Shown in pieces: positions 1 through 64,000 of a stretch of 64,000 bases of DNA. Location: NCBI RefSeq assembly GCF_002777425.1, contig NZ_MDVC01000001.1:1-64000 (forward strand). Reading direction: 5' to 3'. The position numbers and the translations under genes were made by a program. The notes beneath the pieces were generated by a model, which saw only the letters and a list, made by a program, of their open reading frames with translations, was not told the origin of the DNA and searched no databases. The DNA is from Snodgrassella alvi (GTDB lineage Bacteria; Pseudomonadota; Gammaproteobacteria; Burkholderiales; Neisseriaceae). Within the stretch, counting starts at the first letter, position 1. Each line of letters starts with the position of its first letter.

Positions 1-318
1 TAATTTAATCAAAAATTTCTTTACATTTTATTTTATAAAACAGCTTCTGAAACCATAAACCCGTGTTGAACTAACCTATCTGAGCGATAAAGATAGTACG
101 CAATCTCATACCACTGATCATGTTTTTGAATGTATTTAATTTTTCTTATCAAACAAAGCATATCGGAAAGAAATTATAATTACAGCAAAATAAATAATTG
201 AATTTATCTACCTTATACCACTTTGCCACAAGCCCCGTCAGATAATAAAACAACTATTCAAACAGCAATAAAAAAGCTGCCTCAGACGAGACAGCCTTTA
301 TAAACCATATAAACAGCT
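1..318. other. AT-rich left edge, no gene seen
   Basis: No open frame with a credible start or ribosome-binding site is visible on either strand. The right end carries the htpG terminator (see 274-297). The rest is AT-rich sequence I cannot assign. Confidence 0.5.
274..297 (-). terminator. Probable rho-independent terminator of htpG
   Basis: Read on the minus strand, AGGCTGTCTC and GAGGCAGCT can pair across the loop GTCT with one bulge, followed by a run of T. It lies 22 bases past the htpG stop. Confidence 0.6.
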
Positions 319-2217
319 TTACTGATTTAATGTTAGTAATAAATGATTCATGCGTTTTACAAATGCAGCCGGATTTTCCAGTTTGCCACCTTCTGCCAGC
401 AGCGCCTGATCGTATACCAGCTCAGCCAGCTCATTGCGCTGAGTTTCATCCTGTTCCCCTGCAATTTTCTTAATCAGCGGATGTTCCGGATTAATTTCCA
501 GCGTTGGCTTGGTGTGCGGAATCTGTCCGGCCGCGCCAGAAGCTTCCAGCATGCGCGCCAGATGCTGGCTCATATCATGCTCACCAACCACCAGACAGGC
601 CGGGCTTTCAGTTAACCGCGCTGTTGCACGCACAGTATCTACTTTATCACCCAGAGCTGCTTTAACCTGCTCAACCAAGTCCTTATTGTCTTCTTCAGTT
701 TTAGCCTGTGCCGCTTTTTCTTCCTCATCGGCCAGATTACCCAAATCAAGCGAACCCTTGGCCACACTCACCAAAGCTTTACCATCAAATTCCGGCAGAC
801 TGTTTACCACCCATTCATCCACACGGTCAGTCAGCAGCAATACCTCAACACCTTTTTTCAGGAAAATTTCCAGATGCGGGCTATTCTTGGCAGCAGCATA
901 ACTATCGGCAGTAATATAATAAATCTTCTCCTGCCCTTCTTTCATGCGACCAATATAATCAGCCAGCGTCACACTCTGCTCGCTGCTATCATTATGCGTA
1001 GAGGCAAAACGGCATAAGCCAGCAATTTTATCTTTATTATTATAATCCTCAGCAACACCCTCTTTCAGCGTATTGCCAAATACCTGCCAGAATTCAGTGT
1101 ATTTCTCCGGCTGGTTTTTCTTCAGGTCTTCCAGTAAAGACAATACCTTTTTCACACTACCAGAACGAATAGCATCCAGATCACGGCTTTCCTGCAAAAT
1201 TTCACGTGATACATTCAGCGGTAAATCACTGCTGTCAATTACACCGCGGATAAAACGCAGGTAGGAAGGCATCAGCTTTTTCGCATCGTCCATAATGAAC
1301 ACACGTTTTACATACAGCTGCACCCCGTGCTTGGGTTCACGTTCATACAAATCAAACGGTGCATGTTTAGGCACATACAGCAACCCCGTATATTCATGCC
1401 GGCCTTCCACACGAAAATGCGTCCATGCCAGAGCATCATCATAATCATGCGATACATGACGATAAAAAGTCTGATACTGCTCAGCAGTAATTTCATTTTT
1501 CGGCCGTTGCCATAAAGCCTGAGCCTGATTAACCACCTCCAGCTCATCTGAAGGTTTTACATTACCTTCCTCATCATATTCCGGCGCCTTTTTCATATAA
1601 ATCGGCACAGAAATATGGTCACTGTAAGTAGTCACAATCCGGCGTAACGTCCAGTCAGACAACAAATCTTTTTCGTCTTCTTTCAGATGCAGAATCACAT
1701 CCGTACCACGCGCAGCCTTGCTGATGGATTCAACAGTAAACTCACCATCACCGGCGCTCACCCAGCGCACCGCCTCATTTTCAGCCACACCAGCCTTACG
1801 GCTTTCAACAGTTACCCTGTCTGCTACAATAAATGCAGAATAAAAGCCTACCCCAAACTGACCAATCAGATTGGCATCTTTCTTATCATCACCCGTCAGC
1901 TTTTCCAGAAATGCTTTAGTACCAGATTTGGCAATCGTACCCAGATGTTCAATCACATCTGCTTCATTCATACCAATACCATTATCAGATACTGTAATCG
2001 TTTTAGCCTCCGCATCCGCAGTAACAGTAATTCTGAATTCCGTATCATCCCCAAGCAAAGAAGCATCATTCAATGACTCAAAGCGTAATTTGTCGCAAGC
2101 ATCTGCCGCATTGGAAATCAGCTCACGCAAAAAAATCTCTTTATTACTGTATAAAGAATGAATCATCAACTGTAACAACTGTTTTACTTCAGTCTGGAAA
2201 CTGTGTGTCTGTTTCAT
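319..2217 (-). CDS. htpG: HSP90-family molecular chaperone HtpG
   Basis: Cytosolic dimeric ATP-dependent chaperone that works with DnaK in protein refolding. The frame is open further upstream, but the ATG at 2217 ([11 protein letters not shown]) is preferred: it matches the usual family start, has GAGAAAG just upstream, and gives 632 residues against 624 in E. coli. The N-terminal GHKL ATPase motifs are present: ELISNAADA with E32 and N36, DNGIGM near residue 78, and GQFGVGFYS near 119. The middle and C-terminal dimerisation domains are intact. It is divergent from the gene at 2432, with about 210 bases between them that must hold both promoters. I cannot see a clear heat-shock promoter. Confidence 0.97.
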
Positions 2218-2431
2218 AATCTTTCTCAAAATACCTAAAAATAATTGTTGTAGATTCAAAATAAGGGCAGCACAATCCAGTTTCAAGCCAGCCTGTTGCC
2301 CAAATTACCAGCTTGCCCACTTACACCAGCAAGCAAATAAATACAACCAGATATCAGCATCTGCATTTCCGCCAAAACTAATTTGCTACAATAGCACATT
2401 TACACAAGTCTACTAAAATTGACTCAACATT

Positions 2432-3535
2432 ATGAATACCACACATCACTGTCTGCCAGATACACGTGCCTATCCTACCGACCACGTTAAAAACGAGCTG
2501 TTACTGCATGCAGCCAGTCTGGTAACGCCTACATCAAAAGCCCAAACCACCCTCGCCCGCGAAAGCCTGCAAGCAGAAATCACCCGAATGCTGGCACAAA
2601 ATAATTACACCAACCTTTCAGTAGCACTGGCCATGGCTGCCAATAGCGATATTTACAATATCCTGTGGAACACCATGGAAACAGTATTACAGGCACACAA
2701 CCAGACAGAAGTACAGTGGCTGGCTTTACCTGTCATAGTAGTAGGTGGTGCCAAAGAAAATATCCGCCTGCCCGAAACCATTCCCGCAGCCGCCATCGCC
2801 GAAACCTTTAAAAACCAGCCCTGGACTGAAGCCTGGAATAACATTCACTGGGCAGACTATCTCATCAATGACACCACCTTAACCCATATCAAGGCCAGCC
2901 AGTGGTTTGCAGCCAAACAAAACCCGCAAGTGGCCGCCAACTTCCTCGGCCAGTTACCACATTCACTGCTACTGGTAGAAAGCGGGCAATCAGTACAGGT
3001 TTTCTACGCCCTGGGTTTTACCAGCACAGACATTCAGCCTGCCCTGAACTACAATCTGGCCGATACCGCCCTGCCCCTGATGCAAGTCTGGCAAACCCAT
3101 CTGGCTACCGCCGGTGCCACTTTATTCATCAACCCGCTTTCTCCACAATCGCCCCTGAATGCCCTGCGTTCAGGTAATACCATGCGTTTGCGCATGGCCT
3201 GCGATGTATTCACCACCAACGCCATACGCGCCATACGCCTGCAAAGTCCGCGCGTAGGTGTCGTCATCGCGGCACAGGAAGGTGGAAAAATTCTGTTTGG
3301 CTTTAACGCTACCGACAGCGCATTCGAACTACAGCCACAAATTTTCCACTGGCCGCTCACTCAGGCTGATAATATCGACAGCATCGTACAAAATTTCATT
3401 GATTTACTGGCCGAATGCCAAGTTGAAAATATCCGCCTGCTGCACGAACCCATCAGCACACAGGCGCAACTTCCCAGTTATGCCCAGTCTATCAACATGA
3501 TAGGGCACAATCCCCTTTTTCCACGGAGTCACTAA
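2432..3535 (+). CDS. Conserved hypothetical protein (367 aa)
   Basis: I do not recognise the family. The frame is intact, starts at an ATG in the divergent region with htpG, and ends one base before the phosphatase start at 3537, so the two are probably co-transcribed. No signal peptide, transmembrane segment or metal-binding motif is evident. The composition is that of a soluble cytosolic protein, with an alanine-rich N-terminal helical part (about residues 20-90) and a more beta-like C-terminal half. Codon use matches its core neighbours, arguing for a resident gene. Linkage to a tyrosine phosphatase may hint at a regulatory role, but this is only context. Confidence 0.8.
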   Translation: MNTTHHCLPDTRAYPTDHVKNELLLHAASLVTPTSKAQTTLARESLQAEITRMLAQNNYTNLSVALAMAANSDIYNILWNTMETVLQAHNQTEVQWLALPVIVVGGAKENIRLPETIPAAAIAETFKNQPWTEAWNNIHWADYLINDTTLTHIKASQWFAAKQNPQVAANFLGQLPHSLLLVESGQSVQVFYALGFTSTDIQPALNYNLADTALPLMQVWQTHLATAGATLFINPLSPQSPLNALRSGNTMRLRMACDVFTTNAIRAIRLQSPRVGVVIAAQEGGKILFGFNATDSAFELQPQIFHWPLTQADNIDSIVQNFIDLLAECQVENIRLLHEPISTQAQLPSYAQSINMIGHNPLFPRSH

Positions 3536-3536
3536 C

Positions 3537-4013
3537 ATGTCTGTCACCAAAGTCCTGTTTGTCTGTCTGGGTAACATCTGCCGCTCACCCATGGCTGAAT
3601 ATGTTCTGCGTGATCTGATAGCCCAAAAAGGCCTGAGTCAACAGATTGAAATTGCCAGCGCCGGTACTTCCGGCTGGCACAACGGCGAAGACATGCATCA
3701 AGGCAGTAAAGACATTCTGCATGCGCACAACATCAACACCAATGGCTTCCAAAGCAGCGAAGTAAAGCCGGAAGACATCGCCATCTACGACCATATCATC
3801 GCCATGGACGACAAAAATCTGCAAGATTTATCCCGGATTTTTGGCAGCAATCGCCCAGACAAAGTCTATAAAATTACCGATTTACTGCTAGACAGCGAAT
3901 ACGATTACGTACCCGACCCCTATTTCAGCGGCAATTTCAGCGAAACCTACACCATCGTCCACGCCGGCTGCATCGCCTGGCTAAACCACTGGCAAAACAA
4001 CCGTACAAAATAG
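3537..4013 (+). CDS. Low-molecular-weight protein tyrosine phosphatase
   Basis: Cytosolic LMW-PTP that removes phosphate from tyrosine residues through a cysteinyl-phosphate intermediate. The P-loop C-X5-R-S lies at the very N terminus (C10 to R16 in VCLGNICRS), and the general-acid loop DPYF is at residues 127-130. Length 158 matches the family. The ATG at 3537 follows a GGAG ribosome site and sits one base after the stop of the upstream hypothetical gene. In many bacteria this family acts on BY-kinases of capsule or exopolysaccharide synthesis; no such kinase is in this window, so the substrate is unknown. Confidence 0.93.
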   Translation: MSVTKVLFVCLGNICRSPMAEYVLRDLIAQKGLSQQIEIASAGTSGWHNGEDMHQGSKDILHAHNINTNGFQSSEVKPEDIAIYDHIIAMDDKNLQDLSRIFGSNRPDKVYKITDLLLDSEYDYVPDPYFSGNFSETYTIVHAGCIAWLNHWQNNRTK

Positions 4014-4182
4014 CTCAGATTACCCACCCAATTTATACAAGATAGCAACCTACTCAATAAAAAAGCAATATGGTAAAATTAATACCATATTTCAATTATT
4101 TGATGGCGTTCCAACCTGCCAAAGCCCCAAGCTTTGGCTTTGTTTTAACGCATAAAATCATCACAAAAACAAGGATTTCAAA

Positions 4183-4911
4183 ATGGCAGGACACAGCAAG
4201 TGGGCCAATATCCAGCATCGTAAAGGACGTCAGGACGCCAAACGCGGCAAAATATTCACCCGCCTGATCAAAGAAATTACCATTGCCGCCAGACTCGGAG
4301 GCGGTGATCCAAACGCCAACCCGCGCCTGCGTCTGGCCATGGATAAAGCCACCGATGCCAACATGCCCAAAGACAATATTCAGCGTGCAATAGACAAAGG
4401 CACAGGCAATCTCGAAGGCGTTGAATATTTAGAACTGCGTTACGAAGGCTACGGCATCGGCGGCGCAGCAGTCATGGTAGACTGCCTCACCGATAACAAA
4501 ACCCGTACCGTGGCCGACGTACGCCACGCATTCACCAAACATGGCGGTAATCTGGGCACCGATGGTTCCGTAGCATTCCAGTTTACCCATCAGGGCTATC
4601 TGCTTTTCAGCCCGGATGTAGACGAAGACAGCTTAATGGAAGCCGCACTGGAAGCAGGTGCCGAAGACGTCATCATTCAGGAAGACGGCTCCAAAGAAGT
4701 CATCACCGAGCCCTATCAGTACAGCAGCATCAAAGAAGCACTCGAAGCTGCCGGCTTTCATGCCGCAGATGGCGAAGTAACCATGCGCCCAGTCAACGAA
4801 ACCGTACTGGCAGGAGCCGAAGCAGAAAAAATGCAGCGACTTCTGGATGCACTCGAAGACCTGGATGATGTCCAGAACGTGTACACCACCGCCGTACTGG
4901 AAACTGAATAA
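4183..4911 (+). CDS. yebC: YebC/PmpR/TACO1 family regulatory protein
   Basis: A 242-residue member of the YebC family, opening with the diagnostic [20 protein letters not shown] and containing [10 protein letters not shown] in the middle domain. Family members are described as DNA-binding transcriptional regulators and, more recently, as factors easing ribosome stalling at proline runs; which applies here cannot be told from sequence. The frame is open upstream (from 4070 in another frame) but the family start at 4183 is unambiguous. The gene stands alone, followed at once by a strong terminator. Confidence 0.95.
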
Positions 4912-4914
4912 AAC

Positions 4915-4943
4915 AAAACGGACTGCAATCCAGTCCGTTTTTT
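4915..4943 (+). terminator. Rho-independent terminator after yebC
   Basis: Arms AAAACGGACTG and CAGTCCGTTTT with loop CAATC, followed by T residues. It begins four bases after the yebC stop. Confidence 0.9.
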
Positions 4944-4982
4944 ATTATTCACCGCCCCACAACCATTAGTACCTACAGATTC

Positions 4983-5192
4983 ATGCAAGCCACAACCCAA
5001 CTTTTCCAAACAGCTTCAGCCGGAGAATGTGCCGAAGTCCTCGATTTCTGGTTAAACGAATGCAGCCTTGATCAAGCACCGGATACACAGACAGTGCAGC
5101 AATGGCAGCAACTCTTCCAGCAGCGTGGCAGCAAATTTATCCGTCTGGCTTCCCTATGCCAGCAATGGCTGAACGAAACCAATCCCCAATGA
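4983..5192 (+). CDS. Small hypothetical protein (69 aa)
   Basis: A short helical, glutamine-rich soluble protein with no recognised motif. Support for it being real: its stop overlaps the start of the VanZ-like gene in an ATGA arrangement (5189-5192), and the three genes 4983-6909 are packed head to tail without gaps. The start at 4983 is the first ATG after the yebC terminator; no strong ribosome site is visible. Function unknown. Confidence 0.6.
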   Translation: MQATTQLFQTASAGECAEVLDFWLNECSLDQAPDTQTVQQWQQLFQQRGSKFIRLASLCQQWLNETNPQ

Positions 5193-5584
5193 AAATTGCC
5201 TACCTTAACAAATGGCTGTTACTGGCCACCTGCTGGTTTATCGCCAGCATCTACTTTCTGTTTTTCAAAGCCGGCGGCAATCCGGTACCCATTCCCCAGT
5301 TCGACAAAATCTGCCACTTCGGCCTGTTTTTCGGTCAGTTCTGGTTACTGGCCAAAGCCTACTTCAGTGCCAACATCACCATACCACAACGCCTGTTTAT
5401 CATAACAGCAATCATCTGGGCAGCAGCCAGCGAAACCATTCAGGCACTATTCACCACCCGTGAAGGGGATATAATGGATGCCATTGCCGACCTCATCGGT
5501 GCAGCACTGGCACTGTGGCTGGCTCAACAAATACAAACTGCTCGCCGCAACAGCAACAGCAACAGCAACAGGGAGAAATATTAA
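5189..5584 (+). CDS. VanZ-like family membrane protein
   Basis: The start at 5189 (MKIAYLNKW) is chosen over the longer frame from 5102 because it overlaps the previous stop as ATGA and places a transmembrane helix at residues 9-25. The 131-residue protein shows the VanZ pattern: DKICHFGLFFG at 39-49, a conserved Glu at 82 after the third helix, and R91, D94, D97 and D101 before the last helix. VanZ proteins are inner-membrane proteins linked to teicoplanin resistance in Gram-positives, but their role in proteobacteria is unknown. The C-terminal tail is NSNSNSN, encoded by a hexanucleotide repeat. Confidence 0.75.
   Translation: MKIAYLNKWLLLATCWFIASIYFLFFKAGGNPVPIPQFDKICHFGLFFGQFWLLAKAYFSANITIPQRLFIITAIIWAAASETIQALFTTREGDIMDAIADLIGAALALWLAQQIQTARRNSNSNSNREKY
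5547..5570 (+). repeat. (GCAACA)x4 hexanucleotide tandem repeat
   Basis: Four exact copies of GCAACA, in frame at the 3' end of the VanZ-like gene and directly before the pepP ribosome site (AGGGAGA). A change of one unit keeps the VanZ frame and adds or removes two residues, so it would not switch the gene off. Confidence 0.85.
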
Positions 5585-5586
5585 CA

Positions 5587-6909
5587 ATGGATATCGACAT
5601 TACCGTTTATCAGCAACGTCGTCAGCAAGTACTGGAACAAATCGGCGAAGATGGCATTGCCATTCTTTTTGCCGCACCAGAACAGCGCCGCAGCAATGAT
5701 ACAGAATACCCTTTTCGGCAGGACAGCTATTTTCATTACCTGACCGGCTTTCCCGAAACCGGCGCCGCACTGATACTAAATGGCCGAGAACACAGCGCCA
5801 CCCTGCTGTGCCGTAATAAAGACCCCAAACAAGAAATCTGGAATGGCTTTCGCTATGGTCACACAGCAGCACGGGAAATATTTGCTTTTGATGCCACCGA
5901 CGACATCAGCCAATGGCCGACTTACCTCAGAAATGCCCTGCCCGGACATCGGCGCCTTTTTGCCCTATGGGGTTTGTATCCTGAAAACGACCCGAAACTA
6001 ATCGAATTATGGTACGAAGTTGCCCGCATCGCTAACTATCGCAGCGCCAATGGCAGCACCCTCGCACCAGACAGCATGGTCAATCTGGCCACCATACTCG
6101 ACCCAATGCGTCTCATTAAAGACCAGCATGAGCAGGCATTAATGCGCACAGCCGCCGAAATCAGTGCACAAGCGCATATCCGCGCCATGCAGACCACCCG
6201 CCCGGGACAATATGAATATCAGATAGAAGCCGAAATCCTGCACGAATTCATGCAGCGCGGAGCACGCTACCCTGCCTACAACAGCATCGTCGCCAGTGGC
6301 AAAAATGCCTGCTGCCTGCATTACGTCAGCAATAACTGCCAGCTTCAGCACAACGAACTACTCATGATAGATGCCGGTGCCGAATACCAGATGTATGCAG
6401 GCGACATCAGCCGTACCTTCCCTATCAGCGGCCGCTTCAATAGCGCGCAAAAAGATATTTACGACATCGTACTGGCCACTAATCAGGCCAGTATTGCCGC
6501 TACCGTCAAACAAGCCAACTGGCAAACTATCAGCGCCACAGCCATCAGCATGCTTACTCAGGGGCTCATAGATTTGCGTATACTGCATGGCAGCCTTGAA
6601 CAAAATATCGAAACTAAAGCCTACCGACGCTTTTACATGCATGGCCTCGGCCACTGGCTCGGTCTGGATGTCCATGATGTTGGCGGCCGCTTTGATGAAA
6701 ACGAACAGCCTATCCTGTTACAGCCCGGCATGGTAACCACAGTCGAACCCGGCTTGTACATCAGCGCTGCCGATGACATACCAGCAGCATTTCATAACAT
6801 CGGCATCCGCATAGAAGACAACGTACTCGTTACCGAAACAGGCAACGAAATCCTTACCGCCTCCGTGCCCAAAACCACCACAGAGATAGAAACATTAATG
6901 CAGCATTAA
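5587..6909 (+). CDS. pepP: Xaa-Pro aminopeptidase (aminopeptidase P)
   Basis: Cytosolic metallopeptidase removing an N-terminal residue preceding proline. The ATG at 5587 is chosen because it follows AGGGAGA and gives 440 residues (E. coli 441); the frame is open upstream through the repeat tract. An N-terminal creatinase-like domain (about 1-170) is followed by a pita-bread domain with all dinuclear-metal ligands recognisable: D262 (LMIDAGAE), D273 (GDISRTF), H356 (HGLGHWLGLDVHD), E387 (VEPGLY) and E410 (GIRIEDN). It starts two bases after the VanZ-like stop and is probably in the same operon. Confidence 0.95.
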   Translation: MDIDITVYQQRRQQVLEQIGEDGIAILFAAPEQRRSNDTEYPFRQDSYFHYLTGFPETGAALILNGREHSATLLCRNKDPKQEIWNGFRYGHTAAREIFAFDATDDISQWPTYLRNALPGHRRLFALWGLYPENDPKLIELWYEVARIANYRSANGSTLAPDSMVNLATILDPMRLIKDQHEQALMRTAAEISAQAHIRAMQTTRPGQYEYQIEAEILHEFMQRGARYPAYNSIVASGKNACCLHYVSNNCQLQHNELLMIDAGAEYQMYAGDISRTFPISGRFNSAQKDIYDIVLATNQASIAATVKQANWQTISATAISMLTQGLIDLRILHGSLEQNIETKAYRRFYMHGLGHWLGLDVHDVGGRFDENEQPILLQPGMVTTVEPGLYISAADDIPAAFHNIGIRIEDNVLVTETGNEILTASVPKTTTEIETLMQH

Positions 6910-6938
6910 AACAGCAGCATTACCACAATCAGACAGCA

Positions 6939-6974
6939 AGAAAGCAGCCAGCGAATTACGCCGGCTGCTTTCTT
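6939..6974. terminator. Bidirectional terminator after pepP (copy A)
   Basis: Arms AAGAAAGCAGCC and GGCTGCTTTCTT. It is a duplicate of the hslO terminator at 8205-8235 and now lies just after pepP, where it can also end pepP transcription. Confidence 0.75.
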
Positions 6975-6986
6975 GCAAGCTCAGTA

Positions 6987-7063
6987 CTAATGATTCAACT
7001 GCCGCGCCGCCAGCTCCTGCTGTGCCGTGGCCACAACATCACTGCCAAAGAGAGCATTCACAT
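6987..7063 (-). pseudogene. hslO 3'-terminal fragment
   Basis: Matches the last ~25 codons plus stop of the intact hslO at 8253, including the C-terminal residues QLNH. Nothing of the rest of the gene lies beside it. It is a duplication scar and cannot make Hsp33. Confidence 0.88.
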
Positions 7064-7130
7064 TAGTTGATAGATAAAAAAGAAACAATTACACCATATA
7101 TCATTTTGAAATTAAGATTTTCAATAATAT

Positions 7131-7165
7131 AATATCATTAACAACAGTGATAGAAATAGTTATAT
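7131..7165. repeat. Upstream box of toxin module, copy A
   Basis: About 35 bases matching 9403-9437, with the partly palindromic core TATCATTAACAACAGTGATA at 7133-7152. Its presence before both copies of the membrane-protein gene suggests it belongs to the duplicated unit, possibly as an operator or promoter element. Confidence 0.6.
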
Positions 7166-7206
7166 TTTTATATATAACAAATATATATATCACGTACTGG
7201 CCATAG

Positions 7207-7781
7207 ATGGATAAACATGATCAAGCAATAACCGTCATAAATGACAAAAGGGTAATCGATGATTCAGTGTGCTATGGATTAAAATAACGTTACGGCAGAT
7301 GGTAAATCTATTAAATTAAATATGTTTCGGGATAGGAGTATTTGACGTCTTTTCGGGCGTAAATCCAACAACAAATATTGCAGAATGTGCATTTAAGAAT
7401 AAGGCAGCCCTTCCTTCTGGAACTTATGGGATAGTCCCGCGTCCTGAGGGTAGCTTTGCTAATCGTGTACAGACTTTCATAAAAGATTATATAAATGGAA
7501 CAGACCACAGTGAATGGTTTGGGTTGTATAGCAATTTAACGATGAGTGATCACCTTTTTGTTAATGGCGTTGAAAGAGGCGGATTTAGGCTACATCCATT
7601 ACGCCCAAATGGTTCCGGTGAATCATGGGGTTGTATAACATTTCGCCAATATTCGCAGTTTCAAATGCTTAGAAGGGCACTTCTTTCTACAAAAAAAGTT
7701 AAAGTCAAAGATGGCGTTCAAGCATATGGACAAATTGTCATTAGAGGAAACACCAATTATGCAAATTGCAAAATCAAATAG
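7207..7781 (+). pseudogene. Tlde1/DUF2778-type peptidoglycan-targeting toxin, frameshifted
   Basis: The long uninterrupted part (about 7326-7781) reads GVFDVFSG, then ALPSGTYGIVPRPEG, WFGLY, FVNGVERGGFRLHP and SWGCITF. This is the DUF2778 / Tlde1 pattern of L,D-transpeptidase-fold amidases delivered by type VI secretion, with the catalytic His (RLHP) and Cys (GCIT) kept. There is no start in this frame: a stop at 7317 precedes it, and the upstream coding continues in another frame (TADGKSIKLNMF), so about two bases appear lost near 7327. A second shift near 7280 would link this to an ATG at 7207 (MDKHDQAITV). I therefore call it inactive unless programmed frameshifting operates. Its 3' end overlaps the membrane-protein gene at 7759. 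Confidence 0.65.
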
Positions 7782-8022
7782 TCGCTTTCATTCTATTGCA
7801 TTATTCATAGTTATTTACACAATATGTCAGGCAATAGTATTTTTCGTCCATCCTGTTTGGCAACTCATAGAAAAATTATCATTCGTCATAGATGATTTAC
7901 TAAATATAACTGGAATCGCATTGGCTGATGGTGAATTTAATCCATCTGGATTATGGGTTATTTTTGGTGTTCCCTTATTATGTACTCTTATTATTTTCTA
8001 CCTCATCAAAAAACTAAGTTAA
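7759..8022 (+). CDS. Small two-helix membrane protein, putative immunity to the Tlde1-like toxin
   Basis: Start at 7759 (MQIAKSNSRFHS) is chosen over the longer frame from 7711 because AGAGGA lies upstream and because the paralogue at 9512 begins with the same residues. The 87-residue product has a transmembrane segment at about 8-30 (SIALFIVIYTICQAIVFFV) and another at about 64-83. It overlaps the toxin stop by 23 bases, as expected for a coupled toxin-immunity pair. I do not recognise a named family. Known Tlde1 immunity proteins act in the periplasm or membrane, which agrees, but the assignment rests on context. Confidence 0.6.
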   Translation: MQIAKSNSRFHSIALFIVIYTICQAIVFFVHPVWQLIEKLSFVIDDLLNITGIALADGEFNPSGLWVIFGVPLLCTLIIFYLIKKLS

Positions 8023-8203
8023 TTTTGACAATCAGGTAAAGCCTCTTTTCAGGATAAGATAAATACAATTAATTCTTTTACAACCTATGCCAATAATATC
8101 AAGTATGGCTTTGGAAAAAAATGACGTAATTTATTTTCGCTACCTGCATACAGACCTTTATCAAAAATAATATAAAGCTATTATTTGAATTGATTGTCTG
8201 CAA

Positions 8204-8329
8204 AAAAGCAGCCAGCGAATCCCGCTGGCTGCTTTCTGTTGCAAACTCAGTACTAATGATTCAACTGCCGCGCCGCCAGCTCCTGCTGTGCCGTTGCCAC
8301 AACATCACTGCCAAAGAGAGCATTCACAT
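8204..8329. repeat. Direct repeat, copy B (intact hslO end)
   Basis: Partner of 6939-7063. This copy continues into the complete hslO gene and so is probably the parent sequence. Confidence 0.9.
8205..8235 (-). terminator. Terminator of hslO
   Basis: Hairpin with arms AAAGCAGCCAGCG and CGCTGGCTGCTTT, followed on the minus strand by a T-rich tract, 18 bases after the hslO stop. Confidence 0.85.
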
Positions 8330-9167
8330 CAGCCTCATCAAACACATAGCGCGCATAACAGAAATCACAATTCACCTCAATACTGCCCTGCTCCACTACC
8401 GCTTCACCTACCTCCTGTCCACCCAGCAACAGCAGCATATCACCCACCTTGGCACGGGAACAGGTACAGGCAAATTCCACATCCTGCGGCGCAAACAGCC
8501 TTACCTCATGTTCATGAAACAGCCGGTACAACAAAGTCTCAGCATCCAGTTGCAACAACTCATCCCCAGTAAGCGTACCAGCCAGCGCAGACAATTCCGT
8601 CCAGCTATCTTCCTCGATGTCCTGTTCTGGCAATCTTTGCAGCAACAATCCACTGGCATGCTCATCATCTGCCGCCAGCGTAATATGAGTCGCCAGTTGT
8701 TCCGAGCGCGCCATATAATTCATCAGCATCTGCGCAATACTGTCACCGGCCAGTTCCACCACCCCCTGCCATGACTCACCCTGAGCCGGTTGCAAAGTCA
8801 GCACAAACATGCCGCCCTCACCCAGCAAATCCACCAGCTTCATATTCTCATCAATTACCGCAGACTCATCCCAGCGCGCAGTTGCCCGGCAGGTTGCTGC
8901 TGACGTAGCTTCCGCCACCAGCATTTTCAACACCCCCTTACCTTGCACCTGCACAATCAGATTACCATCAAACTTCAAATTACTGGCCAGCAACACCGCC
9001 GCTACCGTCAGCTCCCCCAAAGCCTGATGAATCGCCTTCGGATAAGCCTTATTCTGCGCCACATGCCGCCATACCTGCTGCAAATTCACATGCAGACCAC
9101 GCACCGGACAATCATCAAACATAAAACGCGTCAACTGATCTGCCTTAGCCATCTTACTTTCTGTCAT
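8253..9167 (-). CDS. hslO: Redox-regulated chaperone Hsp33
   Basis: Cytosolic holdase activated by oxidation and unfolding. The zinc-binding redox switch is complete at the C terminus: C234-x-C236 (FACTCS) and C267-x-x-C270 (NCDFC). Start is uncertain among closely spaced ATGs at 9176, 9170, 9167 and 9152; GGGATGG upstream favours 9170 or 9167, giving about 304 residues (E. coli 292). The gene is core, but it is embedded between two copies of an accessory toxin-immunity unit, and its 3' end is duplicated at 6987-7063. Confidence 0.94.
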   Translation of the reverse strand: MTESKMAKADQLTRFMFDDCPVRGLHVNLQQVWRHVAQNKAYPKAIHQALGELTVAAVLLASNLKFDGNLIVQVQGKGVLKMLVAEATSAATCRATARWDESAVIDENMKLVDLLGEGGMFVLTLQPAQGESWQGVVELAGDSIAQMLMNYMARSEQLATHITLAADDEHASGLLLQRLPEQDIEEDSWTELSALAGTLTGDELLQLDAETLLYRLFHEHEVRLFAPQDVEFACTCSRAKVGDMLLLLGGQEVGEAVVEQGSIEVNCDFCYARYVFDEADVNALFGSDVVATAQQELAARQLNH

Positions 9168-9402
9168 CATTACCATCCCAGCAAAATAATCAGCCAATAT
9201 GGCCGCACCGGCCAAAAAAATCAAGTCAGATTATCACCAGACCAAAACCTGAAAACCCCAATCAATTCAGCATACGAAATATAAGAGCTGTATAAATAGA
9301 AAGCGATACACTGGCATATCAAAATACAGCAACTGCTCACACACTTGATAAAAAATAAATATTAATAAAATATAACTTTAAAGATATAGCTTTCACTAGT
9401 AC

Positions 9403-9437
9403 CATATCATTAATAATAATGATAGAAACAGTTATAT
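9403..9437. repeat. Upstream box of toxin module, copy B
   Basis: Second copy of the 7131-7165 box. Here the core is a perfect inverted repeat, TATCATTA - ATAA - TAATGATA (9405-9424). It is vaguely Fur-box-like, but I would not call it one. Confidence 0.6.
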
Positions 9438-9442
9438 TCTTT

Positions 9443-9511
9443 AAAACTGGTTACACTTAAAAATGGCATTGAAACATACAGATATGTTGTATGTTAAAGA
9501 AAGCACAAACC
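9443..9511 (+). pseudogene. Remnant of the Tlde1-like toxin 3' end, copy B
   Basis: Nucleotides align with the last ~85 bases of the toxin at 7697-7781 (for example AATGGC-TT-AA-CATA). The frame is closed by an early TAA (VTLKNGIETYRYVVC then stop). All catalytic parts are missing. Confidence 0.6.
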
Positions 9512-9772
9512 ATGCAAATTGCAAAATCAAATAGCCGCCTACATTCCATTGCATTATTCATAGTTATTTACACAATATGTCAGGCAATAGTATTTTTCGT
9601 TCATCCCGTTTGGCAACTCATGAAAAAATTATCATTCTTCATAGATGATTTATTAAATACAGCTAAAATTGCCTTGGCTGATGGAGAATTTGACCCGGCT
9701 GGATTATGGGTTATTTTTGGCGTTCCACTATGTAAGTGCCTTTATTATTTCCTACCTCATCAAAAAAACTGA
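9512..9772 (+). CDS. Paralogue of the small membrane immunity-like protein, altered C terminus
   Basis: 86 residues, very close to the product of 7759-8022 up to GLWVIFGVPL. Beyond that, a one-base shift replaces the end of the second transmembrane helix (CTLIIFYLIKKLS in copy A) by CKCLYYFLPHQKN. The original tail can still be read in the next frame. There is no intact toxin next to it. It may be an orphan immunity gene that still works or one that is decaying. Confidence 0.55.
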   Translation: MQIAKSNSRLHSIALFIVIYTICQAIVFFVHPVWQLMKKLSFFIDDLLNTAKIALADGEFDPAGLWVIFGVPLCKCLYYFLPHQKN

Positions 9773-9952
9773 GTTAATTCTCACTGTCATGGAATGGCTA
9801 CACCAAGTCATATAATTTACTCTAACGGGTAAACTAAACTTAGCTTTATAAAAAGAAGATAAATCAAAAAACGTGCAAAACAAACATCCAGAGCAGATTT
9901 CAACGGATAAACAGCTAAACCTTATCAGCAAGCGAAATCACGCACTGAATAG

Positions 9953-10201
9953 GTGCCAGAACATGATTTGACATTATCTGCTTTAGACCACTGGATAAAT
10001 CAATCAAACAAAAACGGACTTTTTAAGGCAAAAGATAGGCGCAGGCCGAAAGAACATGAACTGATTGGCTTACGAGAAGAGTTTAAGCAACGACAGATGG
10101 AAAACAATATACTAAAGTAGAAAACAAACCAGCACCGTTATGGTGTAACGGCGTTATTTCGCCACTTGTTGATATCAAGATATATGCCTATTAGCAGTGC
10201 A
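9953..10201 (+). mobile_element. IS3-family transposase remnant
   Basis: One frame reads LDHWINQSNKNGLF, then RRRPKEHELIGLREE and QMENNILK before a stop at 10118. This is the C-terminal coiled region of an IS3/IS911-type OrfA. The same frame then continues with HRYGVTALFRHLLISRYM, which resembles the start of OrfB (YGVTRLCRxLGISR type). No terminal inverted repeats, DDE domain or start codon can be seen. It abuts the truncated effector-tail copy at about 10216. Confidence 0.6.
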
Positions 10202-10215
10202 AAGCAACAGTGTAT

Positions 10216-10301
10216 CGAGTTGTTTATTTTTAGGCTTGTCTCCTTTGAATCGCTGCTTTGTTACTTTATGCCAAATACCATCATCCTGTTCTTTTAAAGC
10301 A
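10216..10301 (-). pseudogene. Truncated sixth effector-tail copy at the array edge
   Basis: 10221-10262 matches the distal side of the other array spacers (AGTTGTTTATTTTTAGGCTT, then GCTGCTTTGTTACT). It breaks off at the IS3 remnant, so a further repeat unit probably once existed to the left and was lost. Confidence 0.6.
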
Positions 10302-10739
10302 TTATTGAGTTACATCTCGGGTATGTTCATCAAGTAATAATTGCAAAGTCCCATCCTTATTTTTTTTAATACGCATATATCTAAGCCATTGCTTATTTTC
10401 ATTATTGCCTTTTTCTGTTGAGGTAAAACCGATCGTATAGGTAATATTATTTTGGAAATGATAGTCAAAGCGTAAGCACTCTTGGGTCTTTACATAATAC
10501 GGTTTTGAAGAATACTGATAATCTTTCAACCAAAGTTGCCCAACTCCTGTTTGAAATACATCTGTAGATATAATATTAAATTGTTTATTTCTCTTAAAAA
10601 AATCTTCATTCGAGGGTATACTGATGCATAGTTGACCATCATCTTTCAGAACAATGTCTGGAAGACCTGAAGCAATACAACTTACAAGCAATGGTAAGAT
10701 TAAAAACATCAGTGACCAATAAATATATCTTTGTTTCAT
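10302..10739 (-). CDS. Array lipoprotein 5, putative periplasmic immunity protein
   Basis: 145 residues with a lipoprotein signal (MKQRYIYW, hydrophobic core, lipobox LLVSC with Cys21) and Ile after the Cys, so outer-membrane sorting is expected. The mature part shares with its four paralogues PDIVLKDDGQLCISIPSNED, YYVKTQEC and RIKKNKDGTLQLLLDEH. The pattern resembles the NCBI family of putative T6SS immunity periplasmic lipoproteins (recalled from memory, not searched). It is the last gene of the array. This copy and copy 1 (13170) share the MKQRYIYW signal type. Confidence 0.75.
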   Translation of the reverse strand: MKQRYIYWSLMFLILPLLVSCIASGLPDIVLKDDGQLCISIPSNEDFFKRNKQFNIISTDVFQTGVGQLWLKDYQYSSKPYYVKTQECLRFDYHFQNNITYTIGFTSTEKGNNENKQWLRYMRIKKNKDGTLQLLLDEHTRDVTQ

Positions 10740-10910
10740 CCGAATAACGCCTTTTTATCTTGTGGATTTTTTAAAAATAAATGCAGGATATTTTCATACA
10801 TCTTTAGCCATAGATTTTATACAAGTTGTTTACTTTTAGGCGTGTTTCCTTTGTATTTCTGCTTTGTTACTGTATGCCGAATACCATCACCCTATTCTTT
10901 TAAAGCATTA
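10740..10910 (-). pseudogene. Effector-tail remnant between array lipoproteins 4 and 5
   Basis: Encodes the metallopeptidase C terminus (KQKYKGN, then WLKMYEN and LFLKNPQDKKALFG). The frame is cut by CAA to TAA just after QLV. The tail's own stop still overlaps the next lipoprotein start as ATGA (10736-10739). Confidence 0.85.
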
Positions 10911-11339
10911 TTAAGTTGCATCTCTGGCATTCTCATCAAGTAATAATTGCAAAGTCCCGTCCTTATTTTTTTTAATACGCATAAATCTGACCCATGGTTT
11001 ATTTTTTCCTTTTTCTGTTGACGTAAAGCTGATTGAATAGGGAATATTATTTTGAAAATGGTAATCAAAATTTATGCATTCTTGGGTTTTAACATAATAC
11101 GGTTTTAAAGGGTCATGATAATATTTCAATGATAACAGTCCAACACCGATTTGACCTATCTCTGTTGCCATGACATTAAACTGTTTATTGCTCTTAAAAA
11201 AATCTTCATTTGCTGGTATGCTTATACACGGCTGACCATCGTCTTTCAGAACAATATCTGGAAGACCCGAAGAAATACAACTTACAAGCAATGGTAAGAT
11301 TAAAAACATCAGTAACCAATAAATATATCTTCGTTTCAT
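10911..11339 (-). CDS. Array lipoprotein 4, putative periplasmic immunity protein
   Basis: 142 residues. Lipobox LLVSC followed by Ile. Closest in its signal and N terminus to copies 1 and 5 (MKRRYIYW, VSCISSGLPD), but the middle differs (QFNVMATEIGQIGVGLLSLK), and that is where paralogues would be expected to vary if they recognise different effectors. Two conserved cysteines in the mature part (CISIP and TQEC) may form a disulfide. Confidence 0.75.
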   Translation of the reverse strand: MKRRYIYWLLMFLILPLLVSCISSGLPDIVLKDDGQPCISIPANEDFFKSNKQFNVMATEIGQIGVGLLSLKYYHDPLKPYYVKTQECINFDYHFQNNIPYSISFTSTEKGKNKPWVRFMRIKKNKDGTLQLLLDENARDAT

Positions 11340-11509
11340 CCGAATAACGCCTTTTTATTTTTTGGATTCTTTAAAAATAAACTCAGGGGATTTGCATACA
11401 TTTTAGCCACAAATCTTGTACAAGTTGTTTGTTTTTGGGTTTACTTCCTTTGTATTTCTGCTTTATTACTTTATGCTAAATATCATCACCCTATTCTTTT
11501 AAAGCATTA
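11340..11509 (-). pseudogene. Effector-tail remnant between array lipoproteins 3 and 4
   Basis: Reads KQKYKGSKPKNKQLVQDLWLK, then loses frame by one missing A (TGGCTAAAATGTATG instead of CTAAAAATG). The rest (LFLKNPKNKKALFG) is recoverable in the next frame. The lesion differs from those in the other three spacers. Confidence 0.85.
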
Positions 11510-11950
11510 TTAAATTACATCTCGGGCATGCTCATCAAGTAATAATTGCAAAGTCCCATCCTTATTTTTTTTAATACGCATATATCTAACCCATGGTTTA
11601 TTTTCAGCATCTCCTATTTCTGTTGATGCAAAACCGATCGAATAGGTAATATTATTTTGAAAATGGTAGTCAAAATAAATGCATTCTTGGGTTTTAACAT
11701 AATACGGTTTTGAGAGATCATGATAATATTTCAATGATAACTGTCCAACACCAGTTTGAACTATCTCTGTTTCTACGATATTAAATTTTTTATTTTTCTT
11801 AAAAAAATCTTCATTCGATGGTATGCTTATACATGGTTGGCCACTGTCTTTGAGAACAATATCTGGCGTATAAAGCATATTACGATGCACAAAACATCCT
11901 GTTATTATGCTTAAAAGCAAAGTTATCAGCAGCCAGTGAATATGTTTCAT
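11510..11950 (-). CDS. Array lipoprotein 3, putative periplasmic immunity protein
   Basis: 146 residues with a different signal peptide from copies 1, 4 and 5: MKHIHWLLITLLLSIITGC, with Phe after the Cys. It shares this N terminus with copy 2, so 2 and 3 form a subgroup. The mature core (PDIVLKDSGQPCISIPSNED, YYVKTQEC, RIKKNKDGTLQLLLDEH) is common to all five. Confidence 0.75.
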   Translation of the reverse strand: MKHIHWLLITLLLSIITGCFVHRNMLYTPDIVLKDSGQPCISIPSNEDFFKKNKKFNIVETEIVQTGVGQLSLKYYHDLSKPYYVKTQECIYFDYHFQNNITYSIGFASTEIGDAENKPWVRYMRIKKNKDGTLQLLLDEHARDVI

Positions 11951-12120
11951 CCGAATAACGCCTTTTTATCTTGTGGATTCTTTAAAAATAAATGCAGGGT
12001 ATTTTCATACATCTTTAGCCAGAGGTCTTGTACAAGTTATTTATTTTTAGGCTTGTTTCCTTTGTATTTCTGCTTTGTTACTGTATGCCAAATATCATCA
12101 CCCCCATTTTTTTTAAAGCA
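11951..12120 (-). pseudogene. Effector-tail remnant between array lipoproteins 2 and 3
   Basis: Effector C-terminal codons with a TAA replacing the Gln codon of NKQLVQDLW. Beyond the stop the frame remains intact to KKALFG and the coupled ATGA. It has the same lesion as the spacer at 12565, so these two units share an ancestor. Confidence 0.85.
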
Positions 12121-12564
12121 TTATTGAGTTACATCTCTGGCATACTCATCAAGTAATAATTGCAAAGTCCCATCCTTATTTTTTTTTATACGCATATCTC
12201 TAAGCCATGGTTTATTTATATTATCTCCTTTTTCTGTGGACATAAAATGTATCGTATAGGTAATGTTATATTGGAAATGATAGTTGAAACGTAAGCACTC
12301 TTTAGTCTTTACATAATATGGTTTTGAAAGATCCAGATAGTCTTTGGACCAAAGTTCCCCAACCCCTGTTTGAAATACACCAGTATCTATAATATTAAAT
12401 TTTTTATTTCTCTTAAAAAAATCTTCATTCGATGGTATGCTTATACATGGTTGGCCACTGTCTTGGAGAACAATATCCGGCGTATAAAGCATATTACAAT
12501 GCACAAAACAACCTGTTATTATGCCTAAAAGCAAAGTTATCAGCAGCCAGTGAATATGTTTCAT
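12121..12564 (-). CDS. Array lipoprotein 2, putative periplasmic immunity protein
   Basis: 147 residues. Signal MKHIHWLLITLLLGIITGC then Phe, nearly identical to copy 3, while its middle (FNIIDTGVFQTGVGELWSKDY) is nearer to copy 1. This mosaic pattern suggests recombination between units. Confidence 0.75.
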   Translation of the reverse strand: MKHIHWLLITLLLGIITGCFVHCNMLYTPDIVLQDSGQPCISIPSNEDFFKRNKKFNIIDTGVFQTGVGELWSKDYLDLSKPYYVKTKECLRFNYHFQYNITYTIHFMSTEKGDNINKPWLRDMRIKKNKDGTLQLLLDEYARDVTQ

Positions 12565-12732
12565 CCGAATAACGCCTTTTTATCTTGTGGATTCTTTAAA
12601 AATAAATGCAGAGTATTTTCATACATTTTTAGCCAGAGGTCTTGTACAAGTTATTTGTTTTTAGGCTTGTTTCCTTTGTATTTTTGCTTTGTTACTGTAT
12701 GCCAAATATCATCACCCTGTTCTTTTGAAGCA
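12565..12732 (-). pseudogene. Effector-tail remnant between array lipoproteins 1 and 2
   Basis: Reads TKQKYKGNKPKNK, stop (TAA for CAA), then LVQDLWLKMYENTLHLFLK and NPQDKKALFG, against the intact effector end at 13167-13305. The upstream junction with non-effector sequence falls at GTAACAAAGC, the same point in all spacers. Confidence 0.88.
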
Positions 12733-13170
12733 TTATTGAGTTACATCTCTGGCATGCTCATCAAGTAGTAATTGCAAAGTCCCATCCTTATTTTTTTTAA
12801 TACGCATATGTCTAGACCATGACTTATTTTCATCAGTTCCTTTTTCTGTTGAGGTAAAACCGACCGAATAGGTAATATTATTTTGAAAATGATAGTCAAA
12901 GCGTAAGCACTCTTGTGTCTTTACATAATACGGTTTTGAAGAATACTGATAATCTTTCGACCAGAGTTCCCCAATCCCTGTTTGAAATACATCTGTGAAT
13001 ATAATCTTAAATTGTTTATTTCTTCTAAAGAAATCTTCATCCGATGGTATACTGATGCATGGCTGACCATCGTCTTTCAGAACAATATCTGGAACATTGT
13101 AAGAAATACAACTTACAAGCAATGGTAAGATTAAAAACATCAGTAACCAATAAATATACCTTTGTTTCAT
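12733..13170 (-). CDS. Array lipoprotein 1, putative immunity partner of the metallopeptidase
   Basis: 145 residues. Signal MKQRYIYWLLMFLILPLLVSC then Ile, an outer-membrane type lipoprotein anchored in the periplasm. Its ATG overlaps the stop of the metallopeptidase gene (ATGA, 13167-13170), so it is translationally coupled and the best candidate for cognate immunity. If the peptidase acts in the periplasm, a lipoprotein there is in the right compartment. Not recognised by name, though it resembles putative T6SS immunity lipoproteins. Confidence 0.78.
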   Translation of the reverse strand: MKQRYIYWLLMFLILPLLVSCISYNVPDIVLKDDGQPCISIPSDEDFFRRNKQFKIIFTDVFQTGIGELWSKDYQYSSKPYYVKTQECLRFDYHFQNNITYSVGFTSTEKGTDENKSWSRHMRIKKNKDGTLQLLLDEHARDVTQ

Positions 13171-13769
13171 CCGAATAACGCCTTTTTATCTTTTGGATTT
13201 TTTAAAAATAAACGCAAGGTATTTTCATACATTTTTAGCCACAAATCTTGTACAAGTTGTTTGTTTCTGGGTTTATTTCCTTTGTATTTCTGCTTTGTTT
13301 TTCTTAACCAATGGTCATAGCCAAAATCTCTTAGAATATAATAATCAGCAATAATAGATGCCTGTTGTTCCATACCATAATCGGATAATACTTTGTCGTC
13401 TGTTAATGCATAGTGGTAATCTACTAATAAGCTACACGCTCCCCGCAGAGCTACCCACATTCCCATCTGATATTGCCAGACGTGTACCATTTCATGCATA
13501 AAAAAATGCTTGTCGTCGATCTTTTCAAGGGAATAATCTTCTAAATACTCTTTTGTTGGCCAGTATATTTCACCCATTGGAGTTACTGCATACTCGCCTT
13601 GAAGAGGCAGGATAGGACCTTTGCGAACCCGTACGTCTGTAAGCGTAATCGCTGCTTTAAATACCGAGGTCACCATGGCCATTTCACCTAGTGTTAATAG
13701 TCGTGGCTTTGCCTTCAGATGATTTCCTATCATTTCACTTGATAAATATCTAACAAGCAATCCAGTCAT
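13167..13769 (-). CDS. HExxH metallopeptidase, VgrG-related effector-like protein
   Basis: 200 residues from the ATG at 13769, chosen because AAGGAG lies eight bases upstream; an in-frame TTG at 13886 would add 39 residues. The N-terminal part has LLTLGEMAMVTSVFKAAI and VRVRKGPILPLQ, and the centre MHEMVHVWQYQ with H92, E93 and H96, followed by E134 in GMEQQASIIADYY as a likely third zinc ligand. This arrangement matches proteins annotated as vgr-related that are found with type VI secretion loci. No signal peptide is visible, so export would need a secretion machine or carrier, and neither VgrG nor PAAR is in this window. It heads the lipoprotein array. Confidence 0.72.
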   Translation of the reverse strand: MTGLLVRYLSSEMIGNHLKAKPRLLTLGEMAMVTSVFKAAITLTDVRVRKGPILPLQGEYAVTPMGEIYWPTKEYLEDYSLEKIDDKHFFMHEMVHVWQYQMGMWVALRGACSLLVDYHYALTDDKVLSDYGMEQQASIIADYYILRDFGYDHWLRKTKQKYKGNKPRNKQLVQDLWLKMYENTLRLFLKNPKDKKALFG

Positions 13770-14106
13770 TAATTTTCTCCTTATACGGTATTCAAAATCA
13801 TCCAGAACCAGCCTGCTGCTGGTGATTGCCATATTAGCCACGGCCAATTGAACTATGGCAGGTAATGTATGCTGCACACTGAGCAATTAATTCGCGGCAG
13901 GTGATCTGGTTATTTACCTGTGCTCTGGCAAACCAGCCCCTCCATTTCAGGCTGTGGATTCCCCAGATATAAATTATTTTAGTGCTCAATTGTTAGTATC
14001 ATATATCTGGCGCATAAATCAAGTAGAAAATTCGCTATGTGTTTCACTGCTTTATATTAATTGGCGTAATATATTATTAACCACTCTGCCAAACTATACA
14101 GGCATG

Positions 14107-14658
14107 CTAATCCCCTTTTGATTTTATATGTTTGTTATCCATACCTGAACGATAGCCCAGCCAATAACAGGGCCAATGGGTTCCGGTTCCGATATTATTG
14201 ACTATTAAAGCGACAAGAACTAACAGAACTGAACCTATCAGTACGGGTGTCAACAAGAATGAATAGTCAGTGATTCCTGACATCATGATAAGAATGGGAT
14301 TTGCACCCGCAGGGGCATGGACTACACGTAAAAATTGCATTAAAGCAATGGATATGCCAACCGCTAATGCTATGGATAGTATTCCATTACCAAATAAATT
14401 GATGAACAAAATCCCTACTAAAGCCGAGATAAAATGCCCCCCGATAACACTTCTTGGCTGGGCTAATGGTGCTTTAGGTACGGCAAATAATAATACACAT
14501 GTTGCACCAAATGGAGCCATGATTGCTAAAGTACCGCTCCAGTAAGTTATCAGGAGTAACACGAAAATTCCAAAAGTGCCACCAGTAAAACCTCTCAATA
14601 TCGCTACTGCATTAGGTCGGGGCTGCATGGCCTCTCCCCCTTTAATTTTTACTAACAT
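14107..14658 (-). CDS. HPP-family integral membrane protein
   Basis: 183 residues from the ATG at 14658, which has a perfect AGGAGG six bases upstream; the longer frame is rejected. Four to five transmembrane helices, with APFGATCVLLFAVPKAPLAQ and HAPAGANPILIM. The name-giving HPP motif reads HAP here. HPP proteins are inner-membrane proteins and some cyanobacterial members are nitrite transporters; the substrate here is unknown. It is divergent from a TetR regulator, with a large inverted repeat over the shared promoter, so the pair is probably one regulated unit. Confidence 0.8.
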   Translation of the reverse strand: MLVKIKGGEAMQPRPNAVAILRGFTGGTFGIFVLLLITYWSGTLAIMAPFGATCVLLFAVPKAPLAQPRSVIGGHFISALVGILFINLFGNGILSIALAVGISIALMQFLRVVHAPAGANPILIMMSGITDYSFLLTPVLIGSVLLVLVALIVNNIGTGTHWPCYWLGYRSGMDNKHIKSKGD

Positions 14659-14700
14659 GAGTTCCTCCTGTAATGAATAAGTAAACATTATTGTTCAAAT

Positions 14701-14740
14701 AAATACAATAAGTAAACGATTACGTTTACTTATTGTATTT
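14701..14740. promoter_or_regulatory. 18-bp perfect inverted repeat, likely TetR operator
   Basis: Arms AAATACAATAAGTAAACG and CGTTTACTTATTGTATTT around ATTA. A further half-like copy, AATAAGTAAACATTATTG, occurs at 14676-14693. It sits between the divergent starts of the HPP gene and the TetR gene, the usual place for a local TetR operator that represses both. Confidence 0.8.
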
Positions 14741-14831
14741 TTAAAACCACAAATGGTCAAATAATATTTATAATTAACCAAATTGGTGTTATTGTGATAA
14801 AATTAAAAAATATGCTAAAAACGTCAAAATA

Positions 14832-15398
14832 ATGAAATCTGAAATTATTGATAAGATACTTGCTGCTGCTGAATCACTGTTTAATGAATTTGGTTACTGC
14901 ACTGTTAGTCTGGAGCTCGTTGCAGAACGTGCAGGAGTATCGAAACGAACGTTATATAAATATTTCGGTGACAAAAATGGGCTGGTGAGTAAAGTATTAC
15001 TTAGGAGGAATGCTTTTTTTAAAAAGTCACTTACAGATGTGATTGCGGTATTTTCGGAGAAAAAAGATAAAATTAATGCGCTTATTTCATGGCATATCAG
15101 GTGGTTTAATGATGACGACTATCGCGGTTGCATGTTTGTGCGTGCTCAGGCTGAATATGGCAATAGGAGTGAAGAAATATGCTCTATTGTTAGAGAACAC
15201 AAACAATGGATGCAGGCTTCAATTGCTCAATGGCTGGGCGGAACCGCAGCATGTGAGCAGGCGGCTTGCCTGATTATGTTAATACTTGAAGGTATGATTG
15301 CCTACGCATCGGTTTTTGGTGTTGAGGGGCATGATTTTGAACGAGAAAAGATATATATATATGATATAGTTGACGCTATTGGTAACGCTAATGCATAA
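14832..15398 (+). CDS. TetR/AcrR family transcriptional regulator
   Basis: 188 residues. The N-terminal helix-turn-helix is clear: ILAAAESLFNEFGYCTVSLE and VAERAGVSKRTLYKYFGDK at about residues 10-48. The C-terminal ligand domain resembles those of other TetR repressors (CMFVRAQAEY near 100). It is divergent from the HPP membrane protein across the inverted repeat at 14701, so it is expected to repress itself and that gene until a small ligand binds. The ligand is unknown. Confidence 0.9.
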   Translation: MKSEIIDKILAAAESLFNEFGYCTVSLELVAERAGVSKRTLYKYFGDKNGLVSKVLLRRNAFFKKSLTDVIAVFSEKKDKINALISWHIRWFNDDDYRGCMFVRAQAEYGNRSEEICSIVREHKQWMQASIAQWLGGTAACEQAACLIMLILEGMIAYASVFGVEGHDFEREKIYIYDIVDAIGNANA

Positions 15399-15689
15399 AA
15401 TCATTAATAGCCGTTTATCTATCTAATCGTCAATTTTATGCAGATGTGATTTTAAATCAGGAATTGATGCGTACTGCACATTCTGTAATCAACTGATAGC
15501 GTGCTTTATTAATTTTATATTGGCTTGCCTATTTTCAGCTGTTGGCTATATTGTTTAATAGGTGTGCTTGCCAATATAAGATTCTGAGCAGGTAAATTCT
15601 GATTTACCCTGAACAACTCTTTTAAAATCAGTGTATTGATATTTAATTACTTATATTTTATTTAAGCATTCAGGGTAGTAATATTTTTA

Positions 15690-16325
15690 TTATTCAACCA
15701 GTAACGCTGGAAACAGCCGCTCAATCCACTGGCGCAGCAAAATCAGTTTGCCATGGAAAAAATGGCCGGAGCCCGGCACAACCAGTACAGGTAAATCCTG
15801 CGCCTCTGCCCAGTTCATGCTGTTTTGCAGTGGTACTACTTCGTCTTTTTCACCATGAATCAGCAAGGTGGTGGCTGGATTGTAGGCATTGGGTGCATCA
15901 ACAGGATACATGCCAATCGCAGGCCCCATCAGCAGTAAGGCATCCGGACGGGCAGTTAAGGCGCTGAATAAGGCAACATAGCCGCCAAAGGAAAAGCCGG
16001 ACAACACCAGTTTGTTCACTTCTGGATGCTGGGAACGGGCAAAATCAACTACAGCAAGGCAGTCTGCTACTTCACCGCGGCCATAATCATGCTCGCCATC
16101 GCTGTTGCCCACACCGCGCAGATTGGGCAGATAGCAGTAAAAGCCCAGTCCGGTAAGTGCTTTGGCAGCAGTCTGTACGACTTTGTTGGTATTCAGCCCG
16201 CCCTGTAATGGGTTAGGATGATTAATCACGGCTACACCACGGGCGGTGCCCTGTGCCGGCAGATAGATGGTTTCCAGCCGTCCTGCCGGCCCGTTAATCC
16301 AGATGTTGGGTTGTTGCTTTAGCAT
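15690..16325 (-). CDS. Alpha/beta hydrolase (dienelactone-hydrolase-like)
   Basis: 211-residue serine hydrolase with a complete triad: S112 in GFSFGG, D161 in HGEKDEVVP and H188 in GSGHFF. An oxyanion-type HPNPLQGG segment lies near residue 36. This short family is common in proteobacteria and its natural substrate is not known. It lies five bases downstream of the ferredoxin gene and is probably co-transcribed with it. Confidence 0.88.
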   Translation of the reverse strand: MLKQQPNIWINGPAGRLETIYLPAQGTARGVAVINHPNPLQGGLNTNKVVQTAAKALTGLGFYCYLPNLRGVGNSDGEHDYGRGEVADCLAVVDFARSQHPEVNKLVLSGFSFGGYVALFSALTARPDALLLMGPAIGMYPVDAPNAYNPATTLLIHGEKDEVVPLQNSMNWAEAQDLPVLVVPGSGHFFHGKLILLRQWIERLFPALLVE

Positions 16326-16330
16326 CGGGT

Positions 16331-16666
16331 TTACTCGCTACTTTCGGGTTTATCCATTAATAAACGGGTAACGACACGGTCGTTAGCCAGTTCTTCATCG
16401 AGAATTTCCTGTAAATCACTTTCGTCTACATAGGTATACCAGCGCCCCTGCGGATACAGTACCATAACTGGCCCTTCATCACAGCGTCCGAGGCAGCCGG
16501 CACTGCTGATGCGCAGTTTACCCACGCCCATCAGCCCCATTGCTTTAGCATGGCCTTTAAGGTAATCAACTGCATCGGCACCGACGTTATCGTCACCGCA
16601 GCTCTGGCGGCACGGGTTATCACGGCGATTGGTGCAGACAAACAGATGTTTGGCATAATAACTCAC
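16331..16666 (-). CDS. Thioredoxin-like [2Fe-2S] ferredoxin
   Basis: 111 residues with the thioredoxin-like ferredoxin cysteine pattern: C11 (FVCTNRRD), C19 and C23 (CRQSC), and C58-x3-C62 (AGCLGRC). It carries low-potential electrons in the cytosol; the partner enzyme is not evident. It begins the short operon with the hydrolase at 15690 and follows the spermidine-synthase-like gene after about 70 bases. Confidence 0.93.
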   Translation of the reverse strand: MSYYAKHLFVCTNRRDNPCRQSCGDDNVGADAVDYLKGHAKAMGLMGVGKLRISSAGCLGRCDEGPVMVLYPQGRWYTYVDESDLQEILDEELANDRVVTRLLMDKPESSE

Positions 16667-16734
16667 GGGTTTTCCTTTATTCTTTCTGCCTGTTTACGCT
16701 GGCAGTGCGAGTTGGTGCGCCAGCGTGAGGTTAT

Positions 16735-17547
16735 TTAATCATTAAATGACAGCGGACGATTGCCGTGTACCTGCTGAGCTTTTATGGCAGCCAGCATGGC
16801 GGGTAAATCCAGATTAAACTGGCTGGCGCGCTGCCCGGCACGTTTTTTCAGCTTATCCCAGTCGCGCAGTAATGGTGGCTGCTGAAAGGCCAGTACGGCA
16901 ATATTGCCATGGGTTTCTGCCGGCACCATCAGCACACGGTTGTCAAATACTTCGCGCAGGCGGCGTACAAAGGTTTGAAAACGTTTGTCACCCTGCCACC
17001 AGTTGGTGACAAAGATGCCATGTTCGCTGAGTGCCTGACGGCAATCAGCAAAAAATGGTTCAGCTACCAGACTGTCTATAATCTGCTCGCCATCGAAGCC
17101 ATCTACCAGAATGATGTCGGTATTGCCTCGTAATACTTTGATGTATTCGGCACCATCGTCTTCGATAATTTCGAATTTTTCACCTTCAAACGGCAATTCA
17201 AACATACTGCGCGCAATGCTGATGACCTGCGGATTGATATCAACAGCAGTTTGGCTGGTATCAGGCAGATAGGCATCAATCCAGCGCGCAAATGAGCCAC
17301 CGCCCAGCCCAATCTGGGTAATATGCTGCGGCATATCATCGACAAACAGCAGCCAGGCCATCATGGCACGACTGTATGACAGTACCAGCTCGGCCGGATT
17401 ATCTACATTCATTGAGCTTTGAATGGTAGGCGTACCCAGATGCAAGGAACGGATGTTACCTGATTCGGATATGCCTACTTCCGGTAATTCATGGCGTGCG
17501 GGACGTAAACGGCGATAAGGATGTTGTGGCATGGTGGTTTCCATCAT
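16735..17547 (-). CDS. Spermidine-synthase-like methyltransferase-fold protein
   Basis: Up to 270 residues; the start may be the ATG at 17532 (MPQHPYRR), which has GGA upstream, rather than 17547. The Rossmann motif QIGLGGGSF (about residue 98), the acidic loop AVDINPQVI and DGAEYI belong to the spermine/spermidine synthase superfamily. It is shorter than SpeE and lacks a clear N-terminal beta barrel, so aminopropyl transfer is not assured. No speD is nearby. Annotate as spermidine synthase domain protein. Confidence 0.8.
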   Translation of the reverse strand: MMETTMPQHPYRRLRPARHELPEVGISESGNIRSLHLGTPTIQSSMNVDNPAELVLSYSRAMMAWLLFVDDMPQHITQIGLGGGSFARWIDAYLPDTSQTAVDINPQVISIARSMFELPFEGEKFEIIEDDGAEYIKVLRGNTDIILVDGFDGEQIIDSLVAEPFFADCRQALSEHGIFVTNWWQGDKRFQTFVRRLREVFDNRVLMVPAETHGNIAVLAFQQPPLLRDWDKLKKRAGQRASQFNLDLPAMLAAIKAQQVHGNRPLSFND

Positions 17548-17910
17548 CAGATAACATGGGTTGGTGGGCGCCTGTTTGGTAACTGGATAAGCGCCGGCTA
17601 CGTATATTTGTTCACGCCAGCGTTAATCAGCAGAGTATCAGGAATCTGCTAAGTAAGCTGGTATTGTGGATAAGTAAGCCAGCACTGTACTGTAAGGAGC
17701 TGCTGGCAAAAATACAAGCTCACTGAGCAGACCGGTTTAACCGTACACACAGTGAGGTCTGTGCAGGCGTATTATATATGTATGGCAGGATTTATGTTTT
17801 ATTTAAAGAACGCAAAAACCCTGTTTGTGAAGGACGGATAATATATCACTACATTTATAATGTTTACATGCTAACTTGCTGGCTATTTGCGTAGTATATA
17901 CATCAATGCG
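17548..17910. other. Intergenic, nothing assigned
   Basis: About 360 bases between the spermidine-synthase-like gene and the nitroreductase pseudogene. I see no open frame, RNA gene or strong hairpin. Confidence 0.4.
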
Positions 17911-18500
17911 CTATTCACTGCCGCACACATCTTTATAGATCTGCACAATTTCATTGTATGCAGCAAAATCGGCCAGATTGAATATGTCCTGATTATGATT
18001 TTGAAATGAATGCATTGCCAATGCCATACGATGTTTGTGTTCAGAACAGATGAGTGGCAACACTTATCGGCATGGCTATTGTAAAAGCCTGTTTGGGCAG
18101 GTGGGGCATCTGGATAATCTGGCGGATATCTTTTTGAATACTAGCCAGATATACGCTACGCAATTCCATGCATTCAGCGGCGATAGTCATGCTCAGTGCC
18201 GCAATCATGGTATTTTCTATGCCCAGAATAAAAATATCTGTACTGATTGAGCCATCATCGGCCAAACCAAGCTGGGTACAGATGTGATGCTTGCGATACG
18301 GGTCAAACACACAAAAGCCGGTAAGTCACCGTTGTGCTCCCTCCTGCTGCCAAACAGTATGAATCTGGTCACGCAATGGCAAATCGGTAACGCAGATAAT
18401 TGTACATTGCTGTAAAAAATCTGATGCAGATGCGCGTATATATTGCTCGTTTGTAAGTGCTGGTCTTTGAAATTGCGCACGATGCAAGGTTGTAACCGTA
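17911..18500 (-). pseudogene. NfsA/FRP-type nitroreductase pseudogene
   Basis: Pieces in three frames reconstruct an oxygen-insensitive nitroreductase. The N-terminal piece reads RPALTNEQYIRASASDFLQQ then IICVTDLPLRDQI; the middle reads DIFILGIENTMIAALSMTIA then MELRSVYLASIQKDI and LPKQAFTIAMP, corresponding to the AAESLGLGGVYIGGIRNN segment of the family; the C-terminal piece reads HKHRMALAMHSF then FAAYNEIVQIY up to a TAG at 17911. Frame changes near 18330 and 18040 and an internal deletion rule out a working FMN enzyme. Codon use is like the core genes, so this is decay of a resident gene. Confidence 0.7.
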
Positions 18501-18959
18501 ATTTTTCTGTTGCGGAGATATTCTTTACTCTTTTTCTTTAATTACGACCTATATTAAGTAAATATTAATGAATTCAATCTGCCGGAATGCAGATAAAAAA
18601 ACCGGCACGTGGCCGGCTAATACGGGTGTTGTTTAAAACAAATGCTTCCTGCTAAGGCTAAGTTTTGCTTTTAACACTGGGTAAATGTTAAATCCTAGTA
18701 AGCATACGGATAATATCTGTCTGGTTAAAGCAGAATTTCCTTAAAAGGAATCAGTGATGATGGCTGGCTTGCATGGCCAACCACTTATTTCTTTAATCAT
18801 GAATAGCAGCAATTAATTCGCTCTTCGCCCAGCCAATACTGTGTTTGCTATTTTCACGTACTGGCATGTTATATTCCAGCCGGAATATTCCTGTCAGCTA
18901 TTTATCACATCACAAGCAGTTACTGACTAGGCTGTTTATCTGCCACTCTGAATAAATAC
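18501..18959. other. Long 3' region of purC, no gene seen
   Basis: About 460 bases with no supported open frame. The only clear structure is the hairpin at 18595-18616. Confidence 0.4.
18595..18616 (-). terminator. Candidate minus-strand terminator
   Basis: On the minus strand CCGGC - CACGT - GCCGG is followed by seven T. It lies some 340 bases after the purC stop, so either purC has a long 3' end or a small transcript ends here. Confidence 0.55.
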
Positions 18960-19823
18960 TTACACTTCTGCGAGTAAATGCAGTGCTTCCTGATATTTAG
19001 CCAGTGTTTTGGCAATAATGTCGGCCGGTACTTGCGGTGCTGGCGGCTGTTTATTCCAGCCGGATGCCTCCAGCCAGTCTCGAATAAACTGTTTGTCAAA
19101 TGAAGGTGGATTGGTACCAACCTGATAGTTATCTACCGACCAGAAACGGCTGGAATCAGGAGTAAGCACTTCATCCATTAAAGTTAATGTACCATTCTCA
19201 TCCAAACCGAATTCGAATTTTGTGTCAGCAATAATAATGCCTTTGCTACGGGCATAAGTGGCTGCTTCGGTATACAGCTCAATCGCTTTGGTGCTTACCT
19301 GTCTGGTCAGTTCTTCACCCAGCAAGGTGGTGCATTGTGCCAGACTGATGTTTTCATCATGGTCGCCTACAGCAGCTTTGCTGGATGGGGTAAAAATCAC
19401 TTCCGGCAACTGTTCGGCTTCGCGCAATCCTGCCGGTAACTGAATGCCGCAAACCGCACCTGTCTGCTGATAATCGCGCCAGCCACTGCCGGAAAGATAA
19501 CCGCGGACAATGGCTTCGATTTTCAGCGGTGTCAGCTTTTTCACTACGACTGCTCGTTTGGCAATTTTATCCGCCTGCTCGCGTGGCAGCACATCATAAA
19601 CTGTTGCACCAGTAAAATGGTTTGGCATGATATGTTGCAGTTTTTTAAACCAGAAATTGGATATCTGGGTAAGAATTTCGCCTTTTCCTGTTATAGGTTC
19701 AGGTAAAATTACATCAAAAGCGGATAAGCGATCAGTGGCGACCATCAGCATGTGCTGCCCGTCAATTGCATACAAATCCCGTACTTTACCCGAATATATT
19801 TTCTCTAACGCCAGCTCGCTCAT
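18960..19823 (-). CDS. purC: Phosphoribosylaminoimidazole-succinocarboxamide synthase
   Basis: SAICAR synthase of de novo purine synthesis; it ligates aspartate to CAIR with ATP in the cytosol. 287 residues. Typical motifs: [13 protein letters not shown] at 9-21, [20 protein letters not shown] at 30-49, [13 protein letters not shown] near 104, and [12 protein letters not shown] near 199. The length matches the longer (yeast/betaproteobacterial-like) form rather than the 237-residue E. coli form. It stands alone, with no other pur gene in the window. Confidence 0.96.
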
Positions 19824-20046
19824 TATCCATCCCCATTAAAACGGTCAATTGCTAACAGATCAATATCTGTGCAAAAACATATCCTTGTGCTAAGGTAGTT
19901 CTTGTGTAACAGATGTTAGCAGCCAATAATTATTTTAACCGATATTGCAACAAAACTGGCAGTCTGTTTGCTGCACGACACAGGTTAAGCTGGCTGTTGA
20001 TTTTGATATTGTCAGTATTTTGACGCCACTTGTTAGGAGAATGATC

Positions 20047-20361
20047 ATGGCTGATTTTGATTCCCAAAAAGAAGATTTAATGAAAGAAGTACGCTCTGTG
20101 CTGGATGAAGTTGAAGATTTATATGACAACGCCAGTGACAATGGTTCTGATCAGGCCAAGGAGCTGAAAGACCAGCTACGCAAAAAACTGGGTAATACCA
20201 AATCCAAATTGAGCGATCTGGAAAGCACACTGGCCGAAAAAGCCCGTGCCACAGCCGAACGCACCGATGAGCTGGTACATGAACAGCCATATTACGCCAT
20301 GGGCATCGCCGCCGCGGCTGGCTTTATTGCCGGTGTTATGCTGGGACGCTGCAAACGCTGA
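20047..20361 (+). CDS. YqjD/ElaB-like (DUF883) ribosome-associated membrane protein
   Basis: 104 residues; start at 20047 is supported by TAGGAGA. A long charged amphipathic N-terminal helix (1-80) is followed by a glycine/alanine-rich C-terminal transmembrane helix (YYAMGIAAAAGFIAGVMLG) and RCKR. E. coli YqjD anchors inactive ribosomes to the inner membrane in stationary phase; a similar role is likely. First of three genes in the yqjD-yqjE-yqjK order. Confidence 0.88.
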   Translation: MADFDSQKEDLMKEVRSVLDEVEDLYDNASDNGSDQAKELKDQLRKKLGNTKSKLSDLESTLAEKARATAERTDELVHEQPYYAMGIAAAAGFIAGVMLGRCKR

Positions 20362-20447
20362 ACACTGCCAGCACAGGCTACATTCAGGCAATACGGTAAA
20401 CATACCAATTGCCTGAATATGATTCACTCTTAAACGGATACCATGGC

Positions 20448-20855
20448 ATGAGTATAGGTAATCTTGGCCGCGATTTGCGCAAGCTAAAAATCTGGCTGAC
20501 ATACGGTAGCGAGTTATTGTGGATTCGTGCACGTATGCTGCGGCTGGATGCCATTGCCCAGCTACAAAGTATTATTGTACTGATGGTGCTTGTGGTGCTG
20601 GCTGGGGTGGTGTTTTTTCTGGGCTTTATCAGTCTGTTATTCGGTCTGAATACCCTACTCACACCACAGGCCAAAGTATGGGTGTTTTTTGGCATTGCCA
20701 TTCTGTTTTTACTTTTAATCCTGCTTCTGACCATTCTGATTGTTAAATTACTGCGCAAACAAAGTCAGTTTATGACTGAAACATTCGCAGCCATAAATAA
20801 AGATATAAGCTATCTCAAACACACAAGCAATGCCAAGGCTAATGGAGAACACTGA
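20448..20855 (+). CDS. YqjE-like phage-holin-superfamily membrane protein
   Basis: 135 residues from 20448 (MSIGNLGRDLRKLK). Two strongly hydrophobic helices at about 39-62 and 77-101 separated by a short loop, as in YqjE / DUF1469 proteins. Second in the yqjDEK-like operon, two bases before the next start. No enzymatic motif; probably a structural partner of the DUF883 protein. Confidence 0.8.
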   Translation: MSIGNLGRDLRKLKIWLTYGSELLWIRARMLRLDAIAQLQSIIVLMVLVVLAGVVFFLGFISLLFGLNTLLTPQAKVWVFFGIAILFLLLILLLTILIVKLLRKQSQFMTETFAAINKDISYLKHTSNAKANGEH

Positions 20856-20857
20856 AT

Positions 20858-21151
20858 ATGAGTAAATTCGGTAAGCGGAATATAGCACAGCAACGTGAGC
20901 TGCTTAACCTACAGGCACAAGGTGCGCGATTAAAACTATTGGCCGAACAGCTTAAAAATGGTAATCATGCCACTAAATCAAACCTGTGGCAGCGTTCACT
21001 GAATATCGTGGATAAAATTCCGGCTGGTGGTTTGGCACTGAAACTGGCCAATAAACCCAAACGCTGGCGTAACAAGATACTGGTAGGTGCATTATTGACT
21101 GTTGCCTCGCTGATGGCCAGCAAAATCAATCGGTCCATCCGTCGGTCTTAG
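20858..21151 (+). CDS. YqjK-like small protein
   Basis: 97 basic residues with a C-terminal hydrophobic stretch (ILVGALLTVASLMASKI). The assignment rests mainly on gene order after the YqjD-like and YqjE-like genes. Followed by a strong terminator. Confidence 0.7.
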   Translation: MSKFGKRNIAQQRELLNLQAQGARLKLLAEQLKNGNHATKSNLWQRSLNIVDKIPAGGLALKLANKPKRWRNKILVGALLTVASLMASKINRSIRRS

Positions 21152-21206
21152 ATTGATAAAATCAATACGATGGATTTTGCCAGATATGTAATCTGCCCAT
21201 CCCAAT

Positions 21207-21241
21207 ATAAAAGCCTCTTACTGGTAGTAAGAGGCTTTTAT
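21207..21241. terminator. Bidirectional terminator between the yqjK-like gene and dapD
   Basis: Perfect 15-bp arms ATAAAAGCCTCTTAC and GTAAGAGGCTTTTAT with loop TGGTA, between convergent genes. Confidence 0.95.
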
Positions 21242-21262
21242 TTATTGCAAACAGATTTAAGC

Positions 21263-22081
21263 TTAAATACCACGCAATAATTCATTCACGCTGGTTTTGG
21301 CACGGGTTTTGGCATCCACTTTTTTCACAATCACAGCACAGTACAGGCTATGGCTGCCATCTTTGGCCGGCAGGCTGCCAGACACGACTACAGAACCGGC
21401 TGGCACACGGCCATAAGTGATTTCACCACTTTCACGGTCGTAGATTTTAGTGGACTGGCCAATAAACACGCCCATGGAAATCACGCTGCCCTCTTCAACA
21501 ATCACCCCTTCAACAATTTCAGAACGGGCACCGATAAAGCAGTTATCTTCAATAATGGTTGGTGCAGCCTGCAAAGGTTCCAGTACGCCGCCAATTCCCA
21601 CGCCCCCACTGAGGTGAACATGTTTACCAATCTGGGCGCATGAACCTACAGTTGCCCATGTGTCTACCATGGTGCCCTCATCAACAAATGCACCTATATT
21701 CACAAATGAAGGCATCAGCACCACATTTTTACCGATATGGCTGCCAGCACGCACCACTGCGCCCGGCACAGCACGAAAACCAGCCTGCTGAAAATCAGCC
21801 GCGCTCCAGCCGGCAAACTTGGTGGGCACTTTGTCAAAATAGCGGTTTACCGCATCATCGGCAATGACATTGTCACTGATTCGGAATGACAGTAATACTG
21901 CTTTTTTCGCCCATTCATTAACCTGCCACTGATTGCCCTGTTTTTCAGCCACACGCAGGCAGCCGCTATCCAGTTGCTGCAAAGTTTCTGCTACCGCTTC
22001 TTTTACTTCCGCAGTTACAGAAGAAGGGGTAATTTCGGAACGATTTTCAAAAGCAGTTTCAATCACTTGTTGTAAAGACAT
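21263..22081 (-). CDS. dapD: 2,3,4,5-tetrahydropyridine-2,6-dicarboxylate N-succinyltransferase
   Basis: Cytosolic left-handed beta-helix trimer of lysine/meso-DAP synthesis that transfers succinyl from succinyl-CoA. 272 residues (E. coli 274). Hexapeptide-repeat region at about 110-230, including [20 protein letters not shown] and [15 protein letters not shown]. Fifteen bases after the aat stop, so probably co-transcribed with it. The pathway's reductase dapB is also in this window at 23857. Confidence 0.96.
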
Positions 22082-22096
22082 AAAGTATTCCTATAA

Positions 22097-22879
22097 TCAA
22101 TGATTCAGGTAAGGACTATCGCCGGGTAAAGGGATAACACCATTGTCGGCCAGTACCTGTGGCTTAACAGGCAGTGGCAGTGGCTGTGCATTAAACTGAT
22201 GCAGACAGGCGGCAAAATCAGTAAACGGAATTTCCCGCGCACCGAAGCTGGCCAAATAATCGGTATAAACCTGACAGTCAATCAGCGGTACACCCTGCTG
22301 CTGCAAATAATGTACAGCATGGACAAAGGCAATTTTGGAAGCGTCGCCAGCATGGGCAAACATGGATTCCCCATAAAATATCTGCCCAAGCAACACGCCG
22401 TATAAACCGCCTGCCAGAAAAGCCTGCCCCTGCGCGTTCTGATACCAGCATTCAAATGAACAGGCATGCTGCTGTTGATGCAACGTGTAATACGCCTGTT
22501 GCATTTCCGGCACCAGCCATGTGCCGTTCTGGCCATTACGTGGCGTTTGCGCGCAGTTGGTAATAACCTGCCGGAAAGCATAATTCATCGTTACCGCATA
22601 GGGTTTATTACGCAGATTTTTCGCTAGCGAACGGCTGATTTTCAATTCAGCCGGAAGCAATACCATCCGCTGCGCAAAAGCCCACCACATAATTGGTTCA
22701 TCTGGCGCATACCACGGAAAAATACCTCGCCGGTAGGCGGCCAGTATTCGTGCCGGGCTTAAATCACCGCCGATGGCTACCAGACCATCACGCTGGCTCT
22801 GCGCAGGCTCTATATCAGGAAAATCCAGATTTTCACTACACAGCACCGGAATACATGGCCGGTATTCAGGCTGATTCAT
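22097..22879 (-). CDS. aat: Leucyl/phenylalanyl-tRNA-protein transferase
   Basis: Adds Leu or Phe to N-terminal Lys or Arg of proteins, making them ClpAP substrates (N-degron pathway). 260 residues with the family signature GLVAIGGDLSPARILAAYRRG and GIFPWY near residues 30-55, WWAFAQRMVL, and the core ECWYQN and GGLYGVLLGQIFYGESMF segments. Upstream of dapD on the same strand. Confidence 0.95.
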   Translation of the reverse strand: MNQPEYRPCIPVLCSENLDFPDIEPAQSQRDGLVAIGGDLSPARILAAYRRGIFPWYAPDEPIMWWAFAQRMVLLPAELKISRSLAKNLRNKPYAVTMNYAFRQVITNCAQTPRNGQNGTWLVPEMQQAYYTLHQQQHACSFECWYQNAQGQAFLAGGLYGVLLGQIFYGESMFAHAGDASKIAFVHAVHYLQQQGVPLIDCQVYTDYLASFGAREIPFTDFAACLHQFNAQPLPLPVKPQVLADNGVIPLPGDSPYLNH

Positions 22880-22905
22880 ACACGCACATCCTGCCCTTAT
22901 TCAGT

Positions 22906-23340
22906 TCAGAAGTGTTTACTCTCAAACTGCTGACATTCGCCACACACACCATACATATACAACGCATGGTCAACAATACGGTAGCCGTTATCGTCGGCAA
23001 TTTTCTTTTGCAGTGTTTCAATTTCTTCACTGCAAAACTCAGTTACTTTGCCACATTTAATACAAACCAGATGGTCATGATGGCCGCCACGATTCAGTTC
23101 ATAAACTGCCTTGCCGGTTTCAAAATGGTGGCGCAACAAAATATTGGCCTGTTCAAACTGGGTAAGTACGCGGTAAATGGTGGCTACGCCGATTTCAACC
23201 CCTTCATCCAGCAGGCGCCGGTATACATCTTCTGCACTCAGGTGCTCTTCGGGCTGAGCTTCAAATAGCTCCAGAATCTTCAGTCTGGGCCCTGTCACCT
23301 TTAAACCGTTATCTTTCAGTTGAGCTACATTGTTATTCAT
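22906..23340 (-). CDS. fur: Ferric uptake regulator Fur
   Basis: Iron-responsive repressor, 144 residues. N-terminal winged helix ([15 protein letters not shown], then [12 protein letters not shown] and [10 protein letters not shown]) followed by a metal-binding dimer domain with [13 protein letters not shown] and the second cysteine pair VCGEC. Divergent from bamE, in the fur / bamE / dapB neighbourhood known from Neisseria. A probable target in this window is the siderophore-binding protein at 35432. Confidence 0.97.
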
Positions 23341-23469
23341 GATGCTTATTTCACCACTAGATGATAATACTCGCTATAATACGCACTTTTAAGGCAATTG
23401 CCCACTGGGTGTCATACAATGTCGCCATCGCCATTGCTAACTGTTTCGTCCCAGCTCCGAGGTATCAGC

Positions 23470-23853
23470 ATGAAAAAAATATACTGCCTGCTGGCAGTGG
23501 CCGCTCTCGGCCTGAGTGCCTGCTCTACAACCAAACTGGCACAAATCCCGTCGTACAAACTCAAAATCATTCAGGGTAATGAATTACTTGACCAGAATGT
23601 GGTGAATTCATTACAGCCCGGCATGAGCCGTGAGCAGGTACAAATGCTGCTTGGCACACCATTACTGCGCGACCCGTTTCATGCCAACCGCTGGGATTAT
23701 CTGTATGTAATTACCCGCGCCAGCGAGATTCAGGAAGAAAGAAAACTGACTCTTTATTTTGATGCTAATGGCAAACTGATTCATGCCGAAGGTGATGTCA
23801 TCACTGCACAACCGCAGCCAATAACCACTGCTGTGCCTGAAAAAACGGAGTAA
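23470..23853 (+). CDS. bamE: Outer membrane assembly lipoprotein BamE (SmpA/OmlA)
   Basis: Start at 23470 gives a proper lipoprotein signal (MKKIYCLLAVAALGLSAC, Cys18); the longer frame from 23398 lacks one. The 127-residue product has the SmpA/OmlA core: GNELLDQNVVNSLQPGMSRE, VQMLLGTPLL, DPFHANRWDYLY and LTLYFD. It is a periplasm-facing subunit of the beta-barrel assembly machine. Four bases separate it from dapB, so they form an operon. A TATAAT at 23375-23380 may be its -10 box. Confidence 0.95.
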   Translation: MKKIYCLLAVAALGLSACSTTKLAQIPSYKLKIIQGNELLDQNVVNSLQPGMSREQVQMLLGTPLLRDPFHANRWDYLYVITRASEIQEERKLTLYFDANGKLIHAEGDVITAQPQPITTAVPEKTE

Positions 23854-24669
<816 letters not shown>

Positions 24670-24687
24670 ACTACACTAGTCTTAAAT

Positions 24688-24724
24688 GAAAAAGGTTAGT
24701 AAGCATAAATTACTAACCTTTTTC
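24688..24724 (+). terminator. Terminator after dapB
   Basis: Arms GAAAAAGGTTAGTAA and TTACTAACCTTTTTC with loop GCATAAA. It marks the right edge of the core segment before the AT-rich accessory region. Confidence 0.92.
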
Positions 24725-24780
24725 TTTAGAAATTTAACACACTAAATTTATAAATTAAAGTTATATATTTTACATTATAT

Positions 24781-25899
24781 TTACTTAATCAACTTTAGAT
24801 GATACATAGAATGAGGTTTATTGCTTACCAAACCAAAAGTCAAATCTACAATATCATTAGAATCAATATTTAATTCATTTGCAATATCCTTAATTGATAT
24901 TTTATCTTCATCCAAATAATTAAATAATTGTGGCCATACTTTAGAAGTATCTCTACGCATAGGTTGAGGTTCTTTTTTTCTATACCCCAATTTAGCTATT
25001 TGGGGACTTAATACTCTTGCGTATGTCCATTCCGAAATTATTTCCAGTTTATATAATCTATAAGCTAGCGCTGCTATTGAAACTCCAAAAACTGATTTTA
25101 ATTTAAGTAGCTGTTCAATGCTGTTTATTGATTGATTACGAAAGGGCAATAAAGCATCTTTAGGCATGAGAAATGCTGAAGCAAATTCATTTGCATTTTT
25201 TTCGATAGTCCTATTGTCATTCACACTACATTCACAAAATGGTCCCGCATCATTATTATTGTTTGATGAATACAGGTCATGTTTCATACTATAAACATCG
25301 CGAACAAGATGCCCAAGTTCATGAGCAGAATCAAATCTACTACGTTCGGCTGATTTTTTATTATTCAAAAAAACAAAAGGTATATTTCTGTTCCAAGTGC
25401 AAAAAGCATCTACTTCTATAGCTTCAATCGCCAAAGAAAAGACTCTAATTCCTTTTGACTCAAGTAATTCCACCATATTTGCAATAGGTCGAATACCTAA
25501 TCCCCATTCAGACCTAAGCACGTGTGCAGCTGTCTCAGGGCTGTAGTCCGATAAATCTGGCAAATCAGTTTTTTTAAGCTCAAAACGCTCATCAAACCAA
25601 TCATTTAGCATAAAAGCAATAATACCGTAAGTTAATGCCAAACGTTTTAATCGGTTAGAAGTTTTAGAGTTAGCTCGAAAACTTACCTGATGATCACTGA
25701 GTACTGGTAAATCATCATTAATAACAAAAAAATCAGGAGAGAATTGCAGAATTCTCCCCAACAATTGCAGATCAGGCTCACTAATACCAGCTAAATAATT
25801 ACTAATTGTTCTGGTAGTAACACCTAATGCATCTGCAAGCGCAGCCTTAGATAGCCCGCGCCGGTCTAAAGCAAATTCAAGCCGACGTGGATTAAACAT
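24781..25899 (-). CDS. XRE-family DNA-binding protein fused to an ImmA/IrrE metallopeptidase
   Basis: 372 residues. Helix-turn-helix at the N terminus (LSKAALADALGVTTRTISNYLAG, about 16-38), then an ImmA/IrrE (COG2856) peptidase domain with HELGH in SAHELGHLVRD at about residue 194 and the downstream zinc-ligand region EKNANEFASAFLMP. Such fusions act in prophage or mobile-element regulation by cleaving a repressor, or as the antitoxin/sensor half of two-gene modules. It lies 17 bases after the unknown gene at 25917, forming a two-gene operon. AT-rich codon use points to horizontal origin. Confidence 0.85.
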   Translation of the reverse strand: MFNPRRLEFALDRRGLSKAALADALGVTTRTISNYLAGISEPDLQLLGRILQFSPDFFVINDDLPVLSDHQVSFRANSKTSNRLKRLALTYGIIAFMLNDWFDERFELKKTDLPDLSDYSPETAAHVLRSEWGLGIRPIANMVELLESKGIRVFSLAIEAIEVDAFCTWNRNIPFVFLNNKKSAERSRFDSAHELGHLVRDVYSMKHDLYSSNNNNDAGPFCECSVNDNRTIEKNANEFASAFLMPKDALLPFRNQSINSIEQLLKLKSVFGVSIAALAYRLYKLEIISEWTYARVLSPQIAKLGYRKKEPQPMRRDTSKVWPQLFNYLDEDKISIKDIANELNIDSNDIVDLTFGLVSNKPHSMYHLKLIK

Positions 25900-25916
25900 A
25901 ATTACACCTATTCAAA

Positions 25917-26573
25917 TTACTTACTAGAACCTATCTTTCGACTAATTTCAATCTTTTCAGCTTTCACAGGGTCAGGTATTCGTGCGATAAGTCTGTCACT
26001 AACAGAATTGAAACTTATGCTTGGTAAAAGAATTCGTTTCTTCCACGCTTTAACATACCCATTTTTAAAATCAGCTGGAATCGATAGTTCCATTTTTAAC
26101 TCTTCTGAATCGTGATGAAACAAAAGTACAAAAATTTTGGTTTTATGATCAAAATAAAATTCTGATTGTGAAAGTGCTTTACTTAATTCAGAACCTTTTC
26201 TCGCAGTATTACAAGGACAAGCATATTCAACAGCTACATCTTTAGTTCCAGTACATACATATAGTGCACTACATCTATCAGGAGTAATAGTATAAGCTAT
26301 TTCACCACGCCCTTCACGTGAAACCCACCCAAAAGGTAATAACTTTTCACGCATTGAAGCCACAATATAGTCTGGCAATATTTTATTAAAAGTAAATTTT
26401 GGGAAATAGTGAGATTTAGTATCATGAACCTTAAGTAATGCTGCCGAAACTACTTCTACAAAAAATTCTGGAGTTAATCGTGAATCAATATCAAATAATT
26501 CTTTGCGAACCTGATTTTTATCACTGATAAAAATTGAATCAAATAAAGGTTCAACTACTGTTAGATTAAACAT
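25917..26573 (-). CDS. Unknown partner of the XRE-ImmA/IrrE protein
   Basis: 218 residues from the ATG at 26573 (MFNLTVVEPL), chosen because AGGAAA lies just upstream; the longer frame is unlikely. I do not recognise the family. The segment KDVAVEYACPCN, SELSKALSQSEFYFDH and TKIFVLLFHH has the layout of a PD-(D/E)xK core (acidic strand, then a helix with a conserved Gln and Tyr, then a hydrophobic strand), but the usual Lys is not where expected, so this is only a suggestion. Operonic position ahead of an ImmA/IrrE regulator suggests a toxin or effector controlled by it. Confidence 0.65.
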   Translation of the reverse strand: MFNLTVVEPLFDSIFISDKNQVRKELFDIDSRLTPEFFVEVVSAALLKVHDTKSHYFPKFTFNKILPDYIVASMREKLLPFGWVSREGRGEIAYTITPDRCSALYVCTGTKDVAVEYACPCNTARKGSELSKALSQSEFYFDHKTKIFVLLFHHDSEELKMELSIPADFKNGYVKAWKKRILLPSISFNSVSDRLIARIPDPVKAEKIEISRKIGSSK

Positions 26574-26700
26574 AAATTTCCTATTTGTAGACATCAATAT
26601 GAGGTATAATAATAGGAAATTGAACAAGAATCAATATTTTTCTAAAACCCTTTTTTTTAGATAAAAAGTATATTTATGCTTAATTATTTAGTCCATAACT

Positions 26701-26725
26701 AAAAGCCATTGTCTGCAACAATGGC
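26701..26725 (-). terminator. Terminator of the copper-storage-like gene
   Basis: On the minus strand GCCATTGT - TGCAG - ACAATGGC is followed by TTTT, 20 bases after the gene's stop. Confidence 0.8.
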
Positions 26726-26744
26726 CGGATGATTAGTAAATGAA

Positions 26745-27074
26745 TCAGGCCGCCATAGCCATACATTTGTCTGCACAGGCATTGCAGGCTTCGGCACAGC
26801 GCTGGCAGTGCCCCATATCAAACCGCCCGCATTCCTGCGCACAAGCGCGGCATAGTTGAGCACATAGCTGGCATACCTGTGGGACAAAAGCGCTGTTCTT
26901 ACACATAAAATTAACCGCAAGGGCACACATTTCAGCACATTGCAGATCCAGACTGATACATTTAGCCATCATTTTGACATCATCTTCCTGTAGACAGGCT
27001 GTTGAGCAATACTGGCACAAGGCTATACAACAGTTACATGCTTCTACACATTCCTTAAATTTCAGCGCATCCAT
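26745..27074 (-). CDS. Four-helix-bundle copper-binding (Csp-like, DUF326) protein
   Basis: 109 residues from 27074 (AAAGGA upstream), with 19 cysteines in spaced CxxC-like repeats: CVEACNCCIALCQYC, CISLDLQCAEMC, CQLCAQLCRACAQECG and CQRCAEACNACADKC. This is the Csp1/Csp3 pattern, in which the cysteines line the inside of a helix bundle and hold many Cu(I) ions. There is no Tat or Sec signal, so it resembles cytosolic Csp3. No copper exporter is adjacent. Confidence 0.88.
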   Translation of the reverse strand: MDALKFKECVEACNCCIALCQYCSTACLQEDDVKMMAKCISLDLQCAEMCALAVNFMCKNSAFVPQVCQLCAQLCRACAQECGRFDMGHCQRCAEACNACADKCMAMAA

Positions 27075-27095
27075 GATTCGCATCCTTTTCAACAA

Positions 27096-27745
27096 TATTT
27101 TGATTTAACAAGAGAAATCAAAATCAGTCTATAAAACCATAGCGCATATTGCAATCCAGCCAGAAGTAAATAAATATATGATTTAGATATGTTTATTTAA
27201 CTTTTACTAGCAAATAATCAATATATGCCAAATACACAATATCAACTGCCTGTTACTGTAAACTGGCCAGTGGAAAATTCAGGAATGATTTTAAAATTGA
27301 TGGTTTGAATGATTATTTTCTAAATTTACAATTATTTGTCTTTCAAGCCTGCCCTGTCAGCAAATGGGTTGAATAATTAACAGGCGCTGTTTCACTACAA
27401 AGTAACACAGCAATATGACAATCGATACAAAATATAATGTAACCCATTGTATATCAAATTTTATTTAATAAGATTTGTACAAAACACTATAACTGCCGCG
27501 CGGATAAATGGGTCACAATCGCTTTCAACTACAACAATCATCGTTTCTCGGCGCTCATTTTAATCATTTCAGACCAATCATTACTCGCAGCCGGCATTGT
27601 CCGTTTATCTTGTGTTTTTTCTTGATGGCTGCGGCAATGATTTTATCTAAGCATCCAGTCTGACAATAACGATATTAATCAGCAGTATATTGAAAATCAA
27701 ATGAACAACCCCATTTCAATACCCTGATATTTAAAGGAATTTATT
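27096..27745. other. 650-base gap without a gene
   Basis: AT-rich intergenic DNA. I see no open frame with a start and ribosome site and no tRNA-like sequence. The right end (27734-27742, AAAGGAATT) is the ribosome site of the zinc-finger gene. Confidence 0.45.
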
Positions 27746-28018
27746 ATGGCTAGTGGATGGGCTTCAGATGATGCTGTAAACCAGCAGATAGAGAGCACAA
27801 TAGCAGATGCCCTCAATCATGTACGCCAGCAGATGGAACAGGCAACAGAAAGTGCAGAATTTTGTGAAGAGTGTGGTGAAGCTATTCCATTAGCACGCCG
27901 TCAGGCAATTCAGGGCGTGCGCTTTTGTGTTGGCTGTCAAACCGAACGTGATAAGGAAATACAGAAAACATTCAGTTTATATAACCGGCGTGGCAGTAAG
28001 GACAGTCAGCTACGCTAG
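27746..28018 (+). CDS. DksA/TraR family C4-type zinc finger protein
   Basis: 90 residues resembling E. coli YbiI: an N-terminal helical stretch and a zinc finger C-x2-C-x17-C-x2-C in EFCEECGEAIPLARRQAI and FCVGCQ. It lacks the long coiled coil and tip aspartates of true DksA. Small members occur in phages and plasmids as well as chromosomes, which fits this accessory stretch. Role unknown, possibly at the RNA polymerase secondary channel. Confidence 0.88.
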   Translation: MASGWASDDAVNQQIESTIADALNHVRQQMEQATESAEFCEECGEAIPLARRQAIQGVRFCVGCQTERDKEIQKTFSLYNRRGSKDSQLR

Positions 28019-28329
28019 GCTGATTGAATTGGGCTATCAGGCACAGATCGAATGGCCTGCACTGTGCAAAGATTCACACAATTTCTATTTAAATGATAAA
28101 TATTTATTGGAAAAAGTGATGGTAATGGCCTGAAATTTAGTGCTTAAAGTCAGTATGAAGTTTTAAGCCCACTATTGATGTACCGGTATTATTTCTGTAT
28201 CTGAAGTTGAAAAACTTGTTTGGCACAATTAGTCTGATATGTTGAAAGCAGTAAATCAGCCCGATAGAAAATCGATTTGATAATCATAACTAACTATGCC
28301 ATTAAGTGTATTGGTTCTATCCGTTGCCA

Positions 28330-28674
28330 CTAACAGCAATTATGTTGCAAAGGCATAGTCAGCTTAACTGCATCCTTTTCGGTAATAAATATCACATCCG
28401 CCTCAGGCCAGTCTGCTGGTTTAATCACGACATGGTCGTCCAACGCAATGGTTTGCTTCAAATCAATGCCTAAAGTTTGTAATGCCTGAAAAAAGCGCTC
28501 TGGTCGGCCAATAGCAGCGATAGCTGCACAATGCTTGCCTGCAAACTCTATTGCTTGAGCAGTCTGCCGCGGCTGGTTCAGGCAATAAAAATCAGCATAA
28601 TTTAATGTGCTATGGATGATTGACACACCACCGGCCTGATCTGCACACATTAATGAACATGCTTTTAGTAGCAC
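28330..28674 (-). pseudogene. lpxK C-terminal fragment
   Basis: The readable part FAGKHCAAIAAIGRPERFFQ, LQTLGIDLKQTIALDDH and WPEADVIFITEKDAVKL matches the C-terminal third of tetraacyldisaccharide 4'-kinase (AVAGIGNPxRFF and FVTEKDAVK motifs). The N-terminal P-loop domain is absent, and upstream sequence shows no continuation. It cannot phosphorylate lipid A precursor, so a complete lpxK must exist elsewhere. Confidence 0.75.
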
Positions 28675-28839
28675 ATATCTGCATGCATCTGCTTTTCGGT
28701 GCAGGCAAGCGCTATGCTGTATCTTTCTAATTATATAAAAATCACTATAACCGATAAACAGACTTTATTCGGGTTTAATTAGTGGTTTCTGGTTTACCAG
28801 CTACAATGCATACAACCAGATATAGCATACTTCAGCGGT

Positions 28840-29583
28840 TTAGATCTTGCGACCAAACCACTCTACTTTGCCGATAATTTCAAAATCCTGTTCGCTATTA
28901 GCCAAATCGATAGTGAATGGTTCATAAGCATTATTGGCTGATGTTACCAGCAATTGATTATTTGGTTTGAGTTGTGTACGTTTTACCAGAATATTCTTTC
29001 CTATGCGTAACACATACAGGCCATCGCCTCCAGCTTTTTTACTGTGATTAATCAGCACATGATCGCCATCGTTTAGCACACCGGTCATGCTGTCATCCTT
29101 GACAATCAGGGTACTGAGTTTTTGCGGATCTACATTCAGATAATTTTCCAGCCAGTTACGGTTAAAGGCAATGGTACACATTGCTTTGCCTTCTGTGGCT
29201 TCAATATTATCCGGGTTTTCGGTTGAACATACTGGAATAAATGCATAATCGCTGGCACAGACTGCATGAGGATGGTTGCCATAACCACAATCGGTTTCAC
29301 CGATAGGCGTATTCTTTGCCAGTGGATTAGGCAGTTCTGCGTAATACTTTGCATTTTTCTGGTCAAATTTTGGCCCTATGCCTGTTGCCAGCCATTTTAT
29401 TTCTACCTGTGCAACACGAGCTATTTTTATCAGATTGGTAGTACTGGGTTCTGCTCCGTCTCTAACCCATTTTGATGCTGTTGGGTACGCTACCTCTACT
29501 CTTCTGGACAACTCAGATACACTGCCGAGAATATCCACTACTTCCTGCATTCTGGAGGCAAAGCCAACATTAAAATTTTCCAT
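28840..29583 (-). CDS. XRE-S24 (CI/LexA-like) phage-type repressor
   Basis: 247 residues from the ATG at 29583, with AAGGTAA upstream. The N-terminal HTH (GSVSELSRRVEVAYPTASKW, about 20-39) is followed by a linker and a C-terminal S24 peptidase domain with the catalytic Ser in VKDDSMTGVLNDGDHVLI and the Lys in NILVKRT. It would undergo RecA-stimulated self-cleavage like lambda CI. Three related 14-bp operator-like words lie just upstream (29614-29707), suggesting autoregulation. No other phage gene is present, so it is an orphan of a decayed prophage or a domesticated regulator. Confidence 0.88.
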   Translation of the reverse strand: MENFNVGFASRMQEVVDILGSVSELSRRVEVAYPTASKWVRDGAEPSTTNLIKIARVAQVEIKWLATGIGPKFDQKNAKYYAELPNPLAKNTPIGETDCGYGNHPHAVCASDYAFIPVCSTENPDNIEATEGKAMCTIAFNRNWLENYLNVDPQKLSTLIVKDDSMTGVLNDGDHVLINHSKKAGGDGLYVLRIGKNILVKRTQLKPNNQLLVTSANNAYEPFTIDLANSEQDFEIIGKVEWFGRKI

Positions 29584-29613
29584 ATTTGAATTACCTTCAA
29601 ATAAAAACAATGT

Positions 29614-29707
29614 AAGGTTTAATTTAAAATTTATTATTAAACAATCATTTACAATTTAAAGTTTAATTAAATACAACATTCAGCTATATAAAATTAAATT
29701 AAACCTT
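29614..29707. promoter_or_regulatory. Three operator-like sites upstream of the S24 repressor
   Basis: AAGGTTTAATTTAA at 29614-29627, a variant AAAGTTTAATTAAA at 29658-29671, and the exact inverse TTAAATTAAACCTT at 29694-29707. The layout of three sites resembles a phage immunity control region. Confidence 0.75.
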
Positions 29708-29733
29708 GCTAAAAATAACTTTTGCGATATAAT
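29706..29733 (+). promoter_or_regulatory. Rightward promoter overlapping an operator
   Basis: TTGCTA (29706-29711), 16 bases, TATAAT (29728-29733). The -35 box touches the third operator word, as at a cro promoter. A good ribosome site TAGGAG (29751-29756) follows, but no open frame starts after it. Confidence 0.55.
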
Positions 29734-30642
29734 TTAGCATGTATATATATTAGGAGTAGCAATTCAACACATTAAATATATTCCAAACTAACATTATAAA
29801 TTTAAGCCAAAGTTGCTATTTAAGCTTACTGGTGTAGCATCAATTACTTGTACTGCACTATAGCTGCTTAATATGATATCTCTATCGGGTAAGCGTTGAT
29901 GATACCATGTCGTCATGTACAAGAAAATGCTTGGACATGAGTTAATTTGCGCCTAAATCACTGTATATACAATCAGGCAATCGTAAGTTAACACGTAATA
30001 TTACAACCATTGGTAAAGTTTGCTTTATATAAGGGGCGGGCTATAAACATATTATATGTGAACTTGTGTTAATTTTATAGCCTTTTTTTCATAAAATAAA
30101 CATAAGTTATTCTATAATTAAACTTGAATAATTATTTATTTAAAACTGATTTTTCTGGTTTATCTTACTGCTTACTATCCTTTCAGTTCATAAAACTTGC
30201 GATATTCTAAATATAAACTCAATTTGTACAACAAAAAACTTAAATTTATTTATACAAGTTAATTTGTAAATACATTTGATTATATCATTAATTTATTATC
30301 AAGATTTATCATTATTTTAATGCTATTGAACTATTATTCAATCTTCATTTCAGTTTTACTTATCTTTTTTTATACAGATATTAAAAGAAATGTTACTTCA
30401 AAGTTAAAAATAGCGCGCTGCGTAACAATATGAAATATATAAAACTTGTTAGCTATTGGATGCTCTGTAATCAATACTCGGATGAATAGACAGCTTCTGG
30501 ATTATCTGGATATTTTATTAACAAAAGTTTGAAAGATTAAACGGCTTTTCCGGTTACAGAATATTTTAAGCTCAATAAATTATCGTTATTACCGCCAGAT
30601 GCAGCCAGTGATATTCACTAACTGCAAATGCTGATCATTATT
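29734..30642. other. About 0.9 kb without protein genes; possible noncoding transcript
   Basis: Very AT-rich. The only structure I can support is a plus-strand terminator at 30038-30089. The rightward promoter at 29706 could feed it and give a transcript of about 350 nt with no open frame. From 30090 to 30642 I see nothing. Confidence 0.4.
30038..30089 (+). terminator. Orphan terminator
   Basis: Stem GGCTATAAA (30039-30047) and TTTATAGCC (30074-30082) followed by seven T. No gene precedes it on this strand. The 26-base loop is long. Confidence 0.6.
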
Positions 30643-31128
30643 TTAGGGCTGACGCTGCCAACTGCCTGACTGGCCACCTTCTTTATGTTGCAGGCAAATG
30701 TCACTGATAGTCATACTGCGGTCTACTGCCTTGAGCATATCATATATGGTCAGCAGGCCGATGCTGGCTGCGGTTAAGGCTTCCATTTCCACGCCAGTCT
30801 GTCCCGTGTTTTCGGTTTGTACGCAGATGGTTATACTGCGCTTTTCGTCATCAAGATTAAAATCCACATTCACCCGGGTCAGGGCGATGGGATGACACAG
30901 AGGAATTAGATTACTGGTTTGTTTGGCCGCCTGTATGGCTGCAATCCGAGCGACACCAAGTACATCACCTTTTTTGCTGTCACCGCTAAGTATTTTGCTA
31001 TAGGCATTGTCGTTGACACTAATTGTACCGCTTGCAATGGCAATACGCTTACTGTGTGGCTTGGCACCTACGTCTACCATATGAGCTTCGCCACGGCTAT
31101 TGAAATGAGTTAACTCGTCTGAATTCAT
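30643..31128 (-). CDS. moaC: Cyclic pyranopterin monophosphate synthase
   Basis: Second step of molybdenum cofactor synthesis. 161 residues (E. coli 161). Conserved segments: [31 protein letters not shown] and the C-terminal [11 protein letters not shown] with the catalytic Lys. Divergent from mogA, 70 bases apart, so the two probably share a control region. Confidence 0.96.
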
Positions 31129-31198
31129 CTTGCTTCACTGACAGGCTAAAAGGTCTATATTACAATAATTGCCTTTTTGCTGCTGGGAATGGTTTGAT

Positions 31199-31774
31199 AT
31201 GAGCACACTACCTTTATTAAAAATCGGTCTGGTTTCTATTAGTGACCGGGCATCTACTGGTGTTTATGCTGATCAGGGTTTGCCGGAATTGAAAAAATGG
31301 TTGCAGCGGGCGGTATTGAATCCGCTGGAACTGGTCGAACATCTGATACCGGATGAGCAGGCTCTGATTGAAAGTACACTGACGCAGCTAGCGGATAAGG
31401 AAGCTTGCCCGCTGATTCTTACTACTGGTGGCACTGGCCCCTATCTGCGCGATGTGACACCAGAAGCAACGCTAGCAGTGGCCGACCGGGTAATTCCCGG
31501 CTTTGGCGAACTGATGCGGCAAATCAGTTTACACTTTACGCCCACGGCTATTCTGTCGCGTCAGGTAGGCGTATTGCGTGGAAACAGTCTAATTCTGAAT
31601 TTACCCGGTAAACCGACTGCCATTGCTGAAACGCTGGGCGGGGTAAAAGATGAGCATGGTAAAACGCTAATTCCGGGAATTTTTGCTTCGATACCGATTG
31701 CGGTGGATGCCGTTGGCGGTCCGCTGATTCAGACTGATGCGGATTTCTGTCCGGTGGTGTTGCCCAAGCGCTGA
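31199..31774 (+). CDS. mogA: Molybdopterin adenylyltransferase
   Basis: Activates molybdopterin by adenylylation for molybdate insertion. 191 residues from 31199 (MSTLPLLKIGLVSISDRAS); the in-frame upstream ATG at 31169 is not needed. MogA/MoaB fold with ILTTGGTGPYLRDVTPEATLAV and the C-terminal NLPGKPTAIAETLGG loop. Pairs with moaC on the opposite strand. Confidence 0.94.
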   Translation: MSTLPLLKIGLVSISDRASTGVYADQGLPELKKWLQRAVLNPLELVEHLIPDEQALIESTLTQLADKEACPLILTTGGTGPYLRDVTPEATLAVADRVIPGFGELMRQISLHFTPTAILSRQVGVLRGNSLILNLPGKPTAIAETLGGVKDEHGKTLIPGIFASIPIAVDAVGGPLIQTDADFCPVVLPKR

Positions 31775-32149
31775 TGCTGAGCTTTTGAAAGCTGCTAAAA
31801 ACTGATTTTCAATTAACAATCTAACGTTTTCTGGTGTATTAGCGCATTATATGGGGTGATTGACTGCTTATTCTGGCTTTTGCTACACACCAGCGAGTGC
31901 ATGTCATCAAGTATGTTGAAGATTTGCATAACCTGTCGCTTGAATAACGGCATGGTAGTAACAAAAAAGCCAAAACTAATGACATGGTGGCAGATTATTG
32001 CTTATGTGTATGTGTAAGCATCTTTTGATTTGTTACGGGAGCTGTGTAGTCTGGCTTAACATAAAGTAGTTACAGTCGCACAGTGGTTATGTTAGCTGCT
32101 AAAGCTATGATTGTACTATAGCTGCTGGGGATAATCTTTTTAGCAACAA
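31775..32149. other. Intergenic, nothing assigned
   Basis: About 375 bases between mogA and the pntB terminator. No supported gene, repeat or regulatory element. Confidence 0.4.
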
Positions 32150-32182
32150 AAAACAGTCTGGATAGTTTCCAGACTGTATTTT
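32150..32182. terminator. Terminator of pntAB (bidirectional)
   Basis: Arms AACAGTCTGG and CCAGACTGT with loop ATAGTTT. T-runs are present on both strands, the stronger on the minus strand. Confidence 0.88.
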
Positions 32183-32192
32183 TAACTACTGC

Positions 32193-33572
32193 TTAGATAT
32201 TTTTATCCACTTCGTCCAATGTTGCTTTGGCATCACCAAAACACATTCTGACATTTTCTTCATAAAATAATGGATTATCTACACCCGCATAGCCAGATTG
32301 CATGGAACGCTTGAAGACAATTACATTTTTGGCTTCCCAGACATGCAATACCGGCATACCGGCAATGGGGCTGTTCGGGTCAGTAACCGCTGCCGGATTA
32401 ACGGTATCATTGGCACCAATCACCAATACCACGTCGGTATCACTGAAATCATCATTGATTTCGTCCATTTCCAGTACTACATCATATGGTACTTTGGCTT
32501 CAGCCAACAGTACATTCATGTGCCCGGGCAGGCGGCCGGCCACTGGATGAATGCCGAAGCGCACATTCACACCCTGCTGGCGCAATTTGGCCGTGATACT
32601 AGCCACTGCATTCTGAGCATGTGCCACAGCCATGCCATAGCCCGGGGTAATGATAACACTATGCGCATTTTTCAATGCTTTGGCTACTTGTTCCGGCGTG
32701 GTTTCCTGCACTTCACCGGCAGGAGTATTGTCGCCACCAGCAGCTACGGGTGCTGCACCAAAGCCACCGCCAATCACTGCCAGAAACTTGCGGTTCATGG
32801 CCTGACACATGATATACGATAGAATGGCACCGGAAGAACCCACCAGTGCACCGGTAACAATCAGTAAATCATTGTCAAGCATAAAACCGGCAGCGGCAGC
32901 AGCCCAGCCTGAGTAGGAGTTGAGCATGGAAATTACTACTGGCATATCCGCCCCACCAATTGAGGCTACCAGATGGTAACCAAAGGCTAGTGCAATCAGG
33001 GTCATCACAATCAGCGCAAAGCCAGAACCATCCACACCCACAAACCACAGCATCAGCAGGAAAGACAATACCAGGGCAGCCAGATTAAGCAGATGGCGGT
33101 GTGGCAGTTGCAGGGGGCTGCTGGCAATTTTGCCATTCAGTTTACCCCACGCCACCAGAGAGCCGCTAAATGTGACCGCACCAATAAATACACCCAGAAA
33201 AACTTCAATCAGATGAATGGTGAACATATCCGAATCTACATTGTGCGGATCGATATAGCTATTAAAGCCTACCAACACAGCGGCCAGACCAACAAAGCTG
33301 TGCAGCATAGCAATCAGCTCCGGCATCTGGGTCATCTCTACTTTTTTAGCCTGTTGCAGGCCAACTGCACCGCCTATTACCATGGCAATAATCACCCAGC
33401 CCAATCCGTGCGCATCTTGGCTGAAAACAGTAGCAATCAGGGCGATGGCCATGCCGGCTATCCCCATATAGCAGCCGCGTCTGGCACTTTCTTGCTGCGA
33501 CAGCCCGGCCAGACTCAGAATAAACAATACGGCAGCAACGATGTAGGCGGCAGTTACGATACCTTGAGACAT
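32193..33572 (-). CDS. pntB: NAD(P) transhydrogenase subunit beta
   Basis: Inner-membrane proton-translocating transhydrogenase. 459 residues (E. coli 462). Seven to nine transmembrane helices fill residues 1-270, followed by the NADP(H)-binding domain III with [13 protein letters not shown] at about 310 and [12 protein letters not shown] near 389. Twelve bases after pntA, same operon. Supplies NADPH from NADH using the proton gradient. Confidence 0.97.
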
Positions 33573-33584
33573 CCTGTTTCTCCC

Positions 33585-35123
33585 TTACTTACGAAACATA
33601 TTGAGCATACGACGGGTAACAGCAAAGCCGCCGAAGATATTGACACTGACAATGGCCACCGCAATAAAGGCCAGCAACGACACAAAACCGTGTCCCTGCC
33701 CGATTTGCAGCAATGCACCCAGTACAATAATGCCGGAAATGGCATTGGTTACCGACATTAACGGCGTATGCAGGGAATGATTCACATTCCATACTACAAA
33801 GTAGCCCACGACGCAGGACAGTACAAACACCATAAAGTGGTCGAGAAAGGCCACCGGAGCCACGGCGCCAACCCATAACACCAGCATAACGGCAATAGCC
33901 GCCCAAATCATTTTTTTCTTTGCCGTATCCGGCTGTACTGCCGGCGCAGCAGTAGTGGGCGCTACGGCCTTTGGTGCCGCTTTGGGTGCGGCGGACACCT
34001 GGATTGGTGGTGGCGGATACATGCTGTTGCCTTCATGGGTCACAGTCATGTTACGGATAATCACGTCTTCAAAGTTCAGCGCTAATTCGCCATCCTTATT
34101 AGGCGTGAGTAATTTAGCCAGATTCACCAGATTGGTGCCATATAATTGTGAAGACTGGCCAGCCAGCCGGTTGGCCATATCGGTATAGCCGATTATTTTC
34201 ACGCCATTGGCTGTGGTAATGATTTTACCGGGCTCGGTATATTCGCAGTTACCGCCAGTTGCAGCAGCCAGATCAACGATTACCGAACCTTCGCGCATAC
34301 TGTCTACCATGTCGCGGGTAATCAGTTTGGGGGCTGGTTTGCCCGGAATCGCCGCCGTGGTAATAATGATATCAACTTGTCTGGCCTGCTCGGCAAACAG
34401 TTTCATTTCTGCTTCAATGTAGGCAGCACTCATGGTTTTGGCGTAGCCGTCACCACTGCTGCTTTCTTCTTCCTGATAGTCCAGATGCAGGAAATTACCG
34501 CCCATGGACTCAATCTGATCTGCTACTTCTGGTCGGGTATCAAAAGCATTGACTACGGCACCAAGCTGGCGCGCAGTTCCAATGGCGGCCAGACCAGCCA
34601 CACCGGCACCGATGACCAGTACTTCAGCCGGTGGTACTTTACCGGCAGCAGTAATCTGACCGGTAAAAAAACGGCCAAAGTTTTCCGCAGCTTCGATAAC
34701 GGCGCGATAGCCACTGATATTGGCCATCGAAGACAGTGCATCCATCGCCTGCGCGCGCGAAATGCGCGGAACCATATCCATGGCCAGCACGGTGATTTTT
34801 TTCGCCTGCAACTGTTCAAGCAGTTCTGGCTGCTGTGCCGGCATAATAAAGCTAACCAGAATCGTACCTTCATTCATGGCCGCAATTTCGTCAGTATTGG
34901 GCGCGTTTACCTTAAATATCAGCGGGCACTGCCAGACGGTTGCAGCATCAGCCACGGTTGCACCAGCTTCATGATACAGCCCGTCAGACAGGCTGGCCGC
35001 TTTGCCGGCATCATGTTCAATAATAACTTCATGCCCCAATTTAATCAGCTGGGTAACGGTTTTCGGCGTAGCCGCTACTCTGGTTTCACCGGCAAGAGAT
35101 TCGCGTGGAATACCTATCTTCAT
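33585..35123 (-). CDS. pntA: NAD(P) transhydrogenase subunit alpha
   Basis: 512 residues (E. coli 510). The NAD(H)-binding domain I (1-380) contains [20 protein letters not shown] at about 171-190 and the mobile-loop region [10 protein letters not shown] proline/alanine-rich linker (about 375-400) leads to the C-terminal membrane part with four helices from about 405. The alpha chain is of the undivided enterobacterial type, unlike the split PntAA/PntAB of many alphaproteobacteria. First gene of pntAB. Confidence 0.97.
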
Positions 35124-35380
35124 TCTTATTCCTTTCCGAGGAAGGTGCCGTAAAAATCAATTTTTTGACAGTAATTGATATGCCATCAGGCCACTGGCAG
35201 GCCAGAACAGCAATATTCTATGCTGCTTTTACAACCGCTATAGTATCGAAAACAGGGCGATAAAACCGCAATGATGGCGTTATTGCTGTCTGATTTAAAA
35301 AAATTAACAATAACATCAAACTGACGCAGATAAAAGTCAAATATCTGCTTCAGAAAGAATAGACAAGTACGTGATACAAA
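35124..35380. other. pntA upstream region
   Basis: About 260 bases that should hold the pntAB promoter. I cannot pick convincing -35/-10 boxes. Confidence 0.35.
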
Positions 35381-35412
35381 AAAGCCAGCCATCAGAAGTA
35401 ATGGCTGGCTTT
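35381..35412 (-). terminator. Terminator of the siderophore-binding protein gene
   Basis: Arms AAAGCCAGCCAT and ATGGCTGGCTTT with loop CAGAAGTA, with a T-rich tract on the minus strand. Confidence 0.88.
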
Positions 35413-35431
35413 GGCTGAGTATTAAGTGATG

Positions 35432-36373
35432 TTATTTAACGTCATTCAAGGGTTTCACAACTTCATCAATCTGCTGGTTCAGACTTTCCAGCCCGTTACC
35501 AGACAGATACCATAAGTCTGCACTGAGATAGATTACTTTTGTACCGGCGCGTTGCAATACTTTGTCATCAAAATAGTCATTGCGCATTGGTGTTTTGCCG
35601 ATGGCTTTGCTGCGGTCAACAACATAGACAATATCTGGCTGGTATTGGTTGATAAACTGGCTATCCACCATTACGGGGGCAGGCCTGCCATTATCACCGA
35701 TAATAGGTGTGGGCAGCACATCCGCAGCCACAGCACGTTTAATCTTCAGCTCATCAAAAATCAGTGCCGGATAAGTGCCTTGATTCATCAGCATGACATG
35801 GCCGTCATTATGCAGCACCACAATGGCTTTCTGGCCTGAATGTTGTGCCAGCTCACGCGCCGCACCCATTTTCAGGTCTAACGCTTTCACTTGCTGTTGC
35901 GCCAGTGTTTCCTTACCGGTAATTTTTCCTAACTGGCGGATTTGCTTTTTCACATCCTCATAATAATGCCCATCTGCAGCATTAACTGAATAATTCAAGG
36001 TAGGAGCAATGGCACTTAAATCTTTATAGAAAGCATTCTGGCGTCCGCTCATAATAATCAGGTCTGGTTTGAGTGCCTGAATAGCGGCCATATCCGGCTC
36101 TTTCATTTGACCTGCATTCTGTACCTGATTGTTCTGATACTGGTGTAGATAACTGGGTATACTCTGCTCTGGCACGGCAACTACCCTGTCACCGACACGA
36201 AGTGCATCCAAGGTATCCAGTGCACCAAAATCCATCACCACAATTTTTTGTGGTGCTGCCGGCAGCTTCAATTCTTCACCTGTCTGCGCTACCTTAACCG
36301 GTGTTGTACTTTGACAGGCACTCAGCCCCAGAGCTAATGCAGATAACACAGCTATCGCCAGAATTTTCTTCAT
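35432..36373 (-). CDS. Siderophore ABC transporter substrate-binding lipoprotein (FatB/CeuE type)
   Basis: 313 residues. Lipoprotein signal MKKILAIAVLSALALGLSAC with Cys20. Mature region of the periplasmic-binding TroA/BtuF-like fold: APQKIVVMDFGALDTLDAL, then PDLIIMSGRQ and ADLWYLSGNG, close to FatB/CeuE/YclQ-type catecholate or petrobactin-like siderophore binders. No permease or ATPase gene is adjacent, so it must work with a transporter elsewhere. A near-perfect Fur box lies 22 bases upstream. Confidence 0.9.
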   Translation of the reverse strand: MKKILAIAVLSALALGLSACQSTTPVKVAQTGEELKLPAAPQKIVVMDFGALDTLDALRVGDRVVAVPEQSIPSYLHQYQNNQVQNAGQMKEPDMAAIQALKPDLIIMSGRQNAFYKDLSAIAPTLNYSVNAADGHYYEDVKKQIRQLGKITGKETLAQQQVKALDLKMGAARELAQHSGQKAIVVLHNDGHVMLMNQGTYPALIFDELKIKRAVAADVLPTPIIGDNGRPAPVMVDSQFINQYQPDIVYVVDRSKAIGKTPMRNDYFDDKVLQRAGTKVIYLSADLWYLSGNGLESLNQQIDEVVKPLNDVK

Positions 36374-36395
36374 GACAAATTACCTTTTTGCGTTA

Positions 36396-36414
36396 AATAA
36401 TGATAATAATTATT
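36396..36414 (-). promoter_or_regulatory. Fur box
   Basis: AATAATGATAATAATTATT matches 16 of 19 positions of the consensus GATAATGATAATCATTATC. It lies just upstream of the siderophore-binding protein gene, so iron repression by the Fur encoded at 22906 is expected. Confidence 0.85.
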
Positions 36415-36521
36415 ATTTATATTAAGGCAAAAGTCCAGCCTGTCGGTTGTTATTAATGGCTGTAAACTGTAAACAGGTGATTTTCAGCAGAAACTGGCAA
36501 CCGGCTAAACACGGCGATGCT

Positions 36522-36839
36522 TTAGTGGGCACCAAATTTCAGACCAATGATACCGATAATAATTAGTGCCAGACTAATCAGGCGCATGGCACCGGCCGGT
36601 TCCCTGAAAACAATAATACCTACAATGGTTGCACCCACCGCACCAATTCCGGTCCATACCGCATAGGCTGTCCCTACCGGCAAGGAGCGCATCGACTGTG
36701 CCAGTAGCAGAAAACTGCCAATCAAAGCCACCAGAGTAATGATACTGGGCGTCAGTTTAGTGAAATTCTGTGAATATTTGAGACCAATGGCCCAGACTAC
36801 TTCCAGTAATCCGGCCAGTAATAATGACAGCCAAGCCAT
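36522..36839 (-). CDS. gdx: Guanidinium exporter of the SMR family (SugE/Gdx)
   Basis: 105 residues from 36839 ([23 protein letters not shown]); the longer frame upstream runs through the riboswitch and is rejected. Four transmembrane helices, the membrane Glu13 in GLLEVVW, and [19 protein letters not shown], nearly the same as E. coli SugE/Gdx. Gdx proteins exchange guanidinium for protons and are distinct from EmrE-type drug pumps. The guanidine-II riboswitch directly upstream independently supports the substrate. Confidence 0.95.
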
Positions 36840-36861
36840 GATTGTTCCTGTACAGGCTAAT

Positions 36862-36909
36862 GCAGGCCGTCCTGCATGAGAATTTACCGGCCGAGTCGTC
36901 CCAGACCGG
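36862..36909 (-). ncRNA. Guanidine-II (mini-ykkC) riboswitch
   Basis: On the minus strand two small hairpins stand in tandem. The first has loop ACGA closed by GGG/CTC and an outer CCGG/CCGG helix; the second is GCAGG-ACGG-CCTGC. Two ACGR tetraloops a short linker apart, just before the ribosome site (CAGGAAC) of a SugE/Gdx gene, is the definition of this class. Guanidinium binding is expected to free the ribosome site. Confidence 0.88.
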
Positions 36910-37062
36910 ATGTATAAGCATGTGAATAACCGCATCATAGTAGGCTGACAAAGCCAGCGTCAAGCACTGAGAAACCATGATGCAGCAGCAGATGGCATCA
37001 CGGCCATTTGGCATAATCTTAGCAGTTGGTGACACTTTAAGGCTTAAAATACCGCCAGCTGA

Positions 37063-37455
37063 TTATGCAGATTTGTTTTTCTGGATAAATTCAATTTTAT
37101 AGCCATCGGGGTCTTCCACAAACGCTATTACTGTCGTGCCATGCTGCATGGGTCCGGCTTCACGTGTTACCCGACAGCCCTTAGCGCGCACAGCATCGCA
37201 GGCAGCATAAGCATCGTCTACTTCAATAGCGATATGTCCGTATCCACTACCCAGCTCATAGGCATGGGTATCCCAGTTATAGGTTAATTCCAGTACGGTG
37301 CTATTGGATTCTTCACCATAGCCGACAAAGGCCAGAGTAAAACGGCCGCCGGGAAAATCTTCGCGTCGCAGCAGTTTCATGCCTAACACATCCTGATAAA
37401 ACGCCAGTGATTTATCCAGATCACCTACACGAAGCATAGTATGCAACATTCTCAT
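37063..37455 (-). CDS. gloA: Lactoylglutathione lyase (glyoxalase I)
   Basis: Detoxifies methylglyoxal through the glutathione hemithioacetal. 130 residues with the four metal ligands recognisable: His5 (MLHTMLRV), Glu in TVLELTYNW, His in GYGHIAIEV and Glu in GYKIEFIQ. Length and lack of the extra loop suggest the nickel-type bacterial enzyme. Eleven bases after queA, so probably co-transcribed. Confidence 0.97.
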
Positions 37456-37466
37456 GATTTGTTCCT

Positions 37467-38507
37467 TTATTCTGTTTTTGTTTGCGCCAGATTACCCAGC
37501 AGCATGGCATCGCCATAACTGAAAAAACGGTATTGTGCTGCTATGGCGTGCTGGTAAATGGCACGGATTTCATCATAACCGCTAAAAGCACTCACCAGCA
37601 TCAGTAACGTTGATTTGGGCAGGTGAAAGTTGGTAATCATGCGGTCGATAACCTTAAACTGATAACCGGGGGTAATAAATATATTGGTATCTCCCTGCCC
37701 GGCCTGCAATTTTCCACTGCGCGCGGCAGATTCCAGTGCGCGTACTGCGGTGGTACCCACTGCCCAGACTTTATTACCACGGGCATGCGCAGCTTCTATT
37801 TCTGCCACTACCGTTTCACTCACGTCATACCATTCACTGTGCATATGATGCTCGGCGATATTCTCTACCCGCACCGGCTGAAAAGTACCAGCACCGACAT
37901 GTAAGGTTACTTCGGCCAGATGCACGCCTTTGTCACGCAATTGTTGCAAAAGGGTATCAGTAAAATGCAAACCGGCAGTCGGTGCAGCCACTGCACCTTC
38001 ATGTTTGGCATATACTGTCTGGTAACGTTCATCGTCGTCATTATCGGCCGAACGGGTAATGTATGGCGGTAAAGGCAGATGCCCGTGAGCGGCCAGCAAC
38101 TCCCATACTGTCTGGCTGCCAGCAAAGTGCAGCACAAACAGCTCACCCTGACGTGCCTGCATATGTGCATGCAGGCCACCTTCAAAAATCAGTTCCGTAC
38201 CCGGTTTGGGTGATTTGGATGAACGCACATGTGCCAGCGCGGTATGCGCGTCCAGCACGCGCTCAATCAACGCCTCAATCTGCCCACCACTGGCCTTGTG
38301 GCCAAACAGGCGGGCTTTCATTACACGGGTATTGTTAAATACCAATACGTCACCGGCTGCAATATGGTCAGCCAGCCGGGTAAATTCGCTGTCTGCCGGC
38401 TGTTGTCCGGGCAGAGCAACCAGTAAACGGCTGCTACCACGCTCGGCTGGCGGATGCTGCGCAATCAGTTCTGGCGGCAAATCAAAGTCAAAATCATTAA
38501 TATGCAT
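37467..38507 (-). CDS. queA: S-adenosylmethionine:tRNA ribosyltransferase-isomerase
   Basis: Makes epoxyqueuosine in tRNA from 7-aminomethyl-7-deazaguanine-modified tRNA. 346 residues (E. coli 356). Family motifs: [15 protein letters not shown] at the N terminus, [36 protein letters not shown] and [17 protein letters not shown]. The usual partner tgt is not in this window. First gene of a queA-gloA unit. Confidence 0.97.
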
Positions 38508-38514
38508 GTACTAG

Positions 38515-38964
38515 TGCCTGAAAACGGCAAAAGACGTATTATATGCCTGCTGCGGTAAGCTGCGAAGCAGTAGCATGCGATAGCATACTGGCCAGAGGCC
38601 AATTAGCCGGTTTCCCGGAAATCAATGTTATCTTAAGTATTTTTATCATTAATTCTGTTTTCAATATTGAAATTTAATTTCAAATCATACCTTTATCCTA
38701 TCTTAATCAGCACCATAACAAACCACCAAACATTAATTATTTTTAAATAATCATCACAAAAAACGATAAGTGTTTAAAGTAACACTATGGTTTAATTCTG
38801 TTATTCATCCATTTAATACCGCTAGTAAGTATGCAACTATGGAAAGACGAAATTTAAACTAACCCAATAAGCTACCTGAACAGTAAACAAAAAACCAAAA
38901 TATTATATTTAATCATTGTTTTATGTATTAGCTCTCTACTTTAAAATTGCTTATATATTATTTC
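38515..38964. other. AT-rich intergenic, nothing assigned
   Basis: 450 bases upstream of queA with strongly AT-rich composition. No gene seen; it forms the left part of a roughly 1-kb gap containing the degenerate cassette at 38965-39370. Confidence 0.4.
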
Positions 38965-39250
38965 ATGAAGCTTGGTTATGATGAAATTACAAACATTATC
39001 TGGGGTGAAGGCAGAAAAAGCCTGGCAAGTTATCAAACTGTTACATGTTCATGCTCTAAAGGTTTGATGTACTTTAATAATGATAAAAGCATTAATTATT
39101 AATAATGGATATTTTTATTTTCACAATAATCCTGTTGGTAAAGTTATACCAAAAGACAAACCTGATTATATCTGAGACGGAAAAATTCTAACTGAGGATG
39201 AGTTAGTAGTTAAGAATATTGAAGAAGGTCTTGTTTATTACTATGACTAA
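38965..39250 (+). pseudogene. Degenerate small accessory gene
   Basis: One frame starts MKLGYDEITNIIWGEG and ends at 39102. Overlapping it, another frame starts at 39080 and reads INNGYFYFHNNPVGKVIPKD, stop (TGA at 39173), then ILTEDELVVKNIEEGLVYYY and a final TAA at 39248. One frameshift and one nonsense codon would restore a protein of about 90 residues. Its composition (Lys, Asn, Tyr, Ile rich) is like that of toxin or immunity cassettes, but I do not recognise it. Confidence 0.45.
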
Positions 39251-39256
39251 ATCATA

Positions 39257-39370
39257 ATGAATGAATTACCATTTGATAAAAGAAGATCCGATTATTGTGC
39301 CTTTAACAGCTTGCCTGACATTTATATTTCTACTCTCTCAATTCCTGTCATCATTCAGACAAAAATTTAA
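39257..39370 (+). other. Short frame after the degenerate cassette
   Basis: 38 codons beginning MNELPFDKRRSDYCAFNSLP. It starts seven bases after the pseudogene stop and has no strong ribosome site. It could be the remnant of a second gene of the cassette. Confidence 0.25.
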
Positions 39371-39513
39371 GTAGTGTGCACGCAAAATAAGGCTGCCAGG
39401 CTATAAGCCGCACAGCAGGATATCATTTATACAGTGAAATAAATACGAAAACACTGGACATCTGCGCGCATTTTCGGCAAAAATGACGCAATTTTGCTAA
39501 AACCAATAAATCT

Positions 39514-39972
39514 ATGAGTGCCTCTATTCTGGTTTTAAACGGCCCCAATCTTAATCTTTTGGGTGTGCGTGAACCGCATATATATGGTCATGCCACACTG
39601 GCAGACATCAACCAGAAACTGCGGATACAGGCACAGGCAGCCGGTATGACACTGGAAACACTGCAAAGTAATGCTGAACATGTTCTGATCGAACGCATTC
39701 AGGCCGCTTTAACTGATGATACCCAGTTTATTATCATTAATCCGGGCGCGTTTACACATACCAGTGTGGCCATCCGTGATGCTTTTGCTGCTGCCGGCAA
39801 ACCATTTATTGAGGTACACATTTCCAATGTACATGCCCGCGAAGCTTTCCGGCGCCATTCCTATCTGTCCGATATTGCCATGGGCGTAATCTGTGGTCTG
39901 GGCGTATATGGTTACGAAGCGGCATTACATCGGGCAATTGAATACATTCAAGAGACCAGCCGCCAACACTAA
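39514..39972 (+). CDS. aroQ: 3-dehydroquinate dehydratase, type II
   Basis: Shikimate-pathway dodecameric enzyme. 152 residues. Motifs: [18 protein letters not shown] with the catalytic Tyr, [16 protein letters not shown] with the catalytic His, and [14 protein letters not shown]. Immediately upstream of accB and accC, an order conserved in many proteobacteria including Neisseria. Confidence 0.97.
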
Positions 39973-40013
39973 TACCTATTGCGGCCAAGTCGAAACACAC
40001 AAGGGTTCATAAT

Positions 40014-40481
40014 ATGGATTTACGTAAACTGAAAAAACTCATTGATTTGGTAGAAGAATCCGGCATTGCCGAGATCGAGGTTACCGAAGGTGAGGAAAAG
40101 GTACGCATTACCCGTACTACTGCGGCAACCCAGCCAGTATATGCAGCACCGATGCAACAACAGCCTGCTATGATGGCAGCTCCTGCGGCGGCAGCCACAG
40201 AAACAACAGCAACTGCGTCTGCACCGGAAGCTGCCGCCCCCGATCTGAGCAAGGCGGTAAAATCACCGATGGTGGGCACTTTTTACCGGGCAGCCAGCCC
40301 CAATTCCGCACCGTTTGTTGAAGTGGGCCAGACGGTTAATGCTGGTGATACCCTGTGTATCATTGAAGCCATGAAACTGATGAATGAAATCGAAGCTGAT
40401 CACAGTGGCGTGGTGAAAGAAATTCTTATAGCTAATGGACAGCCTGTTGAATTCGGTGAACCGCTGTTTATTATTGAGTAA
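40014..40481 (+). CDS. accB: Biotin carboxyl carrier protein of acetyl-CoA carboxylase
   Basis: 155 residues. N-terminal helical domain (1-35), an Ala/Pro-rich flexible linker (about 38-78), then the biotinyl domain with biotinylated Lys121 in EAMKLMNE. Carries CO2 between AccC and AccAD for fatty acid synthesis. Forty-six bases ahead of accC. Confidence 0.98.
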
Positions 40482-40527
40482 TTCTCAATATCAGTAATAT
40501 TTCCCGTTTCTTACAAGGTATTGCCTT

Positions 40528-41886
40528 ATGTTAAAAAAAGTTCTTATTGCCAATCGTGGCGAAATTGCGCTGCGCATTCTGCGCGCCTGCCACGAGCTAG
40601 GTATTGCAACTGTAGCTGTGCATTCGGAAGCCGACAGTGATGCCTTACATGTGAAGCTGGCAGATGAATCTGTGTGCATTGGCCCGGCCAGCTCTGCCCA
40701 GAGTTATCTGAATATTCCTGCCCTGATTTCTGCAGCTGAAGTTACCGATGCGGATGCTATTCATCCCGGCTATGGTTTTCTGGCTGAAAATGATGGTTTT
40801 GCCGAACAGGTGGAACAGTCCGGTTTTGTATTTATCGGCCCACGTCCAGAAACCATCCGCCATATGGGAGACAAGGTTTCTGCCAAAAAGGCCATGCAGG
40901 CTGCCGGTGTGCCGTGTGTGCCCGGTTCAGACGGTGCTTTGCCGGAAGACCCACATGAAATTGAAAAAATCGGTGCGCAAGTTGGCTATCCGGTGATTAT
41001 TAAAGCTTCCGGTGGTGGTGGCGGTCGCGGTATGCGTGTGGTGGAAAAAGCTGAAGACCTGCTGGCTGCGGTAGAAATGACCCGCACCGAAGCTGGCGCA
41101 GCTTTTGGCAATCCAGCCGTGTATATGGAACGCTATCTGCAAAAACCGCGCCATATTGAAATCCAGATATTGTGTGATGAGCATGGCAATGCCATCTATC
41201 TGGGTGAACGTGACTGCTCTATGCAGCGGCGCCATCAGAAAGTAATTGAGGAAGCACCAGCGCCGTTTATCACACCAGAAGAACGGGAACGTATCGGTAC
41301 TGCCTGTGTGGCTGCCTGTAAGCGCATCGGCTACCGTGGTGCAGGTACTTTTGAATTCCTGTATGAAGACGGCGAATTTTTCTTCATTGAAATGAATACC
41401 CGTGTCCAGGTAGAGCATGCCATTACTGAGCTGATTACCGGTGTGGATATTGTGCAGGAACAAATCCGTGTTGCCTCCGGCCTGCCGTTATCCTATACCC
41501 AAGCTGATATCCGCTTGCAGGGACATGCTTTTGAGTGCCGGATTAATGCCGAAGATCCGTACACCTTTGTCCCCAGCCCCGGCCTGATTACCAGTTGCCA
41601 CCAGCCCGGTGGCAATGGCGTGCGCATCGACAGCCATATTTATCAGGGCTATACCGTGCCGCCTTACTACGACAGTATGATTGGTAAAGTCTGTACTCTC
41701 GGCCGTAACCGCGAAGAAGCCATCGCCAAAATGCGTGTAGCCCTGCGGGAACTGGCCATTACAGGCATAAAAACCAATACCAACCTGCATCGCGACATTT
41801 TTGCTGATCCGGGCTTTATTCAGGGTGGTGAAAGTATTCACTATCTTGAGCAATGGTTACAAAAACACAAAGAAGCACAAAAATAA
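40528..41886 (+). CDS. accC: Biotin carboxylase subunit of acetyl-CoA carboxylase
   Basis: 452 residues (E. coli 449). ATP-grasp enzyme: N-terminal [18 protein letters not shown], glycine-rich lid [14 protein letters not shown] near 155, the [14 protein letters not shown] segment and [14 protein letters not shown] near 290. Carboxylates the biotin on AccB with ATP and bicarbonate. Operon accBC, followed by the inverted-repeat DUS pair and prmA. Confidence 0.98.
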
Positions 41887-41918
41887 TTTACAATACGCGT
41901 ACATTGCGCTTTTGTTTA

Positions 41919-41941
41919 CAGGCAGCCGCAGTGGCTGCCTG
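41919..41941. terminator. Inverted pair of simDUS-like words, possible terminator/attenuator
   Basis: CAGGCAGCC - GCAGT - GGCTGCCTG, the right arm continuing as GGCTGCCTGAAG followed by TTTT. Neisseriaceae often place inverted DNA-uptake sequences as transcription terminators. GGCTGCCTGAA matches a described DUS dialect (from memory). Confidence 0.65.
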
Positions 41942-41977
41942 AAGTTTTATAAAACATCCACATACGGTAAAAAAGCC

Positions 41978-42874
41978 ATGCACTACCAACAAGTTGTCAT
42001 CACAGTTACACAAGACCAGGTTGATAAGCTCTCCGATGCACTGATTGAAAACGGCGCATTGAGTACTGCTATTGAAGACGCCAATGCCGGTAATGATAAT
42101 GAGCAGCCAATTTTTGGTGAACCAGATATGCCCACTGAGCAGGTATGGCTGCAAAGCAATATTGTGGCACTATTTGATGAAAATGCCGATATTGAAGCCA
42201 TCGTGTCTGCTGCTGCACGGGATTGCGCCATTGACATGCCGCATTACTATTTGGAAACCATTCCTGAGCAGGACTGGGTACGACTGACGCAATCACAGTT
42301 CGACCCGATTCAGATTTCTTCCCGCTTATGGATAACGCCCTCGTGGCATAATCAGCCAACTGAGCCGGGTGTGATTAATCTGCAACTGGATCCCGGACTC
42401 GCATTTGGTACGGGTAGCCACCCCACTACCCACTTGTGTCTGCAATGGCTGGATAAACATGTGCGTGGCGGTGAAACTCTGCTTGACTACGGCTGTGGTT
42501 CAGGCATTCTGGCAATCGCAGCACTAAAACTGGGAGTTGGCCGTGCATGTGGTGTAGACATCGATCCACAAGCTATACGCGCCAGTCAGGACAATGCGCT
42601 ACAGAATCAGGTAAATGCCGATTTTTTCCTGCCAGACGACCTGCCTGCCGAACAGCAGTTCGATATTGTTATCGCCAATATTCTGGCCAATCCGCTGCGT
42701 CTGCTAGCGCAAATGCTGGCTGAACGTACGCGCACTGGTGGCGAAATTGTTCTATCAGGTATTCTGGCTGAACAGACGGAAGAGCTAAGTGAAATTTATC
42801 GCCAGTGGTTTGATTTGAATCCACCCATAACACTGGATGGCTGGGTATGCATTAGTGGTCGTAAAAGAGCATAA
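41978..42874 (+). CDS. prmA: Ribosomal protein L11 methyltransferase
   Basis: 298 residues from 41978 (MHYQQVVITVTQDQVDKLSD); the upstream extension of the frame crosses the inverted repeat and overlaps accC, so it is rejected. The N-terminal substrate-recognition domain is followed by the SAM-binding motif LLDYGCGSGILAIAALKLG near 164 and the family motif IANILANPLRLLA. Trimethylates L11. Downstream of accC as in Neisseria. Confidence 0.96.
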   Translation: MHYQQVVITVTQDQVDKLSDALIENGALSTAIEDANAGNDNEQPIFGEPDMPTEQVWLQSNIVALFDENADIEAIVSAAARDCAIDMPHYYLETIPEQDWVRLTQSQFDPIQISSRLWITPSWHNQPTEPGVINLQLDPGLAFGTGSHPTTHLCLQWLDKHVRGGETLLDYGCGSGILAIAALKLGVGRACGVDIDPQAIRASQDNALQNQVNADFFLPDDLPAEQQFDIVIANILANPLRLLAQMLAERTRTGGEIVLSGILAEQTEELSEIYRQWFDLNPPITLDGWVCISGRKRA

Positions 42875-42998
42875 TCACCCGGCACTGCCATTTGTCTAAT
42901 AGCACTGATACGACACGCGAATGCAATTTAACGGCTATCCGCTTTTGACAGTACTGAATTTCCTCCTTTTTTAACTATTTTGGTTTACTGAAATAATC

Positions 42999-43799
42999 AT
43001 GTCTAAAACAATTACTGTTATTTGTCCCAAATGCCATGCAGAAAACACCGTAATGACACCGCCACGCGATGGAGGACGTGTTGTGTGTCGTGAGTGTCAG
43101 TACAAATTTACTGTTGTATCCAAAATCCGGAACAGTAAAAATGTTACCCCGCAGCCTGCGCCCAGCAAAAACGACAATTCTGCTTCCGGCCAGCAGGTAT
43201 TGAGTGCCGAAGAAGTCATGGATATGCTGAGCAGCGCACTGAATCAGCCCCCCCCAAAAAAACGCGCGCAAACACAAATCTATACCAGTGCACCTACGCC
43301 CAAAAATACCGCAGTCATCGATAAGCGGCCGAACCTGAATACACTGTTAAATCAGGTGGCCAATAAAGTTGAAATCCGCCAGCCGGCAGTAGCCGAACCG
43401 GAACCAGAACATTTATCTACGCCGCAGCCGCAATTGGCCAGCAGTGAATTGCTGCGTAATCCTGCTCTTGCACAGGCTCCGGCAAAAGAAATACCGGCCA
43501 CTACCAATACACCGGTACCTGTGCCGGAGGAAAACACCACCAATATATCCATGAACAGTAATGTGAATAACCTGAATAATCTTGTTTTTACCTTACTGCC
43601 TAATGACAACCCAAATCAGGCAGATGTACCATTGCTGCTCAATGATGCGATCGAAAAAACCGATGCCATCCATGCCAAAACAGAATTCCTGCACCACCAG
43701 CAGGACAAATTATCCAAAGAATTTAACTGGACACTGGCCACAATTGTTGCATTAACGGTACTGATGATGCAGTTATTTTATTTAATGGCAGTAAAATGA
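42999..43799 (+). CDS. Zinc-ribbon membrane-anchored protein (MJ0042-type)
   Basis: 266 residues. N-terminal zinc ribbon CPKCHAENTVMTPPRDGG and VVCRECQYKF, a long low-complexity Pro/Ala/Gln/Asn middle (about 50-200), then one C-terminal transmembrane helix (LATIVALTVLMMQLFYLMA). The domain pair resembles DUF3426-type proteins found after prmA in betaproteobacteria; function not known. Its stop overlaps the argA start (ATGA at 43796). Confidence 0.8.
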   Translation: MSKTITVICPKCHAENTVMTPPRDGGRVVCRECQYKFTVVSKIRNSKNVTPQPAPSKNDNSASGQQVLSAEEVMDMLSSALNQPPPKKRAQTQIYTSAPTPKNTAVIDKRPNLNTLLNQVANKVEIRQPAVAEPEPEHLSTPQPQLASSELLRNPALAQAPAKEIPATTNTPVPVPEENTTNISMNSNVNNLNNLVFTLLPNDNPNQADVPLLLNDAIEKTDAIHAKTEFLHHQQDKLSKEFNWTLATIVALTVLMMQLFYLMAVK

Positions 43800-45133
43800 A
43801 CACCCGTGCAGGTAATCAAGAATTTTTTCACAATAACCGCTTTATTCACGATTTTCGGCAGGCTTCTCCTTATATTCATCATTTTAATGGTAAGACTCTG
43901 GTACTGGCCATCAGCAGCCATGTTCTGGTAAGTGACAAACTGGCTGCACTGGCTGCCGATATACTGTTACTCACCAGTCTTGGCATGCGGCTGGTCATCA
44001 TTCACGGTTGCAGCCAATATATTCAGGCCATAGCCGGTCGCAGCACTGCCATCAGTATTGATGAAAATCCTATTACCGATGAGGCTGCTCTTGAGCTGGT
44101 CAAACAGGCTAGTGGCATAGCTCGCTTCAATCTGGAAGCAGCACTGTCCATGATACCGACACAGATAATGGAACACAGTACACCCAATATACGCATTGCT
44201 GGTGGCAATTTTCTGCGTGCCAAACCACTAGGCGTAATTAATGGTATTGATATGTGCTACAGCGGCTGTGTACGCAAAGTGGATGCGACCGCCATTGAAG
44301 AGCGTCTGGCACACAATCAACTGGTATTAATCAGCCCAATTGGTCACTCACTTAGTGGTCAGTGTTATCGTTTACAGGTAAATGAAGTTGCTCAGGCTGT
44401 ATCCGAAGCCATTAGTGCGGAAAAACTGATTTTTCTCGGTACCCAGCAAGGTTTGCTGGATGAACAGCAGCAAACCATCAGTAAACTGAACTGTATTGAA
44501 ATCCGTCAGCTTCTGGCCAGAAACATCACCGATAAACGCCAGACTGAGCTATTACAGACTGCGGCACACGTACTCGAACATGGCGTACAACGCGTGCATG
44601 TTCTTTCCGGCCTGCAGGACGGCAGCCTGCTACAGGAATTATTTACCCGCGAAGGCAGTGGCACCGCCATGGCCAAAGCGCCGTTCATGCGTATCCGCCC
44701 GGCTGAAAACAAAGACATCGGCGAAATTCTGCAACTGATTGCCCCATTGGAAGCTACCGGTGTTCTACTGCCGCGCGACAGTGAGTACATGGAAAACCAT
44801 ATCCATGAATTTTCCGTGCTGGAACAGGATTGCTACGTTTATGGCTGCGTAGCTCTGCATGTTTATCCCGAGGAAAATGCTGGTGAGCTGGCCTGCCTGA
44901 TTGTTTCCCCGGATGCGCGTGCGCGCGGCTACGGCGAGCTGCTGCTGGCACATGTCATCAAACAGGCACAAGAGTTACAGCTACAGGCACTGTTTGCCCT
45001 GAGCACCCATACCGGCGACTGGTTTGTCGAACGTGGCTTCAGCAGTGCCACACTGGCACAATTACCGGCAGAGCGGCAGCAACAGTACACCAGCAATAAA
45101 CGCCGTTCGAAAATATTTCGCCGCCAACTTTGA
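43796..45133 (+). CDS. argA: Amino-acid N-acetyltransferase (N-acetylglutamate synthase)
   Basis: First enzyme of arginine synthesis. 445 residues (E. coli 443). Amino-acid kinase-like domain (about 1-290) with FNGKTLVLAISSHVL and VIIHGCSQYI for feedback control, followed by a GNAT domain (about 300-445) with LIVSPDARARGYGELLLAHV. Translationally coupled by ATGA to the zinc-ribbon gene. Confidence 0.95.
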   Translation: MNTRAGNQEFFHNNRFIHDFRQASPYIHHFNGKTLVLAISSHVLVSDKLAALAADILLLTSLGMRLVIIHGCSQYIQAIAGRSTAISIDENPITDEAALELVKQASGIARFNLEAALSMIPTQIMEHSTPNIRIAGGNFLRAKPLGVINGIDMCYSGCVRKVDATAIEERLAHNQLVLISPIGHSLSGQCYRLQVNEVAQAVSEAISAEKLIFLGTQQGLLDEQQQTISKLNCIEIRQLLARNITDKRQTELLQTAAHVLEHGVQRVHVLSGLQDGSLLQELFTREGSGTAMAKAPFMRIRPAENKDIGEILQLIAPLEATGVLLPRDSEYMENHIHEFSVLEQDCYVYGCVALHVYPEENAGELACLIVSPDARARGYGELLLAHVIKQAQELQLQALFALSTHTGDWFVERGFSSATLAQLPAERQQQYTSNKRRSKIFRRQL

Positions 45134-45195
45134 ACGCGGCCAGCAAAAATCTTTTACAATCTACCCTTTTCTCTGATTGCCACTAAGGAAGACAC

Positions 45196-45468
45196 ATGAG
45201 TCATACAGTGCATTGCGTCAAACTGGGCAAAGAAGCACCCGGCTTGAAATTTCCGCCATTTCCCAATGAACTGGGTAAACGCATTTACGATAATGTATCA
45301 CAAGAAGCATGGGACGGCTGGTTACGATATCAGACCATGATTATTAATGAAAACCGCCTCAGTTTGGCCGACCCACGTGCCCGTCAGTACATTACCCAAC
45401 AAATGGAAAATTACTTCTTCGGCGATGGTGCCGACCACATTAACGGCTATACTCCGCCACAGGAATAA
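45196..45468 (+). CDS. yggX: Fe(2+)-trafficking / oxidative damage protection protein YggX
   Basis: 90 residues, the whole length of the family. Opens [21 protein letters not shown] with the conserved Cys and continues [20 protein letters not shown]. Cytosolic protein guarding Fe-S clusters and labile iron. In many gammaproteobacteria it follows mutY; here it follows argA. Six bases before the next gene. Confidence 0.97.
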
Positions 45469-45474
45469 AATCTA

Positions 45475-46092
45475 ATGGCTGTTCGACTGTATGCAGATGA
45501 ACAGCTTTTTTTATTTGTCCAATACCTTGTTACAGCTTTTATGGTTATACAGCTCATTAAAAGTGATTTATTTCGTTACAGCGGCCGTACTGACTGGCGC
45601 ACACTCATACGCCATTACTTTTGTAACCGGGGCTTTCGCTTTACCTGCTGGCTAAGACTGGCTGCTGCACCGGGAGTCTGGCGCAAACTGGCCTACCCGA
45701 TGTATGTATGGCAGAAACGCCGCAGTGGAATCATCATCAGCCCGCGCACGCCTATTGGCTACGGGCTGTATATCGGCCATGGCGGGCCGCTGATTATTAA
45801 TAGCAGTGCCCGGCTGGGTAACAATGTCAACCTCTCACCCTATACAGTAATTGGTGCCAATAAGGGGCCAGCGGCCATCATTGGTGACAATGTCTATATC
45901 GGTCCTAATTGTAACCTGATTGAAAATGTCAGTATTGGTGACAATGCTACCATTGGCGCTGGCAGTGTGGTCACTAAAAATATCCCGGCAAATGCAACTG
46001 CTGCGGGTAATTACGCCAAGGTGTTAAATTTTCAGAATCCTGGTCAGTTTATTCACAATCGCTGGCCACCAATAAATCAACATGACTCTTGA
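45475..46092 (+). CDS. Serine O-acetyltransferase-like hexapeptide protein
   Basis: 205 residues. AGGA eight bases before 45475 supports this start, although IKSDLFRYSGRTDW from residue 26 is where many homologues begin. The C-terminal left-handed beta helix contains IGYGLYIGHGGPLIIN, NNVNLSPYTVIGANKG and the IGDNVYIGPNC and IGDNATIGAGSVVTK repeats. The arrangement is CysE/WcaB-like. It may be a serine acetyltransferase or a polysaccharide acetyltransferase; no sugar cluster lies beside it. Confidence 0.78.
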   Translation: MAVRLYADEQLFLFVQYLVTAFMVIQLIKSDLFRYSGRTDWRTLIRHYFCNRGFRFTCWLRLAAAPGVWRKLAYPMYVWQKRRSGIIISPRTPIGYGLYIGHGGPLIINSSARLGNNVNLSPYTVIGANKGPAAIIGDNVYIGPNCNLIENVSIGDNATIGAGSVVTKNIPANATAAGNYAKVLNFQNPGQFIHNRWPPINQHDS

Positions 46093-46177
46093 CCTATTTG
46101 TAAAACAGTGCCAATGTTAATAGATTAACATCAAGCTGACACATCCTTACCCATAATGATAGTAACAGGTATGCTCC

Positions 46178-48241
46178 ATGTCCAAAATTCAGCCACACTT
46201 ACTTTGCCGTGAACTTAGCCTACTGGCATTCAATCGTCGTGTACTGGCACAAGTACAGGATACACAGGTACCCCTGCTTGAGCGTTTACGTTTTTTATGC
46301 ATTGTTTCTTCCAATCTGGATGAATTTTTTGAAGTTCGGATGGCATGGCTGCGCCGTACCCGTGAGCTCTCGCCCCATATTCCGCTGGCCAATGGCGAAC
46401 TGCCGGATACTGTCATCACCAACGTCACCAAACAGGCACATGCCATCATTGCCGAGCAATACCGCCTGTTTAACGACGAGCTGATTCCGGCCTTGCGCAG
46501 TGAAAGCATATCGTTTTATCCGCGCAGTGCATGGAGTGAGGCGCAGCGCCAGTGGGTGGCTGACTATTTCCAGCATGAACTGTTACCCATTCTTACACCT
46601 ATCGGACTGGATCCATCTCATCCCTTTCCACGTTTACTCAATAAATCGCTGAATTTTGCCGTAGAGCTGGAAGGTAAAGATGCTTTCGGCCGGACTGGAG
46701 GCATGGCAATTGTTCAGGCGCCGCGTATTCTGCCACGGGTATTAAAAATACCCAAAGAACTATGTAATGGACACGATGGTTTTGTTTTTCTGTCTTCAAT
46801 CCTGCATGCCCATGTACATACTCTGTTCACAGGTATGAGTGTCAAAGGCTGCTACCAGTTCCGCATTACCCGCGACAGTGATTTAAGCGTTGACGAAGAG
46901 GATTTAGAAAACCTGCGCACCGCCATTGCCGGTGAATTACAGGGACGTCAGTATGGGGATGGTGTACGTTTGGAAGTAGCAGACAACTGTCCGGCACATG
47001 TTTACGATTTCCTGCTCAGCCATTTTCATCTGGGACGCGATGAACTGTATCGGGTGAATGGTCCGGTCAATCTGGTACGCCTGATGGCCGTACCGGATAT
47101 GGTTGAACGCAATGATTTAAAATTCCCGCCATTTATTCCCGGTACGCCGGCCATACTGAATAAAAATCGCGACCTGTTCAGTATTATCAGCCAGCGCGAT
47201 ATTCTGCTCTACCACCCCTATCAGTCTTTTGAACCAACAGTGCGCCTGATTCAGGAGGCGGCAGATGACCCTCAGGTTATTGCCATTAAAATGACTATCT
47301 ACCGTACCGGTAGTAATTCTGATCTGGTGAAAGCGCTGATGAAAGCGGCACTGGCCGGTAAACAGGTTACAGTAGTGGTTGAACTGATGGCACGTTTTGA
47401 CGAAGAAACCAATCTGAACTGGGCCAGCCAGCTAGAAACCGCTGGCGCCCATGTAGTGTATGGTGTATTCGGCTACAAAGTTCATGCCAAAATGGCGTTG
47501 ATTGTGCGCCGCGAAGACGGCAAACTGAAACGTTATGCTCATGTGAGCACTGGCAACTACCATCAAGGTACCAGCCGCATCTATACCGATTTAGGATTCA
47601 TGACCTGCAACCCCGACATCAGTGTTGATGTCAACACAGTGTTTATGGAAATTACCGGGCTGGGACAACCTAATCATCTGAATAAAATAGCCCAGAGTCC
47701 GTTTACACTGCACAAAATGCTGCTCGACAGTATTAATGGTGAAATCGAACAGGCAAAAGCCGGAAAAACAGCGCGTATTATTGCCAAAATGAACGCTCTG
47801 GTTGAACCTACTATAGTGGATGCCTTGTATGCAGCCAGTCAGGCTGGCGTACAGATAGAACTAATCGTGCGTGGTATGTGCGTGTTGCGCCCAGGCGTTA
47901 AAGGACTATCGGAAAATATTCGGGTTCGTTCCATTGTCGGCCGTCTGCTGGAACATGCACGAGTATTTTATTTTGAAAATGGCGGCGACACTAAAGTATG
48001 GATATCCAGTGCCGACTGGATGGGGCGCAATCTGTTCCGCCGTGTAGAAATTTGCACACCAATTGAAACACCTGAGCTAAAACAACGTATAATCAAGGAA
48101 ACGCTGATGCTCGCTTTGGCTGATAATCAGTGTGCATGGGTGATGCAGCCTGATGGCCGGTATCAGCGAGTTAAAGCAGCAGACAATGAGTCTGTATCTA
48201 ATATGCAGAATATGCTGATTGAACGTTATCGCCAACAATAA
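46178..48241 (+). CDS. ppk1: Polyphosphate kinase 1
   Basis: Peripheral membrane enzyme polymerising the gamma phosphate of ATP into polyphosphate. 687 residues (E. coli 688). N domain begins LLCRELSLLAFNRRVL; the catalytic PLD-like domains show MTIYRTGSNSDLVKALMKAA, GYKVHAKMAL with the phospho-accepting His and YAHVSTGNYHQGTSRIYTD with the second His. No ppx gene follows. A convergent terminator separates it from dut. Confidence 0.97.
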   Translation: MSKIQPHLLCRELSLLAFNRRVLAQVQDTQVPLLERLRFLCIVSSNLDEFFEVRMAWLRRTRELSPHIPLANGELPDTVITNVTKQAHAIIAEQYRLFNDELIPALRSESISFYPRSAWSEAQRQWVADYFQHELLPILTPIGLDPSHPFPRLLNKSLNFAVELEGKDAFGRTGGMAIVQAPRILPRVLKIPKELCNGHDGFVFLSSILHAHVHTLFTGMSVKGCYQFRITRDSDLSVDEEDLENLRTAIAGELQGRQYGDGVRLEVADNCPAHVYDFLLSHFHLGRDELYRVNGPVNLVRLMAVPDMVERNDLKFPPFIPGTPAILNKNRDLFSIISQRDILLYHPYQSFEPTVRLIQEAADDPQVIAIKMTIYRTGSNSDLVKALMKAALAGKQVTVVVELMARFDEETNLNWASQLETAGAHVVYGVFGYKVHAKMALIVRREDGKLKRYAHVSTGNYHQGTSRIYTDLGFMTCNPDISVDVNTVFMEITGLGQPNHLNKIAQSPFTLHKMLLDSINGEIEQAKAGKTARIIAKMNALVEPTIVDALYAASQAGVQIELIVRGMCVLRPGVKGLSENIRVRSIVGRLLEHARVFYFENGGDTKVWISSADWMGRNLFRRVEICTPIETPELKQRIIKETLMLALADNQCAWVMQPDGRYQRVKAADNESVSNMQNMLIERYRQQ

Positions 48242-48322
48242 TGCGGTTATCAGCCATCAATCTGGCCAGTCAGAATGCTGAAGTAAATTTACAGTAAGCA
48301 GTTTAGCCAGTGCCATGGCAAA

Positions 48323-48357
48323 AAAAGCAAGGTAATCCATCCGGATACCTTGCTTTT
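48323..48357. terminator. Bidirectional terminator between ppk1 and dut
   Basis: Arms AAAAGCAAGGTA and TACCTTGCTTTT around an 11-base loop, between convergent genes. Confidence 0.92.
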
Positions 48358-48377
48358 CGTTTATTTAACGCCCAAAA

Positions 48378-48839
48378 TTACTGGTGGCCAGTACTGCCAA
48401 AGCCACCTTCTCCGCGGCTGCTTTGCGCAAATTCATCCACAACGGTAAAAGCCGCCTGCATCACTGGCACAATAATCATCTGCGCAATCCGTGCCAATGG
48501 TTCAATTACATATGCTTCCTGACTGCGATTCCACAGCGATACTTTTAATTCACCCTGATAATCAGAGTCAATCAGTCCCACCAGATTACCCAGCACAATA
48601 CCGTGCTTATGCCCCAAACCGGAGCGCGGCAAGATTAAGGCTGCATAGCCCGGATCGGCCAGATATACGGCCAGCCCGGTTGGCAACAGAAAGCTTTCTC
48701 CCGGCTGTAAAGTAACCGGTGCTTCAATACAGGCACGTAAATCCAGACCAGCCGAACCAATAGTTGCATATTGTGGTAACTGTTCCGCCATTAACGGATG
48801 CAATACCTTAATTTGTACAGATAACTCAGAAGCACTCAT
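48378..48839 (-). CDS. dut: dUTP diphosphatase
   Basis: 153 residues from 48839 ([13 protein letters not shown]); the upstream extension is in the coaBC-dut gap and is rejected. Five trimeric dUTPase motifs: [39 protein letters not shown] and the C-terminal [11 protein letters not shown]. Prevents uracil incorporation and supplies dUMP. About 80 bases after coaBC; the coaBC-dut order is common in bacteria. Confidence 0.97.
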
Positions 48840-48918
48840 AAACCAACCAGTCTTTATATAATTTATAGTTAACAAATATCGGGGCAGCAAGCTCCCCGAT
48901 ACATAAATACAGTCTTAC

Positions 48919-50106
48919 TTACTGCTGCGCCAGCAGTTGCGCCAGCCGGGCAACAATTGCAGTAGCTGTATCATCTTTACTCATTTGCGGCAAGGCAGTT
49001 TCCTGCTCGTCATCAAGCAGTATCACCTGATTAGTGGATTTACCCATTGCCTGACTCACCTCATTGGCCACCAATAACGGCACGCCTTTTTTCAGCCGTT
49101 TGGCACGTGCATGCTCCAGCACATGCTCACTTTCAGCGGCAAAACCCACACAGAACGGCGCATCAGCCTGGGCAGCCACAATAGCCAGAATATCAGCATT
49201 CTCAGCAAGCTCTATCACCGGTATGGATTGACCGGCCTGTTTTTTCAGTTTCTGTTCACTGCGGTTTCTAACCTTATAATCAGCCACCGCAGCTACCGAT
49301 ATAAATACATCCTGCTCAGGCAATAAGCGTTGCACCGCCGCCAGCATCGCATCCGCACTGACAGCCTGTTCAGTATAAGCCAGCCCGGCGGCCAGTGCCG
49401 TCTGTACCTGCCCATACACCAGAGACACATCAGCTCCGGCAGCGCGACAGGCACGCGCCAGCGCCATCCCCATCTGCCCGCTGGAAATATTGGTAATACC
49501 GCGTACCGGATCAATGGCTTCAAAAGTGGCTCCGGTAGTCATTAAAACCCTTTTGCCCGCCAGTACAGGTGGTGTCCAGACATCAACCAGCAAATCAGCC
49601 AGCTCTGCCGCTTCCAGCATACGCCCGCTGCCGACTTCACCGCAGGCCTGTTCGCCAACAGCCGGCCCCAGTATTTTTATCTGATCCTGCTGTAATAAGG
49701 CCAGATTGCGCTGATTAGCCGGATTATTCCACATCTGCACATTCATCGCTGGTGCAACAGCAAGCGGGCAGCTACGGGCAGCTACCAGTGTGGTCAGCAG
49801 ATTATCTGCCATGCCTTGAGCTATTTTTGCCAGCGTATTGGCAGAAGCCGGCGCAATCAGCATCACATCTGCCTGACGGCTTAAATTGATATGTGCCATG
49901 CCATTACCACCAGATCCATCGTGTGTATCCAGCAACACTGGTTCACCACTTAGAGCCTGAAAAGTAGTTGGGCTGATAAAATCAGTAGCTGCCTGAGTCA
50001 TTACCACATTTACCTGATGCCCTGCCTTTTTCAGCAGCCGCACCAGCTCACAGCTTTTATATGCAGCAATACCACCACAAATACCCAGCAATACCTTTTT
50101 TTTCAT
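48919..50106 (-). CDS. coaBC: Bifunctional phosphopantothenoylcysteine decarboxylase / synthetase
   Basis: Coenzyme A synthesis. 395 residues. The CoaC half (1-190) has the flavodoxin-like start GICGGIAAYKSCELVRLL, APASANTLAKIAQGMADNL, the PAMNVQMW signature and QACGEVGSGRM with the catalytic Cys. The CoaB half shows TTGATFEAIDPVRGITNISSG and the KLKK motif near residue 290. First gene of the coaBC-dut unit. Confidence 0.97.
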   Translation of the reverse strand: MKKKVLLGICGGIAAYKSCELVRLLKKAGHQVNVVMTQAATDFISPTTFQALSGEPVLLDTHDGSGGNGMAHINLSRQADVMLIAPASANTLAKIAQGMADNLLTTLVAARSCPLAVAPAMNVQMWNNPANQRNLALLQQDQIKILGPAVGEQACGEVGSGRMLEAAELADLLVDVWTPPVLAGKRVLMTTGATFEAIDPVRGITNISSGQMGMALARACRAAGADVSLVYGQVQTALAAGLAYTEQAVSADAMLAAVQRLLPEQDVFISVAAVADYKVRNRSEQKLKKQAGQSIPVIELAENADILAIVAAQADAPFCVGFAAESEHVLEHARAKRLKKGVPLLVANEVSQAMGKSTNQVILLDDEQETALPQMSKDDTATAIVARLAQLLAQQ

Positions 50107-50630
50107 TACCTATACCACCTATAGCCAAAATCAGCTTACAGCAACAATCACATCAAATTCACATTACCAATTCAGTAAAATGAAGAAAACTTTTTGATTA
50201 AATGGAAAATTTTTTGCATAATCCATTTATATTGGTAAATAGACATCCATGCATATAAGTAATATGGTTCAGTTATCAGACAAAGCCAGACCTGAACGAA
50301 TATAACAGACAATTATTACATGATACACTAGGCATTACTTAGTTCGCCAGACAGGCCATACTTTAAAACCCGTACCTTAGCGTGATCCTAACAAAAATTA
50401 ATTCAAGTTAGAAAGCAGTACTAAATACCTGTTTACATGCAAAGTTATACACAAAGTGGAGAATTTAAATGTATTAACAGTTAAATTTCATTGCCCCACG
50501 CAAAATGCTTGCATACAATGCCCCCCCTAAAGCAGGAGCAGAATCGTTTTTGCACCGTTCTTTACACATTACAGTAAACATCCATATGCCGAGCATTGGC
50601 TGGAACGATTTTTCTGGAGTAACCTTTATC
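50107..50630. other. Divergent control region between coaBC and potG
   Basis: About 520 AT-rich bases containing promoters of both genes. An open frame runs from 50505 into potG but lacks a ribosome site and family similarity, so it is treated as leader. I see no known riboswitch. Confidence 0.4.
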
Positions 50631-51761
50631 ATGAGCGAAAACGCAACCACCAAGCTAGGTGCCGATCCCGCACATTACTTACAGATTAAAGACATCGTCA
50701 AAACCTATGGCGACAACTACGCCGTTGACCATGTCAATCTCACTATTAAAAAAAATGAAATTTTCGCCTTGCTTGGCAGCTCCGGTAGCGGTAAATCAAC
50801 CCTGTTACGCATGCTGGCCGGTATGGAAACACCGACTCAGGGGCAAATTATCCTCGATGGTGAAGACATCACCAAACTGCAACCCTACGACCGTCCCATC
50901 AATATGATGTTTCAGAGTTATGCCCTGTTTCCTCATATGAGTGTCGAACAGAATATTGCTTTCGGCCTGAAACAGGACAAACTTCCTAAAGGCGAAATCA
51001 GCGCTCGTGTCGAAGAAATGCTGCGTCTGGTACAAATGGCCAAATACGCCAAGCGTAAACCACATCAGCTTTCCGGCGGGCAGCAGCAGCGTGTTGCACT
51101 GGCGCGCAGTCTGGCCAAACGGCCGAAACTGCTGCTACTGGACGAACCACTGGGTGCACTAGATAAAAAACTGCGGCAACAAACCCAGCTCGAACTGGTT
51201 AATACACTAGAAAAAGTAGGTGCCACCTGCATCATGGTTACTCATGATCAGGAAGAAGCCATGACCATGGCCTCGCGCATAGCTATCATGTCTGACGGAC
51301 AGTTGCAACAGGTAGGTACGCCTTCTGACATTTACGATTATCCTAACAGCCGCTTTACCGCTGAATTTATGGGTGAAACCAATATTCTGGCCGGTAAAGT
51401 TACAGAAGATGGTTCCGATCACACCATTATTCAGTGTCCTGACCTGCAACAGATGGTTTATCTTGGTCATGGCATCAGCGGACCGGAAGACCAGAACATC
51501 TGGCTGTCCATTCGTCCGGAAGACATCAATATCTATCGCGAACAGCCACAGCAGGAATACAACTGGTCAGCAGGCATCGTCAAAGAAATTGCCTATCTGG
51601 GCAGCTTTGGTATTTTTCATATCCAGCTCCCTTCCGGCAAAATCATCAAAAGCCAGGTTTTATCCTCATATTGGGAACAATCCAACATTCCCATGCCCAC
51701 CTGGGAAGAAAAAGTTTACATTAGCTGGCCAGACAATCAGGCCAGCCCCTTGACTCATTAA
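50631..51761 (+). CDS. potG: Polyamine ABC transporter ATP-binding protein
   Basis: 376 residues from 50631 (GGAG upstream), matching E. coli PotG at 377. Walker [10 protein letters not shown] near 63, Q-loop [12 protein letters not shown], signature LSGGQQQR, Walker [13 protein letters not shown], switch His in [12 protein letters not shown], then a C-terminal TOBE domain (about 270-376). First of the potG-potH-potI operon. Most likely imports putrescine; no periplasmic binding protein (potF) is in this operon. Confidence 0.94.
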
Positions 51762-51780
51762 CAGCCGTGGGAGCTTAAAC

Positions 51781-52749
51781 ATGAACTGGTTTAACCGCCT
51801 GAAAGGCTTGCGACCAACGCAGGGGCTGGTAATAGGTATACCCTACATCTGGCTGCTGGGACTGTTTCTGGTACCGTTTTTTATCGTACTCAAAATCAGT
51901 TTCGGCGAACAGGCCATTGCCATCCCGCCCTATACACCGTTATACAACCTTGATACCGACTTAGGACGCATTAATATTCTGGTCAGCTATCAGAATTATG
52001 CTGACATCTTTAACGATTTCTGGCTTTCTCTCGGACAGATGCTAACTGGCAATCGTGGTGACAATATTTACCTATTGACTTACTGGCTGTCGATTAAAAC
52101 CGCCTTTACCACCACACTAATCTGCCTTCTGGCTGGCTATCCGATAGCCTACGCCATTGCCCGGGCACCAGAAAAAATCCGCAATGGTCTGCTACTTGCC
52201 ATCATGCTGCCTTTCTGGACTTCCTTCCTGTTGCGTGTGTATGCATGGATGAGCCTGCTCGGCCATAACGGCATCATTAACACCTATCTGCTGAAATGGG
52301 GGCTTATCGACCAGCCACTGGATATGTTTTACAACTCATTCTCTCTAAATCTAGTGATGGTTTACGCCTATTTGCCCTTTATGATTCTGCCGTTATACAC
52401 CCAGCTGGTGAAGCTGGATAACCGTTTGCTAGAAGCAGCAGCTGATCTGGGGGCGGGTCCGATTAAGGCTTTTGTTTCCATTACCCTGCCCCTGTCCAAG
52501 GCCGGTATTATTTCTGGTTCAATGCTGGTATTCATTCCGGCAGTAGGCGAATTCGTGATTCCCGAACTGGTAGGCGGCCCTGAAAACCAATTGATTGGTA
52601 AAATATTGTGGCAAGCATTCTTTGGCGAAAATAACTGGCCCCTGGCTTCAGCCGTAGCCGTAATTATGGTGCTGTTACTGGTGATTCCGATTACCCTATT
52701 CCATCGCTATGAAACCCGCGAAATTGAAGAAGGAGCCGGCCATGCATAA
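51781..52749 (+). CDS. potH: Polyamine ABC transporter permease PotH
   Basis: 322 residues (E. coli PotH 317). Six transmembrane helices, with the coupling EAA-type loop LEAAADLGAGPIKAFVSITLPLSKAGI near residue 220. Inner membrane. Overlaps the potI start by eight bases. Confidence 0.95.
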   Translation: MNWFNRLKGLRPTQGLVIGIPYIWLLGLFLVPFFIVLKISFGEQAIAIPPYTPLYNLDTDLGRINILVSYQNYADIFNDFWLSLGQMLTGNRGDNIYLLTYWLSIKTAFTTTLICLLAGYPIAYAIARAPEKIRNGLLLAIMLPFWTSFLLRVYAWMSLLGHNGIINTYLLKWGLIDQPLDMFYNSFSLNLVMVYAYLPFMILPLYTQLVKLDNRLLEAAADLGAGPIKAFVSITLPLSKAGIISGSMLVFIPAVGEFVIPELVGGPENQLIGKILWQAFFGENNWPLASAVAVIMVLLLVIPITLFHRYETREIEEGAGHA

Positions 52750-53623
52750 CCAAAAATCATCCTGGTTTCTCAGAGGTATGCTGATTCTGGGACTGGCCTT
52801 TCTGTACATGCCGCTGGTGATTCTGGTTATTTACTCGTTTAATAGCTCGCGTTTGGTTACTGTCTGGGGCGGCTTTTCAACCCAATGGTATGGCAAGCTG
52901 CTACAGAACGAACAGATACTGGACGCAGCATGGTTATCCGTACGCATTGCTCTGTGTTCAGCCGCAGCAGCCGTTATTCTGGGTACACTGGCCGGTTATG
53001 CACTGGCACGTATCAAGCGCTTTCGCGGCAATACCCTGTTTGCCGGTATGGTATCAGCACCGATGGTTATGCCGGATATCATCACCGGCCTGTCCATGCT
53101 GCTGCTGATTATTCAGGTGCAAATGCTGCTGCAAAACAGTGCTTTCAGCTTCCTGTATTTTGAACGCGGCTTCTTTACCATCTGGCTGGGTCATACTACC
53201 CTGTGCATGGCTTACGTGACTGTTGTTATCCGCTCGCGCCTGTCTGAGCTGAACCAGTCGCTGGAAGAAGCGGCCAAAGACCTTGGAGCACGTCCATTAA
53301 AAGTATTTTTCCTGATTACCCTGCCCTCTATTGCACCGGCAATTGCTTCTGGCTTCCTGTTATCCATTACCCTATCACTGGATGATCTGGTGATTACCTC
53401 GTTCCTATCCGGCCCGGGTTCATCCACCCTACCTATGATTATTTTCTCCAAAATCAAACTGGGACTGGATCCGCAAATGAATGTACTGGCCACCATCATC
53501 ATCGCACTGGTAGGCACCTTGGCTATCGGTATCAACTATTGCATGATGCGACAAAATACCAGACGCGAACGGGAAATGGCTGAAGCCTACCGCCAGAGCC
53601 AATTACTTGAGGCTAATAAATAA
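52742..53623 (+). CDS. potI: Polyamine ABC transporter permease PotI
   Basis: 293 residues from 52742 (MHNQKSSWFLRGM), overlapping the potH stop, as usual for coupled permease genes. Six helices and the EAA loop EEAAKDLGARPLKVFFLITL. Somewhat longer than E. coli PotI (281) through the C-terminal tail RQNTRREREMAEAYRQ. Confidence 0.94.
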   Translation: MHNQKSSWFLRGMLILGLAFLYMPLVILVIYSFNSSRLVTVWGGFSTQWYGKLLQNEQILDAAWLSVRIALCSAAAAVILGTLAGYALARIKRFRGNTLFAGMVSAPMVMPDIITGLSMLLLIIQVQMLLQNSAFSFLYFERGFFTIWLGHTTLCMAYVTVVIRSRLSELNQSLEEAAKDLGARPLKVFFLITLPSIAPAIASGFLLSITLSLDDLVITSFLSGPGSSTLPMIIFSKIKLGLDPQMNVLATIIIALVGTLAIGINYCMMRQNTRREREMAEAYRQSQLLEANK

Positions 53624-53637
53624 TATCCGTTTACAAT

Positions 53638-53672
53638 GGCAGTTATCTGATTCAAGATAACTGCCAATTTTT
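53638..53672 (+). terminator. Terminator after potGHI
   Basis: Arms GGCAGTTATCT and AGATAACTGCC with loop GATTCA, then AATTTTTTT. Confidence 0.93.
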
Positions 53673-53703
53673 TTATCTTTCAGCCCTGTTTCACCCAGCG
53701 CCC

Positions 53704-55017
53704 ATGTCTACATCATTCACGCATACAGAACCCATTCACAGCTATTATACTGCCAGCCGCAATGACCACACTCATTACCCCAGTGTACAGGGCACGATAG
53801 AAGTTGAAACGTGCATTATCGGTGGTGGCCTAAGTGGTATCGGCACAGCATTGCCACTGGCACAGCAGCAGCGCAGCGTGGCGCTTATCGAAGCAGCACA
53901 GATTGGTTACGGCGCTTCCGGTCGTAATGGTGGTCAGGTGATTTATGGCTATGCTGCCGAAATGAGCAGCATAGCCAGCATGATTGGCCTGAAAAATGCC
54001 CAAACCCTATGGCATTGGAGTCGCCAAGCCGTTGCTCTGGTAGAACAACAGATACAAACTTACCGGATAGACTGCGACTGGCACCGTGGCTATGCCCATG
54101 TTGCCATTCGGCCACGACATCTGCATGCCCTAACTGAATGGGTGAAAGAAGCCGCCACACATTATCATTTTCACGATTACCAGATATGGAATCAACACCA
54201 GCTACAACAACAACTGGCTAGTGAACGCTATGCAGGCGCGATATTTGACTATCAGGCCGGCCATTTGCATCCACTCAACTACACGCTGGGGCTGGCACGT
54301 GCTGCGACAGCAGCCGGCGCATTGCTATTCGAACAATCCCCCATGCTTAGCCTTGAACCATGGCAGCATGGCTACCGGATTACCACGCCGAACGGCTGTA
54401 TTATGGCCAAAAACCTTGTTATCGCCGTTAATGCCTTTACCCGCAGCCTGCAACACGCGCCCATCCAGTCACTGGCAGCCAAAATTCTGCCAGTAGGCAC
54501 TTATATGATTGCTACAGAACCATTAGGTGAGCGTGCTCAGCAACTCATACTAAACAACATGGCCGTATGTGACACGCGTTTTGTACTTGATTATTACCGC
54601 CTCAGCGCAGACAAGCGCCTGTTATTTGGTGGCAAAGTTAACTACTCTGGCCATGAGCCCGGCCAGCAGCAATTAATTCAGGGCATGCGCCAGGATATGT
54701 TAAAAGTTTTTCCGCAACTGGCAGACGTGCACATTGACTATGCATGGGGCGGACAGGTTGACATCAGCATGAATCGTATTCCCCATTTCGGCCGTCTTAA
54801 TCCGCAGCTATACTTTTTACAGGGATTTTCCGGGCATGGTGTAGCTGCTACCGGACTAGGCGGACAGATTATTGCCGAAGCCATCGGCGGTGATGACAGC
54901 CGCCTGCGTCTGTTTGAAAAAATAACTCATCACAATTTTCCGGGTGGCAAGCTGTTACGCCTGCCAGCACAATGGCTTGGTGTCGGTTATTACCGCCTGA
55001 AAGATTTATTACCTTAA
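53704..55017 (+). CDS. puuB: FAD-dependent oxidoreductase, PuuB-like (gamma-glutamylputrescine oxidase)
   Basis: 437 residues (E. coli PuuB 426). DAO-type FAD domain: IIGGGLSGIGTALPLA near 38-53, the GYGASGRNGGQVIYGY segment typical of PuuB/OrdL, and the C-terminal FLQGFSGHGVAATGLGGQ. PuuB oxidises gamma-glutamylputrescine. Placement right after the putrescine importer supports a polyamine role, but the other puu genes (puuA, puuC, puuD) are not here, so another amine could be the substrate. Confidence 0.82.
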   Translation: MSTSFTHTEPIHSYYTASRNDHTHYPSVQGTIEVETCIIGGGLSGIGTALPLAQQQRSVALIEAAQIGYGASGRNGGQVIYGYAAEMSSIASMIGLKNAQTLWHWSRQAVALVEQQIQTYRIDCDWHRGYAHVAIRPRHLHALTEWVKEAATHYHFHDYQIWNQHQLQQQLASERYAGAIFDYQAGHLHPLNYTLGLARAATAAGALLFEQSPMLSLEPWQHGYRITTPNGCIMAKNLVIAVNAFTRSLQHAPIQSLAAKILPVGTYMIATEPLGERAQQLILNNMAVCDTRFVLDYYRLSADKRLLFGGKVNYSGHEPGQQQLIQGMRQDMLKVFPQLADVHIDYAWGGQVDISMNRIPHFGRLNPQLYFLQGFSGHGVAATGLGGQIIAEAIGGDDSRLRLFEKITHHNFPGGKLLRLPAQWLGVGYYRLKDLLP

Positions 55018-55085
55018 ATTTAAGAGTACTAAACACAACTATAGTACAATCAATGTCCTGTTTTGAATTTTCAGCAACAAGCTAC

Positions 55086-55868
55086 ATGACTGTTTCCGAT
55101 TCGACTGCCTTTTATCAACATGCCTTACAGCAGTGCCTACTGATACAAACTGATCTGATGCAAAGCCATACACTGGCAAATGGAGAAAAAGTATGGGTAC
55201 GACAGGCAGGCGCGCGCAACAGTGTCTGGCGTTATCGTCTGTTAAAAATAGCCCAGAAAATCAGCGGTATTCACATGCTTCAGCCTGTACCCAATCTGGG
55301 CGGCACTCCTTCCCTGCAAACCGAAGCAGCCCGTTTGCAGGCTCTGGCCACAGCAGGTGTTCAGGTACCGGCCATTCTGGCGCAGCAGCAGAATGCACTG
55401 ATGATTAGCCACATTGGCGAACACAATCTGGAAAAGGAATGGAAACAGCACAAACAGCAGCCAGAAATCCTGCTGCAACGCTGGCAGCTTGGTCTTAACG
55501 CTATCGCAGATGTACACAAACGCAAGCAATACCTGAGTGAAACCTTTGCCCGCAACATGATTTACGTGAATCAGCACAGCATAGGCTTCATTGATTTTGA
55601 AGACGACCCGCTGTCAGTTATGACTTTACCCCACTGCCATGCCCGCGACTGGCTGTGTTACTTGCACTCAGGCGCACGCCTGATGCAGGAATATAGCGTG
55701 GCCAACCAGGCCAAAGCCTTGTGGGACAGTATGCTGCATAATCAGCCTCAAGAAGTTCACACCATCGTGGTCAACAGTTTGCGTAAAATCCGCTGGATGC
55801 GCTACTTCACCGCTAGATTTTATGGCAAAGACACCCTCAAGCTGGCAGCCATGGCCAGTTATGCCTGA
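55086..55868 (+). CDS. Kinase-fold (RIO/LPS-kinase-like) hypothetical protein
   Basis: 260 residues if it starts at 55086 (MTVSDSTAF); 55053 is an alternative, and neither has a strong ribosome site. The pattern GEKVWVRQAGARNSVWRYRL, TEAARLQALATAGVQVPAIL, NALMISHIGEHNLEKEW, ADVHKRKQYLSETFARNM and IGFIDFEDDP follows small bacterial protein-kinase-like folds, with a DFE in place of DFG and the HK-x-N region roughly where the catalytic loop should be. Substrate unknown; a lipid or LOS sugar kinase is possible. Confidence 0.65.
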   Translation: MTVSDSTAFYQHALQQCLLIQTDLMQSHTLANGEKVWVRQAGARNSVWRYRLLKIAQKISGIHMLQPVPNLGGTPSLQTEAARLQALATAGVQVPAILAQQQNALMISHIGEHNLEKEWKQHKQQPEILLQRWQLGLNAIADVHKRKQYLSETFARNMIYVNQHSIGFIDFEDDPLSVMTLPHCHARDWLCYLHSGARLMQEYSVANQAKALWDSMLHNQPQEVHTIVVNSLRKIRWMRYFTARFYGKDTLKLAAMASYA

Positions 55869-55943
55869 TACAGCCGGATATCAGTAAACTGGTTGTGATG
55901 CGCTTGCATTCGGGCACACTCAGCAATTGCCTAAAACAAAAAA

Positions 55944-55970
55944 GCTGTAGCAACAATCGTGTGCTACAGC
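55944..55970 (-). terminator. Terminator of fnr
   Basis: Arms GCTGTAGCA and TGCTACAGC; on the minus strand it is followed by six T. Confidence 0.88.
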
Positions 55971-55993
55971 CCTGTTTAAGATAAAGGCAAAAT

Positions 55994-56737
55994 TTAATTC
56001 GCCGCTGCTTTCTGGCACTGCATCACCATTTCCTGCAACATCCACGGCTGTAACAACTGTATGTGCTTGTGCTCAACCTTAATCCAGCCCTCATGCTGGA
56101 ATTTGGACAGTGTGCGGCTCACTGTTTCGAGTTTCAGCCCCAGATAACTGCCAATTTCCTCACGTGACATGCGCAGAATAAAATCATTGGCTGCAAAACC
56201 ACGGAAACTCAGACGATGAGACAGATTAACCAGAAATGCTGCCAGACGTTCCTCGGCACGCATCTTACCCAGCATCAGCATCAGCTCCTGTGTGCGCAGA
56301 ATTTCCTGACTCATCAGACGATAAAAATGTGTTTGTAATGAAGGTAACAGATTACCGGCATCTTCCAGATTATCAAAAGGCAACTCACAAACTTCACTGT
56401 CTTCCAGAGCCACAGCATCACAGCCATGCGTATTATTACAGATACCATCCAGCCCCAGCAGCTCACCAGACATAAAAAATCCGGTCACATGATCACGCCC
56501 GTCCTGACTATTCACCATGGTCTTGAAAAACCCGGTACGCACCGCAAATATTGCACTAAAAGGTTCTCCGGCACGGAACAGATACTCACCTTTTTTCAGG
56601 CGACGGCTCTGACGAATAATCGCGCCTAAATCAGTTAATTCCCGTTCCTTCAGCATCACCGGCATACAAAGAAGATGCAATGAGCATTTTTCACATAATT
56701 TCTGTACTATTTCACCCTGCTTATGCAATCTAATCAT
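55994..56737 (-). CDS. fnr: FNR-type oxygen-sensing transcriptional regulator
   Basis: 247 residues. The [4Fe-4S] ligands are present: C15, C18 and C24 in KLCEKCSLHLLC and a fourth in ICNNTHGC (C100 or C106). Cyclic-nucleotide-binding-like beta roll at about 40-140, a dimerisation helix with EILRTQELMLMLGKMRAEE, and an HTH with MSREEIGSYLGLKLETVSRT, whose E-xx-SR recognition residues are those that read TTGAT. It switches on anaerobic genes. A perfect FNR site lies upstream at 56795. Confidence 0.96.
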   Translation of the reverse strand: MIRLHKQGEIVQKLCEKCSLHLLCMPVMLKERELTDLGAIIRQSRRLKKGEYLFRAGEPFSAIFAVRTGFFKTMVNSQDGRDHVTGFFMSGELLGLDGICNNTHGCDAVALEDSEVCELPFDNLEDAGNLLPSLQTHFYRLMSQEILRTQELMLMLGKMRAEERLAAFLVNLSHRLSFRGFAANDFILRMSREEIGSYLGLKLETVSRTLSKFQHEGWIKVEHKHIQLLQPWMLQEMVMQCQKAAAN

Positions 56738-56794
56738 AATATATTTAATAATTACCTGTTACACTTTGCCAACGAACATCACCTAACCAATACA

Positions 56795-56808
56795 TTGATA
56801 TAAATCAA
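56795..56808. promoter_or_regulatory. FNR-binding site
   Basis: TTGATATAAATCAA is a perfect match to TTGAT-N4-ATCAA. It lies 58 bases before fnr and 194 before hemN, placing it for autoregulation of fnr and possibly for control of hemN. Confidence 0.85.
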
Positions 56809-57001
56809 AATTTTTCTAAATAACCCTACATATTATTGACAGATGAATTGAATTTTCCATCAGACCCTGCTCTAATACAAAATAGGCCTATTATATAGTC
56901 ACTGCTTTACTTTACTGCTGCATGTGCTTATTCTACCATAAATAGTTATCATCCCCGTCTATTTCACCAAGCCATTCAACAAGAATAATCATTATTACCC
57001 A

Positions 57002-58387
57002 ATGAACACACCACGCATCAACATAGAATTTGACCGCACTCTTATTGCCTCCTTACCCGCTTCGGGTCCGCGCTACACATCCTACCCTACTGCTGACCGC
57101 TTTAATACCACTTTCACGGCTGTACAGTTACAGACTGCCCTACAGCAGCATATCGGCAGCCAGCCCGTATCCCTGTACGTACACGTACCTTTTTGCAATA
57201 CCATCTGCTACTATTGCGGCTGTAATAAAATCATTACCAAAGATACCAGCCGCGCAGACCTCTATATCCAGTATCTGGACAAAGAGCTGGCACTTCTGGC
57301 GCAAAACTGGCAAGGCAAGCCTATCTTGGCGCAACTGCATTTCGGCGGCGGCACACCCACCTTTCTTAACGACGACCAGCTAAGCCACATCTTTGCCAGC
57401 ATCAGCCGCTACTTTACCCTAAGCAGCCAGGGTGAATACTCCATTGAAATCGACCCACGCAAAGTTACCGCCAGCTCAGTTGCTCATCTGGGCAAACTTG
57501 GCTTTAACCGCATGAGTGTCGGCATTCAGGACTTTAATCCTGCCGTACAGCAGGCAGTTAATCGCATTCAGAGTAAAGCTGAAACCCGCGCCGTAATTGA
57601 AGCCGCACGCAATAATGGCTTTCAGTCAGTCAGCGTTGATTTAATCTATGGCCTGCCACACCAGACAGAAGCTTCCATGCGCTGCACTCTGGATCATGTA
57701 CTGCAATTACAGCCAGATCGCATTGCCATGTATCACTATGCTCACCTGCCGCATTTGTTCAAACCCCAGCGGCGGATTGATACCGCAGTTGTACCAGACA
57801 GTAGTGTCAAACTTGATATCCTGCAAAATACCGTACAATATCTGTTACAGCAAGGCTATATCTTTATTGGTATGGATCATTTTGCCAAACCAGATGACGA
57901 ACTGGCTATTGCTCTGTCAGAAGGACGTCTGCAACGCAATTTTCAGGGTTATTCAACCCATGCCGACTGCGATTTAATTGGCATTGGCGTATCCAGTATT
58001 GGCAAAATAGCCAATATCTACAGTCAGAATGAAAAAGAACTGAACGCTTATTATCAGGCACTGGATGAAAATCGTCTGCCAGTTATGCGTGGCTACCAGC
58101 TTAATGCAGATGATTTACTGCGCCGACAAGTGATACAGGATTTAATGTGTCGCTTCCAGCTCAACTATCACGACTATAGTGCGGCCATACAACAGCCTTT
58201 TCAAACCTATTTCGCAACTGAACAGGTCGATTTACAGCAACTGGCACAGCTTGGTTTACTCAGCCTTACCGATCAGCAATTACAGGTTACCCCAAAAGGG
58301 CGTCTGCTGATTCGCAATATCGCTATGGTGTTTGACTATCATTTACGTCAGAAACGCACAGAAGCCCAGTATTCGCGCACACTATAA
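57002..58387 (+). CDS. hemN: Oxygen-independent coproporphyrinogen III oxidase
   Basis: Radical-SAM enzyme of anaerobic haem synthesis, cytosolic. 461 residues (E. coli 457). HVPFCNTICYYCGCNK with cluster cysteines C65, C69 and C72, the GGGTPTFL segment near 120, and VSVDLIYGLPHQT near 217. Divergent from fnr; haem synthesis by this route is needed without oxygen, so FNR control is sensible. Confidence 0.97.
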   Translation: MNTPRINIEFDRTLIASLPASGPRYTSYPTADRFNTTFTAVQLQTALQQHIGSQPVSLYVHVPFCNTICYYCGCNKIITKDTSRADLYIQYLDKELALLAQNWQGKPILAQLHFGGGTPTFLNDDQLSHIFASISRYFTLSSQGEYSIEIDPRKVTASSVAHLGKLGFNRMSVGIQDFNPAVQQAVNRIQSKAETRAVIEAARNNGFQSVSVDLIYGLPHQTEASMRCTLDHVLQLQPDRIAMYHYAHLPHLFKPQRRIDTAVVPDSSVKLDILQNTVQYLLQQGYIFIGMDHFAKPDDELAIALSEGRLQRNFQGYSTHADCDLIGIGVSSIGKIANIYSQNEKELNAYYQALDENRLPVMRGYQLNADDLLRRQVIQDLMCRFQLNYHDYSAAIQQPFQTYFATEQVDLQQLAQLGLLSLTDQQLQVTPKGRLLIRNIAMVFDYHLRQKRTEAQYSRTL

Positions 58388-58687
58388 CGATTAAATAACA
58401 ATAACCACCACCTGTTTAACTGCACCAAATCATGGTGCAAACTAATAAACGGCATAAACTGCTATTATGCTGTTTATTTAACAACAAATCACCTTGACGG
58501 TTAAAAACTAAACCAGTTCCCATGGCAAATCCCGCCGTTTATGAACTGGTTTTAATTTTTATGACACCGCTGCTGATTAGTCCAATTTACTTCCGACATC
58601 TTTTCAGACACAATTCCCTATCCCTATAGATCATTCTTTAGGCCTAATCAATATATAAATACATCAAACGGCCAATATTCTTAGTAT
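58388..58687. other. Intergenic after hemN
   Basis: Three hundred bases. The only structure is the terminator-like hairpin at 58509-58560. No gene seen. Confidence 0.4.
58509..58560 (+). terminator. Probable hemN terminator
   Basis: Arms AACCAGTTC (58511-58519) and GAACTGGTT (58543-58551), with TTTAATTTTT after the second arm. The loop is long (23 bases). Confidence 0.6.
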
Positions 58688-59320
58688 ATGAATATGTTTA
58701 CTTCACCCGATAGCCTGAACCAGTTTTTGCATTATGCCAGTACCACCACTATCCCGGCGATACTCAATCAGCACCAACAATTGCTGCAACAACTGCCTGT
58801 TACCTTTCGGCGTGCTGCGGTACTCATGCCCTTCGACTGGAATCATGGCACCACACAAATCTGGCTAAGTCAACGCAGTAAGCAGCTACGTCAGCACAGC
58901 GGACAAATCGCCTTTCCGGGCGGCAAACTGGAAGATAATGAAAACAGCATTACTGCTGCATTTCGCGAAAGCGCAGAGGAAGCCGGCCTGATTCGTCACC
59001 AATGGCATCTGGCCGGTACCCTGCCACCATGCTATCTTCCCAGCGGCTTTAAAGTCGTCCCAGTTCTGGCCTGGAGCAATGCACATCTGCAATGGCAGCC
59101 CAACCGTGCTGAAGTCAGCGAAATATTTGCCATTCCCCTGTCCATCGTTCTGGATAGCAGCCAATACCAGCAAAGCATCATGCGTTATCAGCAACGCCGG
59201 CTTCCCATTTACCATTTACATTACCAGCACTGGCATATCTGGGGCGCCACCGCCTGCATGTTACTGCATATGGCACAATGCTATCAGGCATGGTATCGAC
59301 AAATGACATCAGTCCTGTAA
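58688..59320 (+). CDS. nudL: NUDIX hydrolase, CoA pyrophosphatase type
   Basis: 210 residues. The CoA-specific segment LRQHSGQIAFPGGKLEDNEN leads into the Nudix box, which ends FRESAEEAGL. Family members cut CoA and its derivatives to phosphopantetheine and 3',5'-ADP. An ATG at 58694 is an equally possible start. The last 12 bases overlap the end of the convergent gene nnrE. Confidence 0.88.
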   Translation: MNMFTSPDSLNQFLHYASTTTIPAILNQHQQLLQQLPVTFRRAAVLMPFDWNHGTTQIWLSQRSKQLRQHSGQIAFPGGKLEDNENSITAAFRESAEEAGLIRHQWHLAGTLPPCYLPSGFKVVPVLAWSNAHLQWQPNRAEVSEIFAIPLSIVLDSSQYQQSIMRYQQRRLPIYHLHYQHWHIWGATACMLLHMAQCYQAWYRQMTSVL

Positions 59321-59929
59321 ATTAATACACAGCACTTCACCACACAGCTGTCGAACCTGTGCCAGACAATGTGCGGGTTTCAATGCCTGAAAAGCATAGG
59401 TAAGCTGTGCCTGAAAACTGCCACTGGCCACCACATCTCCATCACCGGCCACGCCACTAGGCATATCCAACGCTACCCGGAATACATCAGCCTGAGCCAC
59501 CGCAGCAAAGCATTGCCTGACAATCTGTGGCAGCTCCCCATAAAAACCGGTGCCATACACCGCGTCCACCACTACCTGCATGGATGGCAGTAAAGTGTCC
59601 AACTGCGCGATATCCGCACACTCTACCGTAGCGGGTAAGCTTACCCGATTGGCCGCGGCCAGAACGGATAACTGCTGCCCCTGTAACCACATAATGGTTA
59701 CCGGCCAGTGCTGCTGCACCAATCTCCGTGCCAGCACCAAACCATCACCAGCATTATTACCCTTACCACAAAGCACCAGCGTATGCTGAGGAGACGGAAA
59801 ACGCTCCATCAAATCCTCTGCGGCGCGGCTACCCGCATGTTCCATCATTCTGGCATAGCTCAAACCAGCCTTATTCTGCTCATCTTCCCATGACCTCATC
59901 TGCGTTACAGTCCATACCGGCGTATGCAT
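59309..59929 (-). CDS. nnrE: NAD(P)H-hydrate epimerase (YjeF N-terminal domain, stand-alone)
   Basis: 206 residues from 59929, with AAGGAAG upstream. YjeF_N/AIBP fold: MMEHAGSRAAEDLM, LVLCGKGNNAGDGLVLARRL near 53-72, and VVDAVYGTGFYGEL with the catalytic Asp. Repairs damaged NAD(P)HX by epimerisation. In E. coli this is fused to the ADP-dependent dehydratase (NnrD); here no C-terminal kinase-like domain follows, so NnrD must be separate or absent. Confidence 0.9.
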   Translation of the reverse strand: MHTPVWTVTQMRSWEDEQNKAGLSYARMMEHAGSRAAEDLMERFPSPQHTLVLCGKGNNAGDGLVLARRLVQQHWPVTIMWLQGQQLSVLAAANRVSLPATVECADIAQLDTLLPSMQVVVDAVYGTGFYGELPQIVRQCFAAVAQADVFRVALDMPSGVAGDGDVVASGSFQAQLTYAFQALKPAHCLAQVRQLCGEVLCINLQD

Positions 59930-59968
59930 ATCGCTTCCTTTTCCGAGCAAGGTAGGTAATGATCACGT

Positions 59969-60322
59969 TTAGGTACATTGGCGTTCAATCAGCACACCCA
60001 CCTCTTTGACACCGGCCAGAATGCCCGGCTTCACGACCTTCACCCGCACCCACAATGCCCCGTAACGAGTGAGAATAAATTGCGCCACATATTCAGCCAG
60101 TGCTTCCAGCAACAGAAATTCCTGTTCAGCTAATGCCTCGCGCAAATTCTCAGCGACTCTGGCGTAATGAATCGTATCGTCAATATTATCGCTTTGCGCA
60201 GCCTGCTGAAAATCGGTACCAATATCCAAATCCAGCAGCAAAGTCTGTTGCTGCTGCCGTTCCCACTGATACACGCCAATCAGCGTCTGCACACTCATGC
60301 CATGTAAAAAGATAGTATCCAT
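59969..60322 (-). CDS. folB: Dihydroneopterin aldolase
   Basis: Folate pathway enzyme. 117 residues starting at the ATG at 60322 (MDTIFLHGMSVQTLIGVY); the longer frame needs a TTG. Active-site Glu in LLLEALAEYV and Lys in VKVVKPGILAG. Divergent from plsY, as in many proteobacteria. Another folate gene, folP, is at the right edge of the window. Confidence 0.95.
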   Translation of the reverse strand: MDTIFLHGMSVQTLIGVYQWERQQQQTLLLDLDIGTDFQQAAQSDNIDDTIHYARVAENLREALAEQEFLLLEALAEYVAQFILTRYGALWVRVKVVKPGILAGVKEVGVLIERQCT

Positions 60323-60380
60323 GTCCAACTCACTGGGCTAAAATGCAAACCCTTAGATTGTAGACTAAAGAAACCGCTTT

Positions 60381-60983
60381 ATGGCTAACTACTTTGCAAT
60401 TATCGGTGCCTATTTGTTGGGTTCACTGTCTTTTGCCGTTATCGTTTCACGCTGCATGGGCATGCCCGACCCGCACAGCTATGGTTCTGGCAACCCCGGT
60501 GCCACCAATGTCCTGCGTAGCGGCAGAAAAAGTGCTGCCGCCCTTACCCTGCTTGGCGATGCATTCAAAGGCTGGCTGGCCGTCTGGCTGGCAGAGCATT
60601 ATCAGGCTACATGGCAGTTAGATAACAGCATCATTGCCATCGTGGCAGTAGCGGTGCTTATCGGCCACATGTGGCCGGTATTTTTCAAATTTAAAGGAGG
60701 CAAAGGCGTAGCTACTGCATTGGGCGTGCTACTGGCCTTATCATGGCCAACTGCACTGATTTGCGCTGCTGTCTGGCTTGTCATCGCCTTTGGCTTCAAA
60801 GTATCCTCATTGGCCGCATTAATTGCCACACTGATCAGCCCGTTTATCGCCTGGTGGTTTATGCCACAAACAAGCTGGGTATTTGCCGTTATTGTGATTG
60901 ATTTACTCGTGCTGTACCGACACAAAAGCAATATTAAAAATCTGTTCAGCGGGCGTGAAAGCAAAATCGGCGAAAGCAAATAA
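60381..60983 (+). CDS. plsY: Acyl-phosphate glycerol-3-phosphate acyltransferase
   Basis: 200 residues with five transmembrane helices. PlsY motifs: SYGSGNPGATNVLR near residue 33 and FKGGKGVATALG near 103. Inner-membrane enzyme making lysophosphatidate from acyl-phosphate. Divergent from folB over about 60 bases. Confidence 0.96.
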   Translation: MANYFAIIGAYLLGSLSFAVIVSRCMGMPDPHSYGSGNPGATNVLRSGRKSAAALTLLGDAFKGWLAVWLAEHYQATWQLDNSIIAIVAVAVLIGHMWPVFFKFKGGKGVATALGVLLALSWPTALICAAVWLVIAFGFKVSSLAALIATLISPFIAWWFMPQTSWVFAVIVIDLLVLYRHKSNIKNLFSGRESKIGESK

Positions 60984-61000
60984 AGCACACTGCAACAGCC

Positions 61001-61037
61001 AATAAAAAAGACAGTTATCACAACTGTCTTTTTTATT
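61001..61037. terminator. Bidirectional terminator between plsY and the dedA-like gene
   Basis: Arms AATAAAAAAGACAGTT and AACTGTCTTTTTTATT with loop ATCAC, perfect over 16 bp. Confidence 0.95.
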
Positions 61038-61056
61038 AATACGAAAATTCCGGGAT

Positions 61057-61731
61057 TTATTTCAAATTTTGCTTTTGCTGCTTGCGATTACGCCGACGCT
61101 GACGAATTTCAGCAATCTTGCGTTTAAAAAACTGCACACGCTGGCGTTTTTTCCACCAGTAATACAATAAAGCCAGCACACCAATACCAATGACAATATA
61201 CACAACTGCCTGAAACTGATGCACCTTATGCATCAGCCAGTCGATGTTTTCCGCACCATATTCACCCAGATATACCCAGACAGGCACCGAAATCATCGCA
61301 GCCAGACCATCCATCAGCAAAAACTTCAGAATGGAAACCTTACCACTGATACCTGCCGTAATATAAATCGGCGTACGCAATCCCGGCAGAAAACGGGCGA
61401 TAAACAGCACCCGGCTGCCATACTTATCAAATTTATCCTGCACCTGAGCATAACGCTTTGGCGTCATTACCCGCTGCACAAAACGGAATTTCAGAATACG
61501 ATGACCGAATACCCGCCCGGCAGTAAACATCAGGCCATCACCTACCAGCACACCGGCCATGCCTACTACAAACATCGTATGCACATTCGCGTGCCCCAGA
61601 CCGGCAATCACACCACCAGTAACCAGCGTTACATCTTCGGGTATTGGCACGCCAAAGCCACAGGCCACCAATACCAGAAATACAGCTGCATAGCCATATT
61701 CAGTAAAAAAAGCTTCCAGCAATGCAAACAT
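61057..61731 (-). CDS. DedA family inner-membrane protein
   Basis: 224 residues. Motifs of the DedA/VTT family: ACGFGVPIPEDVTLVTGGVI near 24-43 with the membrane acidic residues, and ARFLPGLRTPIYITAGISGK near 112. A basic C-terminal tail (KKRQRVQFFKRKIAEIRQRR) is cytosolic. DedA proteins support undecaprenyl-phosphate or phospholipid flipping and membrane-potential-dependent stress resistance. Follows glmM by about 37 bases and may be co-transcribed. Confidence 0.93.
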   Translation of the reverse strand: MFALLEAFFTEYGYAAVFLVLVACGFGVPIPEDVTLVTGGVIAGLGHANVHTMFVVGMAGVLVGDGLMFTAGRVFGHRILKFRFVQRVMTPKRYAQVQDKFDKYGSRVLFIARFLPGLRTPIYITAGISGKVSILKFLLMDGLAAMISVPVWVYLGEYGAENIDWLMHKVHQFQAVVYIVIGIGVLALLYYWWKKRQRVQFFKRKIAEIRQRRRNRKQQKQNLK

Positions 61732-61768
61732 AAAATGCCCGTTCTTCTCTCATTCTGGCCGGACAGAT

Positions 61769-63112
61769 TTAATCCGCCAAACCCGCCACAATCGCATCAG
61801 CAATTTTTTCAGCTGCCTGCCGCGCAACTTCAGTTTGGCGTGCTTCCACCATCACCCGCACCACCGGTTCCGTTCCTGATGGACGAAGTACCACGCGTCC
61901 ATTTTCTCCAAGTTGTGCTGTTACCTCGTCTGCCACCGGTGTGGCAATACTCTGCCAGTCCTGATCCGGTTCAATATGGACATTAATCATGGTTTGCGGA
62001 AAAGGCTGCCAATCAGTAAGTATACTGGCCAAATCCTGCTGTAAATCCTGCAAGGCTGCAAAGACCTGTAAAGCTGCGATAATCCCATCACCAGTATTAT
62101 GTTTATCCAGACAAACAATATGGCCAGAGGCCTCACCTCCCAACGACCATCGGTGCTGATGCAACTGTTCCAGCACATAACGGTCACCTACTTTGGCGCG
62201 GACAAAATCAATGCCCTGCTGTTTAAATGCCTGTTCCATCGCCAGATTGGTCATAACCGTGCCAACCACACCGCCATGCAGACAACCAGATGCAGCACGT
62301 GCCTTGGCAATAACATAAATCAGCGCATCACCATCATAAACTTTGCCAACCTTGTCCACCATCATCAGCCGATCACCGTCACCATCCAGCGCAATACCGT
62401 AATCAGCCTCATTCTGTAATACTGCTGCCTGCAATGATTTAGTATAGGTGGCACCGATTTTCTGATTGATATTATAGCCATCAGGTTTATCACCAATGCA
62501 TACCACATCTGCACCCAACTCGTGGAAAACTTTGGGAGCCACATCATAAGCTGCACCATTGGCGGTATCTACCACCAGCTTTAAACCACGCAAATTCAGA
62601 TGACTGGGAAAAGTAGACTTGCAAAATTCAATATAACGGTCAACCGCACCATTAATACGCCGGGCACGACCGAGCTGGCTGGAAGGCACAGTCTGCACCG
62701 GTTTTTCCAGTTCTGCTTCAATTTCCAGCTCCAGATGGTCACTTAGCTTCACTCCACCCTCAGCAAAAAATTTAATCCCGTTATCGTGATAGGCGTTATG
62801 TGAAGCAGAAATCATCACCCCGCAATCCAGACGCAGCGCACGGGTTAAATACGCCACCCCCGGCGTAGGCAAAGGCCCAGTAAGCAGCACATTCACACCT
62901 GCCGCAGTAAAACCGGCCTCCATCGCTGCTTCCAGCATATAGCCAGAAATACGCGTATCCTTACCAATCAGCACAGTAGGCTGATGATCAGTTCCATGCT
63001 GCACTAAGACATGACCGGCGGCATAAGCCAATTTCAGTACAAATTCAGGCGTAATCGGAAACTTGCCTACCTCACCACGTATCCCGTCAGTACCGAAATA
63101 TTTCTTTGCCAT
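61769..63112 (-). CDS. glmM: Phosphoglucosamine mutase
   Basis: Converts glucosamine-6-P to glucosamine-1-P for UDP-GlcNAc synthesis. 447 residues from 63112 ([13 protein letters not shown]), with GGAG seven bases upstream. Phosphoserine loop ISASHN (Ser104 as the phosphoacceptor by position before His), metal-binding DGDGDR near 245, sugar-binding GEASGH near 330, and C-terminal [12 protein letters not shown] phosphate loop. The upstream folP-glmM order is a known bacterial arrangement. Confidence 0.97.
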
Positions 63113-63372
63113 TACCAGCTCCAAGCATTTAAAACAAGACTGTTATTGTAGAACAGGCATAGCCGTTCAGTCAGTAAATAAAATGGTATTTAAGAATTCA
63201 TTCAACTAATATCCCCCAATACGCATACTATTTCCAGCTAAAGCATGCAGCCAGACACTTAATCATACGCCTATTGCCAATCATATCTTATAGCCACTTT
63301 TATCTATTATCCAAATATTGCCAAAATGACAAACCCATAACAGCAACTGACACAGATAAAGCAAATATTCTT

Positions 63373-64000
63373 TCACGACACACGAGCGCCCAAAGCAGCC
63401 CATACCTGCAAACCTTGCCGGGTTTCACGCACATCATGTACCCGTACAATCGCAGCCCCTCGTGCCACTGCTGCCACTGCCGCCACAACACTGCCAGCAA
63501 CCCGCTGCTGCGGGTCTGTTTCAGCAGTGAGCAAACCAATCATCGTTTTACGCGACACACCAATCAGCGCCGGACAGCCCGCAAGTGTCTGCCATACTGC
63601 AAAATCCTGCATCAAAGCAATATTATGCTCAAGAGTTTTGCCAAAACCAAAACCCGGGTCTACCGTCAGGCGCCTGCGGGTAATACCAGCCTGTTCACAT
63701 ACCCGTACTCGCTGTTGCAAATACCGACTAACCTCTAACACCACATCCTCATAGACAGGATTATGCTGCATATTCTCCGGCTGCCCCTGCATATGCATCA
63801 GACACACCCCTACATCCTGCTGCTGCGCCAGCAAAGCTACTGCATCAGCATCTTCCAGTGCCTGAATATCATTAATCCCATCCGCGAGCTGCTGTTCGAG
63901 TAACTGGCGCATTACCCATGCACGTCGCGTATCCACCGTTAACGGCACATTCCAGGTGATCAATTCACGTAATACTGGCTCAATCCGCGCCCACTCCTCC
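63373..64000 (-). CDS. folP: Dihydropteroate synthase, N terminus beyond the window
   Basis: Partial: the frame is open through 64000 (reading EEWARIEPVLRELITW inward), so the start is outside. Visible TIM-barrel motifs: DGINDIQAL, CLMHMQGQPENMQ, TVDPGFGFGKT with the pterin-binding residues, and IGVSRKTMIG. Condenses p-aminobenzoate with the pterin pyrophosphate; target of sulfonamides. Upstream of glmM on the same strand with a 260-base gap. Confidence 0.95.
   Translation of the reverse strand, partial: EEWARIEPVLRELITWNVPLTVDTRRAWVMRQLLEQQLADGINDIQALEDADAVALLAQQQDVGVCLMHMQGQPENMQHNPVYEDVVLEVSRYLQQRVRVCEQAGITRRRLTVDPGFGFGKTLEHNIALMQDFAVWQTLAGCPALIGVSRKTMIGLLTAETDPQQRVAGSVVAAVAAVARGAAIVRVHDVRETRQGLQVWAALGARVS

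Follow-up and report, generated by a model that had tools for sequence, protein, structure and literature searches.

The phage remnant described here is probably a relic switch that is selectively maintained in most of the genus Snodgrassella, and its output is probably noncoding. We analyzed the first 64,000 nucleotides of a contig from Snodgrassella alvi (assembly GCF_002777425.1, contig NZ_MDVC01000001.1, forward strand), and this whole stretch is hereafter called the window. The explanation that we favor, to which we assign a probability of roughly 0.55, is that the locus is a domesticated Mu-like immunity switch in which a repressor-promoter pair controls a noncoding RNA. This explanation draws on the conservation of the repressor, on synteny, on the conservation of the promoter and of the sequence downstream of it, and on the lack of a coding signature there, as well as on the homology of the DNA-binding domain with that of a Mu-like prophage that has a matching early promoter. 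The conservation of the locus is well supported. Judging from the sequence comparisons, a Mu-like ancestry of the locus is likely, as is a noncoding RNA as the output of its promoter. We infer the direction from phage to host, binding and repression by the protein, transcription from the promoter, and the action of the product as RNA.

The repressor gene occupies positions 28840 to 29583 on the minus strand of the window, which is the start of contig C1, and its reading frame there is intact. It encodes an S24/HTH phage-type repressor of 247 aa that matches Pfam Peptidase_S24, HTH_3, and Phage_CI_repr, as well as phrog_4. In an alignment of 12 repressor sequences (A1), the DNA-binding domain is the best-conserved part and the linker is variable. 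The first 72 codons are under strong purifying selection, with synonymous changes exceeding non-synonymous changes in all six sub-windows. Ortholog lengths range from 247 to 253 residues, that of locus L019 apart.

The Ser-Lys dyad is present, with Ser165 and Lys201 invariant in all 12 repressor orthologs. In contrast, Ala-Gly is absent from its usual place after the FIP segment in all 12 of these proteins, although one has an AG in the inter-domain segment, at a different distance and further on. A Cys-Gly cleavage site between the domains was found in none of the 12, and eight of the nine other S24 homologs that we compared have Ala-Gly at the usual place. Because this motif is missing where it would normally be found, RecA-driven self-cleavage of the ordinary kind appears doubtful for the repressor. 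The same genome (G000) carries further S24 sequences on contig C54: a broken repressor homolog with stop codons (75002 to 75282) and a second intact S24 repressor, L057 (approximately 123967 to 124533). The latter retains the Ala-Gly motif, and matches resembling it, at 39 to 42% identity to the window repressor, occur in 12 of the 14 genus genomes.

Although the sequence-only reading had described an orphan immunity region, in most of the genus the locus is a stable component of the genome. At a threshold of E ≤ 1e-9, 12 of the 14 genus genomes contain the DNA-binding domain of the repressor, the two without a match being G012 and the 60%-complete G006. In 10 of the 11 loci from relatives, moaC lies on the same side of the repressor as the promoter (gene names were assigned by Pfam), and the exception is L019, from a more distant Neisseriaceae bacterium at 48% identity. 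The gaps between the repressor gene and moaC in relatives span 765 to 1617 bases and hold no frame longer than 70 aa, except in L018, where the longest of these gaps contains a 155-aa frame on the minus strand. Furthermore, dapB and transhydrogenase genes (again Pfam names) flank the locus in the eight longer loci.

A phylogenomic study of 75 Snodgrassella strains (PMC9239279) reports 25 specific genes that are common to all Snodgrassella. One of these genes encodes a ‘Phage repressor protein C’ that has 251 residues and an S24 domain. According to this study, coevolution in bees has lasted 80 million years (PMC9239279). This protein may be the repressor of the window, as its 251 residues fit the length range of the orthologs. 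A search of one open-access library by titles and the starts of abstracts found no paper on the locus.

Facing the repressor gene is a rightward promoter, TTGCTA-N16-TATAAT, at positions 29706 to 29733 of the plus strand (CTTGCTAAAAATAACTTTTGCGATATAAT). It had been described as a good promoter that overlaps the outermost operator word, and we agree: among the 10 sigma-70-like matches between 28000 and 30700 it is the strongest, agreeing at 10 of 12 bases, and its -35 element shares two bases with this word (O3, described below). The number of such matches in this interval is not above chance (shuffle mean 13.1), and therefore the weight of the rightward promoter comes from its conservation. 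A pattern that covers the promoters of the window and of a Mu-like prophage from the same family (G014), with up to two mismatches allowed, occurs once per genome in 12 of 83 family genomes, namely, 11 of the 14 from Snodgrassella plus G014. Because we derived the pattern from promoters that we had already examined, its independent information is limited to the lack of matches elsewhere. The reversed pattern, serving as a control, gave one match across all 83 family genomes. All three genomes of the S-bin9 clade have the promoter.

Downstream of the promoter, at 29751 to 29756, is the ribosome-site-like sequence TAGGAG, which is invariant in the eight rows of an alignment of the main clade (A2). 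The promoter and TAGGAG had been said to lead to no gene. No long frame is indeed present, as no plus-strand ATG, GTG, or TTG frame of at least 30 aa starts between TAGGAG and position 30320, and no start codon after TAGGAG is common to the relatives. However, the conserved stretch that follows the promoter had been overlooked.

Three operator copies had also been proposed to face the repressor, of which two hold up as exact, inverted 14-bp words. The word AAGGTTTAATTTAA occurs exactly at 29614 to 29627 on the plus strand (O1, near the repressor start) and in the opposite orientation at 29694 to 29707 on the minus strand (O3). An operator role is unsupported for the third (29658 to 29671, plus strand), which has two mismatches and is not conserved: among 11 syntenic sequences, it is found with at most two mismatches in the window only, and the other 10 have at least three mismatches or no listed word at this place. 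Eight of these 11 sequences (window included) retain O1 within two mismatches, and the same eight retain O3 with no more than one mismatch. In the other three, which make up the S-bin9 clade, a word with two or three mismatches lies approximately 20 bp further on, over the end of the -35 element and the spacer, and this shifted word is a weak match because the DNA is so AT-rich. The operator region has a G+C content of 17%, and looser word matches therefore mean little; those with up to three mismatches number 15 in the window, compared to 11.8 expected by chance (sd 3.5), which is no excess. For the 160-bp region from 29584 to 29743, a repeat of this length appears in 7 of 1000 dinucleotide shuffles. 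In addition, S. communis carries an identical substitution in O1 and O3, and this shared change, together with the conservation of both words, supports their assignment as putative operators. O1 is the probable autoregulation site of the repressor.

Evidence regarding the origin of the locus comes from another genus of the family. The repressor of G014 has a DNA-binding domain that is 74% identical to that of the window repressor. At its locus (L050), the repressor gene diverges from a gene for an HTH_35 regulator (phrog_769), which we take to be of the Ner type, and this gene is followed by one for a transposase with Mu DNA-binding and Mu-transpos_C domains. The early promoter of G014 is CTTGCTAATTTTAAGTTTAACGCTATAAT, and by pattern match the rightward promoter of the window is its apparent homolog. 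In the G014 region, no match to the 14-bp word has fewer than four mismatches, which gives no support for homology of the operators with those of the G014 prophage. The G014 transposase (L050, 4320 to 5972) is only 550 residues long and aligns to its PHROG family as two separate pieces, and this prophage may thus be decayed as well. Based on synteny, the presence of the domain in most of the genus, and the promoter match with G014, we interpret the locus as a likely relic of the immunity switch of a transposable phage.

The sequence-only reading had stated that the cro side was lost while the repressor and its operators remained intact. The cro side is missing, and the repressor and promoter are intact, although with two operator-like words rather than three. 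By analogy with the Mu-like L050, the lost equivalent of cro would be the HTH_35 gene plus the transposase gene. In the gaps of the 11 syntenic sequences, tblastn detected no remnant of a ner or transposase gene (best E 0.13). The Mu-transpos_C domain occurs in 2 of the 14 genus genomes and is absent from the genome that contains the window, and hence the locus appears not to duplicate an intact prophage of the Mu-like kind.

The repressor could instead be kept for superinfection immunity, silencing incoming Mu-like phages that share its early operator while the local promoter only autoregulates the system. The DNA-binding domain would then be expected to be the most conserved part of the protein, as it is, and the sister-genus prophage with its closely similar domain and matching early promoter, along with the Mu transposases in two genus genomes, also fits this idea. 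However, in G012 and G002, the S24 repressor next to the transposase carries an N-terminal domain of a different type. A search of viral contigs with alignment A1 confirmed no relative of the repressor, and no viral contig carries the exact promoter pattern. A phage collection yielded 242 matching records, all below 60% identity. With the G014 repressor as the query, four loci were found on viral contigs, three at 57 to 58% identity and one partial match at 30%, and those three have at least seven mismatches to the promoter pattern within 400 bp before the repressor gene. Superinfection immunity would also leave unexplained why approximately 215 nt are conserved after the promoter, and we consider it an unlikely account of the locus.

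This conserved stretch, at 29742 to 29956 on the plus strand, is a candidate noncoding RNA of approximately 215 nt in the main clade and is without coding signal. Its start was set from the position of the -10 element, and its end was set where conservation stops. Within the stretch alone, identity to the window is 81% for S. communis, 85% for WF3-3, 78% (169/217) for wkB298, and 56% for G005, compared to 72%, 64%, 44% (384/873), and 39% (51/130, from fewer genes), respectively, at four-fold sites of the neighboring genes. Across three parts of the stretch in order, G005 is 70%, 40%, and 64% identical to the window. A 291-nt query that includes the promoter is single-copy and matches 8 of the 14 genus genomes, with G005 matching only its first 106 nt (to 29805). 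When the promoter and upstream sequence are included (29584 to 29956), identity to wkB298 is 82% over 373 nt, and it falls to 37% beyond the stretch, from 29957 to 30642. Separately, a small island, TATGTGAA..T.TGTTAA (30055 to 30072 in the window), is kept in several relatives amid poorly conserved sequence.

We also examined other gaps between genes. A control gap at 28019 to 28839 has no match in five of six relatives. For the gap at 35124 to 35431, S. communis and WF3-3 show 83 to 84% identity, and wkB298 matches 132 of the 308 bases; the gap between moaC and mogA is 93 to 96% identical in S. communis, WF3-3, and wkB298. Thus, promoter-bearing gaps in these genomes are often conserved, which counts against a special status of the stretch. 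For the S-bin9 clade, a sequence model detected no homolog of the stretch, and a structure model gave a best E value of 0.5. Among themselves, the members of this clade are approximately 75% identical in the promoter region, compared to 34 to 40% at the four-fold sites of the repressor gene. Their conservation past the -10 element extends for 62 to 65 nt in both comparisons involving S-bin9 and for 12 nt in the remaining pair.

An RNA structure for the stretch is weakly supported by the alignments, and we do not count it among the main evidence. In a hand-chosen structure of four helices, which were picked on the same sequences that were used for testing, five pairs are changed on both sides versus 2.0 in shuffles, and 9 of 500 shuffles reach this value; one of five structure measures shows no excess (175 of 500 shuffles). 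By itself, the window sequence shows an unremarkable fold (z -0.95), and column shuffles gave folding z values of -1.1 to -2.0, a weak signal that is not strand-specific because the opposite strand performs slightly better. The window and its relatives have no intrinsic terminator in common: the window contains one good candidate, three relatives contain weaker and unrelated candidates, and seven relatives have none. A second terminator search found no candidate. Rfam gave only two snoRNA matches for positions 27000 to 31200, both below gathering scores, and we did not accept either as a known RNA family.

Conservation is unbroken from the repressor start to 29956, as might be seen if the entire block were a long regulatory region or leader of the repressor, either read leftward or acting as DNA. 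The folding signals of the opposite strand, which are at least as strong, also agree with this possibility. However, the best-conserved promoter points rightward, straight into the stretch, and would lack a purpose if the block served only the repressor. Moreover, the promoter-like matches that point leftward, the first hexamers of which lie at 29884 and 29660, agree at 9 of 12 bases and are not in excess over shuffles. We judge such a leader to be as improbable as superinfection immunity.

Somewhat less probable still is that the main role of the repressor is to control distant genes, as the sequence-only reading had suggested. The LexA DNA-binding domain was found in none of the 14 genus genomes, with 10 of 14 control genomes positive in this search, and an S24 protein could have taken over a regulon. 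Excerpts of PMC3040777 indicate that the gonococcal LexA-like protein NG1427 has a small regulon. However, a search of the 2.58-Mb, 115-contig assembly revealed no exact copy of the 14-bp word beyond the local pair. Allowing one mismatch gave five matches, two of which are the local pair, and the reversed-pattern control also gave five; the other three sites comprise one inside a coding frame and two between frames. Similarly, a 19-bp pattern with up to three mismatches gave 51 matches compared to 45 for its reversed control. Control of distant genes is thus unsupported, with near matches at the control level, though the word that was used may not correspond exactly to the real operator.

No coding signature was found in any frame of 29742 to 29956, where the best 20-codon window reached a z of 2.98 and contained stops. 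In the same test, the repressor gene as a control gave z values of 3.8 to 6.4 without stops, and one of its antisense frames reached 2.6 to 4.1, so that a z near 3 is not specific for coding. We considered and rejected a minus-strand frame of 42 aa (29794 to 29922), which three or four close relatives keep and which is shortened in S. communis, wkB298, G007, and G005. The invariant TAGGAG could suggest translation of a very short peptide from the transcript of the promoter, perhaps with a non-standard start codon, but this is highly improbable given that no ATG, GTG, or TTG frame after TAGGAG is shared, that the frame open in wkB298 and G007 is interrupted in the window by a stop codon at the same place, and that the stretch lacks a coding signature. 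The various alternatives are not all mutually exclusive.

In the domesticated switch that we favor, the immunity switch of a Mu-like phage would have become a permanent part of the Snodgrassella chromosome when the genus was still young. The repressor, encoded on the minus strand, would bind O1 and repress its own gene, and it would bind a site at the rightward early promoter to keep the candidate noncoding RNA silent. This promoter, which is assigned to the candidate small RNA by sequence only, would now drive the conserved noncoding RNA instead of a ner-type gene and a transposase gene. A signal that inactivates the repressor would then allow the RNA to be made. By analogy with NG1427, the repressor may have a cellular role, though by a different trigger. 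A more speculative extension is that, over the greater part of its history, a genus without LexA has kept a Mu-like repressor and early promoter as a private stress switch, the sole output of which is a regulatory RNA and the signal for which is not RecA-driven self-cleavage. We offer this extension tentatively, as a possibility rather than an expectation.

Several features lie near the repressor gene. Convergent with it is a gene for a DksA/TraR-like zinc-finger protein (27746 to 28018, plus strand; Pfam zf-dskA_traR, phrog_54), which is 87 to 100% identical in seven relatives and has no match in L016 to L019. It is possibly a second phage relic. On the minus strand, positions 24781 to 26627 encode a protein with HTH and Peptidase_M78 domains (IrrE/ImmA-like) beside a 236-residue protein without Pfam or PHROG matches. 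This pair is matched in L020 (wkB298), at 71% and 44%, and in none of the other seven long syntenic loci, and it is therefore an accessory insertion, perhaps a toxin-antitoxin or defense module. A minus-strand fragment at 28330 to 28674 matches only positions 216 to 296 of the 328 in the LpxK model, and the sole match among the 11 loci of relatives, in L012, covers 21 residues; these properties indicate a decaying partial copy.

Domesticated phage repressors are already known. In this example, the repressor appears to have persisted after the loss of the phage along with the promoter and the operator-like words, and the promoter leads into a conserved noncoding stretch. If our interpretation is true, the locus shows a lysis-lysogeny switch becoming a cellular RNA switch, and it might explain stress or phage sensing in a lineage that lacks LexA. 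Snodgrassella is a bee-gut symbiont, and since genome engineering is reported for bee gut symbionts in general (excerpts of PMC11389375), the proposed circuit is testable.

The locus resembles a Mu-like immunity region in that the repressor diverges from an early promoter with operator-like words between them, and its promoter and DNA-binding domain resemble those of the Mu-like prophage of the same family. It differs in that the ner-type gene and the transposase gene are gone, such that the promoter opens into a conserved noncoding stretch, and in that the repressor lacks Ala-Gly at the usual place. A second comparison is with NG1427, presumably also an S24, phage-type protein. This LexA-like regulator is cleaved with RecA in vitro (Schook et al., as cited in excerpts of PMC3040777). 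The setting is alike, given that the LexA DNA-binding domain is absent from all 14 Snodgrassella genomes, whereas the window repressor has no cleavage motif and no evident regulon. L057, which retains Ala-Gly, may be the nearer counterpart of NG1427. Finally, DicF is a phage-derived small RNA. Although Rfam revealed no sequence relation to DicF-type RNAs within 27000 to 31200, the locus is like them in having a noncoding product, putative in this instance, that comes from a prophage relic under a phage-type repressor.
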